DNA of 60,257 nt from a bacterium (lineage in GTDB: Bacteria; Hydrothermota; UBA3073; JACQXS01; JAGMCI01): positions 1 to 60,257 of the forward strand of contig JASEGA010000010.1 of the NCBI GenBank assembly GCA_030018315.1, given 5' to 3'. The position numbers and the translations under genes are program-made. Under the pieces are notes generated by a model. That model worked only from the letters and a program-made list of their open reading frames with translations, searched no databases and was not told where the DNA came from. Shown piece after piece: positions 1-60,257 of this stretch; within the stretch, counting starts at the first letter, position 1; every line of letters begins with the position of its first letter.

Positions 1-568
1 GATTGTTGAAATATCAAGAAATGGGGGACTGACTTGGGAACAAATTACCCCTATTGGTGGCTATCCTTACACAATTGCGAATAATCCTCAAAGTCCTTTC
101 CCCGGTGGAACACCATGCTACTCAGGGAGCAGAGACTGGACTCTTGCTCAGTTTGACCTTACTGGATATACCGGTGTAGTCAGTTTTAGGTGGCGGTTTG
201 GCACTGATGGGTCTATAACTGAAGAAGGTTGGTACATTGACGATATTTATGTTGGTTCAATAGGAGTAGAATTAAGTGAACATATACCTACAAGTTTTGC
301 TCTCTCACAGAATAGACCAAACCCATTCAATAAGTCATCAATTATTAGTTATCAGTTACCAGTTAAATGTTATGTAAGCTTAAAGATTTACGACTGTGCA
401 GGTAGGCTTATTAGAAGTCTTGTTAATGAGGAGAAGAAGCCAGGTTATTATTCAATAAAATGGGATGGTAAAGATTCTTCTGGCAATAGGTTGGCTGCTG
501 GAATTTACTTCTATAGATTTGAAAGTGATAAGTTTAATAAAATTAGGAAATTAATTTTGGTAAAGTAA
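1..568 (+). CDS. C-terminal part of a secreted protein with a T9SS-type sorting domain (5' truncated)
   Basis: Open from base 2 to a TAA at 566-568 (188 residues), so the 5' end lies outside the window. The first ~85 residues read as the end of a jelly-roll module like those in M6 (immune inhibitor A-like) peptidases, with FRWRFGTD and GWYIDDIYVG. After the linker ELSEHIPTSFAL comes QNRPNPF and a FlgD-like Ig domain (IYDCAGRLIRSLVNE, IKWDGKDSSGN, AGIYFYRFE) ending in LILVK, the layout of T9SS type A sorting domains. It is expected to be exported and anchored at or released from the cell surface. The gene at the right end of the window (minus strand) is about 80% identical by eye. The catalytic part, if any, is not in the window. 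Confidence 0.85.
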   Translation, partial: IVEISRNGGLTWEQITPIGGYPYTIANNPQSPFPGGTPCYSGSRDWTLAQFDLTGYTGVVSFRWRFGTDGSITEEGWYIDDIYVGSIGVELSEHIPTSFALSQNRPNPFNKSSIISYQLPVKCYVSLKIYDCAGRLIRSLVNEEKKPGYYSIKWDGKDSSGNRLAAGIYFYRFESDKFNKIRKLILVK

Positions 569-576
569 AACTTCCT

Positions 577-592
577 TCCCGATGGTAGGCAG
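577..592. repeat. possible GGCAGGCAGG-type short repeat
   Basis: The spacer between the first gene and sucD reads CCCGATGGTAGGCAGG. It resembles the GACGGCAGGCAGG element at 57634-57652 with C/T changes. Only a short match, so membership in a family is tentative. Confidence 0.3.
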
Positions 593-598
593 GTATTA

Positions 599-1465
599 TT
601 AAAATAACTCTTTTAATAAACTACCAACTTTAGCTGGTTCTTCTGCTACTTTTACATTAGCTTGGTTAAATGCGAGTATTTTTTCAGCCGCTGTCCCACT
701 ACCACCTGATATAATTGCACCTGCATGTCCCATCCGTTTATCTGATGGAGCTGTCCTACCTGCAACGAAGGCTAATACTGGCTTTTTGATATTCAATTTG
801 ATATACTTAGCTGTCTCTTCTTCGTCAGTGCCCCCTATTTCACCAACAAGAACTGTAGCATTAGTTTCAGGGTCTTCTTCAAATAGCTTTAAACAATCTA
901 TAAATTTAAGCCCTATTATTGGGTCACCACCTATCCCAAGGCATGTGGATATGCCAAACCCTGCACTCACAATATGAGTAGCTATCTCATAAGTGAGGGT
1001 ACCGGACCTTGATATCACACCTACAGAGCCTCTCTTAAATATATGGCCGGGTAGTATACCGACTTTGCATTTTCCAGGGGATATGATTCCGGGAGAATTT
1101 GGTCCTATAAGGTTTACCCTCTTTTCACCAAAAAACCTAACTACTTTAGCCATATCCATTGCAGGGATTCCCTCTGATATGCAAACAATAAGGTTTACAC
1201 CAGAATCACCTGCCTCGTAAAGAGCGTCTACTGCAAACTTATATGGAACAAAAATAATTGAAGTGTTGGCTCCAGTTGCATCTACTGCTTCCTTTACAGT
1301 ATCAAACACTGGAACGCCTTCAACTTTCTCACCACCTTTTCCAGGGGTAACACCTGCAACAACTTTTGTTCCATAATCTATCATTTGTTTAGTGTGAAAG
1401 GAACCATCTCTACCTGTTATTCCTTGAACAACAACTTTTGTGTGTTCATCAATAAGAATGCTCAT
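599..1465 (-). CDS. sucD: Succinyl-CoA ligase (ADP/GDP-forming), alpha subunit
   Basis: TCA-cycle enzyme that interconverts succinyl-CoA and succinate with substrate-level phosphorylation, as a cytoplasmic complex with SucC. At 288 residues it has normal family length. The N-terminal CoA-binding Rossmann domain shows [18 protein letters not shown], and [11 protein letters not shown] follows. The phosphorylated histidine is His247 in GHAGAI, matching the active-site histidine of the E. coli subunit. The ATG start at 1465 follows a G-rich Shine-Dalgarno sequence and lies inside the end of sucC (17-bp overlap), so the two subunits are translationally coupled in the order sucC-sucD. Confidence 0.97.
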
Positions 1466-2600
1466 TGTCCCCCCTCGCTAATTCTATTGCCTTCTTTGCT
1501 CCATCAGCCATAGAACTGACTGGAATAAGAGATGAGTTTGCCAAAATCTTTCTCGCTTTATCTTCATTTGTGCCAGTAAGTCTCACAACAATAGGCACTC
1601 TTATATCCATCTTTGAAATAGCTTCTATGATACCATTTGCTACATCGTCACACCTTGTTATACCACCAAATATATTAAAAAATACTACCTTTACATTTTT
1701 ATCTCTCAGTAAAATATCAATAGCATTAATAACTTTCTCAGGACTTGATGAGCCTCCAATATCTAAGAAATTAGCAGGCTCTCCCCCATAATGCTTTATA
1801 AGGTCCATTGTCGCCATCGCTAAACCTGCACCATTTACTACACAGCCTATGTTACCATTTAGTTTGACATATGATAAGTCTTTACTTTTTGCCTCTATTT
1901 CAGTAGCCTCATCTGGAGTTACTTCTCGCATTGCTTCAAACTCCTTGTGTCTATATAAGCTTGAGTCATCAATATTTATTTTTGCATCAATAGCCCAAAC
2001 CTCATCATTAGGAGTGACAACAAGTGGGTTTATCTCTGCTAATGAGGCATCAGCTCCTACAAATGCATTGTAGAGTTTTACAAGTACTGATGAAGCTTCA
2101 ATAGCTATCTTAGGGTTAGTATAAATTTTAAAACAAAGCTCCCTTGCATGATGTGAAAGCAATCCAGTTAAGGGGTCAACTATAAATTTATGGATTTTTT
2201 CTGGAGTCTGCTTTGCTACTTCTTCAATATCTATTCCACCTGCAGCTGATACCATAACCACTGGCTTCTTTGTGCGTCTATCAAGAATAATACCCATATA
2301 TGCTTCTGATTTAATATCTACTGACTCAGTGACTAACACTTTCTTAATAGTTATCCCCTTTATATTCATACCAAGAATCTTTCTTGCTCCTTCCTCTGCC
2401 TCTTCCGGTGTTTTAGCTAACTTTATTCCACCTGCTTTACCTCTTCCACCAACAAGGACTTGAGCCTTAACTGCGACAGGTTTACCAAGCTTGGTTGCTA
2501 TCTTCTTAACTTCATCCACAGTCTCTGCTACCTCACCCTGAGGCACAGGTATCCCATAACGCCTAAAAATATCCTTTGCCTGATACTCATGAATCTTCAT
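1449..2600 (-). CDS. sucC: Succinyl-CoA ligase, beta subunit
   Basis: Nucleotide-binding and CoA-ligase partner of SucD. It has 383 residues, close to the usual 385-390. The N-terminus [20 protein letters not shown] is diagnostic. The ATP-grasp domain includes [14 protein letters not shown] and AEINPLV. The C-terminal ligase domain carries [18 protein letters not shown] and [16 protein letters not shown]. The gene overlaps radC upstream by 4 bp (ATGA) and sucD downstream by 17 bp, so the three probably share a transcript radC-sucC-sucD. Nucleotide preference (ATP or GTP) cannot be told here. Confidence 0.97.
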
Positions 2601-3364
2601 AAATCCTCCTTCATCATTGATGATAAAAATTTTAAATTATATTTTTCAATTAGACCGTTATCAGCAAAGCTAAAGTATTTGTTATCACCTATTATAATAT
2701 GGTCCAAAACTTTAATTTGCATAGAATTACCAGCAGAAACTAAATCTTGTGTTATCTCCTTATCACTTTGACTTGGATTTGGGTCTCCTGACGGGTGATT
2801 ATGCACAAAAATTAAACCAGCAGCATGAAACTTCAGCGCCTTTTCCATTATCTCACGCGGATAAATAGCACTCGAAGTTAAACTACCCTCAAATAAATCT
2901 TTAGCTTCTATCAATCTATTTTTACTATCTAAGAATATTACTTTAAAGACCTCTTTTTTGTTCTTTTGCATCGATTGATATAAATAATTAAATACTGCCC
3001 CTGATGACTTGAGTAAAATCATTGGTTTACCAATAATCTTTTTCTTTAGGTAGAGTTCAGATATTTCTTGAAAAAGCTTTATCCCGAAGGCATTAACAGG
3101 ACCAACTCCTTTTACTTCTTGTAACTCTTCTAATGATGCGTCAAGGACACCTCGCAGTCCATTGAATCTCTTTATCAATTCCTTTGCCTGTTGCTTACAA
3201 TCCTTACGAGGAGTGCCTAATGTAAGAAGTAACTCAATAATCTCATAATCATGGAACGCACCAAGACCAGTTTTAAGAAACTTATCACGCAATCTCTTCC
3301 TATGCCCTTCACTTTTATGTACCATCAGTTTTTGTAATAATTTAGTTTTTCTAAAACCTCTCAA
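2597..3364 (-). CDS. radC: RadC-like JAB/MPN domain protein (UPF0758)
   Basis: 255 residues. The region around residues 84-100 (VKGVGPVNAFGIKL) is a helix-hairpin-helix-like element. The C-terminal JAMM/MPN domain has the metal motif HNHPSGDPNPSQSD at residues 188-201. The family is named for DNA repair but its biochemical role is unsettled. The start is TTG at 3364, preceded by AGGAGG with 7-nt spacing. The first ATG (residue 14) has no Shine-Dalgarno sequence, which favours TTG. First gene of the radC-sucC-sucD transcript. Confidence 0.93.
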   Translation of the reverse strand: MRGFRKTKLLQKLMVHKSEGHRKRLRDKFLKTGLGAFHDYEIIELLLTLGTPRKDCKQQAKELIKRFNGLRGVLDASLEELQEVKGVGPVNAFGIKLFQEISELYLKKKIIGKPMILLKSSGAVFNYLYQSMQKNKKEVFKVIFLDSKNRLIEAKDLFEGSLTSSAIYPREIMEKALKFHAAGLIFVHNHPSGDPNPSQSDKEITQDLVSAGNSMQIKVLDHIIIGDNKYFSFADNGLIEKYNLKFLSSMMKEDL

Positions 3365-3540
3365 ATGTTCCCCTCCTGACGAGATTATTTTCTTTCATCA
3401 CGAAAGACACGAAATTTCAAATTTAGAAATACTTAGCTATTACCAGTTTTTCGCATTTCCATTTACACAATTCTCGCTTCTCAATTCTCACTTCAGCATT
3501 ATTGGAACTTCTCATTTCCCATAATTAGTTTACGTTTCAA
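3365..3540. other. Pyrimidine-rich degenerate spacer
   Basis: This gap holds no gene. It contains CACGAAAGACACGAAATTTC near 3399-3418 and a run rich in TTCTCAC/TTCTCAAT/CTTCTCATTTCCC. Similar degenerate text recurs at 47755-47870, 35340-35425, 59630-59680 and, inside a gene, near 58609-58660. No convincing terminator hairpin is visible. Confidence 0.5.
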
Positions 3541-4578
3541 TTATGTATTTAATTCTACCTTACCAGGATGACCGAGCTCTCCCTGAACTTCAATCTTAGT
3601 ATCCAAAAATTTCGTTATTACCCAAATGTTTGTGAGCAGGTGATTAGATATTCTTGATGTAGTAAAAACTGATTTCTCTCTTGCTAAAGCCAGATATGGT
3701 ATAATCTGGTCAGCTAACCACTGGTCTATCGCTTGACCTGAATTGTAATAATACAGGAACTCATTGCATGCCTCTCTTGCCACTTTCTCAGCAGGTTTAC
3801 CTCGTTCCCCTAGGGATGAGAAGCCAGCTAATGTATTCTCAAACTCTGCTAAGAGAAAGAAAAAAGTCCCTTTACTATAAGCAGTTACTTTACTAACTCC
3901 AATCTCTGGATAAAAATCTTTTAGCACCCGTTTTGCTTCATTTGCCTGACGTTCAGCTATTGATATAGGAAGACCAGAAACTACTGATATACCTCTTAAT
4001 TTTTCAAAAGAACCATGCTCAACAAGTCCAATCCCTTTAATCTGATTCTTCCCCATTGGCTTAACCATTACTTCAAGTTCTCCCTTTCCTATTGGATAAA
4101 AACCCCATCTCAACAATGAGACTTCAAAATCTATTCCAAGTTTATTAAGAGTAGGTTGTAAAACCTTTTGAATATAATGAAATGAAGGGCTCCAATTCGT
4201 ATGAGTACCACCTTTAATACTTACAACCGATGGTTCATTAGCATACAATAAAATAGGCAAGATTGTCTGTAGAACAAGCGTTGTTGCCCCTGCACTTCCT
4301 TTTTCTTCAGCTACATCAAAGGAAAACTGTCCATCTATTATATTACCGGGTTCAAACCACAATTCTTGTGAGCCAAACTTGATGCCTTCAGCAGATGCAT
4401 TTGATATCTTAGCAGCTGCCTTTACACAAGTAAGATGTTGTTGTAGTAAGCCAGCAGGATTCCTACCTTTTCTTATATTCTTTATATGAACAGATTTTCC
4501 AGTTATAGATGCTAAAGCAAGAGCGATGCGTAAAATCTGACCCCCACCCTCACCATAACTACCATCTATTTCTATCAT
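3541..4578 (-). CDS. rtcA: RNA 3'-terminal phosphate cyclase
   Basis: Converts RNA 3'-phosphate ends to 2',3'-cyclic phosphates through an adenylated-enzyme intermediate. It has 345 residues, normal length. The family signature DGSYGEGGGQILR lies at residues 5-17. The C-terminal SNHLLTNIWVI segment places the likely adenylated histidine at His313. Its start overlaps the rtcB stop by 4 bp, so rtcB-rtcA are coupled. The products complement each other: RtcA makes the cyclic-phosphate ends that RtcB can process and ligate. Confidence 0.96.
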   Translation of the reverse strand: MIEIDGSYGEGGGQILRIALALASITGKSVHIKNIRKGRNPAGLLQQHLTCVKAAAKISNASAEGIKFGSQELWFEPGNIIDGQFSFDVAEEKGSAGATTLVLQTILPILLYANEPSVVSIKGGTHTNWSPSFHYIQKVLQPTLNKLGIDFEVSLLRWGFYPIGKGELEVMVKPMGKNQIKGIGLVEHGSFEKLRGISVVSGLPISIAERQANEAKRVLKDFYPEIGVSKVTAYSKGTFFFLLAEFENTLAGFSSLGERGKPAEKVAREACNEFLYYYNSGQAIDQWLADQIIPYLALAREKSVFTTSRISNHLLTNIWVITKFLDTKIEVQGELGHPGKVELNT

Positions 4579-6020
4579 CCTTTTGCAACACCAATAGGAA
4601 CTACTCTTGCAACCTTCTTTGAAATACCTGCCTGATGAACACTGTCAACAACTGCATCTACATCCTTATATGCACTAGGTGCTTCTTCGGCTAAGATTTT
4701 AGGATGTGTAGACCTTACAGCTTCACCGCGAGATTCAAGCTCTCTCTTAATAGTCTCACCACGAAACTTTTTAATTGCAGCATTACGACTCATAGACCTA
4801 CCGGCTCCATGACAGGATGAACCAAACGACTCTATCATTGCATTATCTGTACCTACAAGAATATACGAAGCTGTCCCCATAGAGCCTGCAATCAATACAG
4901 GTTGACCAACTTTACGGTATATGACTGGCACTTCTGGATGTCCTGCAGGGAATGCTCTGGTAGCTCCTTTTCTATGTACATACACCTTCTTTCGCTTACC
5001 ACCGACTATATGCTCCTCAAGTTTGCAAATATTATGGCAAACATCATATATGGTCTGTATCTCCATACTCTCCCAACTTTTTCCAAAAACTTGTGCAAAA
5101 CTTTCACGTATCCAATGCGCAATTATTTGACGATTACAAAAGGCATAATTTGCAGCCGCTTTCATAGCTGCAAAATAGTCCTGTCCTTCATTAGAAGTAG
5201 TTGGTGCACATACAAGCTGAGGGTCGGGTAGTGTAATTCCATATTTTTTTGATGCACTTTCGTGTATCTTTAAATAGTCAGTTGCTACTTGATGTCCCAG
5301 TCCTCTTGACCCACAATGTACCATTATAGTAACCCGTCCTTTAGTTGTGACTCCAAATACCTTCGCAGTTTCAAGTTCATAAATATCAGTCACTACCTGG
5401 ATTTCAAGAAAATGATTACCTGCCCCAAGAGTACCAAGTTGCGGAGCTCCCCTACTCATAGCATGAGACGAAATCTTGGATGGATTGGCCCCTTTAATAC
5501 AGCCATTTTCTTCTATACGGTCTAAATCATCTGAAACACCATATCCATGGTCAACTGCCCACTTTGCACCATGGATAAAAACATCGTTTAGTTCTTTATT
5601 ACTTAGGCGTAATTTACTTGCCGCTCCTACACCACATGGGATATCTCTAAACAGAGTGTCTATCAAAGACTGCAATTTTGGGTTCACCTCATCTATTGTG
5701 AGATTCGTCTTTAACATACGGACACCACAGTTAATGTCAAACCCTGTACACCCGCATGATATAACCCCTCTCTCCTCATCAAATGCGCCTACTGCACCCA
5801 TCGGAAGTCCATATCCCCAATGCATATCAGGCATGCCAGCTACGGGCTCAAGTATACCAGGAAGACAGGCTACATTCGTCAATTGCTCTACTGCTGCATC
5901 CTCAACTGTATCTAATAGGAACTTATTTGCGTAAAAGATAGCTTCTACCTTCATACCCGGTCTTGCCTCTTTTGGGATTAACCACTTAAAATCGGATAAC
6001 TTCTTAACTTTTTCTTTCAT
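4575..6020 (-). CDS. rtcB: 3'-phosphate/5'-hydroxyl RNA ligase RtcB
   Basis: GTP- and Mn2+-dependent ligase that joins 2',3'-cyclic phosphate or 3'-phosphate RNA ends to 5'-OH ends in RNA repair or tRNA splicing. It has 481 residues. Visible landmarks are DMHWGYGLPMGAVGAF (65-80), the metal site GFDINCG (93-99), GAGNHFLEIQ, VHCGSRGLGHQ, the guanylation region VHRKGATRAFPAGHPEVP, GSMGTASYI and SCHGAGRSMSR. The start follows GGGAAGT. It lies between the secreted propeller gene and rtcA in the archease-rtcB-rtcA cluster. Confidence 0.97.
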   Translation of the reverse strand: MKEKVKKLSDFKWLIPKEARPGMKVEAIFYANKFLLDTVEDAAVEQLTNVACLPGILEPVAGMPDMHWGYGLPMGAVGAFDEERGVISCGCTGFDINCGVRMLKTNLTIDEVNPKLQSLIDTLFRDIPCGVGAASKLRLSNKELNDVFIHGAKWAVDHGYGVSDDLDRIEENGCIKGANPSKISSHAMSRGAPQLGTLGAGNHFLEIQVVTDIYELETAKVFGVTTKGRVTIMVHCGSRGLGHQVATDYLKIHESASKKYGITLPDPQLVCAPTTSNEGQDYFAAMKAAANYAFCNRQIIAHWIRESFAQVFGKSWESMEIQTIYDVCHNICKLEEHIVGGKRKKVYVHRKGATRAFPAGHPEVPVIYRKVGQPVLIAGSMGTASYILVGTDNAMIESFGSSCHGAGRSMSRNAAIKKFRGETIKRELESRGEAVRSTHPKILAEEAPSAYKDVDAVVDSVHQAGISKKVARVVPIGVAKG

Positions 6021-6034
6021 ATTACTTCCCTATT

Positions 6035-7018
6035 TCATCTTAATATTACGGACACCTTTGCGCTTGTATATTCTCCTACTTTAAGTTGGTAAAAATATGT
6101 CCCAGCCGGTACTTGGATTCCAGTCTCATCTGTCCCATCCCATTTGATAGTATAGTTTCCTTCCTCTCTCATTTCATTAATTAGTGCCCTTACTAAATTA
6201 CCAGCATTGTTATATATTTTAAGAGTAACCCAACCCGACACAGGAACATGATAGTTTATGGTCAAGAGCCGAATAGATGGATTTAGAGCAGTCTGAAAGA
6301 CACCGTGTGAGCTTTCAGAAGTATTTGGTTTTTCACTCTCCTCCACTTTTTCTTCCCATTCTGATACCCAAATGTCATATCCACCATAACCACCTCCTCT
6401 CATGGCGCAAAAGTATAGTCTTGTTCCATCGGAAGAAATAGATGGGCAGGCCTCCCACTGCTTAGTGTTGATATTTGGCCCCAGCATAGTTGCCGGCTGC
6501 CAAGAGGTGTCCCCATATTCAGAGACCCAGATGTTCCACATATTATCTGACATTGATGTAAAATATAACTTCGTGCTATCCTGTGATATGCACGGAGCGA
6601 AACTGCGAATTCCTTGAGGCATGCCAAGTTCAACAACATTTGGGGGTTGCCAAGATCCGTCACTATATGAAGACTCAAAAATATAACATCCATTATCTAA
6701 ATAGAGTTTCATTCCATTAGATGAAATGGATGGATGGTATTGGTAAAAAGAATCATTTATATTTGGGCCAAGATTAATTGGCGGCTGCCAAGAATTATCC
6801 TTATATTCCGACACCCAAATATCCGCCCCTCCATAGCCGCCTTCTCTAAGGGATGCAAAATAGAGCTTTGTGCCATCAGATGAAATAGAGGGGTCCACTT
6901 CATGGGTTATGGTGTTAACATTTGGACCCAAATTAACTGCAGGGCCCCAATCCGCCGAACTCATGCCTGATGAAATAACCAAGATTCCCACACTTAATGA
7001 GAACATTCTCTTAGACAT
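6035..7018 (-). CDS. Secreted PD40/TolB-like beta-propeller protein with T9SS-type sorting tail
   Basis: 327 residues starting with a signal peptide (about residues 1-22, ending SSGMSSA). Four to five WD40-like PD40 repeats follow, each with a core like SSDGTKLYFASLREGGYGG and DIWVSEY, spaced by W-P-NLGPNIN segments. From about residue 250 the protein has a FlgD-like Ig domain (LKIYNNAGNLVRALINE, IKWDGTDETG, PAGTYFYQLK) ending VSVILR, typical of T9SS cargo. AAGGAGA stands just upstream of the ATG. Oddly it sits between archease and rtcB with gaps of only 14 bases, so an exported protein shares an operon with cytoplasmic RNA-repair enzymes. Its ligand is unknown. Confidence 0.88.
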   Translation of the reverse strand: MSKRMFSLSVGILVISSGMSSADWGPAVNLGPNVNTITHEVDPSISSDGTKLYFASLREGGYGGADIWVSEYKDNSWQPPINLGPNINDSFYQYHPSISSNGMKLYLDNGCYIFESSYSDGSWQPPNVVELGMPQGIRSFAPCISQDSTKLYFTSMSDNMWNIWVSEYGDTSWQPATMLGPNINTKQWEACPSISSDGTRLYFCAMRGGGYGGYDIWVSEWEEKVEESEKPNTSESSHGVFQTALNPSIRLLTINYHVPVSGWVTLKIYNNAGNLVRALINEMREEGNYTIKWDGTDETGIQVPAGTYFYQLKVGEYTSAKVSVILR

Positions 7019-7032
7019 CTCATTCTCCTTTA

Positions 7033-7470
7033 TTAAATATCCAGTGCTACTCTTCCTTTATAACCGGAAGCGGTTTTCTCAAGTTTAAATTTATAATAAG
7101 TTACACCCTTGACTACTGTTCTGCCCATCTCAGGCTTCATATCATTACCACTTACTACTCCAAATAAGTGTAACCCATTTTCGCGCTTCCACAGGATCCT
7201 TCGGACAATTTTTTTGACCTTAAATTTGCTTAGAAATATACTATTTATCTCACTTTGGGTTAAAAGCTCTGCAAGCCAATTATATAATAATTTTTGCTCA
7301 TCTTGTGAAACCAGTTCAATATTAACAGATTTAAGTGGCTTCACCCGTTTAATATCACATATCACTGAGAACATTGCAGTTGCTGCATTCTCGAGTAATT
7401 CTTTTAGAGTTTTACCATAAGCCTCAAACATAACATCAGAGGTCAAGTCTTCTATAAACTTATATTTCAT
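7033..7470 (-). CDS. Archease, RtcB guanylation cofactor
   Basis: 145 residues. Archease accelerates RtcB guanylation and turnover. Family features are the N-terminal SDVMFEAYGKTLKELLENAA (11-30), the C-terminal VKGVTYYKFKLEK and the closing VALDI, with conserved acidic residues for metal binding. The usual HTAD motif near residue 9 reads LTSD, a substitution of the histidine. Residues 89-95 (VRRILWK) are encoded by a GGATCC-centred palindrome and look like an in-frame insertion before ENGLHLFGVVSG. It heads the cluster archease-propeller-rtcB-rtcA. Confidence 0.9.
   Translation of the reverse strand: MKYKFIEDLTSDVMFEAYGKTLKELLENAATAMFSVICDIKRVKPLKSVNIELVSQDEQKLLYNWLAELLTQSEINSIFLSKFKVKKIVRRILWKRENGLHLFGVVSGNDMKPEMGRTVVKGVTYYKFKLEKTASGYKGRVALDI
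7188..7205 (-). repeat. GGATCC-centred palindromic repeat (family B) inside archease
   Basis: The plus strand reads TCCACAGGATCCTTCGGA, an imperfect palindrome. Its exact reverse complement occurs 1.5 kb away in gatB (8681-8698). On the coding strand it encodes part of VRRILWK (archease residues 89-95). The same heptapeptide occurs in Lgt from a related sequence. Confidence 0.65.
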
Positions 7471-7540
7471 TATATCTCAACTTTCACTCTATCTGCAAGA
7501 AATTTCTTCATTACCCATCTGTCAACCCACATCGGGTAGT

Positions 7541-7560
7541 TTTGGGTCTCCTGACCCAAA
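7541..7560. repeat. Perfect 7-bp hairpin in the gatB-archease spacer
   Basis: TTTGGGT-CTCCTG-ACCCAAA is a 7-bp inverted repeat with a 6-base loop, downstream of gatB on the minus strand. No U-run follows in that direction, so it does not look like an intrinsic terminator. It may be another short palindromic repeat. Confidence 0.45.
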
Positions 7561-7571
7561 TGCTTATCTGC

Positions 7572-7601
7572 TGTCATTGCGAGCGTTAGCGAAGCAATCT
7601 C
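7572..7601. repeat. Family A palindromic repeat supplying the gatB stop codon
   Basis: TGTCATTGCGAG, then CGTTAGC, then GAAGCAATCTC: a palindrome-like element with arms that pair. Read on the minus strand it encodes the last residues of GatB (RLLR) and its TAA at 7588-7586. A close copy is at 9962-9990. Confidence 0.75.
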
Positions 7602-9055
7602 GTTAATATCTCATTTACAAGTTTTGGGTTTGCTCTATTTTGTGTTTTTTTCATAACTTGTCCTACAAAGAAGCTAATAAGCTGTGTTTTACCACATTTA
7701 TACCGCTCAACTTCAGCCGGGTGCTCTATTAAAACCTCTTTTATCACCTTTTTAAGTTCATCTTTTCCACTTATTTGCTTTAATCCTCTCTTTTCTACCA
7801 ACTCAGTCGCAGACTTGCCAGTTTCTACCATTTCTGGAAAAACATCTCTGGCAATGTTCCTACTTATTGTTCCATCCCGTATGAGGTCAAATAACTTTGA
7901 TAAGTAATATGGAGTTAAAGTAAACTCCTCTATTGTGAGCTTCTTCTCATGTAATAATTCAATAAACTCACCTGTCATAAAACTAGTGACAAGCTTAATA
8001 TCTGGGCAAAGCTTTAATAAAGATTCGTAATAATCAGCTAACCTTGGCTCTTCACAAAGTATTTTTGCATCATACTCCCTAATTTTGTAAATCTCTATAA
8101 ATCTCTTTATTTTTGCAGCAGGTAACTCAGGTAGAGTATTCTTTATCTCTTTAATCCATTCCTTTGATATAACAAGAGGTGGTAGATCTGGCTCAGGAAA
8201 GTATCTGTAGTCTTCAGCCTCCTCTTTACCACGCATTTCTTGTGTTTTCTTATACTTTTCATCCCAAAGCAAAGTGACATGTTCTACTTTATTACCTGAT
8301 TCAAGTATCTTTATTTGGCGACTAATCTCATATCTTACACCGTCCTCTACTGCTTTAAACGAATTAAGGTTCTTAATTTCTGTCCTTACCCCATGATTTA
8401 CCCTGCACCTTCCAAAAGGTGCAGGGTTTATTGAAATATTTGGCTCACACCTAAGATGCCCTTTTTCCATGTCACCTGTGCATACCCCTGTATACTTCAG
8501 AATTTGCCTTAATATAGTAAGATATTCACGCGCCTCTTCCGGTGATGTAATATCGGGTTCTGTGACAATCTCTATAAGTGGAACTCCACACCTGTTGAAG
8601 TCTATAAGAGTTTTATTAGCTTCATGTAATAGTTTACCTGCATCCTCTTCCAAATGGATTCTTCTAATTCTTACTTTTTTTCCGAAGGATCCTGTGGAGC
8701 TGTTGATTTTTAAAAACCCATCTGTAGCTAGTGGATGCTCATATTGAGTAATCTGGTATCCTTTTGGTAAATCGGGGTAGAAATAGTTTTTTCTTGCAAA
8801 TATAGATATTTTTTCTATTTTACAATTTAAGGCAAGTGCAGCTCTTATTGCAAGTTCAACAGCCCTCTTGTTCACCACTGGTAGTGTTCCTGGCATACCC
8901 AAACATACAGGGCAAGTTAACGTATTTGGAGGCGATTTCCAGTCAATTGGACAGCCACAAAATAACTTAGTTTGTGTAAGTAACTGAGCATGCACTTCCA
9001 TACCAATTGTAACTTGACACTCAATTTTATTTAATCTGTGTCTATCTGCATTCAT
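7586..9055 (-). CDS. gatB: Asp/Glu-tRNA(Asn/Gln) amidotransferase subunit B
   Basis: Large subunit of GatCAB, which amidates misacylated Glu-tRNA(Gln) or Asp-tRNA(Asn). It has 489 residues. Landmarks are [34 protein letters not shown], the [15 protein letters not shown] loop, [19 protein letters not shown] and [12 protein letters not shown], with the helical and YqeY-like tail ([15 protein letters not shown]). Because asnS is present in the window, tRNA(Gln) is the more likely target. Three repeat elements touch the gene: a GGATCC palindrome at residues 120-125, a 26-bp perfect palindrome at about 210-218, and a family A element giving the final RLLR and stop. No gatA or gatC is nearby. Confidence 0.96.
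8401..8426. repeat. Perfect 11-bp inverted repeat inside gatB
   Basis: CCCTGCACCTT, 4-base loop CCAA, AAGGTGCAGGG. It lies in frame and encodes NPAPFGRCR (GatB ~210-218), between NISI and GVRTEIKN, where relatives have a shorter loop. Probably an in-frame palindromic insertion. Confidence 0.6.
8681..8698 (+). repeat. GGATCC-centred palindromic repeat (family B) inside gatB
   Basis: The plus strand reads TCCGAAGGATCCTGTGGA, the exact reverse complement of 7188-7205 in the neighbouring archease gene. On the gatB coding strand it encodes STGSFG just before [13 protein letters not shown]. Confidence 0.65.
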
Positions 9056-9086
9056 TTGCGGTTAATAGACCCATCCTTGTTTTAAT

Positions 9087-9944
9087 TTACTCATATCCAA
9101 ATTCCCTTATATCATTGAGACTCCTCCTCCAGCCTTCTCTTTCTTTGACCCACAGTTCAAGATAAATAGGATGCCCTAACCGCTGTTCTATCTCTTGCCT
9201 TGCCTTTATTCCTACTCTCTTAATTGCGTTACCTCCTTTACCAATAAGAATAGCTTTCTCAGATGGCTTTTCAACATAAATTGTGGCACGGATGAAATAT
9301 TTTTTGTCCTCCCTCTCTTTGAATTCATCAATTACCACTGTGCTTGCATAAGGGATTTCTTCACCATAAAGAATGAAGATTTTTTCCATTATTATCTCGG
9401 ATACAAAAAATCTTTCCGACCTATCAGATAAAAAATCAGGAGGATAATAAGGTTCTCCCTCAACAAGAAGGTGAACAAGGGTATTTTTGAGTGTATCTAA
9501 GCTATCATACAAAGCTGATACTGGAATAATTTCTTTCACAAATTTGAATTCATTGTATCTATCCATTAATGGTAATAACTTTTGCTTATCTTTTAAAAGA
9601 TCTATTTTATTAATTGCAATAACAGCAGGTTTGTCTATCCTTTTTATTATATCATCTTCAAACTCAAATGGCTCTACAACTAATAACACCAAATCTGCAT
9701 CTTTTAAAGTTGAGAGTGCATTTTTAACCATTACTTTCTGCAACATATAAGAAGGCTTAAATATTCCGGGTGTATCTATAAACACAATTTGATAGGAATT
9801 GGAGTTCAAAATTCCGAGTATCCTATGTCTTGTAGTCTGCGGTTTAGGTGTAACACTAACTAATTTAGTGCCTAAGAATTTATTAAGAATAGTAGACTTA
9901 CCAACATTTGGTCTACCAATTATAGCTACAAATCCAGACTTCAT
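9087..9944 (-). CDS. era: GTPase Era (30S ribosome assembly)
   Basis: 285 residues. The N-terminal GTPase domain has G1 GRPNVGKSTILNKFLG, a TTRHRI switch, G3 DTPGIF and G4 NKIDLL. The C-terminal KH domain (IGKGGNAIKRVGIKAR) binds the 3' end of 16S rRNA during 30S maturation. It acts in the cytoplasm or at the membrane. It lies 31 bases upstream of gatB on the same strand and is probably cotranscribed with it. Confidence 0.97.
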   Translation of the reverse strand: MKSGFVAIIGRPNVGKSTILNKFLGTKLVSVTPKPQTTRHRILGILNSNSYQIVFIDTPGIFKPSYMLQKVMVKNALSTLKDADLVLLVVEPFEFEDDIIKRIDKPAVIAINKIDLLKDKQKLLPLMDRYNEFKFVKEIIPVSALYDSLDTLKNTLVHLLVEGEPYYPPDFLSDRSERFFVSEIIMEKIFILYGEEIPYASTVVIDEFKEREDKKYFIRATIYVEKPSEKAILIGKGGNAIKRVGIKARQEIEQRLGHPIYLELWVKEREGWRRSLNDIREFGYE

Positions 9945-9961
9945 AGCAAGCCCCTCTTTTT

Positions 9962-9990
9962 TGTCATTGCGAGTGATAGCGAAGCAATCT
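9962..9990. repeat. Family A palindromic repeat, intergenic
   Basis: TGTCATTGCGAG, then TGATAGC, then GAAGCAATCT, upstream of era. It is almost identical to 7572-7601 and is one of two copies outside coding sequence. Confidence 0.75.
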
Positions 9991-10073
9991 TATAACTCAT
10001 AACTTATATTTTACTTCAAAATTCTAAATTTGCAAGTTTTTTAATGACTACCTTAAAACTGAACTTTTTACAC

Positions 10074-10101
10074 TTGACAAATTGAAGATACATAATATAT
10101 T
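10074..10101 (+). promoter_or_regulatory. Promoter of the tRNA-Phe/tRNA-Thr/glmM unit
   Basis: TTGACA at 10074-10079, 16-base spacer, TATATT at 10096-10101, 18 bases before the tRNA-Phe 5' end. Confidence 0.75.
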
Positions 10102-10119
10102 ATTTATTAAGATAACAAT

Positions 10120-10192
10120 GCCGAGGTAGCTCAGTTGGTAGAGCACCGGACTGAAAATCCGGGTGTCGGCGGTTCGATTCCGCCCTTCGGCA
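10120..10192 (+). tRNA. tRNA-Phe (GAA)
   Basis: Full cloverleaf. Acceptor GCCGAGG pairs with CTTCGGC (one G-U). The anticodon loop CTGAAAA between CCGGA and TCCGG gives GAA. The T arm is GGCGG-TTCGATT-CCGCC. CCA is not encoded. Confidence 0.97.
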
Positions 10193-10195
10193 CTT

Positions 10196-10267
10196 GCCGG
10201 TGTAGCTCAGGGGTAGAGCAGAGGTTTCGTAAACCTCAGGTCAAGGGTTCAAGTCCCTCCACCGGCT
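10196..10267 (+). tRNA. tRNA-Thr (CGT)
   Basis: Acceptor GCCGGTG pairs with CACCGGC. The anticodon loop TTCGTAA between GAGGT and ACCTC gives CGT. It lies 3 bases after tRNA-Phe and 26 bases before glmM. CCA is not encoded. Confidence 0.96.
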
Positions 10268-10293
10268 TTAAGTGATAGAAAAGATGTAATAAA

Positions 10294-11619
10294 ATGCATG
10301 AACTAATATTTAGTATTTCTGGTGTTAGAGGGGTGGTTGGAGAGTCACTCACTCCTGAAGTTGTTTCAGATTTTGGTAAGGCTTTCGGTACTTTCATTAT
10401 TAAGCAGAGTAATACGCATTCTATTAGAAGAAAAATTGTTGTTGGAAGAGATGCAAGAGAGAGTGGTAATGTATTAAAGGAAGCTTTTGTTAGTGGTGTC
10501 TTGTCTACTGGTCTAGATGTTGTGGATATTGGACTATCCCCCACTCCTACAGTATTGTTTAATGTACGACCACTTAAAGCAGATGGTAGTGCAGTAATTA
10601 CAGCATCACATAATCCTTCCGAATGGAACGGAATTAAATTTGCAAATAAAAATGGAATATTTCTTAATACTCAAGAAATTATAAAACTTTATGAAATTTA
10701 TAAAAATAAAAAGTTTGTGACCAATGGAAAGGGAGCTTTGACACACGATAGTAACAGTTTGCAGAGGCATAAAGAAGCCATTTTTAATTCTATTGATTCT
10801 AAACTTATTCAGTCCAAGCAGTTCAAAGTAATCCTTGACTCTGCACAGGGTGTAGTATCTAAAGAAGGCACTTTTTTACTAAAACAGCTTGGATGCAAAT
10901 TTTGGGAAGAAGACTATACAAGAAAACCTGAACCTACACAAGAAAATTTATCTCACTTATCAATCGCAGTAAAATCTAAAGGTGCAGATATTGGATTTGC
11001 TACAGACCCAGATGGTGACAGGTTATCACTTGTAACTGAGAAAGGAGAGGTTCTTGGTGAGGAATACACACTCCCATTAGTTGCAAGTTGGATTCTTAGT
11101 AAAAGAAAAGGGATGGTGGTAACAAATCTTTCTACATCAAAAATGGTTGAAGACATAGCTATTGAAAAAGGGTGTCGGATAATAAAAACAAAGGTAGGCG
11201 AAGTGAATGTAGTAGAGCAAATGTTGAGAACTAGCGCTGTTCTTGGTGGTGAAGGTAATGGAGGAGTCATAGACCCAGTCATCCAATATACAAGAGATTC
11301 ATTAGTGGGTATAGGAAGAATACTTGAATATATGGCAATATCAGGAGAAAAACTGTCATCACTTACTGCACGTGTTCCAAAATATTACATGGTGAAGAAA
11401 AAAACCAATTGCCCAGAGAATATTGATTTTGAATCATTTCTTAACCTACTTCCTGCTGGAGAAATAAATATGGAAGATGGACTAAGGATTGATTTTACTG
11501 ATGGCTGGATTCATATAAGGAAGTCTAATACAGAGCCAATTTTAAGGATTATATGCGAGACAAAGGATGAAAAATTGACTCGTTCATTAGTTAAGGAGGT
11601 TAAAAGATGTGTGGAATAA
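10294..11619 (+). CDS. glmM: Phosphoglucosamine mutase (phosphohexomutase family)
   Basis: 441-residue alpha-D-phosphohexomutase. The catalytic phosphoserine loop is TASHNPSEWNGIKF, the Mg2+ loop is DPDGDRLSLV, the sugar-binding loop is GGEGNGGVIDP and the phosphate loop is KSNTEPILRII. The GGEGNGG form is common in archaeal-type PMM/GlmM proteins, so phosphomannomutase activity is possible. The 13-bp overlap with glmS argues for conversion of glucosamine-6-P to glucosamine-1-P on the way to UDP-GlcNAc. No Shine-Dalgarno sequence is obvious. The gene lies 26 bases after tRNA-Thr with no promoter between. Confidence 0.9.
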   Translation: MHELIFSISGVRGVVGESLTPEVVSDFGKAFGTFIIKQSNTHSIRRKIVVGRDARESGNVLKEAFVSGVLSTGLDVVDIGLSPTPTVLFNVRPLKADGSAVITASHNPSEWNGIKFANKNGIFLNTQEIIKLYEIYKNKKFVTNGKGALTHDSNSLQRHKEAIFNSIDSKLIQSKQFKVILDSAQGVVSKEGTFLLKQLGCKFWEEDYTRKPEPTQENLSHLSIAVKSKGADIGFATDPDGDRLSLVTEKGEVLGEEYTLPLVASWILSKRKGMVVTNLSTSKMVEDIAIEKGCRIIKTKVGEVNVVEQMLRTSAVLGGEGNGGVIDPVIQYTRDSLVGIGRILEYMAISGEKLSSLTARVPKYYMVKKKTNCPENIDFESFLNLLPAGEINMEDGLRIDFTDGWIHIRKSNTEPILRIICETKDEKLTRSLVKEVKRCVE

Positions 11620-13433
11620 TTGGATATGTTGGACCAAGAGATGTTGATGCAGTCCTTCTTGCAGGACTTTGGAAACTTGAGTACCGGGGTTACGATTCTG
11701 CTGGAGTAGCTACTATTGCTGGCGGAGAACTCAGGACTAAGAAAGCTATCGGTAAATTAAAAGTACTTGCAGATATCTTAGATAGAGAACCTTTAGGTGG
11801 AAATATTGGAATAGGACACACAAGATGGGCTACACATGGAGAACCATCACCTGAAAATGCGCATCCTCAAATAGATTGTACTAATACAATTGCTGTTGTT
11901 CATAATGGGATAATTGAAAATTATTTTAGTTTAAAAGAAAAATTGGTGAAAGAGAGACATATTTTTAGGTCATTTACAGATACTGAGGTAATACCACATT
12001 TGATTGAAAAGTATTACAATGGTAATCTTGAAGATGCTGTAAGACGAGCTACAGAGGAACTTGAAGGCTCATATGCTTTTGCAGTTATCTCTACAAAAGA
12101 GCCAGATAAAATAGTATGTTGTAAAAAAAATACTCCGCTTGTGATTGGGGTGGGGAAAGGTGAAAATCTTTTAGCTTCCGATATACTTGCCGTACTTGGA
12201 TTAACACGGAAGATCGTTCAATTAGAAGATTACGAACTTTGTGTAGTCACTAAGGATAAAATTAGGATATTTAATAGAGATAAGAAAGCTGTTATAAGAA
12301 AGCCATTACAGGTTGATGGAAAAGTGTTTGAAGTTGATAAGGGAAGATTTCCTCATTTTATGCTTAAAGAAATATGGGAACAACCCAAAATATTCGAAGA
12401 AAATATAGAAAGAAGGCTTAAACCTAATGAGAAATTTCATCCATTTGACCTATCTATTACTGATAGTGAATTTGCAAAATTATCTAGGATAATCATACAA
12501 GCTTGCGGTACATCGTGGCATGCAGGGTATGTTGGTAAGTACTTGATTGAAAAATTCTGTAGAGTCCACACTGAGATAGATATATCATCTGAATTCAGGT
12601 ACAGGAATCCAGTGATTTCTGGTGAAACTCTTGTTATGGCAATATCACAGTCAGGAGAGACAGCAGATACAATTGCAGGGGTGAGAGAAGCAAAGCTTGC
12701 CTTTCTAAAAGTTCTATCAATTGTAAACGTTACAGGAAGCACAATAGCAAGAGAGTCTGATGATGTCATTTATACAGATGCAGGACCTGAAGTAGGAGTC
12801 GCATCAACAAAGGCGTACACGGCTCAATTATTTGCTCTGTATTTATTTACACTTTATTTTTCAAGATTAAAATGGCTTATGGAGGAGAAGGAACTCAATC
12901 AACATTTGCAAGAGTTAAAACTCATACCTAAAAAAATGCAGCAAATATTAGATAAAAGTGACGAAATTTTAGAACTTGCTAAAGAATTTTATACAGCACG
13001 TAATTTTCTTTTTCTTGGAAGGGGAATAGATTATCCATCTGCTCTTGAAGGAGCATTAAAACTGAAAGAGATTTCTTATATCTATGCTACTGGATATCCT
13101 GCAGGTGAGATGAAACACGGGCCAATTGCATTGATAGATGAGCACTTACCTGTTGTATGTATAATTCCAAAGTCAAGTGTATACGAAAAAATGTATTCTA
13201 ATATGGAAGAGGTGAAAGCAAGGAGAGGCAAAATTATTGCCATAGCAACTGAAGGGGATAAAAAAGTTCAAGAAGTTGCAGACCGCGTATTTTATATACC
13301 CGAATGCATAGAAACACTATCTCCAATGCTTGTAGCATTACCTCTCCAATTGCTTGCATACCATACAGCAGTGTTAAGAGGACTTGATGTAGATAAGCCA
13401 AAGAATCTTGCAAAATCGGTTACAGTAGAATAA
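11607..13433 (+). CDS. glmS: Glutamine--fructose-6-phosphate aminotransferase
   Basis: 608 residues. It makes glucosamine-6-phosphate from fructose-6-phosphate and glutamine, the first step toward UDP-GlcNAc. The N-terminal Ntn glutaminase starts MCGIIGYVG, with Cys2 as nucleophile after Met removal, plus GIGHTRWATHGEPSPENAHP and VVHNGIIENY. Two SIS domains follow (CGTSWHAGYVGK, SQSGETADTI, GRGIDYPSALEGALKLKEIS). The C-terminus DKPKNLAKSVTVE is canonical. Translation is coupled to glmM by a 13-bp overlap, which leaves no room for a glmS ribozyme leader. Confidence 0.98.
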   Translation: MCGIIGYVGPRDVDAVLLAGLWKLEYRGYDSAGVATIAGGELRTKKAIGKLKVLADILDREPLGGNIGIGHTRWATHGEPSPENAHPQIDCTNTIAVVHNGIIENYFSLKEKLVKERHIFRSFTDTEVIPHLIEKYYNGNLEDAVRRATEELEGSYAFAVISTKEPDKIVCCKKNTPLVIGVGKGENLLASDILAVLGLTRKIVQLEDYELCVVTKDKIRIFNRDKKAVIRKPLQVDGKVFEVDKGRFPHFMLKEIWEQPKIFEENIERRLKPNEKFHPFDLSITDSEFAKLSRIIIQACGTSWHAGYVGKYLIEKFCRVHTEIDISSEFRYRNPVISGETLVMAISQSGETADTIAGVREAKLAFLKVLSIVNVTGSTIARESDDVIYTDAGPEVGVASTKAYTAQLFALYLFTLYFSRLKWLMEEKELNQHLQELKLIPKKMQQILDKSDEILELAKEFYTARNFLFLGRGIDYPSALEGALKLKEISYIYATGYPAGEMKHGPIALIDEHLPVVCIIPKSSVYEKMYSNMEEVKARRGKIIAIATEGDKKVQEVADRVFYIPECIETLSPMLVALPLQLLAYHTAVLRGLDVDKPKNLAKSVTVE

Positions 13434-13454
13434 AATATTCTAATTGTTTTTTAT

Positions 13455-13483
13455 TTGACATAATTTTTATTTTTTAGCAAAAT
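13455..13483 (+). promoter_or_regulatory. Putative promoter of the CAU tRNA
   Basis: TTGACA at 13455-13460, 17-base spacer, weak -10 CAAAAT at 13478-13483, 5 bases before the tRNA. Confidence 0.45.
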
Positions 13484-13487
13484 GGCT

Positions 13488-13561
13488 GGGCCCGTAGCTC
13501 AGTTGGTTAGAGCAGCTGACTCATAATCAGCAGGTCGTAGGTTCGAGACCTACCGGGCCCA
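13488..13561 (+). tRNA. tRNA with CAT anticodon (elongator Met or Ile2)
   Basis: Acceptor GGGCCCG pairs with CGGGCCC. The anticodon loop CTCATAA between GCTGA and TCAGC gives CAT. The first base pair is G-C and the anticodon stem lacks three G-C pairs, which argues against initiator tRNA. Elongator Met and lysidine-modified Ile2 cannot be separated by eye. Confidence 0.95.
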
Positions 13562-13670
13562 TAACCTCAGACTGTACTTGATTACGGTAATTTAACCCCA
13601 TAATTATCTAATTGGAATATGTCGGTAATCTCAATTATCAGGGCGGATAGTTAAGTAATTAAAGCAATCT

Positions 13671-14168
13671 TTATGGATTAGGTACACTGATGTTCCTTAC
13701 TTCCATCACTAAATTTTTTGGTACAGTGATAGATATGATTGCAGTGCGGTCTTGCTTTTTAGTAAGCAATACTCGGACTACTTTTGCATTACATACCTTT
13801 TTGCCTTCCCTTGAAAGCCCATCTACTATATCACCGGGTTTTGGGACTGGCAAAAATTCGTAAGGAAGCATCACAAGACCGTAGGTTTCTGAATAATTGG
13901 GATGAATTACAAACACTGCAAGACCAGGACATGAAGATATACAAATCCCACATCCATTACATTTTTCAAAATCAACTATAGGTATATTATTTATATTTCC
14001 TTCAATTTTAATTGCCCCATGTGGACAGACATCAACACAAGGGTTGCACGGAATTTGCTCAAAACACTCTAAGATTACACAGGGACCTCTCTCTAATCTG
14101 TCCCCTTTGGGCATTACTTTCTTCAAATCCTCCAAACTTGGTATACCTGTCTTACGAATCATAGTCAT
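13671..14168 (-). CDS. Two-cluster 4Fe-4S ferredoxin-like protein
   Basis: 165 residues. Residues ~35-90 hold an IECF-like strand (ILECFEQIPC) and two cysteine clusters, CNPCVDVCPHGAI and CNGCGICISSCPGLAVF. The rest is a beta-rich tail with no cysteine cluster. The layout resembles the small ferredoxin subunits found beside FAD-dependent amino-acid oxidoreductases (proline/hydroxyproline dehydrogenase type), but no such partner is here. Function is electron transfer; substrate unknown. Confidence 0.75.
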   Translation of the reverse strand: MTMIRKTGIPSLEDLKKVMPKGDRLERGPCVILECFEQIPCNPCVDVCPHGAIKIEGNINNIPIVDFEKCNGCGICISSCPGLAVFVIHPNYSETYGLVMLPYEFLPVPKPGDIVDGLSREGKKVCNAKVVRVLLTKKQDRTAIISITVPKNLVMEVRNISVPNP

Positions 14169-14210
14169 TAGATAGAGATATGAGATAGAGTTTAGAAAGG
14201 TGGAAAAATT

Positions 14211-14551
14211 TCATTTCATTATTCCACTCAGCATTCTAGCAATCTCATCTACTTCATTATAAAGTTTATTGAATTCTTTATCAATAATAAGTTTTCGCCT
14301 CTTCATTACAAACACATATTTACAGTCTCATATATCGACCCTTTAGCAATATTGAAGAAATAACTTTGCTCATTTTTTGAGCTTCTCCCAGATGCTTCTG
14401 CTATGTTATTGGAAACAGGAAGAGTAGCTCTAATCATTTGGTCAACTAAAGAAAATCTATACCTTTTATTGACTTTTTCTAAAATACAATCTATATAATC
14501 AAAGTAATCCATAGCCTTACACCACACACTTAATCTTTCAAACTTAAACAT
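14211..14551 (-). pseudogene. Four-helix-bundle (S23/IVS-type) protein, frameshifted
   Basis: The first 81 residues (MFKFERLSVWCKAMDYFDYI, then QMIRATLPVSNNIAEASGRS and FNIAKGSIYETVNMCL) match the four-helix-bundle family first seen in 23S rRNA intervening sequences. The frame stops at 14308-14306. Reading on in another frame gives VMKRRKLIIDKEF and NEVDEIARMLSGIMK to a TGA at 14213-14211, which is the expected C-terminal helix. One missing base near 14306-14312 explains this. Either a real frameshift mutation or a base-calling error. Confidence 0.8.
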
Positions 14552-14559
14552 CTCTCCTC

Positions 14560-16590
14560 CTATTTTTTCTTTCCGTCTCTTTTCTCTATCTCTGTCTTTT
14601 CTTTACACCTTGGGCATTCAAGTTTATCTCTTTTCTCAACCATAATAGGATACCCACAGCTTGGACATTGTGTAGCTACTGGTTTATACCAGAGTGCAAA
14701 TTTACAATCTGGGTAATTACTACAGCTATAAAATATTTTGCCTTTCTTTGTTTTCTTCTCTATAAACTCACCTTTATCACATTTTGGACATTTTATATTA
14801 ATTGTAATAGGCTTTGTGTTTTTACACTCTGGAAATCCGGAACAGGCAAGAAACTTACCATACTTTCCCCATTTGATTACCATTGGCTTACCGCATAATT
14901 CGCATTTCTTATCTGTAATCTCAGTTATTTCCTCTTTTACTTCACTTTTTGCCTGTTTGAATTCTATAACATCTTCTTTAAATGGTTTATAAAAAGTTTT
15001 GAGTACCGCGACTCGATCGGTCTCTTTTGCTTCTATCTTGTCTAAATCTTCCTCCATCTTACGAGTAAAATCTACATTAAAGATGTTTGGAAAGTGTGAA
15101 ACCAAAATTTTATTTATAATCTCTCCAAGAGCTGTAGGCACAAGTTTGCCATCAATTTTTTTAACATATTCTTTTTCAATTATCCTTGATATTATAGGTG
15201 CATAGGTAGATGGTCTCCCTATACCTTTTGATTCAAGCTCGCGTACCATTGTGCCTTCTGTATATCTTGGTTTCGGTTTGGTAAATTTTTGTTCCTTTAT
15301 TATTTGAAGTAATGTAAGTTCAGTCTCTTTATTAAGTTCAGGTATAGGTTCTTCGTCCTTGTCAACGATGATTTTACAAACTTTGGTAAAACCATCAAAT
15401 TTTAATGTAGTTGATTCTGCTTTAAGATTGTATTCACCTGCTTCTATATCCATCGTTCTTACATCATATAAAGTGCTAGACATTTGAGAGGTTACAAATC
15501 TTTGCCATATTAAAGAATAAAGTTTAAATTGTGGCATAGTTAAGAATTTTTTTATTGATTCTGGAGTCCTCTTTACCAATGTAGGTCTTATCGCTTCATG
15601 TGCACCCATAACTTCCTTCTTTTCATAGATACGAGGTTTTGGGAATAAATAATCTTTACCAAATTCCTTCTCAATGTATTCTCTTGCCATGTAAATTGCT
15701 TTATCTGCAACTCTTAAAGAATCAGTTCGCATATATGTGATAAGTCCGACACTGCCTTCATCTCCAAGTTTTACACCTTCAAAAAGCTCTTGTGCAACCC
15801 TCATTGTTTGTCTTGTGCTAAACTTTAGTCTTGCTGAAGCATCCTGTTGAAGTGTACTCGTAATATATGGAGGATAAGGATTTCTTTGCTTATCCTGTTT
15901 TTTAAAATCTTTTACTATAAATTTTTTAGCTTTCACTTCTTTTTCTACTTTTTCAGCTTCTTTACCGTTGGGTAATTTAACACCCACAAGTTTCGCAAAA
16001 AATGGCTTCCCATCTTGGAGCTTGCATTTTATTTCCCAAAATTCTTCTGGTTTAAAGTTTCTTATTTCTAATTCTTTTTCACATATAAGTCTTAAAGCAA
16101 CTGATTGGACTCTACCAGCTGACAGGTCTTTTTTATTAAGAACTTTCCATAAAAGCGGTGATACTTCATATCCCACAAGTCTATCAAGTATACGCCTTGC
16201 TTGTTGTGCCTCTACTTTGGCAAAGTCTATAGGACCTGGATTATTTATTGAGGATTGAACTGCATCTTTTGTCATCTCATAAATTAATATTCTATTTGCT
16301 GGCTTTTTTATCAATGATTGGATATGGTAAGCTATGGCTTCACCTTCTCTATCAGGGTCTGTAGCTAATAGTATAGAATCGGCATTGACCGATACTTTTT
16401 TTAGCTCATTAGCTACATCCTTTTTTAAAACCACATATTGGGGAGTAAAATCATCTTCCACATCTACACCAAATGATTTTGGAGACAAATCTATTATATG
16501 CCCCTTTGAGGATACTACTTTATAGGACTTATCAAGGAATCCCTGGATAGTACGTGCTTTTGTTGGTGATTCTACAATAATGAGTATCAT
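14560..16590 (-). CDS. topA: DNA topoisomerase I (type IA)
   Basis: 676 residues. It relaxes negative supercoils through a 5'-phosphotyrosine intermediate. It begins with the Toprim domain (IVESPTKARTIQGFL, DPDREGEAIA). The catalytic tyrosine lies in GLITYMRTDSLRV. ESKGIGRPSTYAPI follows. The C-terminus has three to four zinc ribbons (CELCGKPM, CSGFPECKN, CPKCDKGEFI, CSNYPDCKF, CPSCGYPI and CPRC). The start overlaps the comF stop by 4 bp, making it the last gene of a rodA-lgt-comF-topA unit. Confidence 0.97.
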   Translation of the reverse strand: MILIIVESPTKARTIQGFLDKSYKVVSSKGHIIDLSPKSFGVDVEDDFTPQYVVLKKDVANELKKVSVNADSILLATDPDREGEAIAYHIQSLIKKPANRILIYEMTKDAVQSSINNPGPIDFAKVEAQQARRILDRLVGYEVSPLLWKVLNKKDLSAGRVQSVALRLICEKELEIRNFKPEEFWEIKCKLQDGKPFFAKLVGVKLPNGKEAEKVEKEVKAKKFIVKDFKKQDKQRNPYPPYITSTLQQDASARLKFSTRQTMRVAQELFEGVKLGDEGSVGLITYMRTDSLRVADKAIYMAREYIEKEFGKDYLFPKPRIYEKKEVMGAHEAIRPTLVKRTPESIKKFLTMPQFKLYSLIWQRFVTSQMSSTLYDVRTMDIEAGEYNLKAESTTLKFDGFTKVCKIIVDKDEEPIPELNKETELTLLQIIKEQKFTKPKPRYTEGTMVRELESKGIGRPSTYAPIISRIIEKEYVKKIDGKLVPTALGEIINKILVSHFPNIFNVDFTRKMEEDLDKIEAKETDRVAVLKTFYKPFKEDVIEFKQAKSEVKEEITEITDKKCELCGKPMVIKWGKYGKFLACSGFPECKNTKPITINIKCPKCDKGEFIEKKTKKGKIFYSCSNYPDCKFALWYKPVATQCPSCGYPIMVEKRDKLECPRCKEKTEIEKRDGKKK

Positions 16591-17291
16591 GCTCTTGCAC
16601 AGACTATTGTATAAACTTCACTTGCACCTGCTTTATAAAGCTCTCTTGCACATTCATCAAGAGTTGCCCCAGTGGTAAAGACATCATCAACAAGGATTAA
16701 CTTCTTTCCATTAACTTGCTCAGCTCTATTTACCTTGAAAGCATTTTTAACATTTAGTACTCTCTCTTCCAGAGAAAGTTCAGTTTGTGATTTTGTTGGT
16801 CTTATTTTATAAAGAACTGTATTTAATTCTGGAATGCCTGTATAATCTGAAACTGCATGCGATAGAATTTCACTTTGGTTATAGCCTCTTTCTCTTTTTT
16901 TCGTAGGATACAGAGGGACAGGGATAAGTGTATCAGCTTGGCTTAGTAACTCGTCATTCTTAAGGATAACTCCCAATTTGGAGCCAAGTCTTCTTCCAAT
17001 GGAAATTTTCCTTGAATATTTAAAAAGGTGAATCAAATCCCGTAGGACATCTTCGTATTTCCCCAAAACTCTTGTCCTTGTGAATTCATGCGGATGTTCT
17101 ATACACTCATTGCATACACTTTCTTTATCAGTAGGCCTACCACAGCGCCTGCAGAAAGGTGCAACAATCACCGAGATACTATTAAAACATTCATCACATA
17201 CAGCTTTTTCTCCCGCTTCAAGTGGCCTCTTGCATACACCACAGTATGGAGGGATGATGAAATTAAATATGTGTTTCAGAAAGTTCATCAT
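16587..17291 (-). CDS. comF: ComF family phosphoribosyltransferase-like protein
   Basis: 234 residues. The N-terminal zinc-binding cysteines (CGVCKRPL, CDECF, CRRCGRP, CNECI) are followed by a PRTase fold with PVPLYPTKKRERGYNQSE and the PRPP-loop-like LILVDDVFTTGATLDEC. In naturally competent bacteria ComF helps uptake of single-stranded DNA; elsewhere its role is less clear. The start overlaps the end of lgt by 29 bp. Confidence 0.93.
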   Translation of the reverse strand: MMNFLKHIFNFIIPPYCGVCKRPLEAGEKAVCDECFNSISVIVAPFCRRCGRPTDKESVCNECIEHPHEFTRTRVLGKYEDVLRDLIHLFKYSRKISIGRRLGSKLGVILKNDELLSQADTLIPVPLYPTKKRERGYNQSEILSHAVSDYTGIPELNTVLYKIRPTKSQTELSLEERVLNVKNAFKVNRAEQVNGKKLILVDDVFTTGATLDECARELYKAGASEVYTIVCARA

Positions 17292-18078
17292 TTATTTTAC
17301 GGAGAACTTTTGCCAAAATTACGCTTGCAGAAAGTAACAACACAAAAATTGAAGCAAGTTGATTATGTGTGAGTCCCCAGAGTAAATATGCTTTTGACTC
17401 ATAATATCTTAAGAAATCGACAAAAAATCTCCATCCTGAATATAAAACTAAAAACAGCCAAAACAAGTAACCTTTCCATAGGATTCTGCGAACAAACAAT
17501 TTTTTTTTCTCAAATGTTAAAAGGGTTATAAAAATGCAGAGTCCAGCAAAACTTTCGTAAAGTTGCGTCGGATGAATCCGAACAGGAGTATTAAATACCC
17601 ATCCTACAGGAGAATTTTCAGGAAATACAACACCCCACGGAAGGTTAGTAGGTTTACCAAAACAGCATCCATTTAAGAAACAGCCTATCCTTGCAAAGAA
17701 AAACCCTAAAGCTATAGATGGAGCGACTATATCTAAAACAGGTGCAATTTTTACTTTTCTCTTTTTAAGAAAAATTAGTCCACACAAAACTGCAAGTCCA
17801 AATCCACCATAAAATATAAGACCGCCATCCCATACCTTCAAAATTTCTCCCGGATACTTAACGTAGTAATCCATATTTTCAAAAACATATGCAAATCTTG
17901 CTCCTATCACTCCGGTTATGATAAGTACGATGGAAAGATTAGATATTATCTCTCTCGGCACTCTATATTTTTCAGCTCTTTTTTCTGCTAACCATATTCC
18001 AACAACAAAAGCAATTAAAAGCATTACTCCATAGGATGTCACTGTGAAGGGACCGAAATTAAAAATTATGCGATGCAT
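17263..18078 (-). CDS. lgt: Prolipoprotein diacylglyceryl transferase
   Basis: 271 residues, about seven membrane segments. It transfers diacylglycerol from phosphatidylglycerol to the lipobox cysteine of prolipoproteins. Signature ARIGCFLNGCCFGKPTNLPW (~129-148) and HPTQLYESF (~169-177). The arrangement fits the lipoprotein rhodanese encoded at 44622-45017. Residues 196-202 (VRRILWK) sit between KKKLF and GYLFWLF, where relatives have a shorter loop. They are encoded by a degenerate copy of the GGATCC palindrome. The gene directly abuts rodA. Confidence 0.95.
   Translation of the reverse strand: MHRIIFNFGPFTVTSYGVMLLIAFVVGIWLAEKRAEKYRVPREIISNLSIVLIITGVIGARFAYVFENMDYYVKYPGEILKVWDGGLIFYGGFGLAVLCGLIFLKKRKVKIAPVLDIVAPSIALGFFFARIGCFLNGCCFGKPTNLPWGVVFPENSPVGWVFNTPVRIHPTQLYESFAGLCIFITLLTFEKKKLFVRRILWKGYLFWLFLVLYSGWRFFVDFLRYYESKAYLLWGLTHNQLASIFVLLLSASVILAKVLRKINDELSETHI
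17473..17493 (-). repeat. Degenerate family B palindrome inside lgt
   Basis: The plus strand reads TTCCATAGGATTCTGCGAA within this span. It is related to the TCCACAGGATCCTTCGGA copies and encodes VRRILWK, the same peptide as in archease. Confidence 0.5.
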
Positions 18079-19293
18079 TTAATACTCGTATCTATGTTTA
18101 GAAATGTTTAAGAGTAAGCCAATCATGGCTAAAGAGACTACCATACTTGACCCTCCATAACTTATAAATGGTAAAGGCACGCCAACAACAGGTACAATTC
18201 CTAAAGTCATCCCTATATTGATAAATATTTGGAAACCTAATATACCTACTATTCCAACAGCAAGAAATCCGGCAAAGCCAGCTCTTGCAGTTTTTGCAAT
18301 CACGATTCCTCTCCATAAAAGAATAAAGAAACAAGCAAGTATAACACAACAGCCAAAGAATCCAAACTCTTCCCCAATAGTTGCAAAAATGAAATCTGTA
18401 TGAGCTTGAGGTAGGAAAGCAAATCCCTTTTGGGTCCCACCCAAAATCCCTTTACCAGTCAGTCCACCCGATCCAATAGCAATTTTAGATTGAAGCAACT
18501 GCCACCCCATACCTTGTGGATCTCGGGAAGGTGAGAGGAATCCAATGATTCTTGTACGCTGATAAGGTTTTAAATGACTCCAAAGAATTGAGTGTAAAAG
18601 ACCTACTGCAAGATTAACCAAAAAGGCAGGAACAGAATCATTTAGTGGAACCCTAAAGAAATAGAAAATAAAGCCAAGAATCACCAAGAATATAGTAAGG
18701 GAAATCCAGTGTACCCCACATATAAGAGCGATAATTGGAGATATAATGATAAAAAGATATAAAATATTTACTCCTTTATAAAATAGCATTAAAACTCCCA
18801 AAAATATAAAAACAAGAGAGGTCCCAATATCTGGCTCCAATAAGACAAGAATAAATGGAATTCCAATAATTACAAGAGGAATAATAAGATTCCTTAATTC
18901 TTTAACTTGAAACTTTTTATTTGATAGAAAACTTGCCAAGAAGAATAAAACTCCCAACTTTGCAATCTCTGATGGCTGAAATTCAAATCCTCCTATTTGA
19001 AGCCATCTCTTTGCTCCTCTAATATATGTCCCTGTGAAAAGGACAAGAATTAAACTACTAACTGAAATAATAAAAAAAAAACAAGAAAATACGTCCCAGA
19101 ACTTCCAAGGAACTAAGTAAAGAATAATGCTTAAAATAGCACCAATTCCAATCCATATAATCTGTCTCAAATAAATAAAATGATGCCCAGTATAAGTAGC
19201 ACTGTATACTGCTAAACAGCCAAATGTAAGAAGTAAAAAAGTTACTAAAAGGAGACCGAAATCAAAGTCCCTTAAGCATCTCTTATCTATCAT
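18079..19293 (-). CDS. rodA: Rod-shape-determining SEDS glycosyltransferase
   Basis: 404 residues with about ten membrane helices. SEDS-family peptidoglycan polymerase that works with PBP2 in cell elongation. Recognisable segments are RGAKRWLQIGGFEFQPSE, LLEPDIGTSLVF, KPYQRTRIIGFLSPSRDPQG, SKIAIGSGGLTGKG, QAHTDFIFATIGEEFGFFG and VVGVPLPFISYGGSS. The partner PBP2 gene is in the window (19986-21680) but in a separate unit. The promoter's -10 box ends 8 bases before the ATG, so the mRNA is probably leaderless. Confidence 0.95.
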   Translation of the reverse strand: MIDKRCLRDFDFGLLLVTFLLLTFGCLAVYSATYTGHHFIYLRQIIWIGIGAILSIILYLVPWKFWDVFSCFFFIISVSSLILVLFTGTYIRGAKRWLQIGGFEFQPSEIAKLGVLFFLASFLSNKKFQVKELRNLIIPLVIIGIPFILVLLEPDIGTSLVFIFLGVLMLFYKGVNILYLFIIISPIIALICGVHWISLTIFLVILGFIFYFFRVPLNDSVPAFLVNLAVGLLHSILWSHLKPYQRTRIIGFLSPSRDPQGMGWQLLQSKIAIGSGGLTGKGILGGTQKGFAFLPQAHTDFIFATIGEEFGFFGCCVILACFFILLWRGIVIAKTARAGFAGFLAVGIVGILGFQIFINIGMTLGIVPVVGVPLPFISYGGSSMVVSLAMIGLLLNISKHRYEY

Positions 19294-19301
19294 TAATTAC
19301 T

Positions 19302-19330
19302 ATCATACATTAAATTCTATTACCTGTCAA
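19302..19330 (-). promoter_or_regulatory. Promoter of rodA-lgt-comF-topA
   Basis: On the minus strand TTGACA (19330-19325), 17-base spacer, TATGAT (19307-19302). The rodA ATG begins at 19293, leaving 8 bases between -10 and start codon, so transcription should start at or within two bases of the ATG. Confidence 0.75.
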
Positions 19331-19347
19331 GCATTTTTACTTGACTC

Positions 19348-19375
19348 TTGTTTATGTTAGTGCTAAATTTATAAT
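19348..19375 (+). promoter_or_regulatory. Promoter of the tRNA-Ser pair
   Basis: TTGTTT at 19348-19353, 16-base spacer, perfect TATAAT at 19370-19375, 3 bases before the first tRNA-Ser. Confidence 0.55.
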
Positions 19376-19378
19376 AGT

Positions 19379-19462
19379 GGAGGGCTAGTCCTAACTGGTA
19401 AGGCAGCGGACTTGAAATCCGCCGGGAGTGATCCCATGGGGGTTCGAATCCCTCGCCCTCCG
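19379..19462 (+). tRNA. tRNA-Ser (TGA)
   Basis: Acceptor GGAGGGC pairs with GCCCTCC, discriminator G as expected for serine. The anticodon loop CTTGAAA between GCGGA and TCCGC gives TGA. The long variable arm has a GGGA/TCCC stem. Confidence 0.96.
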
Positions 19463-19463
19463 T

Positions 19464-19554
19464 GGAGAGGTGGCCGAGCATGGTTTAAGGCAAACGATTG
19501 CTAATCGTTTCTCCTGAGAAATTGGGAACGTGGGTTCAAATCCCACCCTCTCCG
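19464..19554 (+). tRNA. tRNA-Ser (GCT)
   Basis: Acceptor GGAGAGG pairs with CCTCTCC, discriminator G. The anticodon loop TTGCTAA between AACGA and TCGTT gives GCT. Long variable arm. It directly follows tRNA-Ser(TGA). Confidence 0.96.
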
Positions 19555-19771
19555 CTAAAAGATGAGAGACTTATAAATCAGGGTAAAGCGAAAAATAAAA
19601 ATAGGGAATTTGTGGTTTATCTTATGTGGTTCCCTTTAATAGAGGGAAGCAAAAAACTTTCGTGGGATACCGAAAAATTGATGGAGGGTGTAGTATTTTG
19701 CATGGCCCATCCACTTTATCATCCTGAAAAAATAAAAGATAAACAAATTTATAGTAAAATTTCTTAAATAC

Positions 19772-19845
19772 TGCGCCCGGAGGGATTCGAACCCTCAACC
19801 TTCGGATTCGTAGTCCGCTGCTCTATCCAGTTGAGCCACAGGCGC
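19772..19845 (-). tRNA. tRNA-Arg (ACG)
   Basis: Acceptor GCGCCTG pairs with CGGGCGC (one G-U). The anticodon loop CTACGAA between GCGGA and TCCG gives ACG. It closely resembles the tRNA-Arg at 37589-37662 in its acceptor, D and T arms. Confidence 0.96.
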
Positions 19846-19868
19846 AAAAATAGGACAAATAGTATTTC

Positions 19869-19942
19869 TACGCCGCCTGGGAATCGAACCCAGAACCCCC
19901 GGATTAAGAGTCCGATGCTCTACCTAGTTGAGCTAGCGGCGC
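19869..19942 (-). tRNA. tRNA-Lys (CTT)
   Basis: Acceptor GCGCCGC pairs with GCGGCGT (one G-U at the end). The anticodon loop CTCTTAA gives CTT. It lies 23 bases upstream of tRNA-Arg(ACG) on the same strand. Confidence 0.95.
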
Positions 19943-19985
19943 CTACCTAATTATTTTATTAACAAATTTTGTAAATGTCAAATCA

Positions 19986-21680
19986 TTAAATGCCTAATTT
20001 CCCATAGAGATAAGTCTCAATTACTTTACCTGATATAGGAGCAGCTGTACTTCCTCCTTTTCCGCCATTTTCAACAAATACTACTATGCAAATCCGTGGA
20101 TTATCATAGGGAGCAAAAGCAACAAACCAAGCGTGATCCTCACCATGAGGATTTTGTGCTGTCCCCGTCTTACCTGCCACCTCTATCCCTGGAACCCGTG
20201 ATAATATACCCGTACCTTTAGCTCCCTCTACAACACCTAACATACCTTCCCTTAAAATTTCTATTGTTTCAGAATTTAGTGGAAGATTATGGTAGCGAGG
20301 AGTACTTGAAAAAATCTCATCTCCATTAAAATTTACTACTTTCTTAACAAGCCGTGGAGTACACAAAACCCCTTTTGTAGCAATTCCTGATATAAAATAT
20401 AAAATTTGGAGTGGGGTAACCATTATTTCTCCCTGTCCTACAGCCAGATTTGCTGCTATCCCTTTACCCCATTTTCCTTTGCCATATTTTTTATCATACC
20501 ATTCTACGCTCGGGATGAAACCATCAGATTCTCCAGGTAAATCTATTCTTACTTTTTTGCCAAACCCAATTTTTTTTGCTTTACTACAAATAGGGTCGAT
20601 ACCGAGTTCCATCCCAAGTTGATAGAAATAGACATCACAAGACTGGATAATTGCATCCATTAAATTTAAAGAGCCGTGTGCCTCCCAGCACTTGTATTCT
20701 CTTCTCCCAATTACGATACTACCTTTACAAGGAATAGGTTGGTGAGTATTAGGATTTATTATCCCCTTTTCAATACCACAGGCACACGCAATAAGTTTAA
20801 AAATTGAAGCTGGCGGGTAGCATGCATTTTTTACTCTATCCCAAAGAGGAGAACGAGGATCTTCTGAAATCTCTTTCCAGACCTCAGAGACGTTTCCGGA
20901 TGAGAAAAGGTTAGGCTCAAATCCAGGTTTTGATACCCATACAAGAACTTCGCCAGTAGTTGGATCCATTGCTACACAAGCTGCTCTATCTGGTAAAATG
21001 TTGTAAACAAATGCTTGAAGCCTTGCATCAAGGGTAAGCCATACATCGTTACCAGCCTCAGGAGGCACAGAAGATAAATGACCTATCTCACGTCCTTTTG
21101 CATCAACTTCTATAAGTATTGCACCATCTTTTCCTTTTAAGAATCCCTCATATTCTTTTTCTATGCCTAATTTACCGATAGACGCTCCCAATCTATATCC
21201 AGAATAAGACTTGTACTCTTCCTTTGAGATTTCACCTATATAACCTATAGGATGAGAAAAGATTTCTTTATAAAGATACCTTCTTAAAGGCTGGGCTTTC
21301 ACACGTACATGTGGAAAGTCTTCTCTTTTTTCGTCAAGCTTACAAATAACATCAAAAGGCACCTTCCTTATCGTATAACCAGTTGATCCAGGGTTTGTTT
21401 TTCCTAAAAGGGAAGAAAGAGCTGCATATTCCTCCATACTTACTGAACCAGAGTCTACAATAATAGTATAACTTGGGATATTATCAGCAAGCACAATCCC
21501 TTTCCTATCATATATTTTACCTCTCGTTGCTTCTATTTGGTCAGCTTTTATATAGTTTCCTTTTGCAAGCTGCTTATACTCAGACCCCTTCACTAATTGA
21601 AGTAAGGCAAGCCTCGCTACAAAAACCAATGATATTATTGAAATCAAAGTAAAAAGTGAATTTATACGCTTCTCTTTCAT
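19986..21680 (-). CDS. mrdA: Penicillin-binding protein 2 (peptidoglycan D,D-transpeptidase)
   Basis: Membrane-anchored transpeptidase of the elongasome, partner of RodA. The ATG at 21680 gives 564 residues. A TTG at 21704 would add eight residues and overlap sprA by 20 bp. One N-terminal membrane helix is followed by the dimerisation/pedestal region (RGKIYDRKGIVLADN) and the transpeptidase domain with SIFK (Ser292), SCD (Ser347) and KTGTAQ. It directly follows sprA, with 4 bases between them, and has no promoter of its own in view. Confidence 0.95.
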   Translation of the reverse strand: MKEKRINSLFTLISIISLVFVARLALLQLVKGSEYKQLAKGNYIKADQIEATRGKIYDRKGIVLADNIPSYTIIVDSGSVSMEEYAALSSLLGKTNPGSTGYTIRKVPFDVICKLDEKREDFPHVRVKAQPLRRYLYKEIFSHPIGYIGEISKEEYKSYSGYRLGASIGKLGIEKEYEGFLKGKDGAILIEVDAKGREIGHLSSVPPEAGNDVWLTLDARLQAFVYNILPDRAACVAMDPTTGEVLVWVSKPGFEPNLFSSGNVSEVWKEISEDPRSPLWDRVKNACYPPASIFKLIACACGIEKGIINPNTHQPIPCKGSIVIGRREYKCWEAHGSLNLMDAIIQSCDVYFYQLGMELGIDPICSKAKKIGFGKKVRIDLPGESDGFIPSVEWYDKKYGKGKWGKGIAANLAVGQGEIMVTPLQILYFISGIATKGVLCTPRLVKKVVNFNGDEIFSSTPRYHNLPLNSETIEILREGMLGVVEGAKGTGILSRVPGIEVAGKTGTAQNPHGEDHAWFVAFAPYDNPRICIVVFVENGGKGGSTAAPISGKVIETYLYGKLGI

Positions 21681-21684
21681 AATC

Positions 21685-24600
21685 TTAGAAGCTAAATTCA
21701 ACAAAGAATCTTAAACCGATAGTCCTCGTATTGCCTCTACCTATACGATTCCATTGTTGATTGTATGAAGCACTTGCTCCCCCAGTAATGCTTGACGAAA
21801 AGTTATAAGAAAGTTGCGGCGTAACGGATAGGCTATTTGAATCACGAATCTTCATGTTATTTGTGATATTCTCCTCACACTCAGTAGAATAACTTGCGGA
21901 TAAAGAAGCGTCAAGATTACTTGTCCATTTCAGATGTTTTAAAAGTGGAAATTTGATACCTGTGGGAGCACGAAATGAATAACTAGTTGTAAGAGTATGA
22001 GCAATTTTCTTATTTTTAAATAGCAAAGGACCCGTATCCCTAATTGTTTTGTCATCCCTAAAAGTAAAACTACTTGAAAACCTTGTTGATATACCTTTCT
22101 TCCACTGGGACTGGAAGCTACTACCAAAATTTATGTCTTTTGTAACTCTATCTGAAGGCTTTAATTTTGGACCTGACTCATCCCAGTTCATTGTATAATC
22201 AGAAGAAACAGCAAAAGAATTAAACAATTTTGAAAAGAACAAAAACTTTTCAAGTCCAGATACTGTAACAGAAAGAGCAGGAAATCCTGTATGCGATGTT
22301 TTTGTTTCTCCTCCACTCCTCCCACCTTCGCTTATACTTTTAGTAAACGACCCGGAAAGCGAGGTGTTCTTGAATGATAATCCCAACCCACTAAGTGAAT
22401 AATTCCTTGTAATTTGAGCACTATTTCTTGAATCCGGAATAAGAGTATCAGGTTGGTCTTCAATCCCCCACCTATACTTGAATCCAGGCCTTTCAGGTAA
22501 CGAATAAAATTGAGTTGACCGTGAAATTGAATGAGAAATAGAAGGCGAAGTTATTTTGCGTGTTAGATTTTCAATTTGTATCAAAACCCAGTGTGGGCTC
22601 CCTATAGATGCTTTAGAGTCGAGTGTCTTATCCCTGAGCTCAGTCACAAGGCCAACAATCTTGGTTAGGTTAATTGGAACTCTAAATGAAATATTACTAC
22701 TTACACCAGTATTTCTTAATGGGTCAAGCTCAATTCTATGGTCTTCTTGGTAAGAGACAGTGTAATCTACATTTGGTGATATAAAGCCAAAAATGGAAGG
22801 TGAAAAGTTAACTCCTACTCGCTCGCTTCTACCTGTTTCTTTATCAGGTCTTTTTTTAATTTCTAAATCGTTGGTCACAGATGTAGAATATCTGAGGTTA
22901 AGTGGGTTTATAGGTCTATAAGAAAAACTACCTTCTGCATTTAAACCGCGGGTGGGAGGAGTAGGATTTGAAAGTATGTAAGTTGTATCTACTCTTGTAT
23001 ATTCTATTGCTCGTGCATAAGAGTAACTGCCGTTTGCACTTAGGCTTTGAGGATAGTATCTAAGCTCAAATCCTCTTATCTTAATGCTTGGAAGAGAAGG
23101 AGAATATCTGTAGGAGAGGAAAGTTGAATAACTTTTTGATGAGTCAATTTTACTATATGTATTTGAGAAATTATCTCTATAACTGAAACCCGCAGATATA
23201 TTATCAATTGTAAGTTTTAAGATTGGATTTTTTGAGCCAGTTTTTGAGAAGTTAATATTATAATTTCTTAAAACCCCATAAGAACTTTGACGCCTTGACT
23301 CTTCACGGGTAAGTACAACATCTGAGCCCCTTTGATACTTTGGAAAACTTGAACTTGATGTTAATCCAAAACTTAATGGAATAGACATACCCCAATCTGA
23401 CGGAAGTAATTTATTAAGTGAGAAATTAGTACCTAACCCAAAAGCTCTACAAGACTCTGTTCCAAGTTTTTCAGTTTGAGACATAAAACTACCAAGATTC
23501 TTAAAATACGGGTTACTAGCTCTATAAGATAAAGTGATACTTGCAAAGTCTGCAATCCCACAGGAGAGACTTATATTTCCAGCTACTCCTCCTTCACACC
23601 TTACATCTGCTAATCTAAGTTCATCAAACCATATTTCACCAGAGATTGGGTTAGTTGAGTCTTCATTCAATACACCAAGCTCTATTCGCATTATGTTTGT
23701 TAAAGAAGGATTTCCATACACTTTGTAGTTTTCATAGACGATAGTTGTGGTATCTTCAGCAGGTCTTTTAAGCTTTAGCTGTGCAATCTCTTCCAAGTTT
23801 ATTGCAATATCAGTCCACTCACTCGGAATTTGAGTCTTGTATTCATAATAATTTAATGGGTCACCACCAAGTCTTATGAAAAGTTTAGCTTCCCCTGTTC
23901 CTCTCGTCCATATTTTTAAAGTCTTGTATTGAATAAAATCCCTTGGCCTTGTATATGGAGTATAGCAACCACCTTCAGTAGCAAGACTATCGTATTTTAA
24001 CACAAGTGACTGCTCACGCTCAGTCCTTCCATAGGCATCCTTTTGGAGTTCAATTGGTGGATAAATGTAACCTGTGTCTTCATCCGTATTCTTAACACTG
24101 ATTTTAACACGGTCAGAACCTTCATGTTTCCACCTATTTCCAATTATATCAAGTGCAGCAATGTCAATTACATCTCCCTTAGATAAACTATCTACCCAAA
24201 TTCTAGCATATTTTATACATTCCCACTGAGGTCCACCTTCCTTATTTGCCTCATTTAATGGAATTCTGAATAATTTCCAGCCGTTGGGTCTTTGAATTAC
24301 AGGAAAATCATTGGCAAGATCTATTTTAAATGAGAAGTAATTTGACCGCTTATCCCAGATTCCATCTAAGTTTAGGTCCTCTGTATTAAGAATTCCATCG
24401 TTTTCGGTACCGTTAACTCTTGAATAATCGTTTGGATTACCTGTATCATAGTGATAATCATCATTGCCATCGTCATCCATAGTCGCTGTCCCATCTTTAC
24501 CAACTATTCCGTCAAGCCCAGTATCCTCACCTTCGTCTAATCTATTGTTCTTATTCTTATCCTCTGTATCTTCTAATCCTTTGCCTTTTATGTCCCCATT

Positions 24601-27126
24601 TGCATCTCTCCTTATTGCATCTTCAGGAATATTTGTACCTACATCTATATGTAATACCCCTTTGTCACCTTTCACCCATACTTCAAAGTACTCGCTTTCA
24701 GATAAGTCCATACCCATTCTTGAAACACATGTCTGAAGACTTACCCAGTAAAACGAAAATTGAGTTGGGTATCTCCATGAATCCTGACTTGGCAAACAAA
24801 GTGTTAAAATATTTCTTTTTTCGTCCCTTTTATGTTCGGGTAAATCTGGATAAAGTTCTTTTGCTTCTATTCCATCGCGTGGGTTATACCACTGGACTTG
24901 TGCAAAAGACCTATCGCTCTTACTATGTGGAATACTCCCATAGGACCAGCTTGTCCTTGAAATACCAAGTGAGGTAGCCGACTTTACACCCTCCATATCG
25001 TCAAGATATACCTCATTCCTTGTGTTTGGATTAGGAAGTGAAAACCCTGCATTCCCTTGAAGACTAAAACTTGACGGGGCTTCCGTCTCAATAAGTGGAA
25101 ACTTATCAACCCAGCAGGTAAGGAATTCGGGTTTAGTAGTGATATTCCCTACAATCTCACCAAGAACTATTCTTCTTGGTTCTGTACCAAGGCGCGGCCG
25201 AAAATCAAGACTTGAAGTTGAGTGATAAATGAAAGTCGACAATACTTGACCTAATTCACCAATTTTTGATTCACCTCTCAAGCCTATCAAGTTCTTGGCA
25301 GCTGGTTGAAAAAAAGGAACATACTGGAAATCGACACTGATATCAGCATTTGGGTCATCTGCAAGCGGAGTAATAAATTTTATCCACCCTATGTCATAGT
25401 CTATCTCGTAATCTTTATCTTTTTCCATACGAGCACCGTTAATTGCGACAACCTCAGAGCCAGGCACAATGTTAATCATATCAAGTGAGTACTCCTTTGC
25501 TATACCCTTATACTGGATCCAGATATAGTATTTATTTTGAAAGCCGGTTATAAATTTTGGTTTATCATATATTGAATCCGGATCGGAACGCAATGAGTCT
25601 ATAAAAGGATAAGGCGATGGAAATATAATAAGCCCCCTTGGAGCATCAAAGACACCTGCACATAATCTTCCATCTTTTTCAAGTCCTAATATTTGACGGT
25701 AAGTTTTACCAGTTGCTGGGTCTACATCCAAAGCCTCACCTCCGCCATAATTGCATCTAAACACTTTAAGATTAAAACTTGACTCATCAATACCGGTTGC
25801 CCCAATTGAGTAAATATTTTTTAATTCATACCACCATGAGACATAAGAAGTATCAAAAGCACCTTCATATCTCTCACGTTTTATTATCTGGAGACCCTGA
25901 AGCTTGAATTCTTGCAGTGTATCAACAATACCAACTGTATCTATTTTTCCTTGCCAGTTTTTGAATATCCAGCGAATTGCAAGCATATCTTCATCAGATA
26001 AAGAATAGTTTAGTTCTAAAATAGGAAGTCTAAATGTATCACTAATCCCTATTGTGTCAAGAATGAAGAAATTATCGCTTTCAACCTTTATTACGAACTG
26101 ACCATCAATTGCATTTGTAGAATCCATATAGTATTTGTTAGGTATATCAAATGCACTACCTTTTATTCCTGGATCAGTAGTGCTTATGTCTCCTTCATCT
26201 ATATAGACTTGGAAGGAGAGAATCTGTTTGGGTAATAAGTTAGGATTACCAGAAAATATATTATGTGGGTCACTAAGAGTACGTATATAGTCCGGAGGAA
26301 GAAGAAAGAAAAACCTCGATTTTACAAAGTCTATATCCTGAATTTTCATATCCCGTATACTTACACCACCCCCTTTCCATTTTTTTGATTGATTCTCTGC
26401 TTCTTCGCGTGACGCGATTGCGGTTATATTAACAGGCCCTATTCTTGACTCAGTTTTTATTCCAAAAAGTCCCTTATGAGGAGTTGGACCACCAATTAAT
26501 GTTATACCAGGAAGTGAGAGTTCTGTATTCCCTGCATTTATTGATTGAATTATCTCATCTTCATTACCTTCGTATTTAAGTCTTATAGTATTTTTTAACT
26601 CAAACTCACGTTCTGAATCATGGTCAATAAAAACATGAATTTTCTCACCTATTGTTCCCTTGAGGTTAACTCCAAGATGTTGCTTCATATCAAGTGTAGG
26701 AAACCAGCTTTCATGTGAAATTTCTGTCTGCTTTCTTACAAGATTTTGTGTCCTGCTACCACCAAACTCAATCCGCTGACTGCCAGAAACATCAAGTTTA
26801 CCACCTTGCCCTATAATACCAGCTACAGGAGACGGAAATTTTACAGGAAGTTCTATTGTAGGAAATAATTCACCTGCTACCCTACTCTCTACAGCTCTAA
26901 TCTCCTTAAACTCGGTTTTCCGCCCATTTTCAATTGCTAATTGAGCAAGATAATTTGGGAAATTGGCAAAAAATACAACATTGAAGTCTACAATTACCTC
27001 ATCTTTTAGATAGTAGTGGCTAATAAATCCTTTATCCCAGGATATATCTATTACAGATGTAAGATTAAGGGAAGGTTTAAAATTAAATCCTTGAAATAAA
27101 AGGAGGCTAAGTAAAAAGGTATTCAT
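21685..27126 (-). CDS. sprA: SprA-like T9SS outer-membrane translocon protein
   Basis: 1813 residues. SprA is the giant outer-membrane beta-barrel of the Bacteroidota type IX secretion system and carries cargo across the outer membrane. It begins with a signal peptide (MNTFLLSLLLFQGF). Recognisable parts are FPSPVAGIIGQGGKLDVSGS and QRIEFGGSRTQN near the N-terminus, RNEVYLDDMEGVKSATSLG in the middle, and an Asp-rich calcium-binding-like stretch (DGNDDYHYD, NDGILNTEDLNLDGIWD). A long C-terminal run of short amphipathic strands ends in aromatic FFVEFSF, typical of outer-membrane barrels. It is shorter than the ~2400-residue Bacteroidota proteins. The cargo proteins with FlgD-like tails in this window fit. 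Confidence 0.88.
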   Translation of the reverse strand: MNTFLLSLLLFQGFNFKPSLNLTSVIDISWDKGFISHYYLKDEVIVDFNVVFFANFPNYLAQLAIENGRKTEFKEIRAVESRVAGELFPTIELPVKFPSPVAGIIGQGGKLDVSGSQRIEFGGSRTQNLVRKQTEISHESWFPTLDMKQHLGVNLKGTIGEKIHVFIDHDSEREFELKNTIRLKYEGNEDEIIQSINAGNTELSLPGITLIGGPTPHKGLFGIKTESRIGPVNITAIASREEAENQSKKWKGGGVSIRDMKIQDIDFVKSRFFFLLPPDYIRTLSDPHNIFSGNPNLLPKQILSFQVYIDEGDISTTDPGIKGSAFDIPNKYYMDSTNAIDGQFVIKVESDNFFILDTIGISDTFRLPILELNYSLSDEDMLAIRWIFKNWQGKIDTVGIVDTLQEFKLQGLQIIKRERYEGAFDTSYVSWWYELKNIYSIGATGIDESSFNLKVFRCNYGGGEALDVDPATGKTYRQILGLEKDGRLCAGVFDAPRGLIIFPSPYPFIDSLRSDPDSIYDKPKFITGFQNKYYIWIQYKGIAKEYSLDMINIVPGSEVVAINGARMEKDKDYEIDYDIGWIKFITPLADDPNADISVDFQYVPFFQPAAKNLIGLRGESKIGELGQVLSTFIYHSTSSLDFRPRLGTEPRRIVLGEIVGNITTKPEFLTCWVDKFPLIETEAPSSFSLQGNAGFSLPNPNTRNEVYLDDMEGVKSATSLGISRTSWSYGSIPHSKSDRSFAQVQWYNPRDGIEAKELYPDLPEHKRDEKRNILTLCLPSQDSWRYPTQFSFYWVSLQTCVSRMGMDLSESEYFEVWVKGDKGVLHIDVGTNIPEDAIRRDANGDIKGKGLEDTEDKNKNNRLDEGEDTGLDGIVGKDGTATMDDDGNDDYHYDTGNPNDYSRVNGTENDGILNTEDLNLDGIWDKRSNYFSFKIDLANDFPVIQRPNGWKLFRIPLNEANKEGGPQWECIKYARIWVDSLSKGDVIDIAALDIIGNRWKHEGSDRVKISVKNTDEDTGYIYPPIELQKDAYGRTEREQSLVLKYDSLATEGGCYTPYTRPRDFIQYKTLKIWTRGTGEAKLFIRLGGDPLNYYEYKTQIPSEWTDIAINLEEIAQLKLKRPAEDTTTIVYENYKVYGNPSLTNIMRIELGVLNEDSTNPISGEIWFDELRLADVRCEGGVAGNISLSCGIADFASITLSYRASNPYFKNLGSFMSQTEKLGTESCRAFGLGTNFSLNKLLPSDWGMSIPLSFGLTSSSSFPKYQRGSDVVLTREESRRQSSYGVLRNYNINFSKTGSKNPILKLTIDNISAGFSYRDNFSNTYSKIDSSKSYSTFLSYRYSPSLPSIKIRGFELRYYPQSLSANGSYSYARAIEYTRVDTTYILSNPTPPTRGLNAEGSFSYRPINPLNLRYSTSVTNDLEIKKRPDKETGRSERVGVNFSPSIFGFISPNVDYTVSYQEDHRIELDPLRNTGVSSNISFRVPINLTKIVGLVTELRDKTLDSKASIGSPHWVLIQIENLTRKITSPSISHSISRSTQFYSLPERPGFKYRWGIEDQPDTLIPDSRNSAQITRNYSLSGLGLSFKNTSLSGSFTKSISEGGRSGGETKTSHTGFPALSVTVSGLEKFLFFSKLFNSFAVSSDYTMNWDESGPKLKPSDRVTKDINFGSSFQSQWKKGISTRFSSSFTFRDDKTIRDTGPLLFKNKKIAHTLTTSYSFRAPTGIKFPLLKHLKWTSNLDASLSASYSTECEENITNNMKIRDSNSLSVTPQLSYNFSSSITGGASASYNQQWNRIGRGNTRTIGLRFFVEFSF

Positions 27127-27179
27127 TATTTAAACTCATACCTTTAATTACTCGATCTAACCTCCTTATTATCTAATAT

Positions 27180-27207
27180 ATTTTAATAAACAATTTTTGT
27201 TTGTCAA
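27180..27207 (-). promoter_or_regulatory. Promoter of sprA-mrdA
   Basis: On the minus strand TTGACA (27207-27202), 16-base spacer, TAAAAT (27185-27180). The predicted leader is about 47 bases and contains AAGGAGGT, about 30 bases before the annotated ATG, unusually far for a Shine-Dalgarno sequence. Confidence 0.6.
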
Positions 27208-27248
27208 GTAAAAAACGCAGTAATACTTATTTTTAAAACTTTCTCACT

Positions 27249-27740
27249 CTAACTTACGTCTCTTAAATAATTAATTAATCCACCTTTTTTGATGATTTCA
27301 AGCTCAAGCCTAGATAAAGGCAGCAATTGATAACGTTCATTTTTATCAAGGTTCACAATTTCACATTTTTCTGTATCAACTAATACTGTGTCCCCTTCTT
27401 CTATAAGTTTTGCATCTACACATTCAATAACTGGTAACGCAAGATTTATTGCATTTCTGTAAAATATACGGGCAAACGATTCCGCTATTATAAGAGATAC
27501 ACCCTTACCTATAATTGCTACAACTGCATGCTCCCTAGAAGAGCCACAACCAAAATTCTTGCCACCAACTATTATATCACCGGGTTTTACATTCTTGATA
27601 AAATTCTCTGCTCCCAGAACACCTTCCATAGCATGCAGAGCCATAGCTTGTTTATCAGTAAGGGGCAGATATTTACCAGGATATATCTGGTCAGTATCTA
27701 TATTGTCACCAAATTTCCAAACCCTTCCTTTGAATATCAT
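27249..27740 (-). CDS. leuD: 3-isopropylmalate dehydratase small subunit (IPMI/homoaconitase type)
   Basis: 163-residue swivel-domain subunit. Family segments are FGDNIDTDQIYPGKYLPLTD, GGKNFGCGSSREHAV, SFARIFYRNAIN and a C-terminal LEIIKKGGL. With LeuC it isomerises 2- to 3-isopropylmalate in leucine synthesis. The ~160-residue form pairs with ~415-residue LeuC2-type large subunits, which may also act on citramalate or homologues. Overlaps leuC by 4 bp. Confidence 0.92.
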   Translation of the reverse strand: MIFKGRVWKFGDNIDTDQIYPGKYLPLTDKQAMALHAMEGVLGAENFIKNVKPGDIIVGGKNFGCGSSREHAVVAIIGKGVSLIIAESFARIFYRNAINLALPVIECVDAKLIEEGDTVLVDTEKCEIVNLDKNERYQLLPLSRLELEIIKKGGLINYLRDVS

Positions 27741-28981
27741 AGCTTTCTTGGGTCAGTTATCTTTCCTATTATTGCAGATGCTGCAGCAACAGCCGGTGAA
27801 CAAAGGTAAACCTCTGACCCCTTACCAAGTTTGCCTATAAAATTACGATTTGAAGTTGAGACCATTACTTCCCCTGGGGCAAGAATTCCAGGATGCCCAG
27901 TTGTGCAAAGGGAGCAACCCGGATTCGGTAACATTGCACCTACTTTTAAGAAGATTTCGTAAAGCCCATTATTTAATGCCTCAATTGCTACTCCCATAGT
28001 TGCTGGAACAATTATTAACCTTACTTTTGCTTTCTTACCCTTAAGAATGTGAGCAGCTTCAAGTAAATCTTCATATCTACCATTGGTACAGGAACCAATA
28101 AATACCTGGTCAATGGGAGTGCCCTCTACTTCTTTTACAGGTCTCACTTCATCAGGTGAATGAGGGCAAGCAATTTGGGGTTCAAGATTAGAAATGTCAA
28201 ACTCAAAGATTTTCTCATAATCAGCATCTAAATCAGCATGAATTGGATTGATATTCATATTTGACATCTCTTTAATGAAGTCAAGAATTTCTTGACTCGG
28301 CTCTATGAACCCAACTTTACCTGATAACTCTGTCACCATACTTGTAATAGTAATCCTTCCAGCTAATCCCATTTGTTCAATAATATCGCCAGTAAATTCA
28401 ATTGCACGATAAATTGCACCATCAGTTTTAAGGTTTTTAAGGATATAAAGGATAATATCTTTTGCACCTACAAACTCTTTCAGCTTACCACTCACAACAA
28501 CCTTTATAGTAGGTGGAACCCTGTACCATAATTTACCGTATTTTAACCCTGCAACAATGTCTGTAGTTCCCACCCCTGTAGCAAAAGCACCAAATACTCC
28601 TAAAAGATTCATGTGCGAGTCGCTTCCAATTATCACATCCCAAGGTTTTACCAACCCATGCTCAAAAAGTACATGCTGACCAATTCCTTGATTGACATCG
28701 AATAATTTACATCCTTTCTTAGCTGCAAAATCACGACATAGCTTATGATTCTGGGCTACTTTCTCATCTCTTGGTGGTACATGGAGGTCAAAAGTTATAG
28801 CTACCCTGTTTGGGTCAAATAGGGGCTCTTCTCCAAACGCATTTTCGTAGTCTAATATGACATTAGGACCACCAAAATCACGCATTGTAACTAAATCAAG
28901 CGATGCCCAAACTCTATCATCTACTTTTACCGTTTTACCAGAGGCTCTGGTTAAAATCTTTTCTATAATTGTACTACCCAT
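27737..28981 (-). CDS. leuC: 3-isopropylmalate dehydratase large subunit (LeuC2/HacA type)
   Basis: 414 residues, aconitase superfamily. Ligands for the 4Fe-4S cluster lie in FIGSCTNGRYEDLLEAA and in NPGCSLCTTGHPG. Other landmarks are FDLHVPPRDEKVAQNH, GIGQHVLFEHGLVKPWDVI and IGSDSHMNLLGVFGAFATGVG. Substrate could be isopropylmalate, citramalate or homoaconitate; no leuA or leuB is in the window to decide. Adjacent to the zinc-ribbon gene without a gap and to leuD with a 4-bp overlap. Confidence 0.92.
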   Translation of the reverse strand: MGSTIIEKILTRASGKTVKVDDRVWASLDLVTMRDFGGPNVILDYENAFGEEPLFDPNRVAITFDLHVPPRDEKVAQNHKLCRDFAAKKGCKLFDVNQGIGQHVLFEHGLVKPWDVIIGSDSHMNLLGVFGAFATGVGTTDIVAGLKYGKLWYRVPPTIKVVVSGKLKEFVGAKDIILYILKNLKTDGAIYRAIEFTGDIIEQMGLAGRITITSMVTELSGKVGFIEPSQEILDFIKEMSNMNINPIHADLDADYEKIFEFDISNLEPQIACPHSPDEVRPVKEVEGTPIDQVFIGSCTNGRYEDLLEAAHILKGKKAKVRLIIVPATMGVAIEALNNGLYEIFLKVGAMLPNPGCSLCTTGHPGILAPGEVMVSTSNRNFIGKLGKGSEVYLCSPAVAAASAIIGKITDPRKL

Positions 28982-29203
28982 TTAAATATCTGGATTATTA
29001 ATTATGTGAGGGATAGTCTTATCATTTTTTATACCAAGAGAAGAGCCACAGAATTCGCATAGATACTCATAGAGTTCACCATCCGGAAGTACAAGTAGTA
29101 ACCTCTTACGTACAGAAACTGGACATTGACATTTGGGACAGAATAGGGCAGTTGGCTCAATTTCTTCAAACCCGCCTTGGCTCGGTGAGATAGGCTGATT
29201 CAT
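28982..29203 (-). CDS. Small zinc-ribbon protein
   Basis: 73 residues, no signal peptide. Four cysteines in two pairs (CPKC at 22-25 and CEFC near 50) form a probable zinc ribbon separated by RKRLLLVLPDGELYEYL. Its start overlaps the yjbQ stop (ATGA) and its stop abuts leuC, so it is a real operon member. Function is not recognised. Confidence 0.7.
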   Translation of the reverse strand: MNQPISPSQGGFEEIEPTALFCPKCQCPVSVRKRLLLVLPDGELYEYLCEFCGSSLGIKNDKTIPHIINNPDI

Positions 29204-29616
29204 TGTAAATTAGAACCACAAACTTGAACAATTACACGCCTACTGGAGCGCGGACCGTCAAATTCACAAAGCATAATAGCTTGCCAAGTGCCAAGTTCAA
29301 GCTTACCATCTTTTACTGGAACTGTTACACTCGACCCTACTATAGCCGATTTTATATGAGCAGCTGCGTTATCATCAATATGGTCATGTAAATAGCCAGC
29401 ATGCTCTGGAATAGCACGATTTATAGCATTTAAGAAGTCGGTCTTAATATTTGGGTCAGCACTCTCGTTTAAAATAACACCTGCAGTCGCATGAGGAATA
29501 TAAACGATACAAAACCCATCCTTTACTTTTGAGGCACGGACTACTTCCATAACTTTGTAAGTCATATCTACAAGTTCCTGATGTTTCGTAGTGGCTACTG
29601 TAAATGTTACCTGCAT
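29200..29616 (-). CDS. yjbQ: YjbQ family protein (UPF0047)
   Basis: 138 residues. Family core residues are visible in IPHATAGVILNESADPNI, EHAGYLHDHIDDNAAAHIK, LGTWQAIMLCEFDGPRSSR and the C-terminal VIVQVCG. Some members have weak thiamine-phosphate synthase activity and many cluster with translation genes; the physiological role is not settled. It overlaps gltX by 10 bp, so translation is coupled. Confidence 0.92.
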   Translation of the reverse strand: MQVTFTVATTKHQELVDMTYKVMEVVRASKVKDGFCIVYIPHATAGVILNESADPNIKTDFLNAINRAIPEHAGYLHDHIDDNAAAHIKSAIVGSSVTVPVKDGKLELGTWQAIMLCEFDGPRSSRRVIVQVCGSNLQ

Positions 29617-31043
29617 TTTGAGGTCGCACTTCTTAAAAATGTTATTGCCCTATCTAATCTTTGAATTACTGCATCTTTACCAAGAATATCAGTAATATGA
29701 AAAAGACTCGGTCCAACTGTTTTACCAGTTAAAGCAAGTCTTATCGGATGTATGAGTAGCGCCGCTTTTATACCAAACTCCAAAGCTAACTCTCTTACAG
29801 TTCGCTCTACAGATTCTATATTAAATTCTTCTAACTTTGAAAGCCTATCTTTAAGCAGTGAAAGCCTCGCTTGAGTCTCCTTATGATTAAAGTAATTCTC
29901 AATACCATCTTTGTCGTATTCAACTGGGGGTTTGAAGAAATAGTCGCCAAGTGCAAAAAAATCAGTCAATTTACGCATCCTATCTTTTAAAATGCCAATC
30001 ACTTTCAACCCGTATTCCTTGTTAGCTACCAGTTGCTGGCTATCGGTAGTAGGTAAAAAAGATAAAAGTCTATCAAATAAATCTTCATTGCTCAATCTAT
30101 TTATATACTCTCCGTTCATCCATTCAAGTTTCTTAAAGTCAAAGACTGAATTTGTTTTACTCAAGTTGTCAAGCGAAAACAAGCTTATAAGTTCAGATAT
30201 AGATAGAATTTCTCTGTCTCCACCAGGTGACCAGCCAAGTAGGGCAAGGAAGTTTACAAATGCTTCAGGTAAAATACCGTCTTTTCTGTAATCAAGGACT
30301 GAGACAGCACCATGACGCTTTGAGAGCTTTGAACGGTCATGTCCAAGAATTAACGGGAGATGTATAAATTTGGGAGGCGACCAACCAAATGCCTTGTACA
30401 GGAGAATTTGCTTAAAAGTATTTGAGATGTGGTCTTCACCTCTTATTACATGAGTTATATTAAATTCGTGGTCATCAACTACACACGCAAAATTATAAGA
30501 AGGACTGCCATCAGATTTTAGGATTACAAAATCTTCTATGTCATTTGAACTCCTTTTAAGGACACCATGCAGACCATCTTCAAAATTAACCTCCATTTCC
30601 GGAACACAGAATCGGATAGCCTTGGGTCTTTTTTTGAATTCGGCTTTCTGAGTATCGGATAAATCAAGACACCTCCTATCGTATTTCCAAGCCCCTTTTT
30701 GGGCGACGACTTTTTTCTTCCTATCTTCAAGCTCTTCATGAGTACAATAGCAAAAGTAGCAAGCCCCATTTTTAAGAAGTAAATTTGCATATTTCTTGTA
30801 GATTGAGAACCTGTCAGATTGAAAATAAGGACCCTCATCCCATTCTAAACCAAGCCATTTTAAGCTTTCCAATATTGCATCGGTCATTGTAGAAGTTGAC
30901 CTATTTACATCAGTATCTTCAATTCTTAGGATAAACTTGCCGCCTTCTCCTCTTGCAAAAAGCCAGTTATACAGGGCAGTACGTGCAGTCCCTACATGCA
31001 AAAAACCAGTTGGCGACGGGGCTATTCTAACTCTTGGTTTCAT
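29607..31043 (-). CDS. gltX: Glutamyl-tRNA synthetase
   Basis: 478 residues, class I aaRS. HIGH motif in PSPTGFLHVGTARTALYNWL, FILRIEDTDVNRS, the CP region, VIRGEDHISNTFKQIL, and a KMSKS-like KLSKRHGAVSV loop. With GatB in the window it may also charge tRNA(Gln). First gene of gltX-yjbQ-zinc ribbon-leuC-leuD. The -10 box ends 7 bases before the ATG, so the message is probably leaderless; no Shine-Dalgarno sequence is present. Confidence 0.97.
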   Translation of the reverse strand: MKPRVRIAPSPTGFLHVGTARTALYNWLFARGEGGKFILRIEDTDVNRSTSTMTDAILESLKWLGLEWDEGPYFQSDRFSIYKKYANLLLKNGACYFCYCTHEELEDRKKKVVAQKGAWKYDRRCLDLSDTQKAEFKKRPKAIRFCVPEMEVNFEDGLHGVLKRSSNDIEDFVILKSDGSPSYNFACVVDDHEFNITHVIRGEDHISNTFKQILLYKAFGWSPPKFIHLPLILGHDRSKLSKRHGAVSVLDYRKDGILPEAFVNFLALLGWSPGGDREILSISELISLFSLDNLSKTNSVFDFKKLEWMNGEYINRLSNEDLFDRLLSFLPTTDSQQLVANKEYGLKVIGILKDRMRKLTDFFALGDYFFKPPVEYDKDGIENYFNHKETQARLSLLKDRLSKLEEFNIESVERTVRELALEFGIKAALLIHPIRLALTGKTVGPSLFHITDILGKDAVIQRLDRAITFLRSATSKCR

Positions 31044-31050
31044 TAGTTAT

Positions 31051-31079
31051 AAAATACATTATTAGTCGTCAAAAGTCAA
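31051..31079 (-). promoter_or_regulatory. Promoter of gltX operon
   Basis: On the minus strand TTGACT (31079-31074), 17-base spacer, TATTTT (31056-31051). Seven bases separate the -10 box from the gltX ATG at 31043. Confidence 0.65.
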
Positions 31080-31090
31080 GGATTTTTATA

Positions 31091-31119
31091 TTGACTTGTA
31101 TATCTGTATAAGATATATT
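31091..31119 (+). promoter_or_regulatory. Promoter of the glycosyltransferase operon
   Basis: TTGACT at 31091-31096, 17-base spacer, TATATT at 31114-31119. The ATG at 31127 is 7 bases beyond, so a leaderless mRNA is predicted. Divergent from the gltX promoter, 12 bases away. Confidence 0.7.
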
Positions 31120-31126
31120 TAAAATT

Positions 31127-32044
31127 ATGACACGTGTTAACACATCTGTTATTATACCCACACATAATCGGGCATATATATTAAAATCATGCCTTAACTC
31201 TTTACTTAACCAGACTGTACAAGACTACGAAATAATAATAGTGGACGATGCATCAAAAGACGAAACACCAAAGTTGGTGAAGTATTTTATAAGCACTAAG
31301 AATAAAAATATAAAATACTTAAGACTTGATAAACAAAGTGGTCCATATGCTGCGAGAAATATAGGAATTAAAGAAGCAGAAGGGGACATTATAATTTTTA
31401 TAGATTCTGATATTATTGTACATCCAAGATTTGTAGAAGACCATTTGAGATCGCATAAAAAGAACAAAAAAATTTATGTACAAGGGATGTTTAAATATAC
31501 CTATAAAATAGGAAATTTTAATTTCTATTATCCTAATGCATTTTGTATGGGAGCTTTTGCTACTGGAAATGTTTCTGTAAGGAAAGTTTGGCTTGAAGAG
31601 GTAGGAAGATTCAGTGACTTTGGTTCAATTATGGGGTATAAAGATATGGCGATGGGAATAAAACTTAGAGAGTTAGGAATAAAACCAGTATATGCATTTT
31701 TGAGATGTAAAGCATATCATATAGATAAGTATCCCGATGAGAGTTATTTTATAGAGTATTTTGGGAAAGAAATACAAAGAGGGAATAGTGGTTATTCTCT
31801 ATTAAAAAAATACGGAAAGTTAGGTAAAAAGTATTTTAATATAAATAGGATAATGTTTATCTCTAAACTATTTAAAATTTCTTATTGGGCAGTTAATGGA
31901 ATAAAATATTTGCCAAAACTTAAAGATTTTCCAATCTTACCTATTTTTCACATTCTTAGAGCAATTATGAAGTATAATTATTTGGCGAAAGGAATAAAGG
32001 AAGCAATAAATGAGGACATCGGTCATAATTCCAACATACAATAG
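31127..32044 (+). CDS. Family 2 glycosyltransferase
   Basis: 305 residues, cytoplasmic. GT-A fold with SVIIPTHNRAYILKSCL, EIIIVDDASKDET, GPYAARNIGIKEAEGD and the DxD-like IIFIDSDIIVHP. FSDFGSIMGYKDMAMGIKL is the acceptor-site region (ED motif degenerate). The C-terminus (~235-300) is basic and may bind the membrane surface. It is clearly a tandem duplicate of the next gene, which it overlaps by 35 bp. Likely transfers a sugar in lipopolysaccharide or capsule assembly; donor unknown. Confidence 0.9.
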   Translation: MTRVNTSVIIPTHNRAYILKSCLNSLLNQTVQDYEIIIVDDASKDETPKLVKYFISTKNKNIKYLRLDKQSGPYAARNIGIKEAEGDIIIFIDSDIIVHPRFVEDHLRSHKKNKKIYVQGMFKYTYKIGNFNFYYPNAFCMGAFATGNVSVRKVWLEEVGRFSDFGSIMGYKDMAMGIKLRELGIKPVYAFLRCKAYHIDKYPDESYFIEYFGKEIQRGNSGYSLLKKYGKLGKKYFNINRIMFISKLFKISYWAVNGIKYLPKLKDFPILPIFHILRAIMKYNYLAKGIKEAINEDIGHNSNIQ

Positions 32045-34175
32045 GAAAAATATTCTAACCCATTGTTTGTATAGAATACTTAATCAAACGGTGAAAGATT
32101 ACGAAGTTATAGTTGTTGACGACGGCTCAACTGATGGTACAGAAAAACTGTCTGAAATTAATAAAATAAAATATATAAAACTTAATGAGAGAAAAGGCCC
32201 TATAGCTGCAAGAAACATAGGAATAAAAAATGCTGAAGGTGAAATCATAATTTTTCTTGACTCTGATGTCCTTGTTTCAGAAAACTTTGTAGAAGACCAT
32301 GTTAAACTTCATTCTCTGAAGGATCCTGTTGGAAAAAATAACTTAATAGTTCAAGGTGTTGTCCGCCATATAAAGAAACCGGAAGATTTTGGCAAATTTT
32401 CATTACTCATAGATGGAGTTTGTTTTACTGGGCTTATCACTCAAAATGTCTCTATTCGTAAAGAATGGATTGTAAAAGTTGGTAGCTTTGATGAATCACT
32501 TACAACTGAAGGTTATGAAGATGTTGATATTGGGAGAAAATTAAAACAATTTGGCTTACATACAATATATGTGGTCAGGAAGTGTAGAGCTTGGCATGTA
32601 GATGGAAAACCAAGTATAAAAGCGTTAAAGCAAAGATTTAATCAAGTCTACTTACAAGCAAAAAATTCATTATTATTGGCGAATAAATACGGGAAATTTG
32701 CACATTTTCGTTATGTTAAATCAAACTGGATATTATTCATTTCTAATTTTTTTGAGACTCATAAATGGGCAGAAAAAGGAAGTACACTAAACTCACTTGT
32801 AAAACTTCATGATTCACCAATATTAGTATTATACCCATTGATTAAACAAATTATAAAATATCATTACAGGGCAAAAGGAATAAGGGATATAAGACACCAG
32901 ATGTCAGATGTAAAAAGTGAAAATGTAAAAGTTAGAAATCAGGATACACAGAGATTGCTTCGTCGCTTTGCTCCTCGCAATGACGGGCGGGATAAAACTT
33001 TTAACTTCTTATTTTTAAGCAACTGCTACGGAGAAGACCGCTCTGCTGCGTTAATTGCACAGGAACTTAAAAAATTAAAGCCAAATATTGAAGTCTTTGG
33101 TGCACCGCTTATATCACAAGGTGAAGAATACGAAAAGAGAGGCATCCCACTCCTTATAAAGAGTAAAATACCGCCATCAGGTGGATTTCCTACAAGAAGT
33201 CCTGTAGCTTTATTAAAGGATATTATTACAAGCTTTTATATCCCAATTAGATATTACATAGTTATCAGAAAAATACGAAAAACTGTAGACTATGGTGTAG
33301 TGGTGGGCGATGTATTCTTGCTTGTGATTGGATGGCTTGGGCTTCTTAAGCAACTTTACTTTCTCGCACCTGCTAAATCGGACTACCAAAAGCCACATTA
33401 CAAATTTGAGGAGTGGCTTATACGTAAACTTGCTGTAAGAGTCTTTACACACGACGAGTTTACAGCACAAAATCTGAGAAAAAAATCAATATCAGCATCG
33501 TTCTTGGGAAACCCAATGATTGATGAACTCCACCCAGAAGGTAATTTTTCCGCAGGATCCTCTAGAGATGGTATACCAGAAAAAAAGTTGATTGGAATTC
33601 TGCCCGGGTCAAGAGTAGAAGCGTATAAAAATTTCTTAAAAATATTGGAAGTAGTTGAGTTAATATCAAATCTTAGGAACGATTTAGCATTTGCTGCTGC
33701 TATTCCAGGTGTACTTAGTTTTAAAAAATTAATAAAACTCTCAAAGAAAAGTGGATGGCAGAGTACATTGGAAATACATCAATCAGAGTTTTATAAAGTT
33801 GAAATAGAAAAGAAAGATACTAAAGTGTTACTTTTATCCAATGCATTTGTAGACATAATCAAGCATTCTGTCCTTATAATTGGATTAGCAGGAACGGCTA
33901 ATGAGCAAGCTGCAGCACTCAGAAAGCCAATAGTATCATTCACAGGAACAGGACCACAAACTTCAAAAATAAGAATGAAGAATCAAGAAAGATTGTTAGG
34001 CGGTTGCTTGAAATTTGTCAATAATTTCCCAAAAGGTGTAGTAAATGAAATCTTGCAATTGCTTGATAATGAGAAATTGAGAAAAACAATGGGTGAAGCT
34101 GGGGTCAAAAAAATGGGAACACCAGGGGGGGCAAAAAAGATTGCAAAATTATTAGATACACTCATTGAAGGCTAA
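32010..34175 (+). CDS. Fusion of GT2 glycosyltransferase and lipid-A-disaccharide-synthase-like domain
   Basis: 721 residues. Residues 1-290 form a GT2 domain (SVIIPTYNRKNILTHCL, VIVVDDGSTDGTE, IIFLDSDVLVSENF, TEGYEDVDIGRKLKQFG). Residues ~334-721 match the lipid-A-disaccharide synthase-related family: FLSNCYGEDRSAALIAQEL, KQLYFLAPAKSDYQKPH, GILPGSRVEAY, IIGLAGTANEQAAALRKPIV. The linker (~295-333) reads like translated spacer DNA and includes a family A palindrome as RLLRRFAPRND (315-325). No stop or ATG separates the halves, though an in-frame TTG exists at 32955. Two GGATCC-type palindromes may lie at residues 103-108 and 514-518. The LpxB-like half is not a canonical LpxB. Confidence 0.85.
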   Translation: MRTSVIIPTYNRKNILTHCLYRILNQTVKDYEVIVVDDGSTDGTEKLSEINKIKYIKLNERKGPIAARNIGIKNAEGEIIIFLDSDVLVSENFVEDHVKLHSLKDPVGKNNLIVQGVVRHIKKPEDFGKFSLLIDGVCFTGLITQNVSIRKEWIVKVGSFDESLTTEGYEDVDIGRKLKQFGLHTIYVVRKCRAWHVDGKPSIKALKQRFNQVYLQAKNSLLLANKYGKFAHFRYVKSNWILFISNFFETHKWAEKGSTLNSLVKLHDSPILVLYPLIKQIIKYHYRAKGIRDIRHQMSDVKSENVKVRNQDTQRLLRRFAPRNDGRDKTFNFLFLSNCYGEDRSAALIAQELKKLKPNIEVFGAPLISQGEEYEKRGIPLLIKSKIPPSGGFPTRSPVALLKDIITSFYIPIRYYIVIRKIRKTVDYGVVVGDVFLLVIGWLGLLKQLYFLAPAKSDYQKPHYKFEEWLIRKLAVRVFTHDEFTAQNLRKKSISASFLGNPMIDELHPEGNFSAGSSRDGIPEKKLIGILPGSRVEAYKNFLKILEVVELISNLRNDLAFAAAIPGVLSFKKLIKLSKKSGWQSTLEIHQSEFYKVEIEKKDTKVLLLSNAFVDIIKHSVLIIGLAGTANEQAAALRKPIVSFTGTGPQTSKIRMKNQERLLGGCLKFVNNFPKGVVNEILQLLDNEKLRKTMGEAGVKKMGTPGGAKKIAKLLDTLIEG
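32316..32334 (+). repeat. Possible family B palindrome in the GT2 domain
   Basis: CTGAAGGATCCTGTTGGAA resembles the GGATCC-centred palindrome in archease and gatB and encodes LKDPVG here. Confidence 0.35.
32951..32984. repeat. Family A palindromic repeat forming the fusion linker
   Basis: GAGATTGCTTC, then GTCGCTTTGCT, then CCTCGCAATGAC. It is in frame inside the GT2-LpxB-like gene. The same element in reverse orientation lies in amrS (48608-48640). Confidence 0.8.
33549..33566 (+). repeat. Possible family B palindrome in the LpxB-like domain
   Basis: TCCGCAGGATCCTCTAGA matches the left half of the GGATCC palindrome exactly and encodes SAGSSR in a loop before the conserved LIGILPGSR. Confidence 0.4.
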
Positions 34176-34199
34176 ATTACTACTTTTACCATTCAGAAT

Positions 34200-35264
34200 T
34201 TAGCATTTTTCCATACTGTCCTTCATACCACTTATAATTCCCATACCTGCCCAAAATAGAATCCCTAACCCTATAACATATGGAGTATTGTCTGCTATAT
34301 TATGAATCAGAACATTAAGGAAAGAAGCAAGTAAGGCAGCTGATATCCATCTCTTAAAGTCTATGTTTCTTTTATAAATCTGCCAACCCCATCTTGTGAG
34401 TATTATAAATATTAACATAAGAACTAAAAAACCTATAATTCCAGACTCTACTAAAAAATTGAGATACATGCAGTGAATGTAGTGAGGACCTTTATAACAG
34501 TAGCTAGGTAAAGCATAATTTTCATAAAGTAAATAAAAGTTATGTATACCTACACCTGTTAAAATGCTATGCTCTTTCCACATTCTTATTCCAGGTATGA
34601 CAGTCACTTTTCTCTTTATGTCACCGGATAAGTAAGATGTATCCAAGAACCTTGTTTTTAGGGGAGTAAAAATAAAACATATTACTATCAAAATAATGGG
34701 TAAAATAATGGCTGCTACTTTTTTATTGAGAAGGCAGAAGAGAAAAATAATAGAAATTATGAGACTTATAGCTGGACCACGGGATAAAGTAAGAAAGAAA
34801 GATACAAGACTTAAAATTATAGTTGTTACTAAAAAAATTCTCTTATAACCTTTTATAAAGAAGGAAATAAAAATAGGAATAGTAAAGGCAAGGAAAGATG
34901 ATAAAATCAGTGTATTATAACAAATAGAATTTATTCGCCCACCCTGCATAGGAGCTATGATTGGAATACCTTTTATTACAAAACTTAGCTTTGTAAAATA
35001 TTGAAAAATACCTATAATAGAAATAGCACATGCACAATAGGATAAGAAATCGGTTAATTTATTGAAATCATTTTCATTTTTTAAAAGGGTCTTTGAGAGA
35101 AAGTATGAAATGAGATAACTTATAAATAATGACCCAGCAATAAAACTATGAACTTTGTAAACAGCAAAAGTAGAAGAAAGAAAAATAGCTCCAAGAAGAG
35201 AAAGTTGAACTTTATCAAGTAGGTTTAATGAGAATCTCGTCCGTGACACAAGAAAAAAAAACAA
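34200..35264 (-). CDS. O-antigen ligase/polymerase-like membrane protein
   Basis: 354 residues from a TTG at 35264, about ten membrane helices. The periplasmic loop region with RMWKEHSILTGVGIHNFYLL and HCMYLNFLVESGIIGFLVL matches the Wzy/WaaL C-terminal pattern. It probably joins or polymerises surface polysaccharide. The reading frame stays open upstream of the TTG for about 57 codons and encodes another hydrophobic stretch (GCFLSALLFTSISPYIVV) without any ATG, GTG or TTG. The true N-terminal helix may thus have lost its start codon, or a rare start is used. Confidence 0.75.
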   Translation of the reverse strand: MFFFLVSRTRFSLNLLDKVQLSLLGAIFLSSTFAVYKVHSFIAGSLFISYLISYFLSKTLLKNENDFNKLTDFLSYCACAISIIGIFQYFTKLSFVIKGIPIIAPMQGGRINSICYNTLILSSFLAFTIPIFISFFIKGYKRIFLVTTIILSLVSFFLTLSRGPAISLIISIIFLFCLLNKKVAAIILPIILIVICFIFTPLKTRFLDTSYLSGDIKRKVTVIPGIRMWKEHSILTGVGIHNFYLLYENYALPSYCYKGPHYIHCMYLNFLVESGIIGFLVLMLIFIILTRWGWQIYKRNIDFKRWISAALLASFLNVLIHNIADNTPYVIGLGILFWAGMGIISGMKDSMEKC

Positions 35265-35437
35265 AGCAGAAATTAAAAAGGCTACTACAATGTAAGGTGA
35301 AATTGAAGTAAATAAGAGAGCACTTAAAAAGCAGCCGACAGATGTCCGATGGCAGATGTGAGATTTATCTCTATTTTCCGTTCTCTGAATTCTAATTTTT
35401 ATTTTCTATTCTCTAAATTCTGATTTCCGGTTTTGTT

Positions 35438-37216
35438 TTAAGACAGCTCTTTCCTTATAAGCATTTTATATAAACCTTCATTTTTAAGCAATTCTTGATG
35501 AGTCCCCTCCTCCACTATTCTTCCATTATCCATTACGATTATTTTGTCACAATTATAGATAGTAGAGAGTCTATGGGCTATGACAATTGCAGTCCTACCT
35601 TTGAGTAACCGCTCTATTGCTTCGTGAACTTTATTCTCAGATTCAGGATCTAAGTGAGATGTAGCCTCATCAAATATGAGGATTTCTGGATTCTTATAAA
35701 GCGCTCTCGCAATTGCTATCCTTTGACGCTCACCACCCGAGAGTTTCACTCCCCTCTCCCCTATCACAGTATCGTAGCCATAGGGAAGTCTCTCAATAAA
35801 CTCGTGTGCATTTGCTAAATTTGCAGCCATACGAACAGCTTCAGGTTTAGCAGTAGTATCACCGCAAGCAATATTATTGAATACAGTATCATTAAAAAGG
35901 ATTGGCTCTTGTGTGACAAGTCCAATTAGCCCCCTAAGATTTTTAAGTGAGATTTTCCTCATATCAAAACCGTCGATTTCAATTGAGCCTTGGGTAGGGT
36001 CATAGAAACGAGCAAGTAGGTCTGTAATTGTAGATTTGCCAGCACCTGACGGACCCACAAGAGCAACATTATCACCTTTTTTTATACTAAATGTTACTCC
36101 GTGAATTACTTCTCTTGAGTGGTCGTAGCCAAAACGTACATCTCTAAATACAATTTCTTTATCAAAATGAGTGAGCGAAATTGGACTTTCTGCTTCCTTA
36201 ACAGTAGGCTTGGTATCTAATATTTTTTTTATTCTTAACATTGCTTGGATTCCTTGTTGTATTTCTACATTGGCTTTAGAAAGTTGCTTCAGAGGCTGCA
36301 TCATGAACAAGGCACATGCCAAAAAGATAAGAAATCTGTCAGCAGAAAGTGTATTAATAACAAATATCTGATACCCACCATAACTTATGAGAATACAAGC
36401 ACCAAATGCAATTATGAGCTCAGAAAGTGGAACACCAAGGAGACCAATCTTTTCAAACTTGAGAGCTGATTTCAAATAATCACGTGTAGATTTAAAAAAT
36501 TTATAAAACTCAAATTTATCCATAGAAAAAGCCTTCACTATCTTTATACCGGACACAGTCTCGCTAATCACAGATGTAATCTTGCCCATATCTTCTTGAA
36601 CTCTATCACTTCTTTCACGCAATTTTTTACCAAGTGAGTTGATAAGCCATGTTATAACAGGAAAAGTAACAGTAGCTACAAGAAGAAGTCTCCATGAAAG
36701 ATAAAAGGCAAAACAGAAATAAGCAAGAACAAGAAGCAACTCTTTTGCAAACACAAGAAAACCATTTTTTAAAGCACCTTTTATTTTTGTTATATCATTT
36801 GTTAGCCTCGAAATAATAATGCCAGATTTTGTTCTGTAAAAATAATCCAAAGAAAGGATATGAAGATGAGCATATGTATTATCCCTTAATTGTTTTGTAA
36901 TATGCTCTTCAACTGAAGCTCCAATGTAGCCGTGTAAATAATCAAATATACCTTTAAATAGAAAAATAAGAATAAGAACTACCTGTAGTCTCACAAATGC
37001 TTGTACCTTTGAGCTGCTGAGAAACCATAAGCTAAACTTAGCTAAAAGATCGCTCTTTAAGGAGAGAAAAGATTGGCTATCATAAAATATAGCGTGTAGG
37101 AAGGGGGATAGTAAAGAAAGAGAAAAACTTGAAAGTAGTGCAAAAATGAGCATAAATATGAAACAAAGTAAAATCTTTACAGTGTAAGGTTTAAAATATG
37201 AGAAAAAGAACTTCAC
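35438..37216 (-). CDS. MsbA-like ABC exporter (permease-ATPase fusion)
   Basis: 592 residues: six-helix type IV exporter domain (~1-310), then an ATPase domain with Walker A GPSGAGKST, Q-loop VTQEPILFNDTVFNNI, signature LSGGERQRIAIARAL, Walker B ILIFDEATSHLD and the H-loop IVIAHRLSTI. By family and by its glycosyltransferase neighbours it is likely to flip lipid A core or a lipid-linked glycan. Overlaps the upstream SANT/TPR gene by 4 bp. Confidence 0.92.
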   Translation of the reverse strand: MKFFFSYFKPYTVKILLCFIFMLIFALLSSFSLSLLSPFLHAIFYDSQSFLSLKSDLLAKFSLWFLSSSKVQAFVRLQVVLILIFLFKGIFDYLHGYIGASVEEHITKQLRDNTYAHLHILSLDYFYRTKSGIIISRLTNDITKIKGALKNGFLVFAKELLLVLAYFCFAFYLSWRLLLVATVTFPVITWLINSLGKKLRERSDRVQEDMGKITSVISETVSGIKIVKAFSMDKFEFYKFFKSTRDYLKSALKFEKIGLLGVPLSELIIAFGACILISYGGYQIFVINTLSADRFLIFLACALFMMQPLKQLSKANVEIQQGIQAMLRIKKILDTKPTVKEAESPISLTHFDKEIVFRDVRFGYDHSREVIHGVTFSIKKGDNVALVGPSGAGKSTITDLLARFYDPTQGSIEIDGFDMRKISLKNLRGLIGLVTQEPILFNDTVFNNIACGDTTAKPEAVRMAANLANAHEFIERLPYGYDTVIGERGVKLSGGERQRIAIARALYKNPEILIFDEATSHLDPESENKVHEAIERLLKGRTAIVIAHRLSTIYNCDKIIVMDNGRIVEEGTHQELLKNEGLYKMLIRKELS

Positions 37217-37581
37217 TTAAGATATTCTTTCGCTTTACGAGTTACATCAATTACATTAGGATAATTTAATACCACCTTTTTAAACTCATCCAATGCTTCC
37301 TTTTTTAAACCCTGGTAGTATAATTGAACTCCCTTATCAAAGATAGATATTGCTTTCTTTCTATCTTCATCCATTGGAGGTCTTATTTTATGTTCGAGCT
37401 CTACAGGTTTAGGCGCTTCATTTAACCTCGCTCTCCTCTTAACTCCCAATCTATGAAGTTTTGTCTCAATCGATTTCTGGGTTACGCCAAAATGTTTTGC
37501 AAGCTTACGATTACTCATAGTTTTGTAATTTCTAAGAAGGAATTCGTCCTCCTTTTTACTCCATTTTTTCTTTTTTCTCAT
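37213..37581 (-). CDS. SANT/Myb-like HTH protein with C-terminal TPR-like segment
   Basis: 122 residues. The first ~52 form a Myb/SANT-like helix-turn-helix (KWSKKEDEFLLRNYKTMSN, LAKHFGVTQKSIETKLHRLG). After a proline-rich linker, residues ~78-120 form a TPR-like helical pair (AISIFDKGVQLYYQGLKKEA, FKKVVLNYP). It could be a small regulator of the downstream exporter, with which it overlaps by 4 bp. No target is visible. It lies next to tRNA-Arg. Confidence 0.7.
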   Translation of the reverse strand: MRKKKKWSKKEDEFLLRNYKTMSNRKLAKHFGVTQKSIETKLHRLGVKRRARLNEAPKPVELEHKIRPPMDEDRKKAISIFDKGVQLYYQGLKKEALDEFKKVVLNYPNVIDVTRKAKEYLK

Positions 37582-37588
37582 AATTTAT

Positions 37589-37662
37589 TACGCCTGGAGG
37601 GATTTGAACCCTCAACCGTTGGATTCGAAGTCCACCGCTCTATCCAGTTGAGCTACAGGCGC
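37589..37662 (-). tRNA. tRNA-Arg (TCG)
   Basis: Acceptor GCGCCTG pairs with CAGGCGT (terminal G-U). The anticodon loop CTTCGAA between GTGGA and TCCA gives TCG. CCA is not encoded. Confidence 0.96.
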
Positions 37663-38162
37663 ATTTATGATTATTGTTCTCTTTTTTACTGTCATTAGGA
37701 AACTTAACAAATTCAATATTACAATAGCTTGGAATAAAAGAAGCAATGAATTCGACATAGAAAGAGAAGTTCTTAAAACCACTGCCCAAATGTATAATGA
37801 TACACTGGCACTGTCAGCTATTGTCAGCTTTGAGACACCCTTATTTTATTACGATTTTGCTACTCGTTCTTTTTATACTGGACATCGTCTAAAAAACAAA
37901 AATGTCACTTCTTTGTATCTTATCAAAATAGCTAAGCCAAGGTAAATATTGAGGCTGATAGATAGCACAAATCACTTTGCACATATTACATTAAGTTTGA
38001 CGAGAAGTCAAGAAAAATTGTGCTCCAGAATACACAAATAAAATTACGAAACTAAAGAAGTAAAATAAACTGACCCCAGAAATTACTGGACAGGTTGTTA
38101 AGATGTAGTTTATGCTCGGAAATGGAGGTGAAATATGGGTAAATGGAATATATAATTTTGTG
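37663..38162. other. 500-base region without a convincing gene
   Basis: An open frame from an ATG at 37667 to 37945 (92 codons) starts beside the tRNA, has no Shine-Dalgarno sequence and matches no family I know, so I do not call it. The rest is AT-rich and holds a relic of an insertion-sequence end near 38069-38152. Probably decayed DNA. Confidence 0.5.
38069..38152 (+). mobile_element. Relic of an IS3-like element 5' end
   Basis: AACTGACCCCAGAAATTACT followed by GGACAG resembles the left terminal repeat of IS3-family elements (TGACCCC...TGGACA type). About 50 bases on, GGAGGTGAAAT leads into ATGGGTAAATGGAATATATAA, a transposase-OrfA-like start (MGK) truncated after six codons. No transposase remains. 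Confidence 0.4.
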
Positions 38163-39227
38163 TCATTTTAACAATAAGGAATTAAAAAGCTCTATGTATC
38201 TTTTACCTATAGATTGAGCAGAATTCCTAATCACATAATTGTGAGCCGCCTCCATCATAGTTTTGTATTCTGGGGATTTATCAAAAACTGAGCAAAGAGC
38301 TTTCTTTAACTCATCAAATGTAGAATACTTCATTACCTCTTTATCAAAGTATCCCACATACTTTGAATTAAGTGCAATAATAGGACAGCCGGAACCAAGA
38401 CATTGAGAAGCAGTGCTTGAGACTACAACTTGACGAGGAGATGCTTTATTAAAGATAAGCGCATCAGAAGCATGTAGGTAATCGTACAATCTATTTATAT
38501 CAGGAACTTCCTCTCTTAGCTCAATATCAATAAGCTTAGAATATTGAAATTTCCTGAAATCCTTAAGTGCATCTCTATTTTTTGTCACTACCAAAAGTAG
38601 AATTTGATAATCAGATGCAAGTTCGGTTATGGATGGAATAAGCTCAAGAGCAACCCTAACATTTGGTCCAAAAAGAAGCACAATCTTCTTGTTTTCTGGC
38701 AAACCTAATTTTCTACGTTTCTCTTTTTTATCTCCCTTTACTAGCGGATAGCAAGGATATGGAATTATGTGAACTTTGTCAGGTTCGTATGCATCAATTA
38801 GGAACTTTCTATATCGTTCATCAAAGCATATAATAGCGTCCCAGTCAAACTGGTAAAAAGCAGGGTCTTTAGAGAGAGCACCGTCGTGAATCACATTTAC
38901 AACTTTTGCCTTACTCTTTATACGAGTAAAAATTTTAGCAAGTAAATCCTTGGGGAGCATACCAAGATCCTGTACTACAAATATCTCGTAATTTGATGTC
39001 AAAAATGGGATTGGATCAAGTTTAGGTGGAATATAACTTGAGACAGTAAAACATCTTGTAACATAATCCTCATCTTCTCCAACAATTTGTGTCCCGTGGA
39101 AGGCGTAATCGTAAAAAGTGAACACACGAAGGTTATGTCCCTGCTCTACCCATGCTCTCCCAATTAACTCTGCATGAAATGAGGCACCAGAATTTGTATT
39201 CCAGCCTCCCATCATTCCTATATTCAT
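38163..39227 (-). CDS. GT-B fold glycosyltransferase-like protein
   Basis: 354 residues, cytoplasmic. N-terminus MNIGMMGGWNTNSGASFHAE resembles GT4-type enzymes (glycine-rich loop). The middle has IPYPCYPLV and KIVLLFGPNVRVALEL, the start of the donor domain. The C-terminal part shows ADALIFNKASPRQVVVSSTA and CLGSGCPIIALNSKYVGYF, where GT4 enzymes bind the nucleotide-sugar. It probably acts in surface glycan synthesis like its neighbours. Donor and acceptor are unknown. Confidence 0.75.
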   Translation of the reverse strand: MNIGMMGGWNTNSGASFHAELIGRAWVEQGHNLRVFTFYDYAFHGTQIVGEDEDYVTRCFTVSSYIPPKLDPIPFLTSNYEIFVVQDLGMLPKDLLAKIFTRIKSKAKVVNVIHDGALSKDPAFYQFDWDAIICFDERYRKFLIDAYEPDKVHIIPYPCYPLVKGDKKEKRRKLGLPENKKIVLLFGPNVRVALELIPSITELASDYQILLLVVTKNRDALKDFRKFQYSKLIDIELREEVPDINRLYDYLHASDALIFNKASPRQVVVSSTASQCLGSGCPIIALNSKYVGYFDKEVMKYSTFDELKKALCSVFDKSPEYKTMMEAAHNYVIRNSAQSIGKRYIELFNSLLLK

Positions 39228-39245
39228 ATTACTTCTTTTTAAGTA

Positions 39246-39274
39246 AAAATATGCTTAAAAATTGAATTTGTCAA
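39246..39274 (-). promoter_or_regulatory. Promoter of the GT-B gene
   Basis: On the minus strand TTGACA (39274-39269), 17-base spacer, TATTTT (39251-39246). The ATG is 18 bases beyond the -10, giving a leader of only about 11 bases. Confidence 0.6.
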
Positions 39275-39364
39275 GTAAATTTTTTATACGTAAAGTAGCA
39301 ACAAAAAAAATTTATAACTTGACAAATTTAAATTTTGTAATAGCTTTTAAAAAGGAGGTGTATA

Positions 39365-39604
39365 ATGGGAGTAAGAGAAGATGTTAAAAAAATTATCGTC
39401 GAGAAGCTCGGTGTAGAGGAAAAGCAGGTTACTGATGAGGCTCGTTTTATTGATGACTTAGGAGCAGATTCACTTGATACTGTTGAGCTTGTGATGGCTT
39501 TTGAGGAAAAGTTTGGTATGGAAATACCGGATGAGGAAGCAGAAAAGCTTACAACGGTTGGTTCTGCAATTAAATATGTTGAGGAAAAGCTAATCAAAAA
39601 ATAA
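39365..39604 (+). CDS. acpP: Acyl carrier protein
   Basis: 79 residues, acidic. The 4'-phosphopantetheine attachment site is Ser36 in [16 protein letters not shown]. It carries growing acyl chains in fatty-acid synthesis. A strong AAGGAGGTG Shine-Dalgarno sequence precedes the ATG. TTGACA at 39319-39324 is a likely -35 box, but no good -10 follows at normal spacing. fabF follows 4 bases later. Confidence 0.97.
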
Positions 39605-39608
39605 TCTT

Positions 39609-40847
39609 ATGAAACGGCGTGTGGTAGTCACAGGATTGGGTGCAATTACACCAATAGGGTTATCGGTCAAAGAGTTTTGGCAAGCTCTACTCTCAGGAAC
39701 TTCGGGTGTTTCAAAGATTACTAAGTTTGATACAACTGAATTCCCTGTTAAAATAGGAGCAGGAGTTAAAGGCTTTGACCCAGCCAAGTATTTTTCTCCC
39801 AAAGAAATAAGGCGGTTGGATAGATGTAGCCAGTTTGCAGTAGCAGCTACATTTGAAGCTATAAAAGATGCTGAACTAAAGATTGAAACCGAAGATCCTC
39901 TAATGATAGGTGTCATTGTGGGCTCAGGTATAGGAGGAATAGAGACTTGGGAGGCAGAATTTAAGCACATTGAACAGTCTCCAAGAAAAGTCTCACCATT
40001 TTTTATTCCAATGATGATAATAAACTCGGTGTCTGGTGAAATTTCTATAAGATTGGGAGTAAAGGGACCAAATTTTGCAGTAGTATCCGCTTGTGCTACA
40101 GCGGCTCATGCAATTGGTGAGGCATATAGATTAATAAAACATGGGGATGCAGACATGATTATAACTGGTGGCACTGAAGCTGCTATAACACCGCTATCAG
40201 TTGCAGGATTTGCAAATATGAAAGCTTTATCTACAAGGAATGATGAACCAGAAAAAGCATCAAGACCGTTTGATAAAGAGAGGGATGGCTTTGTGATAGG
40301 AGAGGGAGCTGGAATAATTATTCTTGAGGAATTGACTCATGCGATAAATAGGGGTGCAAAAGTATATTGTGAAGTTGTAGGTTATGGGATGACCTGTGAC
40401 GCATATCATCTCACAGCACCTGAACCCGAAGGAAGGGAAGCAGCAAGATGTATGAAACTTGCATTACAGGAGGGCGATATTCATCTTGAAGAATTAGATT
40501 ATATAAATGCTCATGGAACATCTACTCCATTAAATGATAAAATAGAAACCGTAGCAATAAAGCTTGCACTCGGCGAGCATGCAAAAAAGGTAGCAATATC
40601 ATCTACTAAGTCAATGATAGGTCACTTATTAGGTGCAGCTGGGGCAGTTGAGCTTATTACTACTGTCCTGTCTATACGAGACTCTATAATACATCCAACA
40701 ATAAATCTTGAAATCCAAGACCCAGAGTGTGACCTTGACTATGTCCCGAATAAAGCAAGGGAGAAAAATATAAGAGTTGCACTCTCAAACTCATTTGGGT
40801 TTGGTGGTCATAATGCATCTATAGCACTTAAAAAATTTGAAAAGTAA
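39609..40847 (+). CDS. fabF: 3-oxoacyl-[ACP] synthase II
   Basis: 412 residues, thiolase-fold condensing enzyme that extends acyl-ACP with malonyl-ACP. Nucleophile Cys162 lies in VVSACATAAHAIG. The catalytic histidines lie in YINAHGTSTPLND and STKSMIGHLLGAAGA. FSNSFGFGG-type C-terminal loop (ALSNSFGFGGHNAS) is present. It follows acpP in the usual acpP-fabF order. Confidence 0.97.
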   Translation: MKRRVVVTGLGAITPIGLSVKEFWQALLSGTSGVSKITKFDTTEFPVKIGAGVKGFDPAKYFSPKEIRRLDRCSQFAVAATFEAIKDAELKIETEDPLMIGVIVGSGIGGIETWEAEFKHIEQSPRKVSPFFIPMMIINSVSGEISIRLGVKGPNFAVVSACATAAHAIGEAYRLIKHGDADMIITGGTEAAITPLSVAGFANMKALSTRNDEPEKASRPFDKERDGFVIGEGAGIIILEELTHAINRGAKVYCEVVGYGMTCDAYHLTAPEPEGREAARCMKLALQEGDIHLEELDYINAHGTSTPLNDKIETVAIKLALGEHAKKVAISSTKSMIGHLLGAAGAVELITTVLSIRDSIIHPTINLEIQDPECDLDYVPNKAREKNIRVALSNSFGFGGHNASIALKKFEK

Positions 40848-40875
40848 TCTACACTTACCACTTTATTATTAAGTA

Positions 40876-41553
40876 GTGGGAAAGATAAAGAAAATCGTAA
40901 TAGCTACAAAAAATCTTGATAAATTTAGCGAGATTAAAACAATTCTAAAAGAGCTACCAGTTGAATTCATTAATTTAAGAAATACTATTTTACCTGAGGA
41001 ACGTGGTAATAGTTTAGAAGAAAATGCAATTATAAAGGCAGAAACTGGTGCTAAGCTCATGCATACCATTTCTATCAGTGACGATACTGGATTAGAAGTA
41101 GATGCACTCAATGGGTTACCAGGAGTTTATTCATCACGTTTTGCTGGCATTAATGTTACCCATCCCTCTGTCATTCTGAGCAAAGCAAAAGAATCTCCTC
41201 ATAATATAAGTTATGAGGAGAATAGAAAAAAGCTTTTGAAACTACTTGAATCAAAACCAATGAATGAAAGGAAAGCTAAATTCAGATGTGTAGTAGCAGT
41301 CGCACAGATGGGAAAACGAACAAAAATATTTGAGGGAAAAGTTTACGGCTATATAACTGAAGAGGAACGCGGTAAGTTCGGATTTGGTTACGACTCAATA
41401 TTTATGGTTCCAAAATTAGGTAAAACATTTGCAGAACTGCCACCAGAGAAGAAGAATAAAATATCACACAGAGCACTTGCTCTTTTAAAAGCAAAAAAAT
41501 ATCTGAAAAATCAGTTATTAGTTGGGAATCAGAGTGAAAATAAAAAACACTAA
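40876..41553 (+). CDS. rdgB: XTP/dITP diphosphatase (Ham1/RdgB), with a repeat-encoded insertion
   Basis: 225 residues from a GTG start. It hydrolyses non-canonical purine nucleoside triphosphates (dITP, XTP). Family features are IVIATKNLDKFSEIK, ISDDTGLEVDALNGLPGVYS, GKFGFGYDSIF and the C-terminal SHRALALLKA. The family is usually ~195-205 residues. About 17 extra residues lie between RFAGINV and SYEENRKKLL and include SVILSKAKES, encoded by a family A variant repeat. The C-terminal tail NQLLVGNQSENKKH is also extra. Confidence 0.94.
   Translation: MGKIKKIVIATKNLDKFSEIKTILKELPVEFINLRNTILPEERGNSLEENAIIKAETGAKLMHTISISDDTGLEVDALNGLPGVYSSRFAGINVTHPSVILSKAKESPHNISYEENRKKLLKLLESKPMNERKAKFRCVVAVAQMGKRTKIFEGKVYGYITEEERGKFGFGYDSIFMVPKLGKTFAELPPEKKNKISHRALALLKAKKYLKNQLLVGNQSENKKH
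41169..41197 (+). repeat. Family A variant (CATTCTGAG type) inside rdgB
   Basis: TGTCATTCTGAG, then CAAAGCAAAA, then GAATCTC. In frame, it encodes VILSKAKES in a loop. The same variant lies in the opposite orientation at 51886-51910. Confidence 0.75.
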
Positions 41554-41567
41554 TCACTGCTTTTTAC

Positions 41568-41641
41568 CGGGGAGTAGCGCAGCCTGGTAGCGCACCTGGC
41601 TTGGGACCAGGGGGTCGCTGGTTCAAATCCAGTCTCCCCGA
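41568..41641 (+). tRNA. tRNA-Pro (TGG)
   Basis: Acceptor CGGGGAG pairs with CTCCCCG. The anticodon loop CTTGGGA between CCTGG and CCAGG gives TGG. It lies 14 bases after rdgB and 7 before tldD. Confidence 0.96.
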
Positions 41642-41648
41642 TATAAAA

Positions 41649-43040
41649 ATGTGGGATTTATTAGAAACCATAATGAGCTATGCAAAGGGATGGACAGAAA
41701 TTAGATATCACAATAAGCTCATAAATTCAGTAACAATAAGAAAAGGCGAACTTGAACAATCAAACTCAATTCAACAGAAAGGGGTTGGAATAAGAGTCAT
41801 AATTAACGGGACTTTAGGATTCTCAAGTACATCAAGAGTTGAAAAGGAAGTTTTAATTCATGTACTTACCGAGGCTAACACAGCTGCAATTTCTGCATCT
41901 AATGCTAAGCAAAAGAAAATTGAAGGGTTACAAATTGGTAAACTTGCAAGAGGAGAGTTTTCTCCTGAAATACATGATGCTGTTACTTCTTATTCAATTG
42001 AAGAAAAAATCTCACTCGTCCGTAAAATAGAAGAATGGGTGAGAAAAGCTTCTCCTCTTATACAGTCAGCTATCTGTAGCTATCTTGAATCGTTAGATGA
42101 AAAATATATCCTTACATCAGATGGTGCTAAAGTTCATATATTGGATTCAAAACCTGAATTCAGAGTTACGGCAGTTGGTTTCAAAAAAGGAGAAATGCAA
42201 ACAGGGACAAAGTCAATTGGAGTAACTGGTGGATGGGCTGATTTATTTAAAGAAAAGACTGCTGAAGAATTAGCAGATGAAGCTGCAAAACTTGCAGTTG
42301 ACCTTCTATCTGCACCATATCCTGAAGGTGGAAGAGCATGGGTTATACTAAGTCCAGAACTGGTAGGCTTACTTGCACATGAGGCAATAGGACATACAGT
42401 AGAGGCAGATTTTGTTCTATCGGGTTCAATTGCAAAGGGTAAAATTGGACACCCTGTAGCTTCTGAGCTTATAACCCTTGTGGACTCAGGAAATCCACAA
42501 ATAAAGCCAAATGCAGCTGGAATAGTTCTTGTAGATGATGAAGGGGTGCAAACAGAGCAAACTGTTGTTATAGACCATGGAATACTACGCAGTTATCTAC
42601 ATAATCGGGAGACTGCAAAATTATTTGGAGTGCAACCAACTGGGAATGCACGTGCTTGGTCATATTCAGATGAACCAATAATAAGGATGAGGAACACTTA
42701 TATTGAACCAGGAGAACTTGAGCTTGATGAACTTATCTCAGAAGTCAATGATGGATATTTTTTGAAGGGTGCTGGAGGGGGGCAAGCAGACTCAAATGCT
42801 GAATTTATGTTTGGTGTAGCTGAACCTTATAGAATCAAAAATGGTAAAATTTGTGAACTTGTGCGAGGTGTAACAATCTCAGGACAGGCATTTAATGTGC
42901 TTAAATCATGTAATGGAATAGGACGAGAGTTCAAATGGGGGCTTGGAACTGGATATTGTGGTAAGGGACAAATGGCAAAAGTAGATGCAGGTGGTCCTTA
43001 TCTTAGATGCCAAGCGATTATAGGAGGAAAACAAAAGTGA
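41649..43040 (+). CDS. tldD: TldD metalloprotease subunit
   Basis: 463 residues from the ATG at 41649; an open frame starting at 41601 runs through the tRNA and is not the start. TldD supplies the zinc site, HEAIGH at residues 244-249 in LLAHEAIGHTVEAD, and acts with TldE to trim peptides, for example in microcin maturation. C-terminal GGGQADSNAEFMFGVAEPY is typical. tldE follows 3 bases downstream. Confidence 0.95.
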   Translation: MWDLLETIMSYAKGWTEIRYHNKLINSVTIRKGELEQSNSIQQKGVGIRVIINGTLGFSSTSRVEKEVLIHVLTEANTAAISASNAKQKKIEGLQIGKLARGEFSPEIHDAVTSYSIEEKISLVRKIEEWVRKASPLIQSAICSYLESLDEKYILTSDGAKVHILDSKPEFRVTAVGFKKGEMQTGTKSIGVTGGWADLFKEKTAEELADEAAKLAVDLLSAPYPEGGRAWVILSPELVGLLAHEAIGHTVEADFVLSGSIAKGKIGHPVASELITLVDSGNPQIKPNAAGIVLVDDEGVQTEQTVVIDHGILRSYLHNRETAKLFGVQPTGNARAWSYSDEPIIRMRNTYIEPGELELDELISEVNDGYFLKGAGGGQADSNAEFMFGVAEPYRIKNGKICELVRGVTISGQAFNVLKSCNGIGREFKWGLGTGYCGKGQMAKVDAGGPYLRCQAIIGGKQK

Positions 43041-43043
43041 CAA

Positions 43044-44372
43044 ATGGAGCTAATTGAAATATGTGAGCAAGGGTTAAAGGAAGCAATTAAACTTGGTGCT
43101 TCAGAAGTAGAAATCTATGCGGCATCATCAAAACACATAGAAGTGACCATAGAGAAAAATGATATCCAGATTGCAAAGTCACAAATTGAAGATGGTGTGG
43201 GCATAAGAGTTTTTAAGGACAAGAGACTTGGGTTTGCTTCATTAAACGATTTTAGCGAGATTAAAGAAGGCTGTAAACGGGCAGTTGAACTCGCTAAAGC
43301 ATCGCCAAAGGATGAATATAACAAACTACCAGAACCTGTTGAGATTAAAAAAGTAGATAAAATTTATGACCCGGATTCAGAAGATTTTGGAGTTAAACAA
43401 GCACTTGAGCACGGAATTTGTATGCTTAACGAAGCAAGGAATTATGACCAAAGAATAACAGTTGATAATGGTTCATTTACAGCAAACATAGCGCATAGAG
43501 CAGTTGCAAATTCAAATGGGGTAAGAGTAAATGAGAGAACGAGTTCTTTTGTTTATTATATTGTGGGGATGGCAGTTGATGGAGAAAATGTATCGTCCTT
43601 TGAGTATGAATTTGATGGAGTTAGATTTGTAAACCAAATTGATACACGAATTGTAGCACAGGAAATGGCAAAGAATGTAGTTAACTCAATTGGAGCTGGT
43701 AAAGGTGAAAGTTTTAAGGGCTCTGTAATACTATCACCTAATTCAGTTGGCGAGCTCATTGTGGGTCCAATGTTATTTGCATTAAATGCAAATAATGTAC
43801 AAAAAGGAATGAGTAAGTGGGTAGGAAAAATTGGTAAAAAAGTAGGGACTTCAAATTTAATAGTAGAAGATAACGGCGTCATCCCGGGCGGACTTGGAAG
43901 TTCTGCATTTGACCGCGAAGGGATGCCACATTATCCACTCACAATGATTAAGAATGGGGAATTAATATCTTATATGTATAATACCTATACAGCTACAAAG
44001 GAACATAGAACAACAACCGGGCATGCCTCAGGCAGTACAGCACAAATTCCAGGAATAGGACCGACTAATTTTATAATAAAAGAGGGAACAATCACTAAGG
44101 ATAAATTAATTAGAGGAGTTAGGCAGGGTGTAATTGTAACTCGATTTTCTGGTTTTCCAAATCCAGTAACTGGCGAATTTTCAGGTGCAGTTAAAGGGGG
44201 CTGGCTTATAAAACATGGTGAGCCTGTAAAACCATTATGTGAAACTTTGATTCATGGAAATATATACGATTTATTAACTCAGATATCAGGAATTTCAATT
44301 GAACGCAAGAAGGTATTAAACTACATCTTACCCTGGATTTGTATAGATGGCGTATCTGTGACTGCGGGTTAA
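43044..44372 (+). CDS. pmbA: TldE/PmbA subunit of the TldD-TldE protease
   Basis: 442 residues, paralogous to TldD but without the HEXXXH metal site, as expected. Segments GVGIRVFKDKRLGFASLND, FKGSVILSPNSVGELI, GLGSSAFDREGMP and GEFSGAVKGGWLI are family-typical. It forms the heterodimer with the upstream gene product. Last gene of this plus-strand unit, convergent with the minus-strand zinc-ribbon gene. Confidence 0.94.
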   Translation: MELIEICEQGLKEAIKLGASEVEIYAASSKHIEVTIEKNDIQIAKSQIEDGVGIRVFKDKRLGFASLNDFSEIKEGCKRAVELAKASPKDEYNKLPEPVEIKKVDKIYDPDSEDFGVKQALEHGICMLNEARNYDQRITVDNGSFTANIAHRAVANSNGVRVNERTSSFVYYIVGMAVDGENVSSFEYEFDGVRFVNQIDTRIVAQEMAKNVVNSIGAGKGESFKGSVILSPNSVGELIVGPMLFALNANNVQKGMSKWVGKIGKKVGTSNLIVEDNGVIPGGLGSSAFDREGMPHYPLTMIKNGELISYMYNTYTATKEHRTTTGHASGSTAQIPGIGPTNFIIKEGTITKDKLIRGVRQGVIVTRFSGFPNPVTGEFSGAVKGGWLIKHGEPVKPLCETLIHGNIYDLLTQISGISIERKKVLNYILPWICIDGVSVTAG

Positions 44373-44389
44373 CTACAAACTACAAGACT

Positions 44390-44620
44390 TTATTTAGTAT
44401 CTTGCTTACTAATAGGACAGGTGGCACAGGTTGGAGTCTTACAAGTCTCGCATCCGGAACTTGAAGTATCTTTTACCCCACTCAAGAAAAAGCTACCCAA
44501 AATTTGTGTTAGTTTAGAACTACCACACTTTGGGCATTTTGTATGCTTCTTTTCTGAGATACTCGTAAACACTTCAAACTTATAATCACACTTTTTACAC
44601 TCAAATTCGTAAGTTGGCAT
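44390..44620 (-). CDS. FmdB-type zinc-ribbon protein
   Basis: 76 residues. MPTYEFECKKCDYKFEVF opens the FmdB/CxxC_CXXC_SSSS domain with CKKC and CPKC pairs. A second cysteine-rich tail (CETCKTPTCATC) follows. Family members are small putative regulatory proteins; function unproven. One base separates it from the rhodanese gene. Confidence 0.85.
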   Translation of the reverse strand: MPTYEFECKKCDYKFEVFTSISEKKHTKCPKCGSSKLTQILGSFFLSGVKDTSSSGCETCKTPTCATCPISKQDTK

Positions 44621-44621
44621 C

Positions 44622-45017
44622 TTATTTTATAAGCTTACCACCAGCTTTTTCCCATGTTTCAATTCCACCATATAAATTTACCGCTTTCTTAAACCCCAAT
44701 TCCAATAGAGTTTGGGCCACTATTTCACCCGCATGACCATTCCTGGAGTAAACTACCACTTTACCACACTTGCACCCTAATTGTCTTGATTTGAGTTTTA
44801 TCTCAGCATGAGGGATGTTAATTGCTTTATTTATATGCCCATCAGCATATTCTTCAGGACTTCTAACATCTACTAAAACAAATTTCTCGTTATGTTCAAT
44901 TAGTTCCATAAGTTGTTGTGGAGTAATGTTCTGGTATCTCCTTTCATCCAGTTTCTGGGGTCTCATTATAACACAACCGGATGCAAGAATACATAAAAGG
45001 ATAAAAAATTTACGCAT
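44622..45017 (-). CDS. Rhodanese-like lipoprotein with Ser in the catalytic position
   Basis: 131 residues. A lipoprotein signal peptide ends at LASGC (Cys15), so it should be membrane-anchored and periplasmic. The rhodanese fold shows VLVDVRSPEEYADGHINKAI and NLYGGIETWEKAGGKL. The active-site loop reads VVVYSRNGHAG where active enzymes have a cysteine (YCRSGxR); Ser91 replaces it. A sulfurtransferase role is therefore unlikely unless the CKC pair at 82-84 substitutes. Confidence 0.85.
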   Translation of the reverse strand: MRKFFILLCILASGCVIMRPQKLDERRYQNITPQQLMELIEHNEKFVLVDVRSPEEYADGHINKAINIPHAEIKLKSRQLGCKCGKVVVYSRNGHAGEIVAQTLLELGFKKAVNLYGGIETWEKAGGKLIK

Positions 45018-45061
45018 CTTAATATAAATATATTCTAACTAATGATTTTGTCAATAAAAAC

Positions 45062-45090
45062 TTGACAGTTGTTAAGTCTCACTATATTAT
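45062..45090 (+). promoter_or_regulatory. Promoter of tRNA-Leu
   Basis: TTGACA at 45062-45067, 17-base spacer, TATTAT at 45085-45090, 18 bases before the tRNA. Confidence 0.75.
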
Positions 45091-45108
45091 ATAAATTATA
45101 TAAGTGCT

Positions 45109-45193
45109 GCCGGGGTGGCGGAATTGGTAGACGCACTAGCTTGAGGGGCTAGCTTCGGTAATCGGAGTAGGGGTTCAAATCCCCTCCCCGGCA
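45109..45193 (+). tRNA. tRNA-Leu (GAG)
   Basis: Acceptor GCCGGGG pairs with CCCCGGC, discriminator A. The anticodon loop TTGAGGG between CTAGC and GCTAG gives GAG. Long class II variable arm. About 215 bases of featureless DNA follow it. Confidence 0.96.
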
Positions 45194-45408
45194 TATAGAG
45201 AAAATATTTTTATTGGGATAGTGATATGAAACTATTTATAGGATTTATTCTAATGGTATTTACTAAAAATTAAGTTTGTCTTTAAAATAAGATTGACCAT
45301 TTTTTCTCTTTAATTACATACAGTTTGGCAGTCAGCACAATCTTCTGGGCTCTTTTCTTATTCGGTGTTATTCGTTCCATTCGTTTCAGAACAACTTAGC
45401 CGTTATTG

Positions 45409-47103
45409 TTATTTATGCAAAATATGTGACAAATTATGAGTTATAACCTTGATTTCTTCTCCGGATAATAATCCATCCTGCTTTCCAATCTTTAAAAGTA
45501 AAAGATTAGTATCTGCAAGTTGTATTTTACTTGCAGTAGTCTCATAAGAAGTTAAGATACTCAAAACTTGAGACAAAATCTTTTCTTTTGAAACCACACC
45601 AAGTAAAACACATCTTTCATTAAACCTGATAAACTCAAAATTAGGTATGCTACCCTGAGCCAATTTGGTACCCAATTTTATAAGCGCAGTAATTTCATCA
45701 GTTGGAGCACTACTTCTGTAAAAATCTTCAATCCCATAATAAATCTCTCTTAAAAATTCAGTATCTACTCCCTTAACTTTTTGCATGATTTCTCTAAATT
45801 TTCTGACATCAAGTTCACGCATCCCTTCATCAAAGTCTCTAAATTTACCTATTATATGCTCAAGGCTTTTCCTGATTGTGGTATATATAAACTCAGTAGC
45901 CGAAAAAATACCAGCATCTACCCTTAAATCAAAAATACAAACCTCTGAATTACCATACAGTTTAGGAGTCTCAAACGAAAGAATAGAAAATCCCTTTATT
46001 TTATCAACCCTTGTAACATATTTATCTACCCAGCCAGCACTCGGGCTTTTAACTACTATAAGTTTAAATTGAATAAATTGCTCGGAAACAAGCCCTGTTG
46101 AAATATAAACTTGAGGCATATTGGTTAAACTGTGCTCCTTAACTAACTTTGGGATGATAACTCTCGCATAATGTTCAAGACCACCAAAAGTTTCTATTAG
46201 TTGTAATCGCTCAAGTTTTCTTGTACCTAATTTTTTTATTAGTGAGCGTTCAATTGGTTTTAATTTATGAAATCCATCTATCTCTATCCTGTAAACACTT
46301 ATCCCATCATAAGTCACATATTCTTTATCATATTTAACATTATAATATGAGACTGCATTTTTTATAGCATCCAATGCAAGTGGCAGTGAAAAATCTCTAT
46401 CAAAGCATACAATAGATATTCCCGTACGCTCTTCATTCCTTACCTTTATATGCTCTACTTTTACTTGTGGCTCACCACCTGATTTCCTAACTTTATCAAC
46501 AAATTCATAATTTGTAAGAATAAGAGTAGCTAAATCATTTACCGTCCTTTGCTCTAAGTATTCCTCATCCCTTGTATCAAAGAACTTTGTGACCGCTGCC
46601 GTTACTTTGCTATCAAGTTTACCAAGTCGCTCAATTATCTTCAATACTTCTTCAAATATCTCTATTTTCCTAGCTCCATGGGCAAGTAAAACGCCTTTAC
46701 GCCACCCTTTGAGGCAAATTTTGTATAGCTTATCCTTCATTTTAGTTGTATTACTTTCATTTAAGAAAGAATCTATATACCATTTATCATTCACCTGGAT
46801 ACCAAGAGAGATAATAGCTATTTTTTCGCCTTCATAAGTAATAGTTATACCAGATAAAACTTCTATGTTACAGCCGAGTTCTACCATAACACCCATAATA
46901 CCGCCAAGTAAGCCAGGCCAATCCTTTGCAAGAATACCAAAAAGATATACAGACGGATACTCTTTGATACTTGGCGTAGGAAAAATAACTACTGTCTCCT
47001 TAGTCCTTTCCCACTCCTGTAACAAAGCAATACGGAGAGAAATTAGCACCTCATCTGAAATTGACTTAGTTATCTCCTTGATTTTATCTTCAATCTCACT
47101 CAT
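45409..47103 (-). CDS. ACT-domain protein of unknown function
   Basis: About 564 residues from ATG 47103; an upstream ATG at 47118 adds five. A near-N-terminal ACT-like domain (VYLFGILAKDWPGLLGGIMG, LGCNIEVLSGITI) suggests amino-acid sensing. The rest is alpha/beta with no motif I can name. The segment EIYYGIEDFYRSSAPTDEI weakly recalls the regulatory part of the large NAD-dependent glutamate dehydrogenases, but there is no catalytic dehydrogenase domain. The start overlaps the DUF4159 stop by 8 bp, so the pair is coupled. Confidence 0.6.
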   Translation of the reverse strand: MSEIEDKIKEITKSISDEVLISLRIALLQEWERTKETVVIFPTPSIKEYPSVYLFGILAKDWPGLLGGIMGVMVELGCNIEVLSGITITYEGEKIAIISLGIQVNDKWYIDSFLNESNTTKMKDKLYKICLKGWRKGVLLAHGARKIEIFEEVLKIIERLGKLDSKVTAAVTKFFDTRDEEYLEQRTVNDLATLILTNYEFVDKVRKSGGEPQVKVEHIKVRNEERTGISIVCFDRDFSLPLALDAIKNAVSYYNVKYDKEYVTYDGISVYRIEIDGFHKLKPIERSLIKKLGTRKLERLQLIETFGGLEHYARVIIPKLVKEHSLTNMPQVYISTGLVSEQFIQFKLIVVKSPSAGWVDKYVTRVDKIKGFSILSFETPKLYGNSEVCIFDLRVDAGIFSATEFIYTTIRKSLEHIIGKFRDFDEGMRELDVRKFREIMQKVKGVDTEFLREIYYGIEDFYRSSAPTDEITALIKLGTKLAQGSIPNFEFIRFNERCVLLGVVSKEKILSQVLSILTSYETTASKIQLADTNLLLLKIGKQDGLLSGEEIKVITHNLSHILHK

Positions 47104-47725
47104 TATGTAAGATGGCATACATTAATATATTGACACCCATTTTAAATGCCTCTTCCCTTTTCTCAGCCGGGTCATTATGTACCCATGGGTCTGCCCACCC
47201 ATCTGATATATTTGTCTCATATGTATAAAAAACGACAAGCCGTCCTTGGTAAAAGATACCGTAGCCTTTTGGAGGCTTATCATCATGCTTATGAATTTTA
47301 GGAAGATAATCAAAGTCATAAAATGAATGATATATAGGATGCTTAAATGGAAGCTCCTCAAGTTTAATGCCGGGAAAGACTTTACCAATCTCACGTCTAA
47401 AATACTCATCCATGCCATAATCATCGTCCGCATATAGGAAACCGCCTTTTGTAAGATACTCTCTTAACTGTTTTACTTCACTATCTGAAAGTTTTATATT
47501 TCCATGTCCTGTTATAAAAATAAATGGATAATTGAAGAGCTCTACATCACTCAATGAGACTATATGTTGCTCCGGGTCTACTCTAATAGTTGTCCGCTTA
47601 TTAATTTCGTGTGCCAGATTTGGCAACATTGATGGGTCATTATACCAATCACCACCTCCACTATATTTAACCCTTGCAAGTGTAATATTATAACTAATGA
47701 AACAAAAAACAACTATCAAATACAC
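47096..47725 (-). CDS. DUF4159 protein
   Basis: 209 residues from a GTG start. A short hydrophobic N-terminus (YLIVVFCFISYNITLA) is a likely signal peptide. DUF4159 landmarks are VKYSGGGDWYNDP, FIFITGHGNIKLSDSEVKQL, GGFLYADDDYGMDEYF and NILMYAILHN. The domain has a class I glutamine amidotransferase-like look and usually occurs in exported proteins of Gram-negative candidate phyla. Function unknown. Confidence 0.8.
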   Translation of the reverse strand: MYLIVVFCFISYNITLARVKYSGGGDWYNDPSMLPNLAHEINKRTTIRVDPEQHIVSLSDVELFNYPFIFITGHGNIKLSDSEVKQLREYLTKGGFLYADDDYGMDEYFRREIGKVFPGIKLEELPFKHPIYHSFYDFDYLPKIHKHDDKPPKGYGIFYQGRLVVFYTYETNISDGWADPWVHNDPAEKREEAFKMGVNILMYAILHNE

Positions 47726-47885
47726 TTTAACAAGTTAGTCTCTAAAACCTATTATCACGAAGACCACAAAATTTATAAAACACGAAAATAATATTTAAAT
47801 TCCAAACTCCAATTCTTCAAAGACTATTTAGATTTCTCTATTACAAAATAACTTAATAGCTACAAGTTGTCAAGAAAAATAGTCA

Positions 47886-48971
47886 TTAAACTCTATTGCC
47901 TAAATCACACACTGGAATTGGCTCACCACAATACTTACATCTCCCATTTTCTACATAGTTAAACTCAATTACATAATTATGCCTCTTTATAAGCATTTTC
48001 TTACAATTTGGGCAGTAAGTATTCTCATAAGGATGGCCTGTAACATTGCCAATGTAGACAAATTTTAATCCTTTACTTACACCTATTTCTCTTGCATTCT
48101 CAAGTGTCTTTATTGGAGTATAAGAAATATGTTGTAGTTCACAATGCGGAATAAATCTCGTAATATGCCATGGAGTATCGGGACCAAGAGTTTGCTTAAT
48201 CCAATCTGCTATTCTATGGAAAGTTTCAATATCATCATTATAACCTGGAATCACATTTGTCACTACTTCAACCCACATATTCCATTTATGCTTTGCTAAC
48301 TCAGTTACCTCTAATATGCCATTGAATTCGCTAATATTGGCTAATTTTTTATAAAACTTATTTGAAAATCCCTTTATATCTACTCTAAATACATCAAGCC
48401 ATGGCCCTATAACATCAAGAGCTTCAGGTGTGATAAATCCATTAGTCACATAATTAGTATAAAAACCGCTTGCTTTGGCAAGTTTAGCAAAATCAAGAGT
48501 GTACTCAAACCAAACGGTAGGCTCATTATAAGTCCAAGATATGCCAAGACAATTGTATTTATCAGCTATTTTTAACCCATCCTCAGGAGAAATATAATTC
48601 GTATTTTGATTGCTTCGTCGTTTCGCTCCTCGCAATGACAAAAGACTCTTATCTTGTCTGTCGGCGGACAGGAACTTATAATGTGCAATATCCCAATTTT
48701 GACAACCCGGACACCTAAAATTGCATCCAATTGAACCCAATGAAAGCCATTTACTTCCAGGATAGAAATGAAAAATAGGCTTTAGCTCAGCTGGTGAAAT
48801 CATCCAAGTAGATACTTCACCATAAATTAAAGTGTAAAGCTTACCCACCTCATTTAGCCGTGTAGTGCAATAGCCAAGTTTATCCTGAGCAATAATACAC
48901 CTCCGCTGGCAAATGTTGCACCTCACTCTATTATTCTTTAATCTATCGTATAAAAGCGATTCCTTTTTCAT
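47886..48971 (-). CDS. amrS: AmrS-like radical SAM protein with a repeat-encoded insertion
   Basis: 361 residues. The radical SAM cluster is C83-C87-C90 in IGCNFRCPGCQNW. The N-terminus has CNICQRRC and the C-terminus a zinc-ribbon (CPNCKKML and CKYCGEPI), the layout of AmmeMemoRadiSam system AmrS. Residues ~101-124 (SADRQDKSL and SLRGAKRRSNQ) interrupt the alignment just after the cluster and are encoded by two short repeats. No AmrA or AmrB partner is in the window. The promoter predicts a nearly leaderless transcript. Confidence 0.85.
   Translation of the reverse strand: MKKESLLYDRLKNNRVRCNICQRRCIIAQDKLGYCTTRLNEVGKLYTLIYGEVSTWMISPAELKPIFHFYPGSKWLSLGSIGCNFRCPGCQNWDIAHYKFLSADRQDKSLLSLRGAKRRSNQNTNYISPEDGLKIADKYNCLGISWTYNEPTVWFEYTLDFAKLAKASGFYTNYVTNGFITPEALDVIGPWLDVFRVDIKGFSNKFYKKLANISEFNGILEVTELAKHKWNMWVEVVTNVIPGYNDDIETFHRIADWIKQTLGPDTPWHITRFIPHCELQHISYTPIKTLENAREIGVSKGLKFVYIGNVTGHPYENTYCPNCKKMLIKRHNYVIEFNYVENGRCKYCGEPIPVCDLGNRV
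48608..48640. repeat. Family A palindromic repeat inside amrS
   Basis: The plus strand reads GATTGCTTCGTCG then TTTCGCTCCTCGCAATGACA. The coding strand gives SLRGAKRRSNQ. A second short palindrome (CTGTCGGCGGACAG near 48657-48672) lies 15 bases away and adds SADRQ. Both are in frame. Confidence 0.8.
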
Positions 48972-48979
48972 CTCTACTT

Positions 48980-49007
48980 AATTTATCAAAATAATTTCTA
49001 ATGTCAA
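48980..49007 (-). promoter_or_regulatory. Putative promoter of amrS
   Basis: On the minus strand TTGACA (49007-49002), 16-base spacer, TAAATT (48985-48980), 8 bases before the ATG at 48971. Confidence 0.5.
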
Positions 49008-49013
49008 TATGTA

Positions 49014-49042
49014 TTGACAAAATTAAGATAGAATTGTAAAAT
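49014..49042 (+). promoter_or_regulatory. Promoter of the DUF2279/radical SAM unit
   Basis: TTGACA at 49014-49019, 17-base spacer, TAAAAT at 49037-49042, 7 bases before the ATG at 49050. A leaderless mRNA is predicted. Its -35 box lies back to back with that of amrS. Confidence 0.7.
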
Positions 49043-49049
49043 TATAAAT

Positions 49050-49460
49050 ATGACTTTCTTATTCCTTATTACTATGCTCGGGGTAGCACCTCACTATGAG
49101 ATTGCTTCCCCTGAATTAAGTTCAGGGTCACTCGAAATGAGATTCATTGAACCTGATTCGTTGACACATACACAATTTAAAGAGGCGTCACCTCAAGATA
49201 ATTGGATTGCTTTAGATAAGTTACATCACTTTTCTTACTCATTTGGGATTACAGGACTCTCTTACCATGTTTATCACTGTCAGCTTAATAACCCAAATCC
49301 GGGGGCAAGAGTCTTTTCTATATCAATTGCATCTATTGCAGGAATTGGGAAGGAACTTCTTGATAAATATTATGGAAAGAGTACAATAAGTTATAAAGAC
49401 ATCACAGCAGATGCACTTGGCATAGTCACTGCTACTATCATCTTTACACTGTACCCTTAA
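49050..49460 (+). CDS. DUF2279/YfiM-like exported protein
   Basis: 136 residues with an N-terminal hydrophobic segment (MTFLFLITMLGV). The conserved core is DKLHHFSYSFGITGLSYHVY, GKELLDKYYGKSTISYKDIT and ADALGIVTATIIF, as in DUF2279/YfiM-type small envelope proteins. Residues 17-31 (EIASPELSSGSLEM) come from a family A-like palindrome. Its TAA shares one base with the ATG of the next gene (TAATG). Confidence 0.75.
   Translation: MTFLFLITMLGVAPHYEIASPELSSGSLEMRFIEPDSLTHTQFKEASPQDNWIALDKLHHFSYSFGITGLSYHVYHCQLNNPNPGARVFSISIASIAGIGKELLDKYYGKSTISYKDITADALGIVTATIIFTLYP
49098..49140. repeat. Family A-like composite palindrome inside the DUF2279 gene
   Basis: Outer arms GAGATTGCTTC and CTCGAAATGA flank an inner hairpin CCCTGAA-TTAAG-TTCAGGG. 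In frame, in a poorly conserved region after the signal sequence. Confidence 0.55.
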
Positions 49461-51814
49461 TGGAATATATACTACCTCACATTAGAAAACCACTTAGATA
49501 CATAGGAAATGAAGTTGGCAGTATTCATAAGGATTGGAATAAAGCCAGTATCAAGTTTGCTATCTGTTACCCCGATTTGTACGAACTCGGAATGAGTTGT
49601 CTCGGTGTAAGGGTCATTTATTTTTTGCTTAACTCATTTTCTGATATCATTTGTGAAAGAGTATTTGCACCATGGACTGACCTTGAACAATGGCTGAGAA
49701 ATACACATACTCCACTCGTATCACTTGAATCAATGACTCCACTTAATAAATTTGATTGTATAGGTTTCTCTTTGCAACATGAATTAACATACACCAATGT
49801 TCTTAATATGCTTGACCTCAGTAAAATCCCTATCCACTCAGAAGAGAGAGTGGAATCTGACCCACTCATTATTGCTGGAGGACCCGGAACACTAAATCCA
49901 TTCCCTATGATAAGATTCTTTGATTGTTTCTTTATAGGAGAAGCTGAGCCAACAATTCCAAAATTTATTGAATGTATGAAAGAATGGAAAAACAAGAAAC
50001 TTAAAAAAGAAGAGCTACTTTTAGAACTATCTAAAACACCTGGAATTTTTATTCCCAAAATTAGTAAAAATGTTAAAAGACAATGGACTCAAGAACTACA
50101 AAATGAAAAATTCCATAAAGCTCCAATTGTACCATTTATTGAGATTGAGCGTGATTCACTTGTAGTTGAAATTTCAAGGGGTTGCACAAGAGGGTGCAGA
50201 TTCTGTCAAGCAGGAATGGTTACAAGACCTTATAGGGAAAGAAATGTAGAATCAATTTTAGAGCTTGTCAAAAGTGGAACCAAAAACACAGGCTACAGGG
50301 ATGTATCCTTACTCTCTTTATCTGCATCAGACCACTCACAACTGATTGAAATCATTAAAAGAATCAAGGCATTAGGAATTGAGCCATCGTTGCCATCGCT
50401 TCGCGGTGACTCACTAACTGATAAGCTTGCAAACCTCGTAGGTAAAGGTGGGATAACTTTTGCACCTGAAACTGGAACTGATAAGCTAAGAAAAATTATT
50501 AATAAAGATACAAGTGAATCACAAATACTAAATTCTTGTGAACTTGCAAGCAGTCACGGGTTTACTCATACTAAGTTATACTATATGATTGGTCTGCCAG
50601 GAGAAAATGATGAAGACATTAATGGTATAGTGAAACTTACAAAGCAAATTGCTAAAATTATGCGTGGTAAACAAGTTAATGTAGCTATTGCTCCATTCGT
50701 CCCTCGACCTCATACCCCATTCCAGTGGGAACCTCAAGAATCGGTAGATAAATTGAGAGATAAAGTAATATATATCAAAGACTCTCTACATAAAGGAAAT
50801 ATAAAGGTAAAATACAGAGACCTGTATATGAGCTTTATTGAGGGAATATGTGCAAGAGGAGATGAGCAAGTATCAGAACTAATTGAAGAGGCGTGGAGAC
50901 GGGGGGCAAAATTTGACGGATGGGGTGACAAATTCAATTTCAGTTACTGGGAAGATTCATTTGAAAAACTTGGAATAAACCCATATACTTATATAGGTGG
51001 ATATTCAGAAGATGCACATTTACCTTGGGAGATAATAGATGTAGGAGTTAAGAAAGGATACTTGCTTGAAGAACGTAAAAAGACAGCCCCTACTATAGAT
51101 TGTAGGATTGCAGGCTGTACCAAATGTGGTGTATGTAATAGTCCAAATCCTATACCTATGGAAAGAGAAGCTGTTGAAAAAAGTGTTATTAGTTATGGAA
51201 GAGCTAAGAAGCAGGCAATTGAACCTGAAGTTAAGTTAAGATTTAGGCTAAAATTTGAAAAATCTGATGAAATGAGATTCCTTGGCCACCTTGACCTTGT
51301 AAGAGCAATTGAACGTGCAATAATAAGAGCTGAAATTCCAATTGCATATTCTAAAGGGTTTAAGCCAAGACCAGTAATTTCGTTCTCACCACCGTTACCT
51401 TTTGGAGTGACCTCAAAAGAAGAGTATCTTGACATCTCACTTAAATCTACACCTCATGGTGATATTAAATGTTTACTAAATTGTACACTACCAAAAGGTA
51501 TACAGATTATAGATGTAACCCAACTATGGGAAGCGGCAAAGTCTTCATTTGAAGAATTCAAGAAGTGTATATATAGAATACAAAATGTAAATATACCAGA
51601 ACAAAAGATACACGAATTTATGGCAAAAGATGAAATCATCGGGCATGAAATAAACTTAAGACTATTTGTAATTGATATTAAAAAGGAAAACAATTCAATT
51701 ACACTTTTGATGCAAATAGGGAAAGCAAAACCTTGGTGGATTCTTGAGTCTTTACTTGAAATTTCTGAAGAACAGGCTATTGATTTTAAAATTGAAAGAA
51801 TTAGATTATTATAG
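49460..51814 (+). CDS. Fused B12-binding-type radical SAM protein (TIGR03960) with C-terminal DUF2344
   Basis: 784 residues. The N-terminal region carries SWEDG/B12-like segments (IAGGPGTLNPFPM). The radical SAM cluster is C242-C246-C249 in RGCTRGCRFCQAG. The C-terminal ~200 residues match DUF2344/TIGR03936 (FLGHLDLVRAIERAIIRAEI, KGFKPRPVISFSPPLPFG, EEYLDISL). In many bacteria this pair stands next to RNase G/E and ribosomal protein genes, but not here. Reaction unknown; RNA modification has been suggested for relatives. Confidence 0.9.
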   Translation: MEYILPHIRKPLRYIGNEVGSIHKDWNKASIKFAICYPDLYELGMSCLGVRVIYFLLNSFSDIICERVFAPWTDLEQWLRNTHTPLVSLESMTPLNKFDCIGFSLQHELTYTNVLNMLDLSKIPIHSEERVESDPLIIAGGPGTLNPFPMIRFFDCFFIGEAEPTIPKFIECMKEWKNKKLKKEELLLELSKTPGIFIPKISKNVKRQWTQELQNEKFHKAPIVPFIEIERDSLVVEISRGCTRGCRFCQAGMVTRPYRERNVESILELVKSGTKNTGYRDVSLLSLSASDHSQLIEIIKRIKALGIEPSLPSLRGDSLTDKLANLVGKGGITFAPETGTDKLRKIINKDTSESQILNSCELASSHGFTHTKLYYMIGLPGENDEDINGIVKLTKQIAKIMRGKQVNVAIAPFVPRPHTPFQWEPQESVDKLRDKVIYIKDSLHKGNIKVKYRDLYMSFIEGICARGDEQVSELIEEAWRRGAKFDGWGDKFNFSYWEDSFEKLGINPYTYIGGYSEDAHLPWEIIDVGVKKGYLLEERKKTAPTIDCRIAGCTKCGVCNSPNPIPMEREAVEKSVISYGRAKKQAIEPEVKLRFRLKFEKSDEMRFLGHLDLVRAIERAIIRAEIPIAYSKGFKPRPVISFSPPLPFGVTSKEEYLDISLKSTPHGDIKCLLNCTLPKGIQIIDVTQLWEAAKSSFEEFKKCIYRIQNVNIPEQKIHEFMAKDEIIGHEINLRLFVIDIKKENNSITLLMQIGKAKPWWILESLLEISEEQAIDFKIERIRLL

Positions 51815-51830
51815 AAAGGGGTAATTTTGC

Positions 51831-51859
51831 TTGACAAATAGAGTGCCTTAATATACTAT
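51831..51859 (+). promoter_or_regulatory. Promoter of the Mrp antiporter operon
   Basis: TTGACA at 51831-51836, 17-base spacer, TACTAT at 51854-51859. The ~58-base leader contains a family A variant repeat and a weak AAGG ribosome-binding site. Confidence 0.65.
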
Positions 51860-51885
51860 AACAGGATATAGGCGATATTATTGAA

Positions 51886-51910
51886 ATTCTTCGCTACGTT
51901 CAGAATGACA
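51886..51910. repeat. Family A variant repeat in the Mrp leader
   Basis: ATTCTTCGCTACG then TTCAGAATGACA, the CATTCTGAG variant in reverse orientation relative to rdgB. It lies between promoter and first gene, so it is transcribed and could fold. Confidence 0.7.
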
Positions 51911-51923
51911 GGGAAGGTAAAGA

Positions 51924-52442
51924 ATGGTTGAATTTTATTGCTTACTTGTTTTTATGGTTGCAGCTGCGATAGTTGCGTGTGAGACAAGAGATTTACTTGG
52001 TGCAATAATATCATTTGGGGCAGTCGGGTTTGTGCAGGCAATTTTATTTCTTATGCTACAGGCACCTGACCTCGCTATTACACAAGTGGTGGTTGAAGTT
52101 TTGACTTTGGTCATATTTATAGCAGCTATATCAAGGGCAACAAGAGTTGATACTACAGCGCATCCACTTGCAACATCTATAATTGGGATATGTATCCTTA
52201 TATTTATAGTCATCGTTACTATCCAGGTATTGAGATTTTTGCCAAAATTTGGTGAACCTCTCTTAAGAGTTTCTAATTTTTATTTTGAGAACGGCCTTAA
52301 AGGGACAGGGGCAGCTAATCTTGTTGCTGCTATAATTCTTGACTTCAGAGGCTATGATACACTTGGGGAGGCAACAGTTTTATTTACTGCTTGCTTGGGA
52401 GTTATAGTAATTTTAAGAGAGATAGGTAAAAAAAAGAAGTAA
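51924..52442 (+). CDS. Mrp/MBH-type subunit: DUF4040 (MbhD-like) plus MbhE-like domain
   Basis: 172 residues, about five membrane helices. ACETRDLLGAIISFGAVGFV and LMLQAPDLAITQVVVEVLT belong to DUF4040, and LDFRGYDTLGEATVLFTACL belongs to the MbhE/MrpA C-terminal module. These regions normally form the tail of MnhA. Here they stand alone as the first subunit of the operon, and no NuoL-like MnhA body precedes them. Confidence 0.85.
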   Translation: MVEFYCLLVFMVAAAIVACETRDLLGAIISFGAVGFVQAILFLMLQAPDLAITQVVVEVLTLVIFIAAISRATRVDTTAHPLATSIIGICILIFIVIVTIQVLRFLPKFGEPLLRVSNFYFENGLKGTGAANLVAAIILDFRGYDTLGEATVLFTACLGVIVILREIGKKKK

Positions 52443-52444
52443 TT

Positions 52445-52864
52445 ATGAGTGGGATGACTATAATAATTAAGACTGTAACAAGAATTATTGTTGGTTTCCT
52501 AATGGCTTATGGGATATATATTGTATTACATGGACACTTGACCCCTGGTGGTGGGTTTGCTGGCGGGGTTATAGTTGCTGGCAGTTTTGTTTTGTTTTTA
52601 CTATCTTACGGTGAGCGGGAAGGCTACAATAAAATGAGAAAGACGATTGTCTCATTCTTTGAGGGATTTGGTGGAGTTGTGTTCTTGACTGTTGCGGTGC
52701 TTGGAATTATAGGTGGTGTGTTTTTCAATAACTTTATAGAAAAAGGTGAGCCAATTAAATTGTTTAGTGCAGGAATAATACCTGTATGCAATATAGCTAT
52801 TGGGATAAAAGTAGCATGTGCCCTTTTTGCAATATTTGTGACATTTTTGCTACTTGAGGAATAA
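52445..52864 (+). CDS. mnhB: Na+/H+ antiporter subunit MnhB
   Basis: 139 residues, four membrane helices. IVLHGHLTPGGGFAGGVIVA is the conserved MnhB loop. Starts 2 bases after the previous gene and shares one base with the next (TAATG). Confidence 0.92.
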   Translation: MSGMTIIIKTVTRIIVGFLMAYGIYIVLHGHLTPGGGFAGGVIVAGSFVLFLLSYGEREGYNKMRKTIVSFFEGFGGVVFLTVAVLGIIGGVFFNNFIEKGEPIKLFSAGIIPVCNIAIGIKVACALFAIFVTFLLLEE

Positions 52865-53202
52865 TGATTCCTTATGCATTTTGTGTTATCCTTTTAGGGA
52901 TTGGGTTGTATGTTGTTATTGCCAAAAAGAATATTATAAGAATTGCAATTGGACTATGCTTGACAGAATATGCTATTAATCTATTTATTGTTATGGTTGG
53001 ATACAGACAGGGAGGTTTGCCTCCTATAATAACAAAAGTAGGTGAGACAACTCTCTTTGTTGACCCACTTCCTCAGGCACTTGTCCTTACCGCTATAGTT
53101 ATTGGATTATGCACAACTGCATTAATTGTAGCAATTGCAGTCAGAATCTATAAAAGGTATGGCACTTTTGATTTAACTAAAATCAAAAGACTTAAAGGAT
53201 AA
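52864..53202 (+). CDS. mnhC: Na+/H+ antiporter subunit MnhC (NuoK-like)
   Basis: 112 residues, three membrane helices with the NuoK pattern (IAIGLCLTEYAINLFIVMVG, DPLPQALVLTAIVIGLCTTA). The conserved glutamate in the second helix (LTEYAIN) is present. One-base overlaps on both sides. Confidence 0.93.
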   Translation: MIPYAFCVILLGIGLYVVIAKKNIIRIAIGLCLTEYAINLFIVMVGYRQGGLPPIITKVGETTLFVDPLPQALVLTAIVIGLCTTALIVAIAVRIYKRYGTFDLTKIKRLKG

Positions 53203-54701
53203 TGAATAACTTAATACCAATTTTTGTTGCTATCCCATTAGGAACTGCCTTTGTGCTTGCAATGCTTTTTAAGCTAAACGAGCGCGTCTCAGATGTGCTT
53301 GCAAACATAGCCACATTTTCACTACTCTGTTTATCTTTGAGAATGATACCTATCCTTGCTAAATATGGCTATTTTATCTATAAAATTGGAGGATGGGCAC
53401 CACCTTTTGGGATAAATTTTGTCCTTGATGGGTTATCCCTATTTATGCTTATTGTGGTGAGTATAGTGAGCTTTTTTGCATCATTTTATTCAATTTCTTA
53501 TATGGAACATTATACAGATAAACCAAGGTATTACGCCATTTTCTTGCTTATGATTGCTGGGATGAACGGAATAATTTTGACCGGTGACTTATTTAATTTA
53601 TTTGTATTTATAGAGATTGCATCAATTGCATCTTATGCACTTGTAGGCTTTGGGACACAGCATGAGGAGCTTGAAGCAGCATTTAAATATATGGTGATGG
53701 GAGAGATTGCATCATTACTGATACTTTTGGGAGTTATCTTGTTATACTCAGGAGTTGGTTCAGTTAATATGGCAGATATTGGAGTAAGAATACAGAATCC
53801 AGAATACAAAATGCAGAGTTTAATAAGATTTGTATCCATACTCTTCATTTTTGGGTTTGGGTTAAAAGCAGCTCTTATCCCATTCCATGCATGGCTACCG
53901 GATGCACACCCATCTGCACCTGCCCCAATCTCATGTATGCTTTCAGGGCTCCTAATAAAGGCACTTGGAGTTTATGCTCTAATAAGAGTATTTTACTGTA
54001 TATTTGGGGTAAATCTTACAAGTAAATGGATATTGCTTACATTAGGTGCAGTTTCTATGGTCGTAGGAGCACTACTAGCGATACCACAAGATGATTTTAA
54101 AAGGATGCTCGCTTATTCATCAATATCACAGGTAGGTTATATAATCATTGGAGTAGCTTCTGGGTCGCCACTCGGAATTATAGGTGGCCTTTTCCATTTA
54201 GCAAATCATGCTACATTTAAGGGGTTACTATTCTTAAACTCAGGCTCAGTTGAAGTCCAAACTAGGACAAGGGACCTTAACAAAATGGGTGGGCTATCTA
54301 AAGTTATGCCAATTACTTCCGGTAGTTGCCTCATTGGGTCACTATCAATTTCGGGTATACCACCATTTAATGGGTTCTGGAGTAAGTTATTTATAATAAT
54401 TGGACTCGTCCAAGGTGGCCATATTGCTTTAGGAGTACTTGCTACAATGGTAGCGGTGATAACACTTGCTTATTACTTAAGAATTCAACGACTTGCTTTC
54501 TGGGGTAAAGCACGCAGAAAGTTTGAGAGAATTAAAGAATCGCCATGGACAATGTGTTTTGCAATGATTTCACTTGCAATTATATGTCTTGGGGCAGGTA
54601 TTTTTTACCCATGGATAAAAGATGTTGTGCTAAATCCAGCAGTAGAAGTGATAACACAAGGGACTAATTATGGGATTCGGGTTCTTTCATTGGTCCAATG
54701 A
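53202..54701 (+). CDS. mnhD: Na+/H+ antiporter subunit MnhD (NuoN/M-like)
   Basis: 499 residues, about 14 membrane helices; the only large proton-pumping-type subunit in this operon. Conserved segments are LVGFGTQHEELEAAFKYMVMGE, FGLKAALIPFHAWLPDAHPSAPAPISCMLSG split around TM lysine and the H-W-L-P-A motif, FKRMLAYSSISQVGYI and HATFKGLLFL. Likely catalyses Na+/H+ exchange with the other subunits. Confidence 0.94.
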   Translation: MNNLIPIFVAIPLGTAFVLAMLFKLNERVSDVLANIATFSLLCLSLRMIPILAKYGYFIYKIGGWAPPFGINFVLDGLSLFMLIVVSIVSFFASFYSISYMEHYTDKPRYYAIFLLMIAGMNGIILTGDLFNLFVFIEIASIASYALVGFGTQHEELEAAFKYMVMGEIASLLILLGVILLYSGVGSVNMADIGVRIQNPEYKMQSLIRFVSILFIFGFGLKAALIPFHAWLPDAHPSAPAPISCMLSGLLIKALGVYALIRVFYCIFGVNLTSKWILLTLGAVSMVVGALLAIPQDDFKRMLAYSSISQVGYIIIGVASGSPLGIIGGLFHLANHATFKGLLFLNSGSVEVQTRTRDLNKMGGLSKVMPITSGSCLIGSLSISGIPPFNGFWSKLFIIIGLVQGGHIALGVLATMVAVITLAYYLRIQRLAFWGKARRKFERIKESPWTMCFAMISLAIICLGAGIFYPWIKDVVLNPAVEVITQGTNYGIRVLSLVQ

Positions 54702-54724
54702 CATTTTAGAAAAACTAAACTATT

Positions 54725-55204
54725 ATGCGTAGACTTTCTTTTGTTATAGTTGCTTTTGTGATATGGGTGCTCGTCACATGGAGTCTATCATGGCAAGAGC
54801 TCACTATTGGGCTTGTTGTTGTTTTATTTACTTCACTTTTATTTGGTGAAAGTTTTCCCGGCTTTAAGATATTCTCACCTAAACGCATTGGCTGGCTTAT
54901 TTACTATATTCCTGTGTGGATATTTGCTTGCATACTCGCAAATCTTGATGTTGCCTATCGGGCGATACACCCAAAAATGCCAATAAAACCGGGAATTGTC
55001 AAAATACGAACATCGTTAAAATCAGATATTGGGAAGACTGTACTTGCAAACTCAATCACAATGACGCCGGGGACTATGACTGTTGACATCAATGGCGAAT
55101 ACCTTTACATTCATTGGATATGGGTAGGAGATGAAAAGATTGAGGAAGCTACCCGTATAATTGCAGAAAGATTTGAACGCATTTTGAAGCATATATTTGA
55201 ATGA
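54725..55204 (+). CDS. mnhE: Na+/H+ antiporter subunit MnhE
   Basis: 159 residues. Two N-terminal membrane helices, then the soluble MnhE domain (LANSITMTPGTMTVDINGEY, LYIHWIWVGD). It follows mnhD by 23 bases. Confidence 0.92.
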   Translation: MRRLSFVIVAFVIWVLVTWSLSWQELTIGLVVVLFTSLLFGESFPGFKIFSPKRIGWLIYYIPVWIFACILANLDVAYRAIHPKMPIKPGIVKIRTSLKSDIGKTVLANSITMTPGTMTVDINGEYLYIHWIWVGDEKIEEATRIIAERFERILKHIFE

Positions 55205-55225
55205 TTCTCTGTTTAAATCAATGAT

Positions 55226-55492
55226 ATGATTGGTATTCCTTTATATTTCTTTATTCCTTTGGCAGTATGTATATTTATGTGCCTATATAGAATAGCACGT
55301 GGACCTACTCTTGTAGATAAGATGATTGGGATAGATTTTCTTAATGTGGTTCTTATCGGGTACTGTAGTTTACTTGCATTTTATATAAAGAGACCATTTC
55401 TTCTTGATATTTCACTTGTGCTTGCTATACTTAACTTTGTCGGCACCCTTACACTTGCAAAATATCTTGAGGGTAGAAAGCTTGATAAATAA
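55226..55492 (+). CDS. mnhF: Na+/H+ antiporter subunit MnhF
   Basis: 88 residues, three membrane helices. RIARGPTLVDKMIGIDFLNV and LDISLVLAILNFVGTLTLAK are MnhF-typical. Followed by two small non-Mrp membrane genes before mnhG. Confidence 0.92.
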   Translation: MIGIPLYFFIPLAVCIFMCLYRIARGPTLVDKMIGIDFLNVVLIGYCSLLAFYIKRPFLLDISLVLAILNFVGTLTLAKYLEGRKLDK

Positions 55493-55505
55493 AAAAGGGG
55501 GCAAA

Positions 55506-55697
55506 ATGCTGTATTGTGGAGATAGAGTAACTGGGGGCCTTATTATATTGGCTATTGGAGTTATATTTTTACTACGTAACCTAAAAATAATTACTCAACC
55601 AGTTTGGAGTGTTATGTGGCCTGCAATCTTGATTGTCATCGGAATAGGGGTAATTATTGAGGGAATAAAAGTGGTAATTAGAAGAAAGAAAGGATAG
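55506..55697 (+). CDS. Small membrane protein, LiaI/DUF5668-like
   Basis: 63 residues from the ATG at 55506, preceded by a G-rich ribosome-binding site (AAAAAGGGGGC); an upstream in-frame extension into mnhF is not needed. Two hydrophobic helices (GLIILAIGVIFLLRNL, MWPAILIVIGIGVIIEGI) with the W-P pattern of LiaI/LiaF-type N-terminal segments, then a basic tail. It sits inside the Mrp operon between mnhF and mnhG. Confidence 0.75.
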   Translation: MLYCGDRVTGGLIILAIGVIFLLRNLKIITQPVWSVMWPAILIVIGIGVIIEGIKVVIRRKKG

Positions 55698-55698
55698 T

Positions 55699-55980
55699 AT
55701 GGAGATAAGGGGTTCCGGTAGAGCTATAGCATCGCTTGTGTGTGGGATACTGAGTATATTTATGCCCGGAGTTGGATTTGTGCTTGGAATTCTTGGGATT
55801 GTATTTGGAGCTGTTGCAAGGAGTGAGATTAGACGAAGTGAAGGTAAGCTCAGGGGTGAAGGGATGGCGGTTGCTGGACTCGTTTGTGGTATAGTTGGAT
55901 TAGCAACCACTGTATTCTGGCTCTCAATACTTAGGATAATTGGAAGTTTGTTTAAATCAGCAATTTTGTATAATATATAA
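55699..55980 (+). CDS. DUF4190 membrane protein
   Basis: 93 residues with two to three membrane helices. ASLVCGILSIFMPGVGFVLG and the repeat-like AVAGLVCGIVGLATTVFW are DUF4190 hallmarks, with the LGILGIVFGAVAR loop between. Starts 1 base after its neighbour and shares one base with mnhG, so it is a firm operon member. Function unknown. Confidence 0.8.
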   Translation: MEIRGSGRAIASLVCGILSIFMPGVGFVLGILGIVFGAVARSEIRRSEGKLRGEGMAVAGLVCGIVGLATTVFWLSILRIIGSLFKSAILYNI

Positions 55981-56309
55981 TGAATGTAATGGGGATTATA
56001 ATAATATTTATTGGTCTTACATTTGACTTCTTTGGCTGTCTTGGTCTTATAAGGTTTCCGGATATCTATAATCGATTACAAGCTGCTACAAAAGGTGTTA
56101 CTCTTGGGACATGTGGTATATTAGTTGGGCTTTGCTTTCTGTCACATTCGTTACCATTTGCTATAAAATCAATTATATGCGCTGTCTTCATTATATCTAC
56201 TTGTCCTGCTGCAACTCATGCTCTTGTGAGAGGAGCGTATATATTTGGGATAAAACTGTGGGATAAAAGCATAATAGACAAGTATAAAGAAGATAATCCC
56301 AATAATTAG
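55980..56309 (+). CDS. mnhG: Na+/H+ antiporter subunit MnhG
   Basis: 109 residues, three membrane helices. GCLGLIRFPDIYNRLQAATK and TLGTCGILVGL are MnhG-typical. Last Mrp subunit; asnS starts 3 bases later. Confidence 0.93.
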   Translation: MNVMGIIIIFIGLTFDFFGCLGLIRFPDIYNRLQAATKGVTLGTCGILVGLCFLSHSLPFAIKSIICAVFIISTCPAATHALVRGAYIFGIKLWDKSIIDKYKEDNPNN

Positions 56310-56312
56310 AGT

Positions 56313-57605
56313 ATGACTTGGATTTCAGACATTTCAAAATACGAAGGTAAGGAAGTTACAATTAGGGGCTGGCTTTATAACAAGCGGTCGAGTGGTAAAA
56401 TACATTTCCTGTTAATCCGAGATGGAACAGGTATTATCCAATGTGTTGTATCAGACAAAGATGTATCCAAAGAGACATTTGAGTTATGTGGCCGTATCGT
56501 ACAGGAGTCATCAGTTATAGTAAATGGTATAGTTAAAAAGGATTCAAGAGCCCCCGGTGGCTATGAACTTGAGCTAAAAGATATAAGAGTTGTTCAGCTT
56601 ACAGAATCTTACCCCATATCTAAAAAGTCACACGGTATAGATTTTCTCTTATCAAATCGTCATCTGTGGCTCAGGTCAAGACAGCAATATGCAATTATGA
56701 GAATAAGAGCAGAAGTTATGATGGCTATTCAAGATTTTTTTTCCTCCCATGGCTTCATTAGACTTGACGCTCCTATACTCACACCATCTGCATGCGAGGG
56801 AACTACCACACTGTTTGAAGTCCCTTATTTTGGGAATAAAGTTTACTTATCACAATCTGGTCAACTTTATGCAGAGGCTGGTTGTATGGCTTTTGGTAAG
56901 GTGTACACATTTGGACCTACTTTTAGGGCAGAGCTCTCAAAGACAAAGAGGCACTTAACTGAATTTTGGCAAGTAGAGCCAGAGGTTGCTTATGCTACAC
57001 TTGACGACATAATGAAACTGGCTGAAGAATTTGTTAGTTATATAGTTAAAAGAGTAATTGATAAAAAAGGAGAGGAGCTCAATATCTTAGGCCGTGATAT
57101 TAAGCCACTGGAGAAAGTGAAGCCTCCGTTTCCATACATTACTTATGATGAAGCACTGGATTTGCTGAAAAAACAAAAAGAGGTACCCCATACTTCATGG
57201 GGTGACGATTTTGGTGCTCCACAGGAGACTTATCTATCGCAACAGTTTGCGCTACCTGTATTCATTCATCGCTATCCTGCAAAGTGCAAAGCGTTTTATA
57301 TGAAACGCGACCCAAATAATCATGAACTCGCTTTATGTGCAGATATGCTTGCCCCTGAAGGCTACGGTGAAATCATAGGTGGCTCACAGAGAGAAGATGA
57401 CTTAGCTACACTTGAGCAAAGGCTTAAGGAATATAACCTACAAAAAGAGCCACACGAATGGTACCTTGACCTAAGAAGATATGGCTCAGTTCCACATTCA
57501 GGGTTTGGACTTGGACTTGAGCGCACAGTTGCATGGATATGTAAGTTGCAACACATCCGTGAAGCAATTCCATTCCCAAGAACAATTGATAGAGCATACC
57601 CATAA
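56313..57605 (+). CDS. asnS: Asparaginyl-tRNA synthetase
   Basis: 430 residues, class IIb aaRS. N-terminal OB-fold anticodon domain (EVTIRGWLYNKRSSGKIHFL). Motif 2 is FGPTFRAELSKTKRHLTEFW with the Q-V-E-P-E of AsnRS-like enzymes. Motif 3 is GFGLGLERTVAWICKL and the C-terminus REAIPFPRTIDRAYP is family-typical. Direct Asn-tRNA(Asn) formation means GatCAB here is needed mainly for tRNA(Gln). It immediately follows mnhG. Confidence 0.94.
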   Translation: MTWISDISKYEGKEVTIRGWLYNKRSSGKIHFLLIRDGTGIIQCVVSDKDVSKETFELCGRIVQESSVIVNGIVKKDSRAPGGYELELKDIRVVQLTESYPISKKSHGIDFLLSNRHLWLRSRQQYAIMRIRAEVMMAIQDFFSSHGFIRLDAPILTPSACEGTTTLFEVPYFGNKVYLSQSGQLYAEAGCMAFGKVYTFGPTFRAELSKTKRHLTEFWQVEPEVAYATLDDIMKLAEEFVSYIVKRVIDKKGEELNILGRDIKPLEKVKPPFPYITYDEALDLLKKQKEVPHTSWGDDFGAPQETYLSQQFALPVFIHRYPAKCKAFYMKRDPNNHELALCADMLAPEGYGEIIGGSQREDDLATLEQRLKEYNLQKEPHEWYLDLRRYGSVPHSGFGLGLERTVAWICKLQHIREAIPFPRTIDRAYP

Positions 57606-57633
57606 ATAGAATAAATGACTAAAAGTCCAACTA

Positions 57634-57652
57634 GCCTGACGGCAGGCAGGAA
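57634..57652. repeat. GGCAGGCAGG-type short repeat
   Basis: GCCTGACGGCAGGCAGGAA, in the asnS-ddl spacer. The inner GCCTG-ACGG-CAGGC can pair. Similar text at 577-592 and, more distantly, in amrS near 48657-48672. Confidence 0.5.
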
Positions 57653-57667
57653 TACCTAAATACCTAA

Positions 57668-58588
57668 ATGAAAAGAGCTCTGTCTACATCAATGAAAATT
57701 GGTGTGTTGATGGGTGGCTGGTCTTGGGAGAGAGAAATATCACTTAGGTCAGGTAAGATGGTGGCTAATTCTTTAAGAAGACAAGGGTTTAAAGTAGTTG
57801 AAATAGATGTAGACTATAATATTGTTTCTACTTTGAAAAAAGCAAAAATTGATATAGCTTTTGTTGCGCTTCACGGTGTTCCTGGTGAGGATGGTACAAT
57901 TCAAGGGCTATTGGACATTCTTGGCATTCCTTATACGGGTTCTGGAGTACTTGCATCAAGTATTTCAATAAATAAGATTATAACTAAAAAGGTGCTTATT
58001 GCATCCGGAATCACAGTACCCAAGTATTTTTATGGAAATTTTAACCTAAATAGAATAAAAAAGACACTCGGTCCCCCGCCATGGGTTATTAAGCCTGTGA
58101 GCTCTGGGTCATCACTTGGAGTTAACATTGTGAACAAAGCGAAGGAATTAAAATCTATTTTTGAAAAGGTTAAAAGAGAATACAAAGATGCATTTATTGA
58201 GGAATTTATTCACGGTCCCCATATTACAGTAGGAATACTTGCTGATAAGCCATTACCTGTACTTGAACTTGCTCCAAAGAGTGGTTTCTATAATTATGAA
58301 GCTAAGTATACTAAGGGGTTAACTGATTTTATAATACCAGCAAGGTTACCGAATAAAGTCTACAAAGAGGCGCAAGAAATTGCCATTCGTACTCATAATG
58401 CTATTGGATGTAGTGGATTTTCGAGGGTAGATATGATAGTCAGCGATAACACACCTTATGTGCTTGAAATAAATTCAATTCCAGGTTTAACTGATATTTC
58501 AGACCTACCCGCTGAAGCTGAGTATGCAGGTATATCATACGATGACGTCATTTATAAAATTCTTGAGTGTACTGTAAGGCAATATTAA
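57668..58588 (+). CDS. ddl: D-alanine--D-alanine ligase
   Basis: 306 residues (298 if translation begins at Met9 of MKIGVLMGG). ATP-grasp enzyme making D-Ala-D-Ala for peptidoglycan. GGWSWEREISLRSG, ALHGVPGEDGTIQGLLD, PYTGSGVLASSISINK, KPVSSGSSLGVNIV, CSGFSRVDMIVSD and LEINSIPGLTDISDLP are all family-typical. Cytoplasmic. It fits the wall genes elsewhere in the window. Confidence 0.96.
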   Translation: MKRALSTSMKIGVLMGGWSWEREISLRSGKMVANSLRRQGFKVVEIDVDYNIVSTLKKAKIDIAFVALHGVPGEDGTIQGLLDILGIPYTGSGVLASSISINKIITKKVLIASGITVPKYFYGNFNLNRIKKTLGPPPWVIKPVSSGSSLGVNIVNKAKELKSIFEKVKREYKDAFIEEFIHGPHITVGILADKPLPVLELAPKSGFYNYEAKYTKGLTDFIIPARLPNKVYKEAQEIAIRTHNAIGCSGFSRVDMIVSDNTPYVLEINSIPGLTDISDLPAEAEYAGISYDDVIYKILECTVRQY

Positions 58589-58602
58589 ATATCAAAACAA
58601 TA

Positions 58603-59622
58603 ATGTTCCTTACTTCTTATTTCTCACTTCTCACTTTTATCTCGCTTCCCAGAATAAATAGTGAGCCACCTCATTTCTTTCCTTATCGTGGTATTTATTT
58701 AAATTATGCTGCAGGAATGAGATTTAAAGAATATTTGCCTTACATCAAAAATAGTGAGCTAAACTGTGTAGTTGTCGATTTTAAGGAGGCGATTGGAGTT
58801 GTGCCTTATAATACTAATGTAGAACTTGCTAAAACTATAGGCGCAGTATTACAGGTGATAAATCTTGAATCGTTAGTAGAAGATTGTAAAAAGCATGGTA
58901 TACGTCTTATTGCGAGGATAGTTGTTTTCCAAGATTCTATACTTGCATGGTATAACAAAGGAAAATATTCTATAAGGTCACTTGATGATAAAATTTGGAA
59001 AGATGGTCATGGTAGATACTGGACTAATCCATGTTTAAAAGAGGTACAACTCTATAATATTGAAATTGCAAAGGACCTTGCTAAAAGGGGAGTACCTGAA
59101 ATTCAATTTGATTATATAAGGTTTCCGTCTGCATCTGGTAAGTTCAAGCCTTATAGGATTGACTGTGAAGACAAAGAAAAGGTAATAGTTCAATTTCTTG
59201 AGTTAGCAAGAAAAGAACTAAAGCCATTAGGAGTCACAATTGCAGGCGATGTATATGGGTATGCACTATGGCTACCGAGTTTAAAAGATGAGGGTCAAAA
59301 TCTTAGGCTTATGGCAACATTACTTGATGTCATTTGTCCTATGCTCTATCCTTCACATTTTCATCCTAAAGAGGAATGGTCGCCTGACCCAAGAGAACGA
59401 GAGTACAGGCTTGTCTTTAAAAGTGTAGCAAAGGGTGAATCCCTTATTGGTGAGTCAAAATTTGTTCCTTATATTCAAGGTTTTAATTTAAGGTCGCCTG
59501 GATTTGGTCCAGCTTACATAGCTAATCAAATACACGCTGCACGTGAATCTAATGCTTGGGGCTACATAGTATGGAATGCAAGGAGTGATTATACTTCATT
59601 TTGGGAGCTACTCAAAAGATAA
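58603..59622 (+). CDS. DUF4015 putative glycoside hydrolase, exported
   Basis: 339 residues from the ATG at 58603; a GTG at 58567 would add twelve and overlap ddl. The chosen start gives a clean signal peptide (MFLTSYFSLLTFISLP). The catalytic-type TIM barrel of DUF4015 shows YRGIYLNYAAGMRF, GIRLIARIVVFQDSILAW, YWTNPCLKEVQLYNIEIAKD, EIQFDYIRFPSASGKF and VICPMLYPSHF. The Asp in QFDYIRFP is the likely acid/base residue. Substrate unknown. The signal-peptide DNA is a TTCTCAC-rich tract like nearby spacer DNA. Confidence 0.85.
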   Translation: MFLTSYFSLLTFISLPRINSEPPHFFPYRGIYLNYAAGMRFKEYLPYIKNSELNCVVVDFKEAIGVVPYNTNVELAKTIGAVLQVINLESLVEDCKKHGIRLIARIVVFQDSILAWYNKGKYSIRSLDDKIWKDGHGRYWTNPCLKEVQLYNIEIAKDLAKRGVPEIQFDYIRFPSASGKFKPYRIDCEDKEKVIVQFLELARKELKPLGVTIAGDVYGYALWLPSLKDEGQNLRLMATLLDVICPMLYPSHFHPKEEWSPDPREREYRLVFKSVAKGESLIGESKFVPYIQGFNLRSPGFGPAYIANQIHAARESNAWGYIVWNARSDYTSFWELLKR

Positions 59623-59686
59623 AAATACAACTAAAAATTAAGAAATGAGAATTGGGAAGTGGGTAGCGAGAATGAAGACAAAATTA

Positions 59687-60257
59687 TTACCGTAAGATTA
59701 TCAGTTTTCCTGTTTTATTAAACTTGACGCTCTCAAATCTGTAAAAGTACATCCCAGAGGCCACCCTATTACCGGAAGAGTCCTCACCATCCCACTTAAC
59801 TGAATAATAGCCAGGTTTCTTATCTTCATTAACAAGGTTTTTAACAAGCCTACCTGCACAGTCGTAAATATTTAAGCTTACATGACACTTTATCGGTAAC
59901 TGGTAACTAATAACCGATGACTTACTGAATGGGTTTGGTCGATTCTGTGATATAGCAAAACTTGAAGGGATATGTTCACTTAATTCTACACCAGTTGGAG
60001 GTCCAACATAAATATCATCAATATACCAGCCTTCCTCAGTCATAGATGCATCAGTCCCAAACCTCCATCTAAAGCTGACCACTCCTGTATATCCCGTAAG
60101 GTCAAACTGGGCAATAGCCCAATCTCTACTTCCTGAGTAGCACGGTGTGCCACCGGGAAAAGGACTTTGCGGATTATTTACAATAGTGTAAGGATAGCCA
60201 CCAACAGGTGTTATTTGGGTCCAGCTCAACCCCCCGTTTGTTGAGACTTCAACAATA
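59687..60257 (-). CDS. C-terminal part of a secreted protein with a T9SS-type sorting domain (5' truncated, second copy)
   Basis: Open to the right edge of the window (frame from 60256), 189 residues. Domain order is as in the left-end gene: a jelly-roll tail (FRWRFGTDASMTEEGWYIDD), QNRPNPF, and the FlgD-like Ig domain with IYDCAGRLVKNLVNE and SGMYFYRFE, ending KLIILR. It is inverted with respect to the left-end copy and breaks off at the same homologous base. Around 80% of residues match by eye, so these are recent paralogues, not one duplicated sequence. Confidence 0.85.
   Translation of the reverse strand, partial: IVEVSTNGGLSWTQITPVGGYPYTIVNNPQSPFPGGTPCYSGSRDWAIAQFDLTGYTGVVSFRWRFGTDASMTEEGWYIDDIYVGPPTGVELSEHIPSSFAISQNRPNPFSKSSVISYQLPIKCHVSLNIYDCAGRLVKNLVNEDKKPGYYSVKWDGEDSSGNRVASGMYFYRFESVKFNKTGKLIILR

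Follow-up and report, generated by a model that had tools for sequence, protein, structure and literature searches.

A GT2 glycosyltransferase and a lipid-A-disaccharide-synthase-related domain joined in one reading frame in a WOR-3 bacterium

Domain fusion and the insertion of Rickettsia palindromic element (RPE)-like repeats are both already known in kind. Escherichia coli K4 chondroitin polymerase (K4CP) joins two GT-A domains. LpxB (GT19, TIGR00215) carries LPGSR and GTA-type motifs, which we take to be shared with the lipid-A-disaccharide-synthase-related family TIGR03492. RPEs are palindromic repeats that have been inserted, in frame, in genes unrelated to one another (PMC10969869).

Here we analyse a window of 60,257 nt (contig JASEGA010000010.1 of assembly GCA_030018315.1, positions 1–60,257, forward strand) from a WOR-3 bacterium whose genome, G000, is a 74-contig draft of 1.95 Mb. 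The window contains a frame that joins a GT2 domain to a TIGR03492 domain. It is best explained as a genuine two-enzyme protein, in which a GT-A (GT2) domain and a GT-B (TIGR03492) domain, separated by a disordered linker and descended from separate genes, serve one surface glycan; we put the probability of this reading at roughly 0.74.

One open frame with two complete domains

We use GTa for the upstream GT2 gene, GTb for the GT2 domain of the fusion and LPX for the TIGR03492 domain. The relevant features are as follows.

31,127–32,044, forward strand: GTa, a separate GT2 glycosyltransferase gene of 305 amino acids, upstream partner of the fusion
31,996–32,003, forward strand: Shine–Dalgarno-like AAAGGAAG inside the GTa 3′ end, a putative site read from the sequence
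32,010–34,175, forward strand: GTb–LPX fusion frame, 721 amino acids, from ORF and profile searches
32,010–32,882, forward strand: GTb, a GT2 (GT-A fold) domain, residues 1–291, its last part being the conserved YHYRAKGI
32,883–33,005, forward strand: translated, spacer-like linker, residues 292–332 (about 41 residues)
32,952–32,984, forward strand: dispersed palindromic repeat within the linker, reading RLLRRFAPRND
33,006–34,172, forward strand: LPX, a GT-B fold TIGR03492 domain, residues 333–721

The first-pass annotation had described a GT2 domain joined to an LpxB-like domain in one 721-residue frame, and this description holds: the 721 codons form a single frame with an ATG start and no internal stop, and one peptide that would span the linker is SENVKVRNQDTQR. 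The GT2 profile PF00535 matches residues 4–103 (E 1.4e-31, 110 bits), and assignment to this family is further borne out by GT-A structure matches and by a DSD motif in the alignment, where GTb keeps both DSD and GYED as catalytic-type motifs. The C-terminal domain exceeds the curated TIGR03492 cut-off across the whole profile (residues 334–716, 270 bits against 219.2, profile positions 1–393 of 396), whereas its Pfam LpxB match falls below the cut-off (19.3 against 22.6). The catalytic-type LPX motifs LPGSR and GTAxEQ are invariant; across 17 LPX domains the invariant positions include, among others, YGED, GNPM, LPGSR and GTA, as well as the P, S, G, G and F of PPSGGF. The product is predicted to be a bifunctional enzyme with both activities in one polypeptide.

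The GTa 3′ end overlaps the start of the fusion frame by 35 nt, and the AGGA of AAAGGAAG ends 8 nt upstream of the ATG at 32,010, which would make it a good putative ribosome-binding site for that start.

AlphaFold (alignment A1) predicted two confident domains with a disordered linker between them (mean pLDDT 86.8); residues 302–313 of the linker fall below pLDDT 50 and form a break in the model, whose pTM of 0.57 leaves the placement of the domains relative to each other unspecified. In Foldseek searches the N-terminal part matched GT-A enzymes (for example 6p61, target-normalised TM-score 0.85), and GT-B-fold UDP-GlcNAc 2-epimerases (for example 3ot5, 0.69) matched the C-terminal part. A sequence search of the PDB gave 2z86, the E. 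coli K4 chondroitin polymerase, as the best match to the N-terminal domain and found no solved relative of the TIGR03492 domain.

The fusion is shared by related genomes

We searched 40 relatives and then ran tblastn on the neighbourhoods, which placed GTa, GTb and LPX in several families of the phylum. A phylum-wide TIGR03492 search (147 genomes) found the GTb–LPX junction fused only in G000, G001, G007 and G008. The three other fused genomes belong to the same order and to two families, one of the three being the only relative from the family of G000; G001 and G008 are candidate division WOR-3 metagenome-assembled genomes (MAGs), and G007, like the relative G002, is an unclassified bacterial MAG. 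In G001, G007 and G008 all three parts lie in one frame, whose length counted from the earliest start is 1,052–1,072 codons. GTa is fused to GTb in these three and in G002, and is separate in G000.

Unfused arrangements are also found. In G002, which lies inside the fused genus, LPX overlaps GTb by 26 nt and is not fused to it, so fusion is not essential. In G005 the two genes overlap by 20 nt and the frames are broken or short. The G005 locus (L030, 5287–7737) has short or broken GTa, GTb and LPX frames, with a long A run near the first junction; this may be decay or an assembly error. Families f1 and f2, the two closest to the window, have the gene order GTa, GTb, LPX. Most other genomes that carry these parts have them as separate neighbours: in G003, G006, G009, G011, G013, G014, G028 and G039 the order is LPX, GTa, GTb. 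G022 also has the latter order, but there a GT4 gene separates GTa from GTb, and in G004, G010 and G017 LPX is on a different contig from the GT2 genes found. Stand-alone TIGR03492 proteins elsewhere in the phylum have 364–462 codons. Two of 14 control genomes had a TIGR03492 match over the cut-off, and the search gives matches in Synechococcus elongatus, Deinobacterium chartae and Bacteroides ihuae. A maximum-likelihood LPX tree placed f1 and f2 together with modest support (85/87), and on this small tree the fused state must change no fewer than two times, which is compatible both with a single gain and later losses and with two gains.

These distributions bear on how the fusion arose. The earlier proposal was that loss of a stop turned spacer into linker and made a new enzyme, which we read as a recent event confined to this genome. 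The expectation of separate neighbouring genes in deeper relatives is borne out, and the linker is spacer-like and carries a dispersed repeat. The same junction, however, is fused in three more genomes from two families, there in a longer, triple version, and the linker position is identical in all fused genomes (alignment), so that sister genomes largely refute a private origin, which we consider improbable. Being common to sister species, the fusion is old and probably functional, not a recent accident. Stop loss across a long spacer is also the less likely step: the nearest unfused state, in G002 and G005, is a pair of overlapping genes, which makes a small indel likelier, and such a pair was probably the nearest ancestor. 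An assembly or frameshift error joining two genes might be suspected in a 74-contig draft, but with four separately assembled genomes in agreement and both domains complete and under purifying selection, we give it almost no weight.

Domains are conserved while the linker turns over

Rates were estimated from one sister pair, G007 and G008. Purifying selection on the domains is strong (dN/dS 0.063 for GTa, 0.116 for GTb and 0.167 for LPX), and their dS is 0.27–0.33. The two linkers of the same pair have dN of 0.38 and 0.52 and dS of 1.4 and 1.0; their DNA is identical at 63 of 96 and 45 of 105 positions, as against 777 of 849 for GTb, and their net length change of 42 nt is a multiple of three. 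Five genomes with fusions contribute eight linkers; none of these has a stop in the joined frame, whereas stops interrupt 15 of the 16 off-frames. Because the linkers are related and single-linker shuffle probabilities range only from 0.035 to 0.20, this open-frame evidence is strong but not independent. Linker residues 292–332 are missing from every stand-alone homologue. We read the linkers as free in sequence yet held in frame, a pattern hard to explain unless the joined protein is made and useful.

A different account of the open frame is that it yields mostly two proteins, with LPX started internally, as would be expected from overlapping-gene ancestors. Candidate starts exist: an in-frame ATG at 32,901 and an in-frame TTG at 32,955 (codon 316) with AGGA 10 nt before it. 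G002 and G005 begin LPX inside the same stretch, and AAAAGGAAT recurs ahead of the linker in relatives. Independent production of LPX would, however, leave the fast-changing linker free, and yet it is in frame in every fused genome; moreover, the GTb–LPX linker of G008 contains no in-frame ATG. We therefore regard internal initiation as unlikely and favour a single two-enzyme polypeptide as the product in the cell.

A conserved RNA hairpin was considered as a linker function and rejected, since folding was significant in only some genomes (the GTa–GTb linker of G007, the GTb–LPX linker of G008 and the spacer of G004) and not in the linkers of G000, G001 and G002. Rfam gave no matches in 30,500–36,000. 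Between 30,950 and 35,500, promoter-like sites occurred at chance level only, and terminator-like sites numbered four where 2.0 were expected, all outside the linker.

Spacer-type text and repeats in and around the linker

The spacer-like texts reported for the linker, AGATGTCAGATG and AAAAGTGAAAATG (32,913–32,925), are present as described, and the repeat noted there is confirmed as a dispersed palindrome: across the 1.95 Mb genome it has about 12 further matches, the best at E 5e-13, and two of these hold an exact copy of the 31-nt core. Shuffled versions of this 31-mer had no matches in 460 kb of G000; genome-wide statistics rest on these 460 kb and on 383 kb of G001. Spacer elements were also sought by a k-mer complexity scan, but its counts were discarded, as plain AT-rich sequence was mixed in.

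Similar short-unit text lies in the spacers between separate genes of unfused relatives (G004, G009, G011 and G014), which, for the order as a whole, fits the spacer-to-linker idea. That idea stands in part: the two enzymes are indeed joined by a spacer-like linker, but within a fusion that is old, shared and selected.

Spacer-type text is also found within the LPX domain of G001, G002, G007 and G008. G007 and G008 carry an N-terminal LPX insert, EFRVKSKKRKIDSQLSTLNSQL, of which G002 has a shorter form (L023, L024 and L025), at a place where there is no junction, and the LPX domain of G001 contains NYQLPITNYQ.

In the triple fusion of G001 (L022, 5755–5895 and 6755–6870) both linkers start with nearly identical DNA, even though the GT2 domains ahead of them are only about half identical, which suggests copying between the junctions.

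Other genes of G000 carry in-frame insertions. The RdgB/HAM1 pyrophosphatase gene (40,876–41,553, forward strand) has a repeat-like insert at about 41,165–41,204 that adds 17 residues (HPSVILSKAKESPHN region) missing from nine orthologues; it presumably resembles a repeat common in other bacteria, and a second copy was not found in 460 kb of G000. In the AmrS (AmmeMemoRadiSam radical SAM) gene (47,886–48,971, reverse strand) an in-frame copy of the linker repeat at 48,609–48,639 follows the cysteine motif, where about 20 residues are missing from the nine homologues aligned; these homologues, the candidates for an empty site, are only about 36–43% identical. The linker repeat is again in frame in a TPR-type protein of 958 codons (L046, 1504–1534).

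Two dispersed repeat families thus lie in frame inside other genes of G000, the linker repeat in AmrS and the TPR protein and a second family in RdgB/HAM1, so the linker repeat need not have caused the fusion. It resembles RPEs in having copies scattered through the genome, of which those in AmrS and the TPR protein are in frame, and like them it was probably inserted later, into an existing linker. A broader form of this argument concerns linker origin only and is compatible with the two-enzyme reading: the genes were first joined by a short linker, into which spacer-type text and the repeat were later inserted in frame. The text inside LPX (EFRVKSKKRKIDSQLSTLNSQL in G007 and G008, NYQLPITNYQ in G001) and the in-frame repeats in RdgB/HAM1, AmrS and the TPR protein speak for it. 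Against it, such text is present at every fused junction while the aligned relatives of RdgB/HAM1 and AmrS lack it, and comparable text lies between the genes of the unfused G004, G009, G011 and G014. Wholly later insertion is a real possibility, albeit not our preferred one; we favour a linker drawn from spacer-type DNA.

Locus context points to surface glycan assembly

Two genes in the window adjoin the fusion.

34,200–35,264, reverse strand: O-antigen-ligase-like (Wzy_C) membrane protein, part of the same conserved locus
35,438–37,216, reverse strand: MsbA-like ABC exporter, part of the same conserved locus

The conserved surroundings across relatives comprise genes for GT4, GT9 heptosyltransferase-like, O-antigen-ligase-like and MsbA-like proteins, and within the window only the last two kinds adjoin the fusion. 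The fusion falls below the LpxB cut-off and is not the sole candidate for the lipid A step: at E 0.001, TIGR00215 reported only a separate, true LpxB locus in G000 (G000:C1:219091-220185), not the fusion, which argues against the fusion being the lipid A step. LpxC, like LpxB, is present in G000 and relatives. LpxK (PF02606) was not found in G000, and only 2 of 10 genomes yielded a match to it, leaving the lipid carrier uncertain; the lipid A pathway of the order may be unusual, or LpxK may be too diverged for the profile. Given the conserved glycan locus and the separate LpxC and LpxB, the best-supported role is sugar addition in surface glycan assembly, as opposed to the lipid A disaccharide step, possibly with LPS core or a similar glycolipid as target. 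We infer, rather than observe, the sugar, the acceptor and the order of action.

In the mechanism that we propose, GTb and LPX would both act in the assembly of one surface glycan. Most likely they would add sugars to an oligosaccharide that is lipid-linked or of LPS-core type, which the MsbA-like exporter and the ligase-like protein would then export and attach. The domains would have been separate neighbouring genes ancestrally, with the arrangement GTa–GTb–LPX arising in this taxonomic order and its junctions switching between overlapping and in-frame states through small indels. The linker would be non-conserved spacer-type DNA, visibly constrained only in remaining open and in frame. Fusion could bring matched dosage, or allow a product to pass from one site to the next.

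Discussion

Separate genes, overlapping genes, double fusion and triple fusion form a natural series of how neighbouring enzymes merge, in which the origin of the linker can still be read. The locus links TIGR03492 proteins with two GT2 enzymes and with export and ligation genes, a testable hint that the family helps to build surface glycans as opposed to lipid A. More speculatively, and on balance doubtfully, a fast-changing class of short-unit spacer DNA may be continually rewritten between and inside frames across the order, while small indels switch operon junctions between the overlapping and the fused state; if so, multi-enzyme proteins could always draw their linkers from spacer DNA.

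Compared with known systems, the fusion resembles TIGR03492 proteins, whose whole profile its C-terminal domain matches above the curated cut-off; elsewhere in the phylum these proteins stand alone, whereas here the domain follows a GT2 domain. With LpxB it shares a weak Pfam match and a GT-B-type fold, but it lies below the Pfam cut-off, is not reported by TIGR00215 and coexists with a true LpxB. Like K4CP it has two transferase domains in one chain, although it joins GT-A to GT-B. As with RPEs and intragenic MITEs, palindromic repeats occur in frame in unrelated genes; the G000 repeat, however, is about 31 nt long as against ~150 nt, is read in different frames and, in the linker, sits between enzymes and not inside one.
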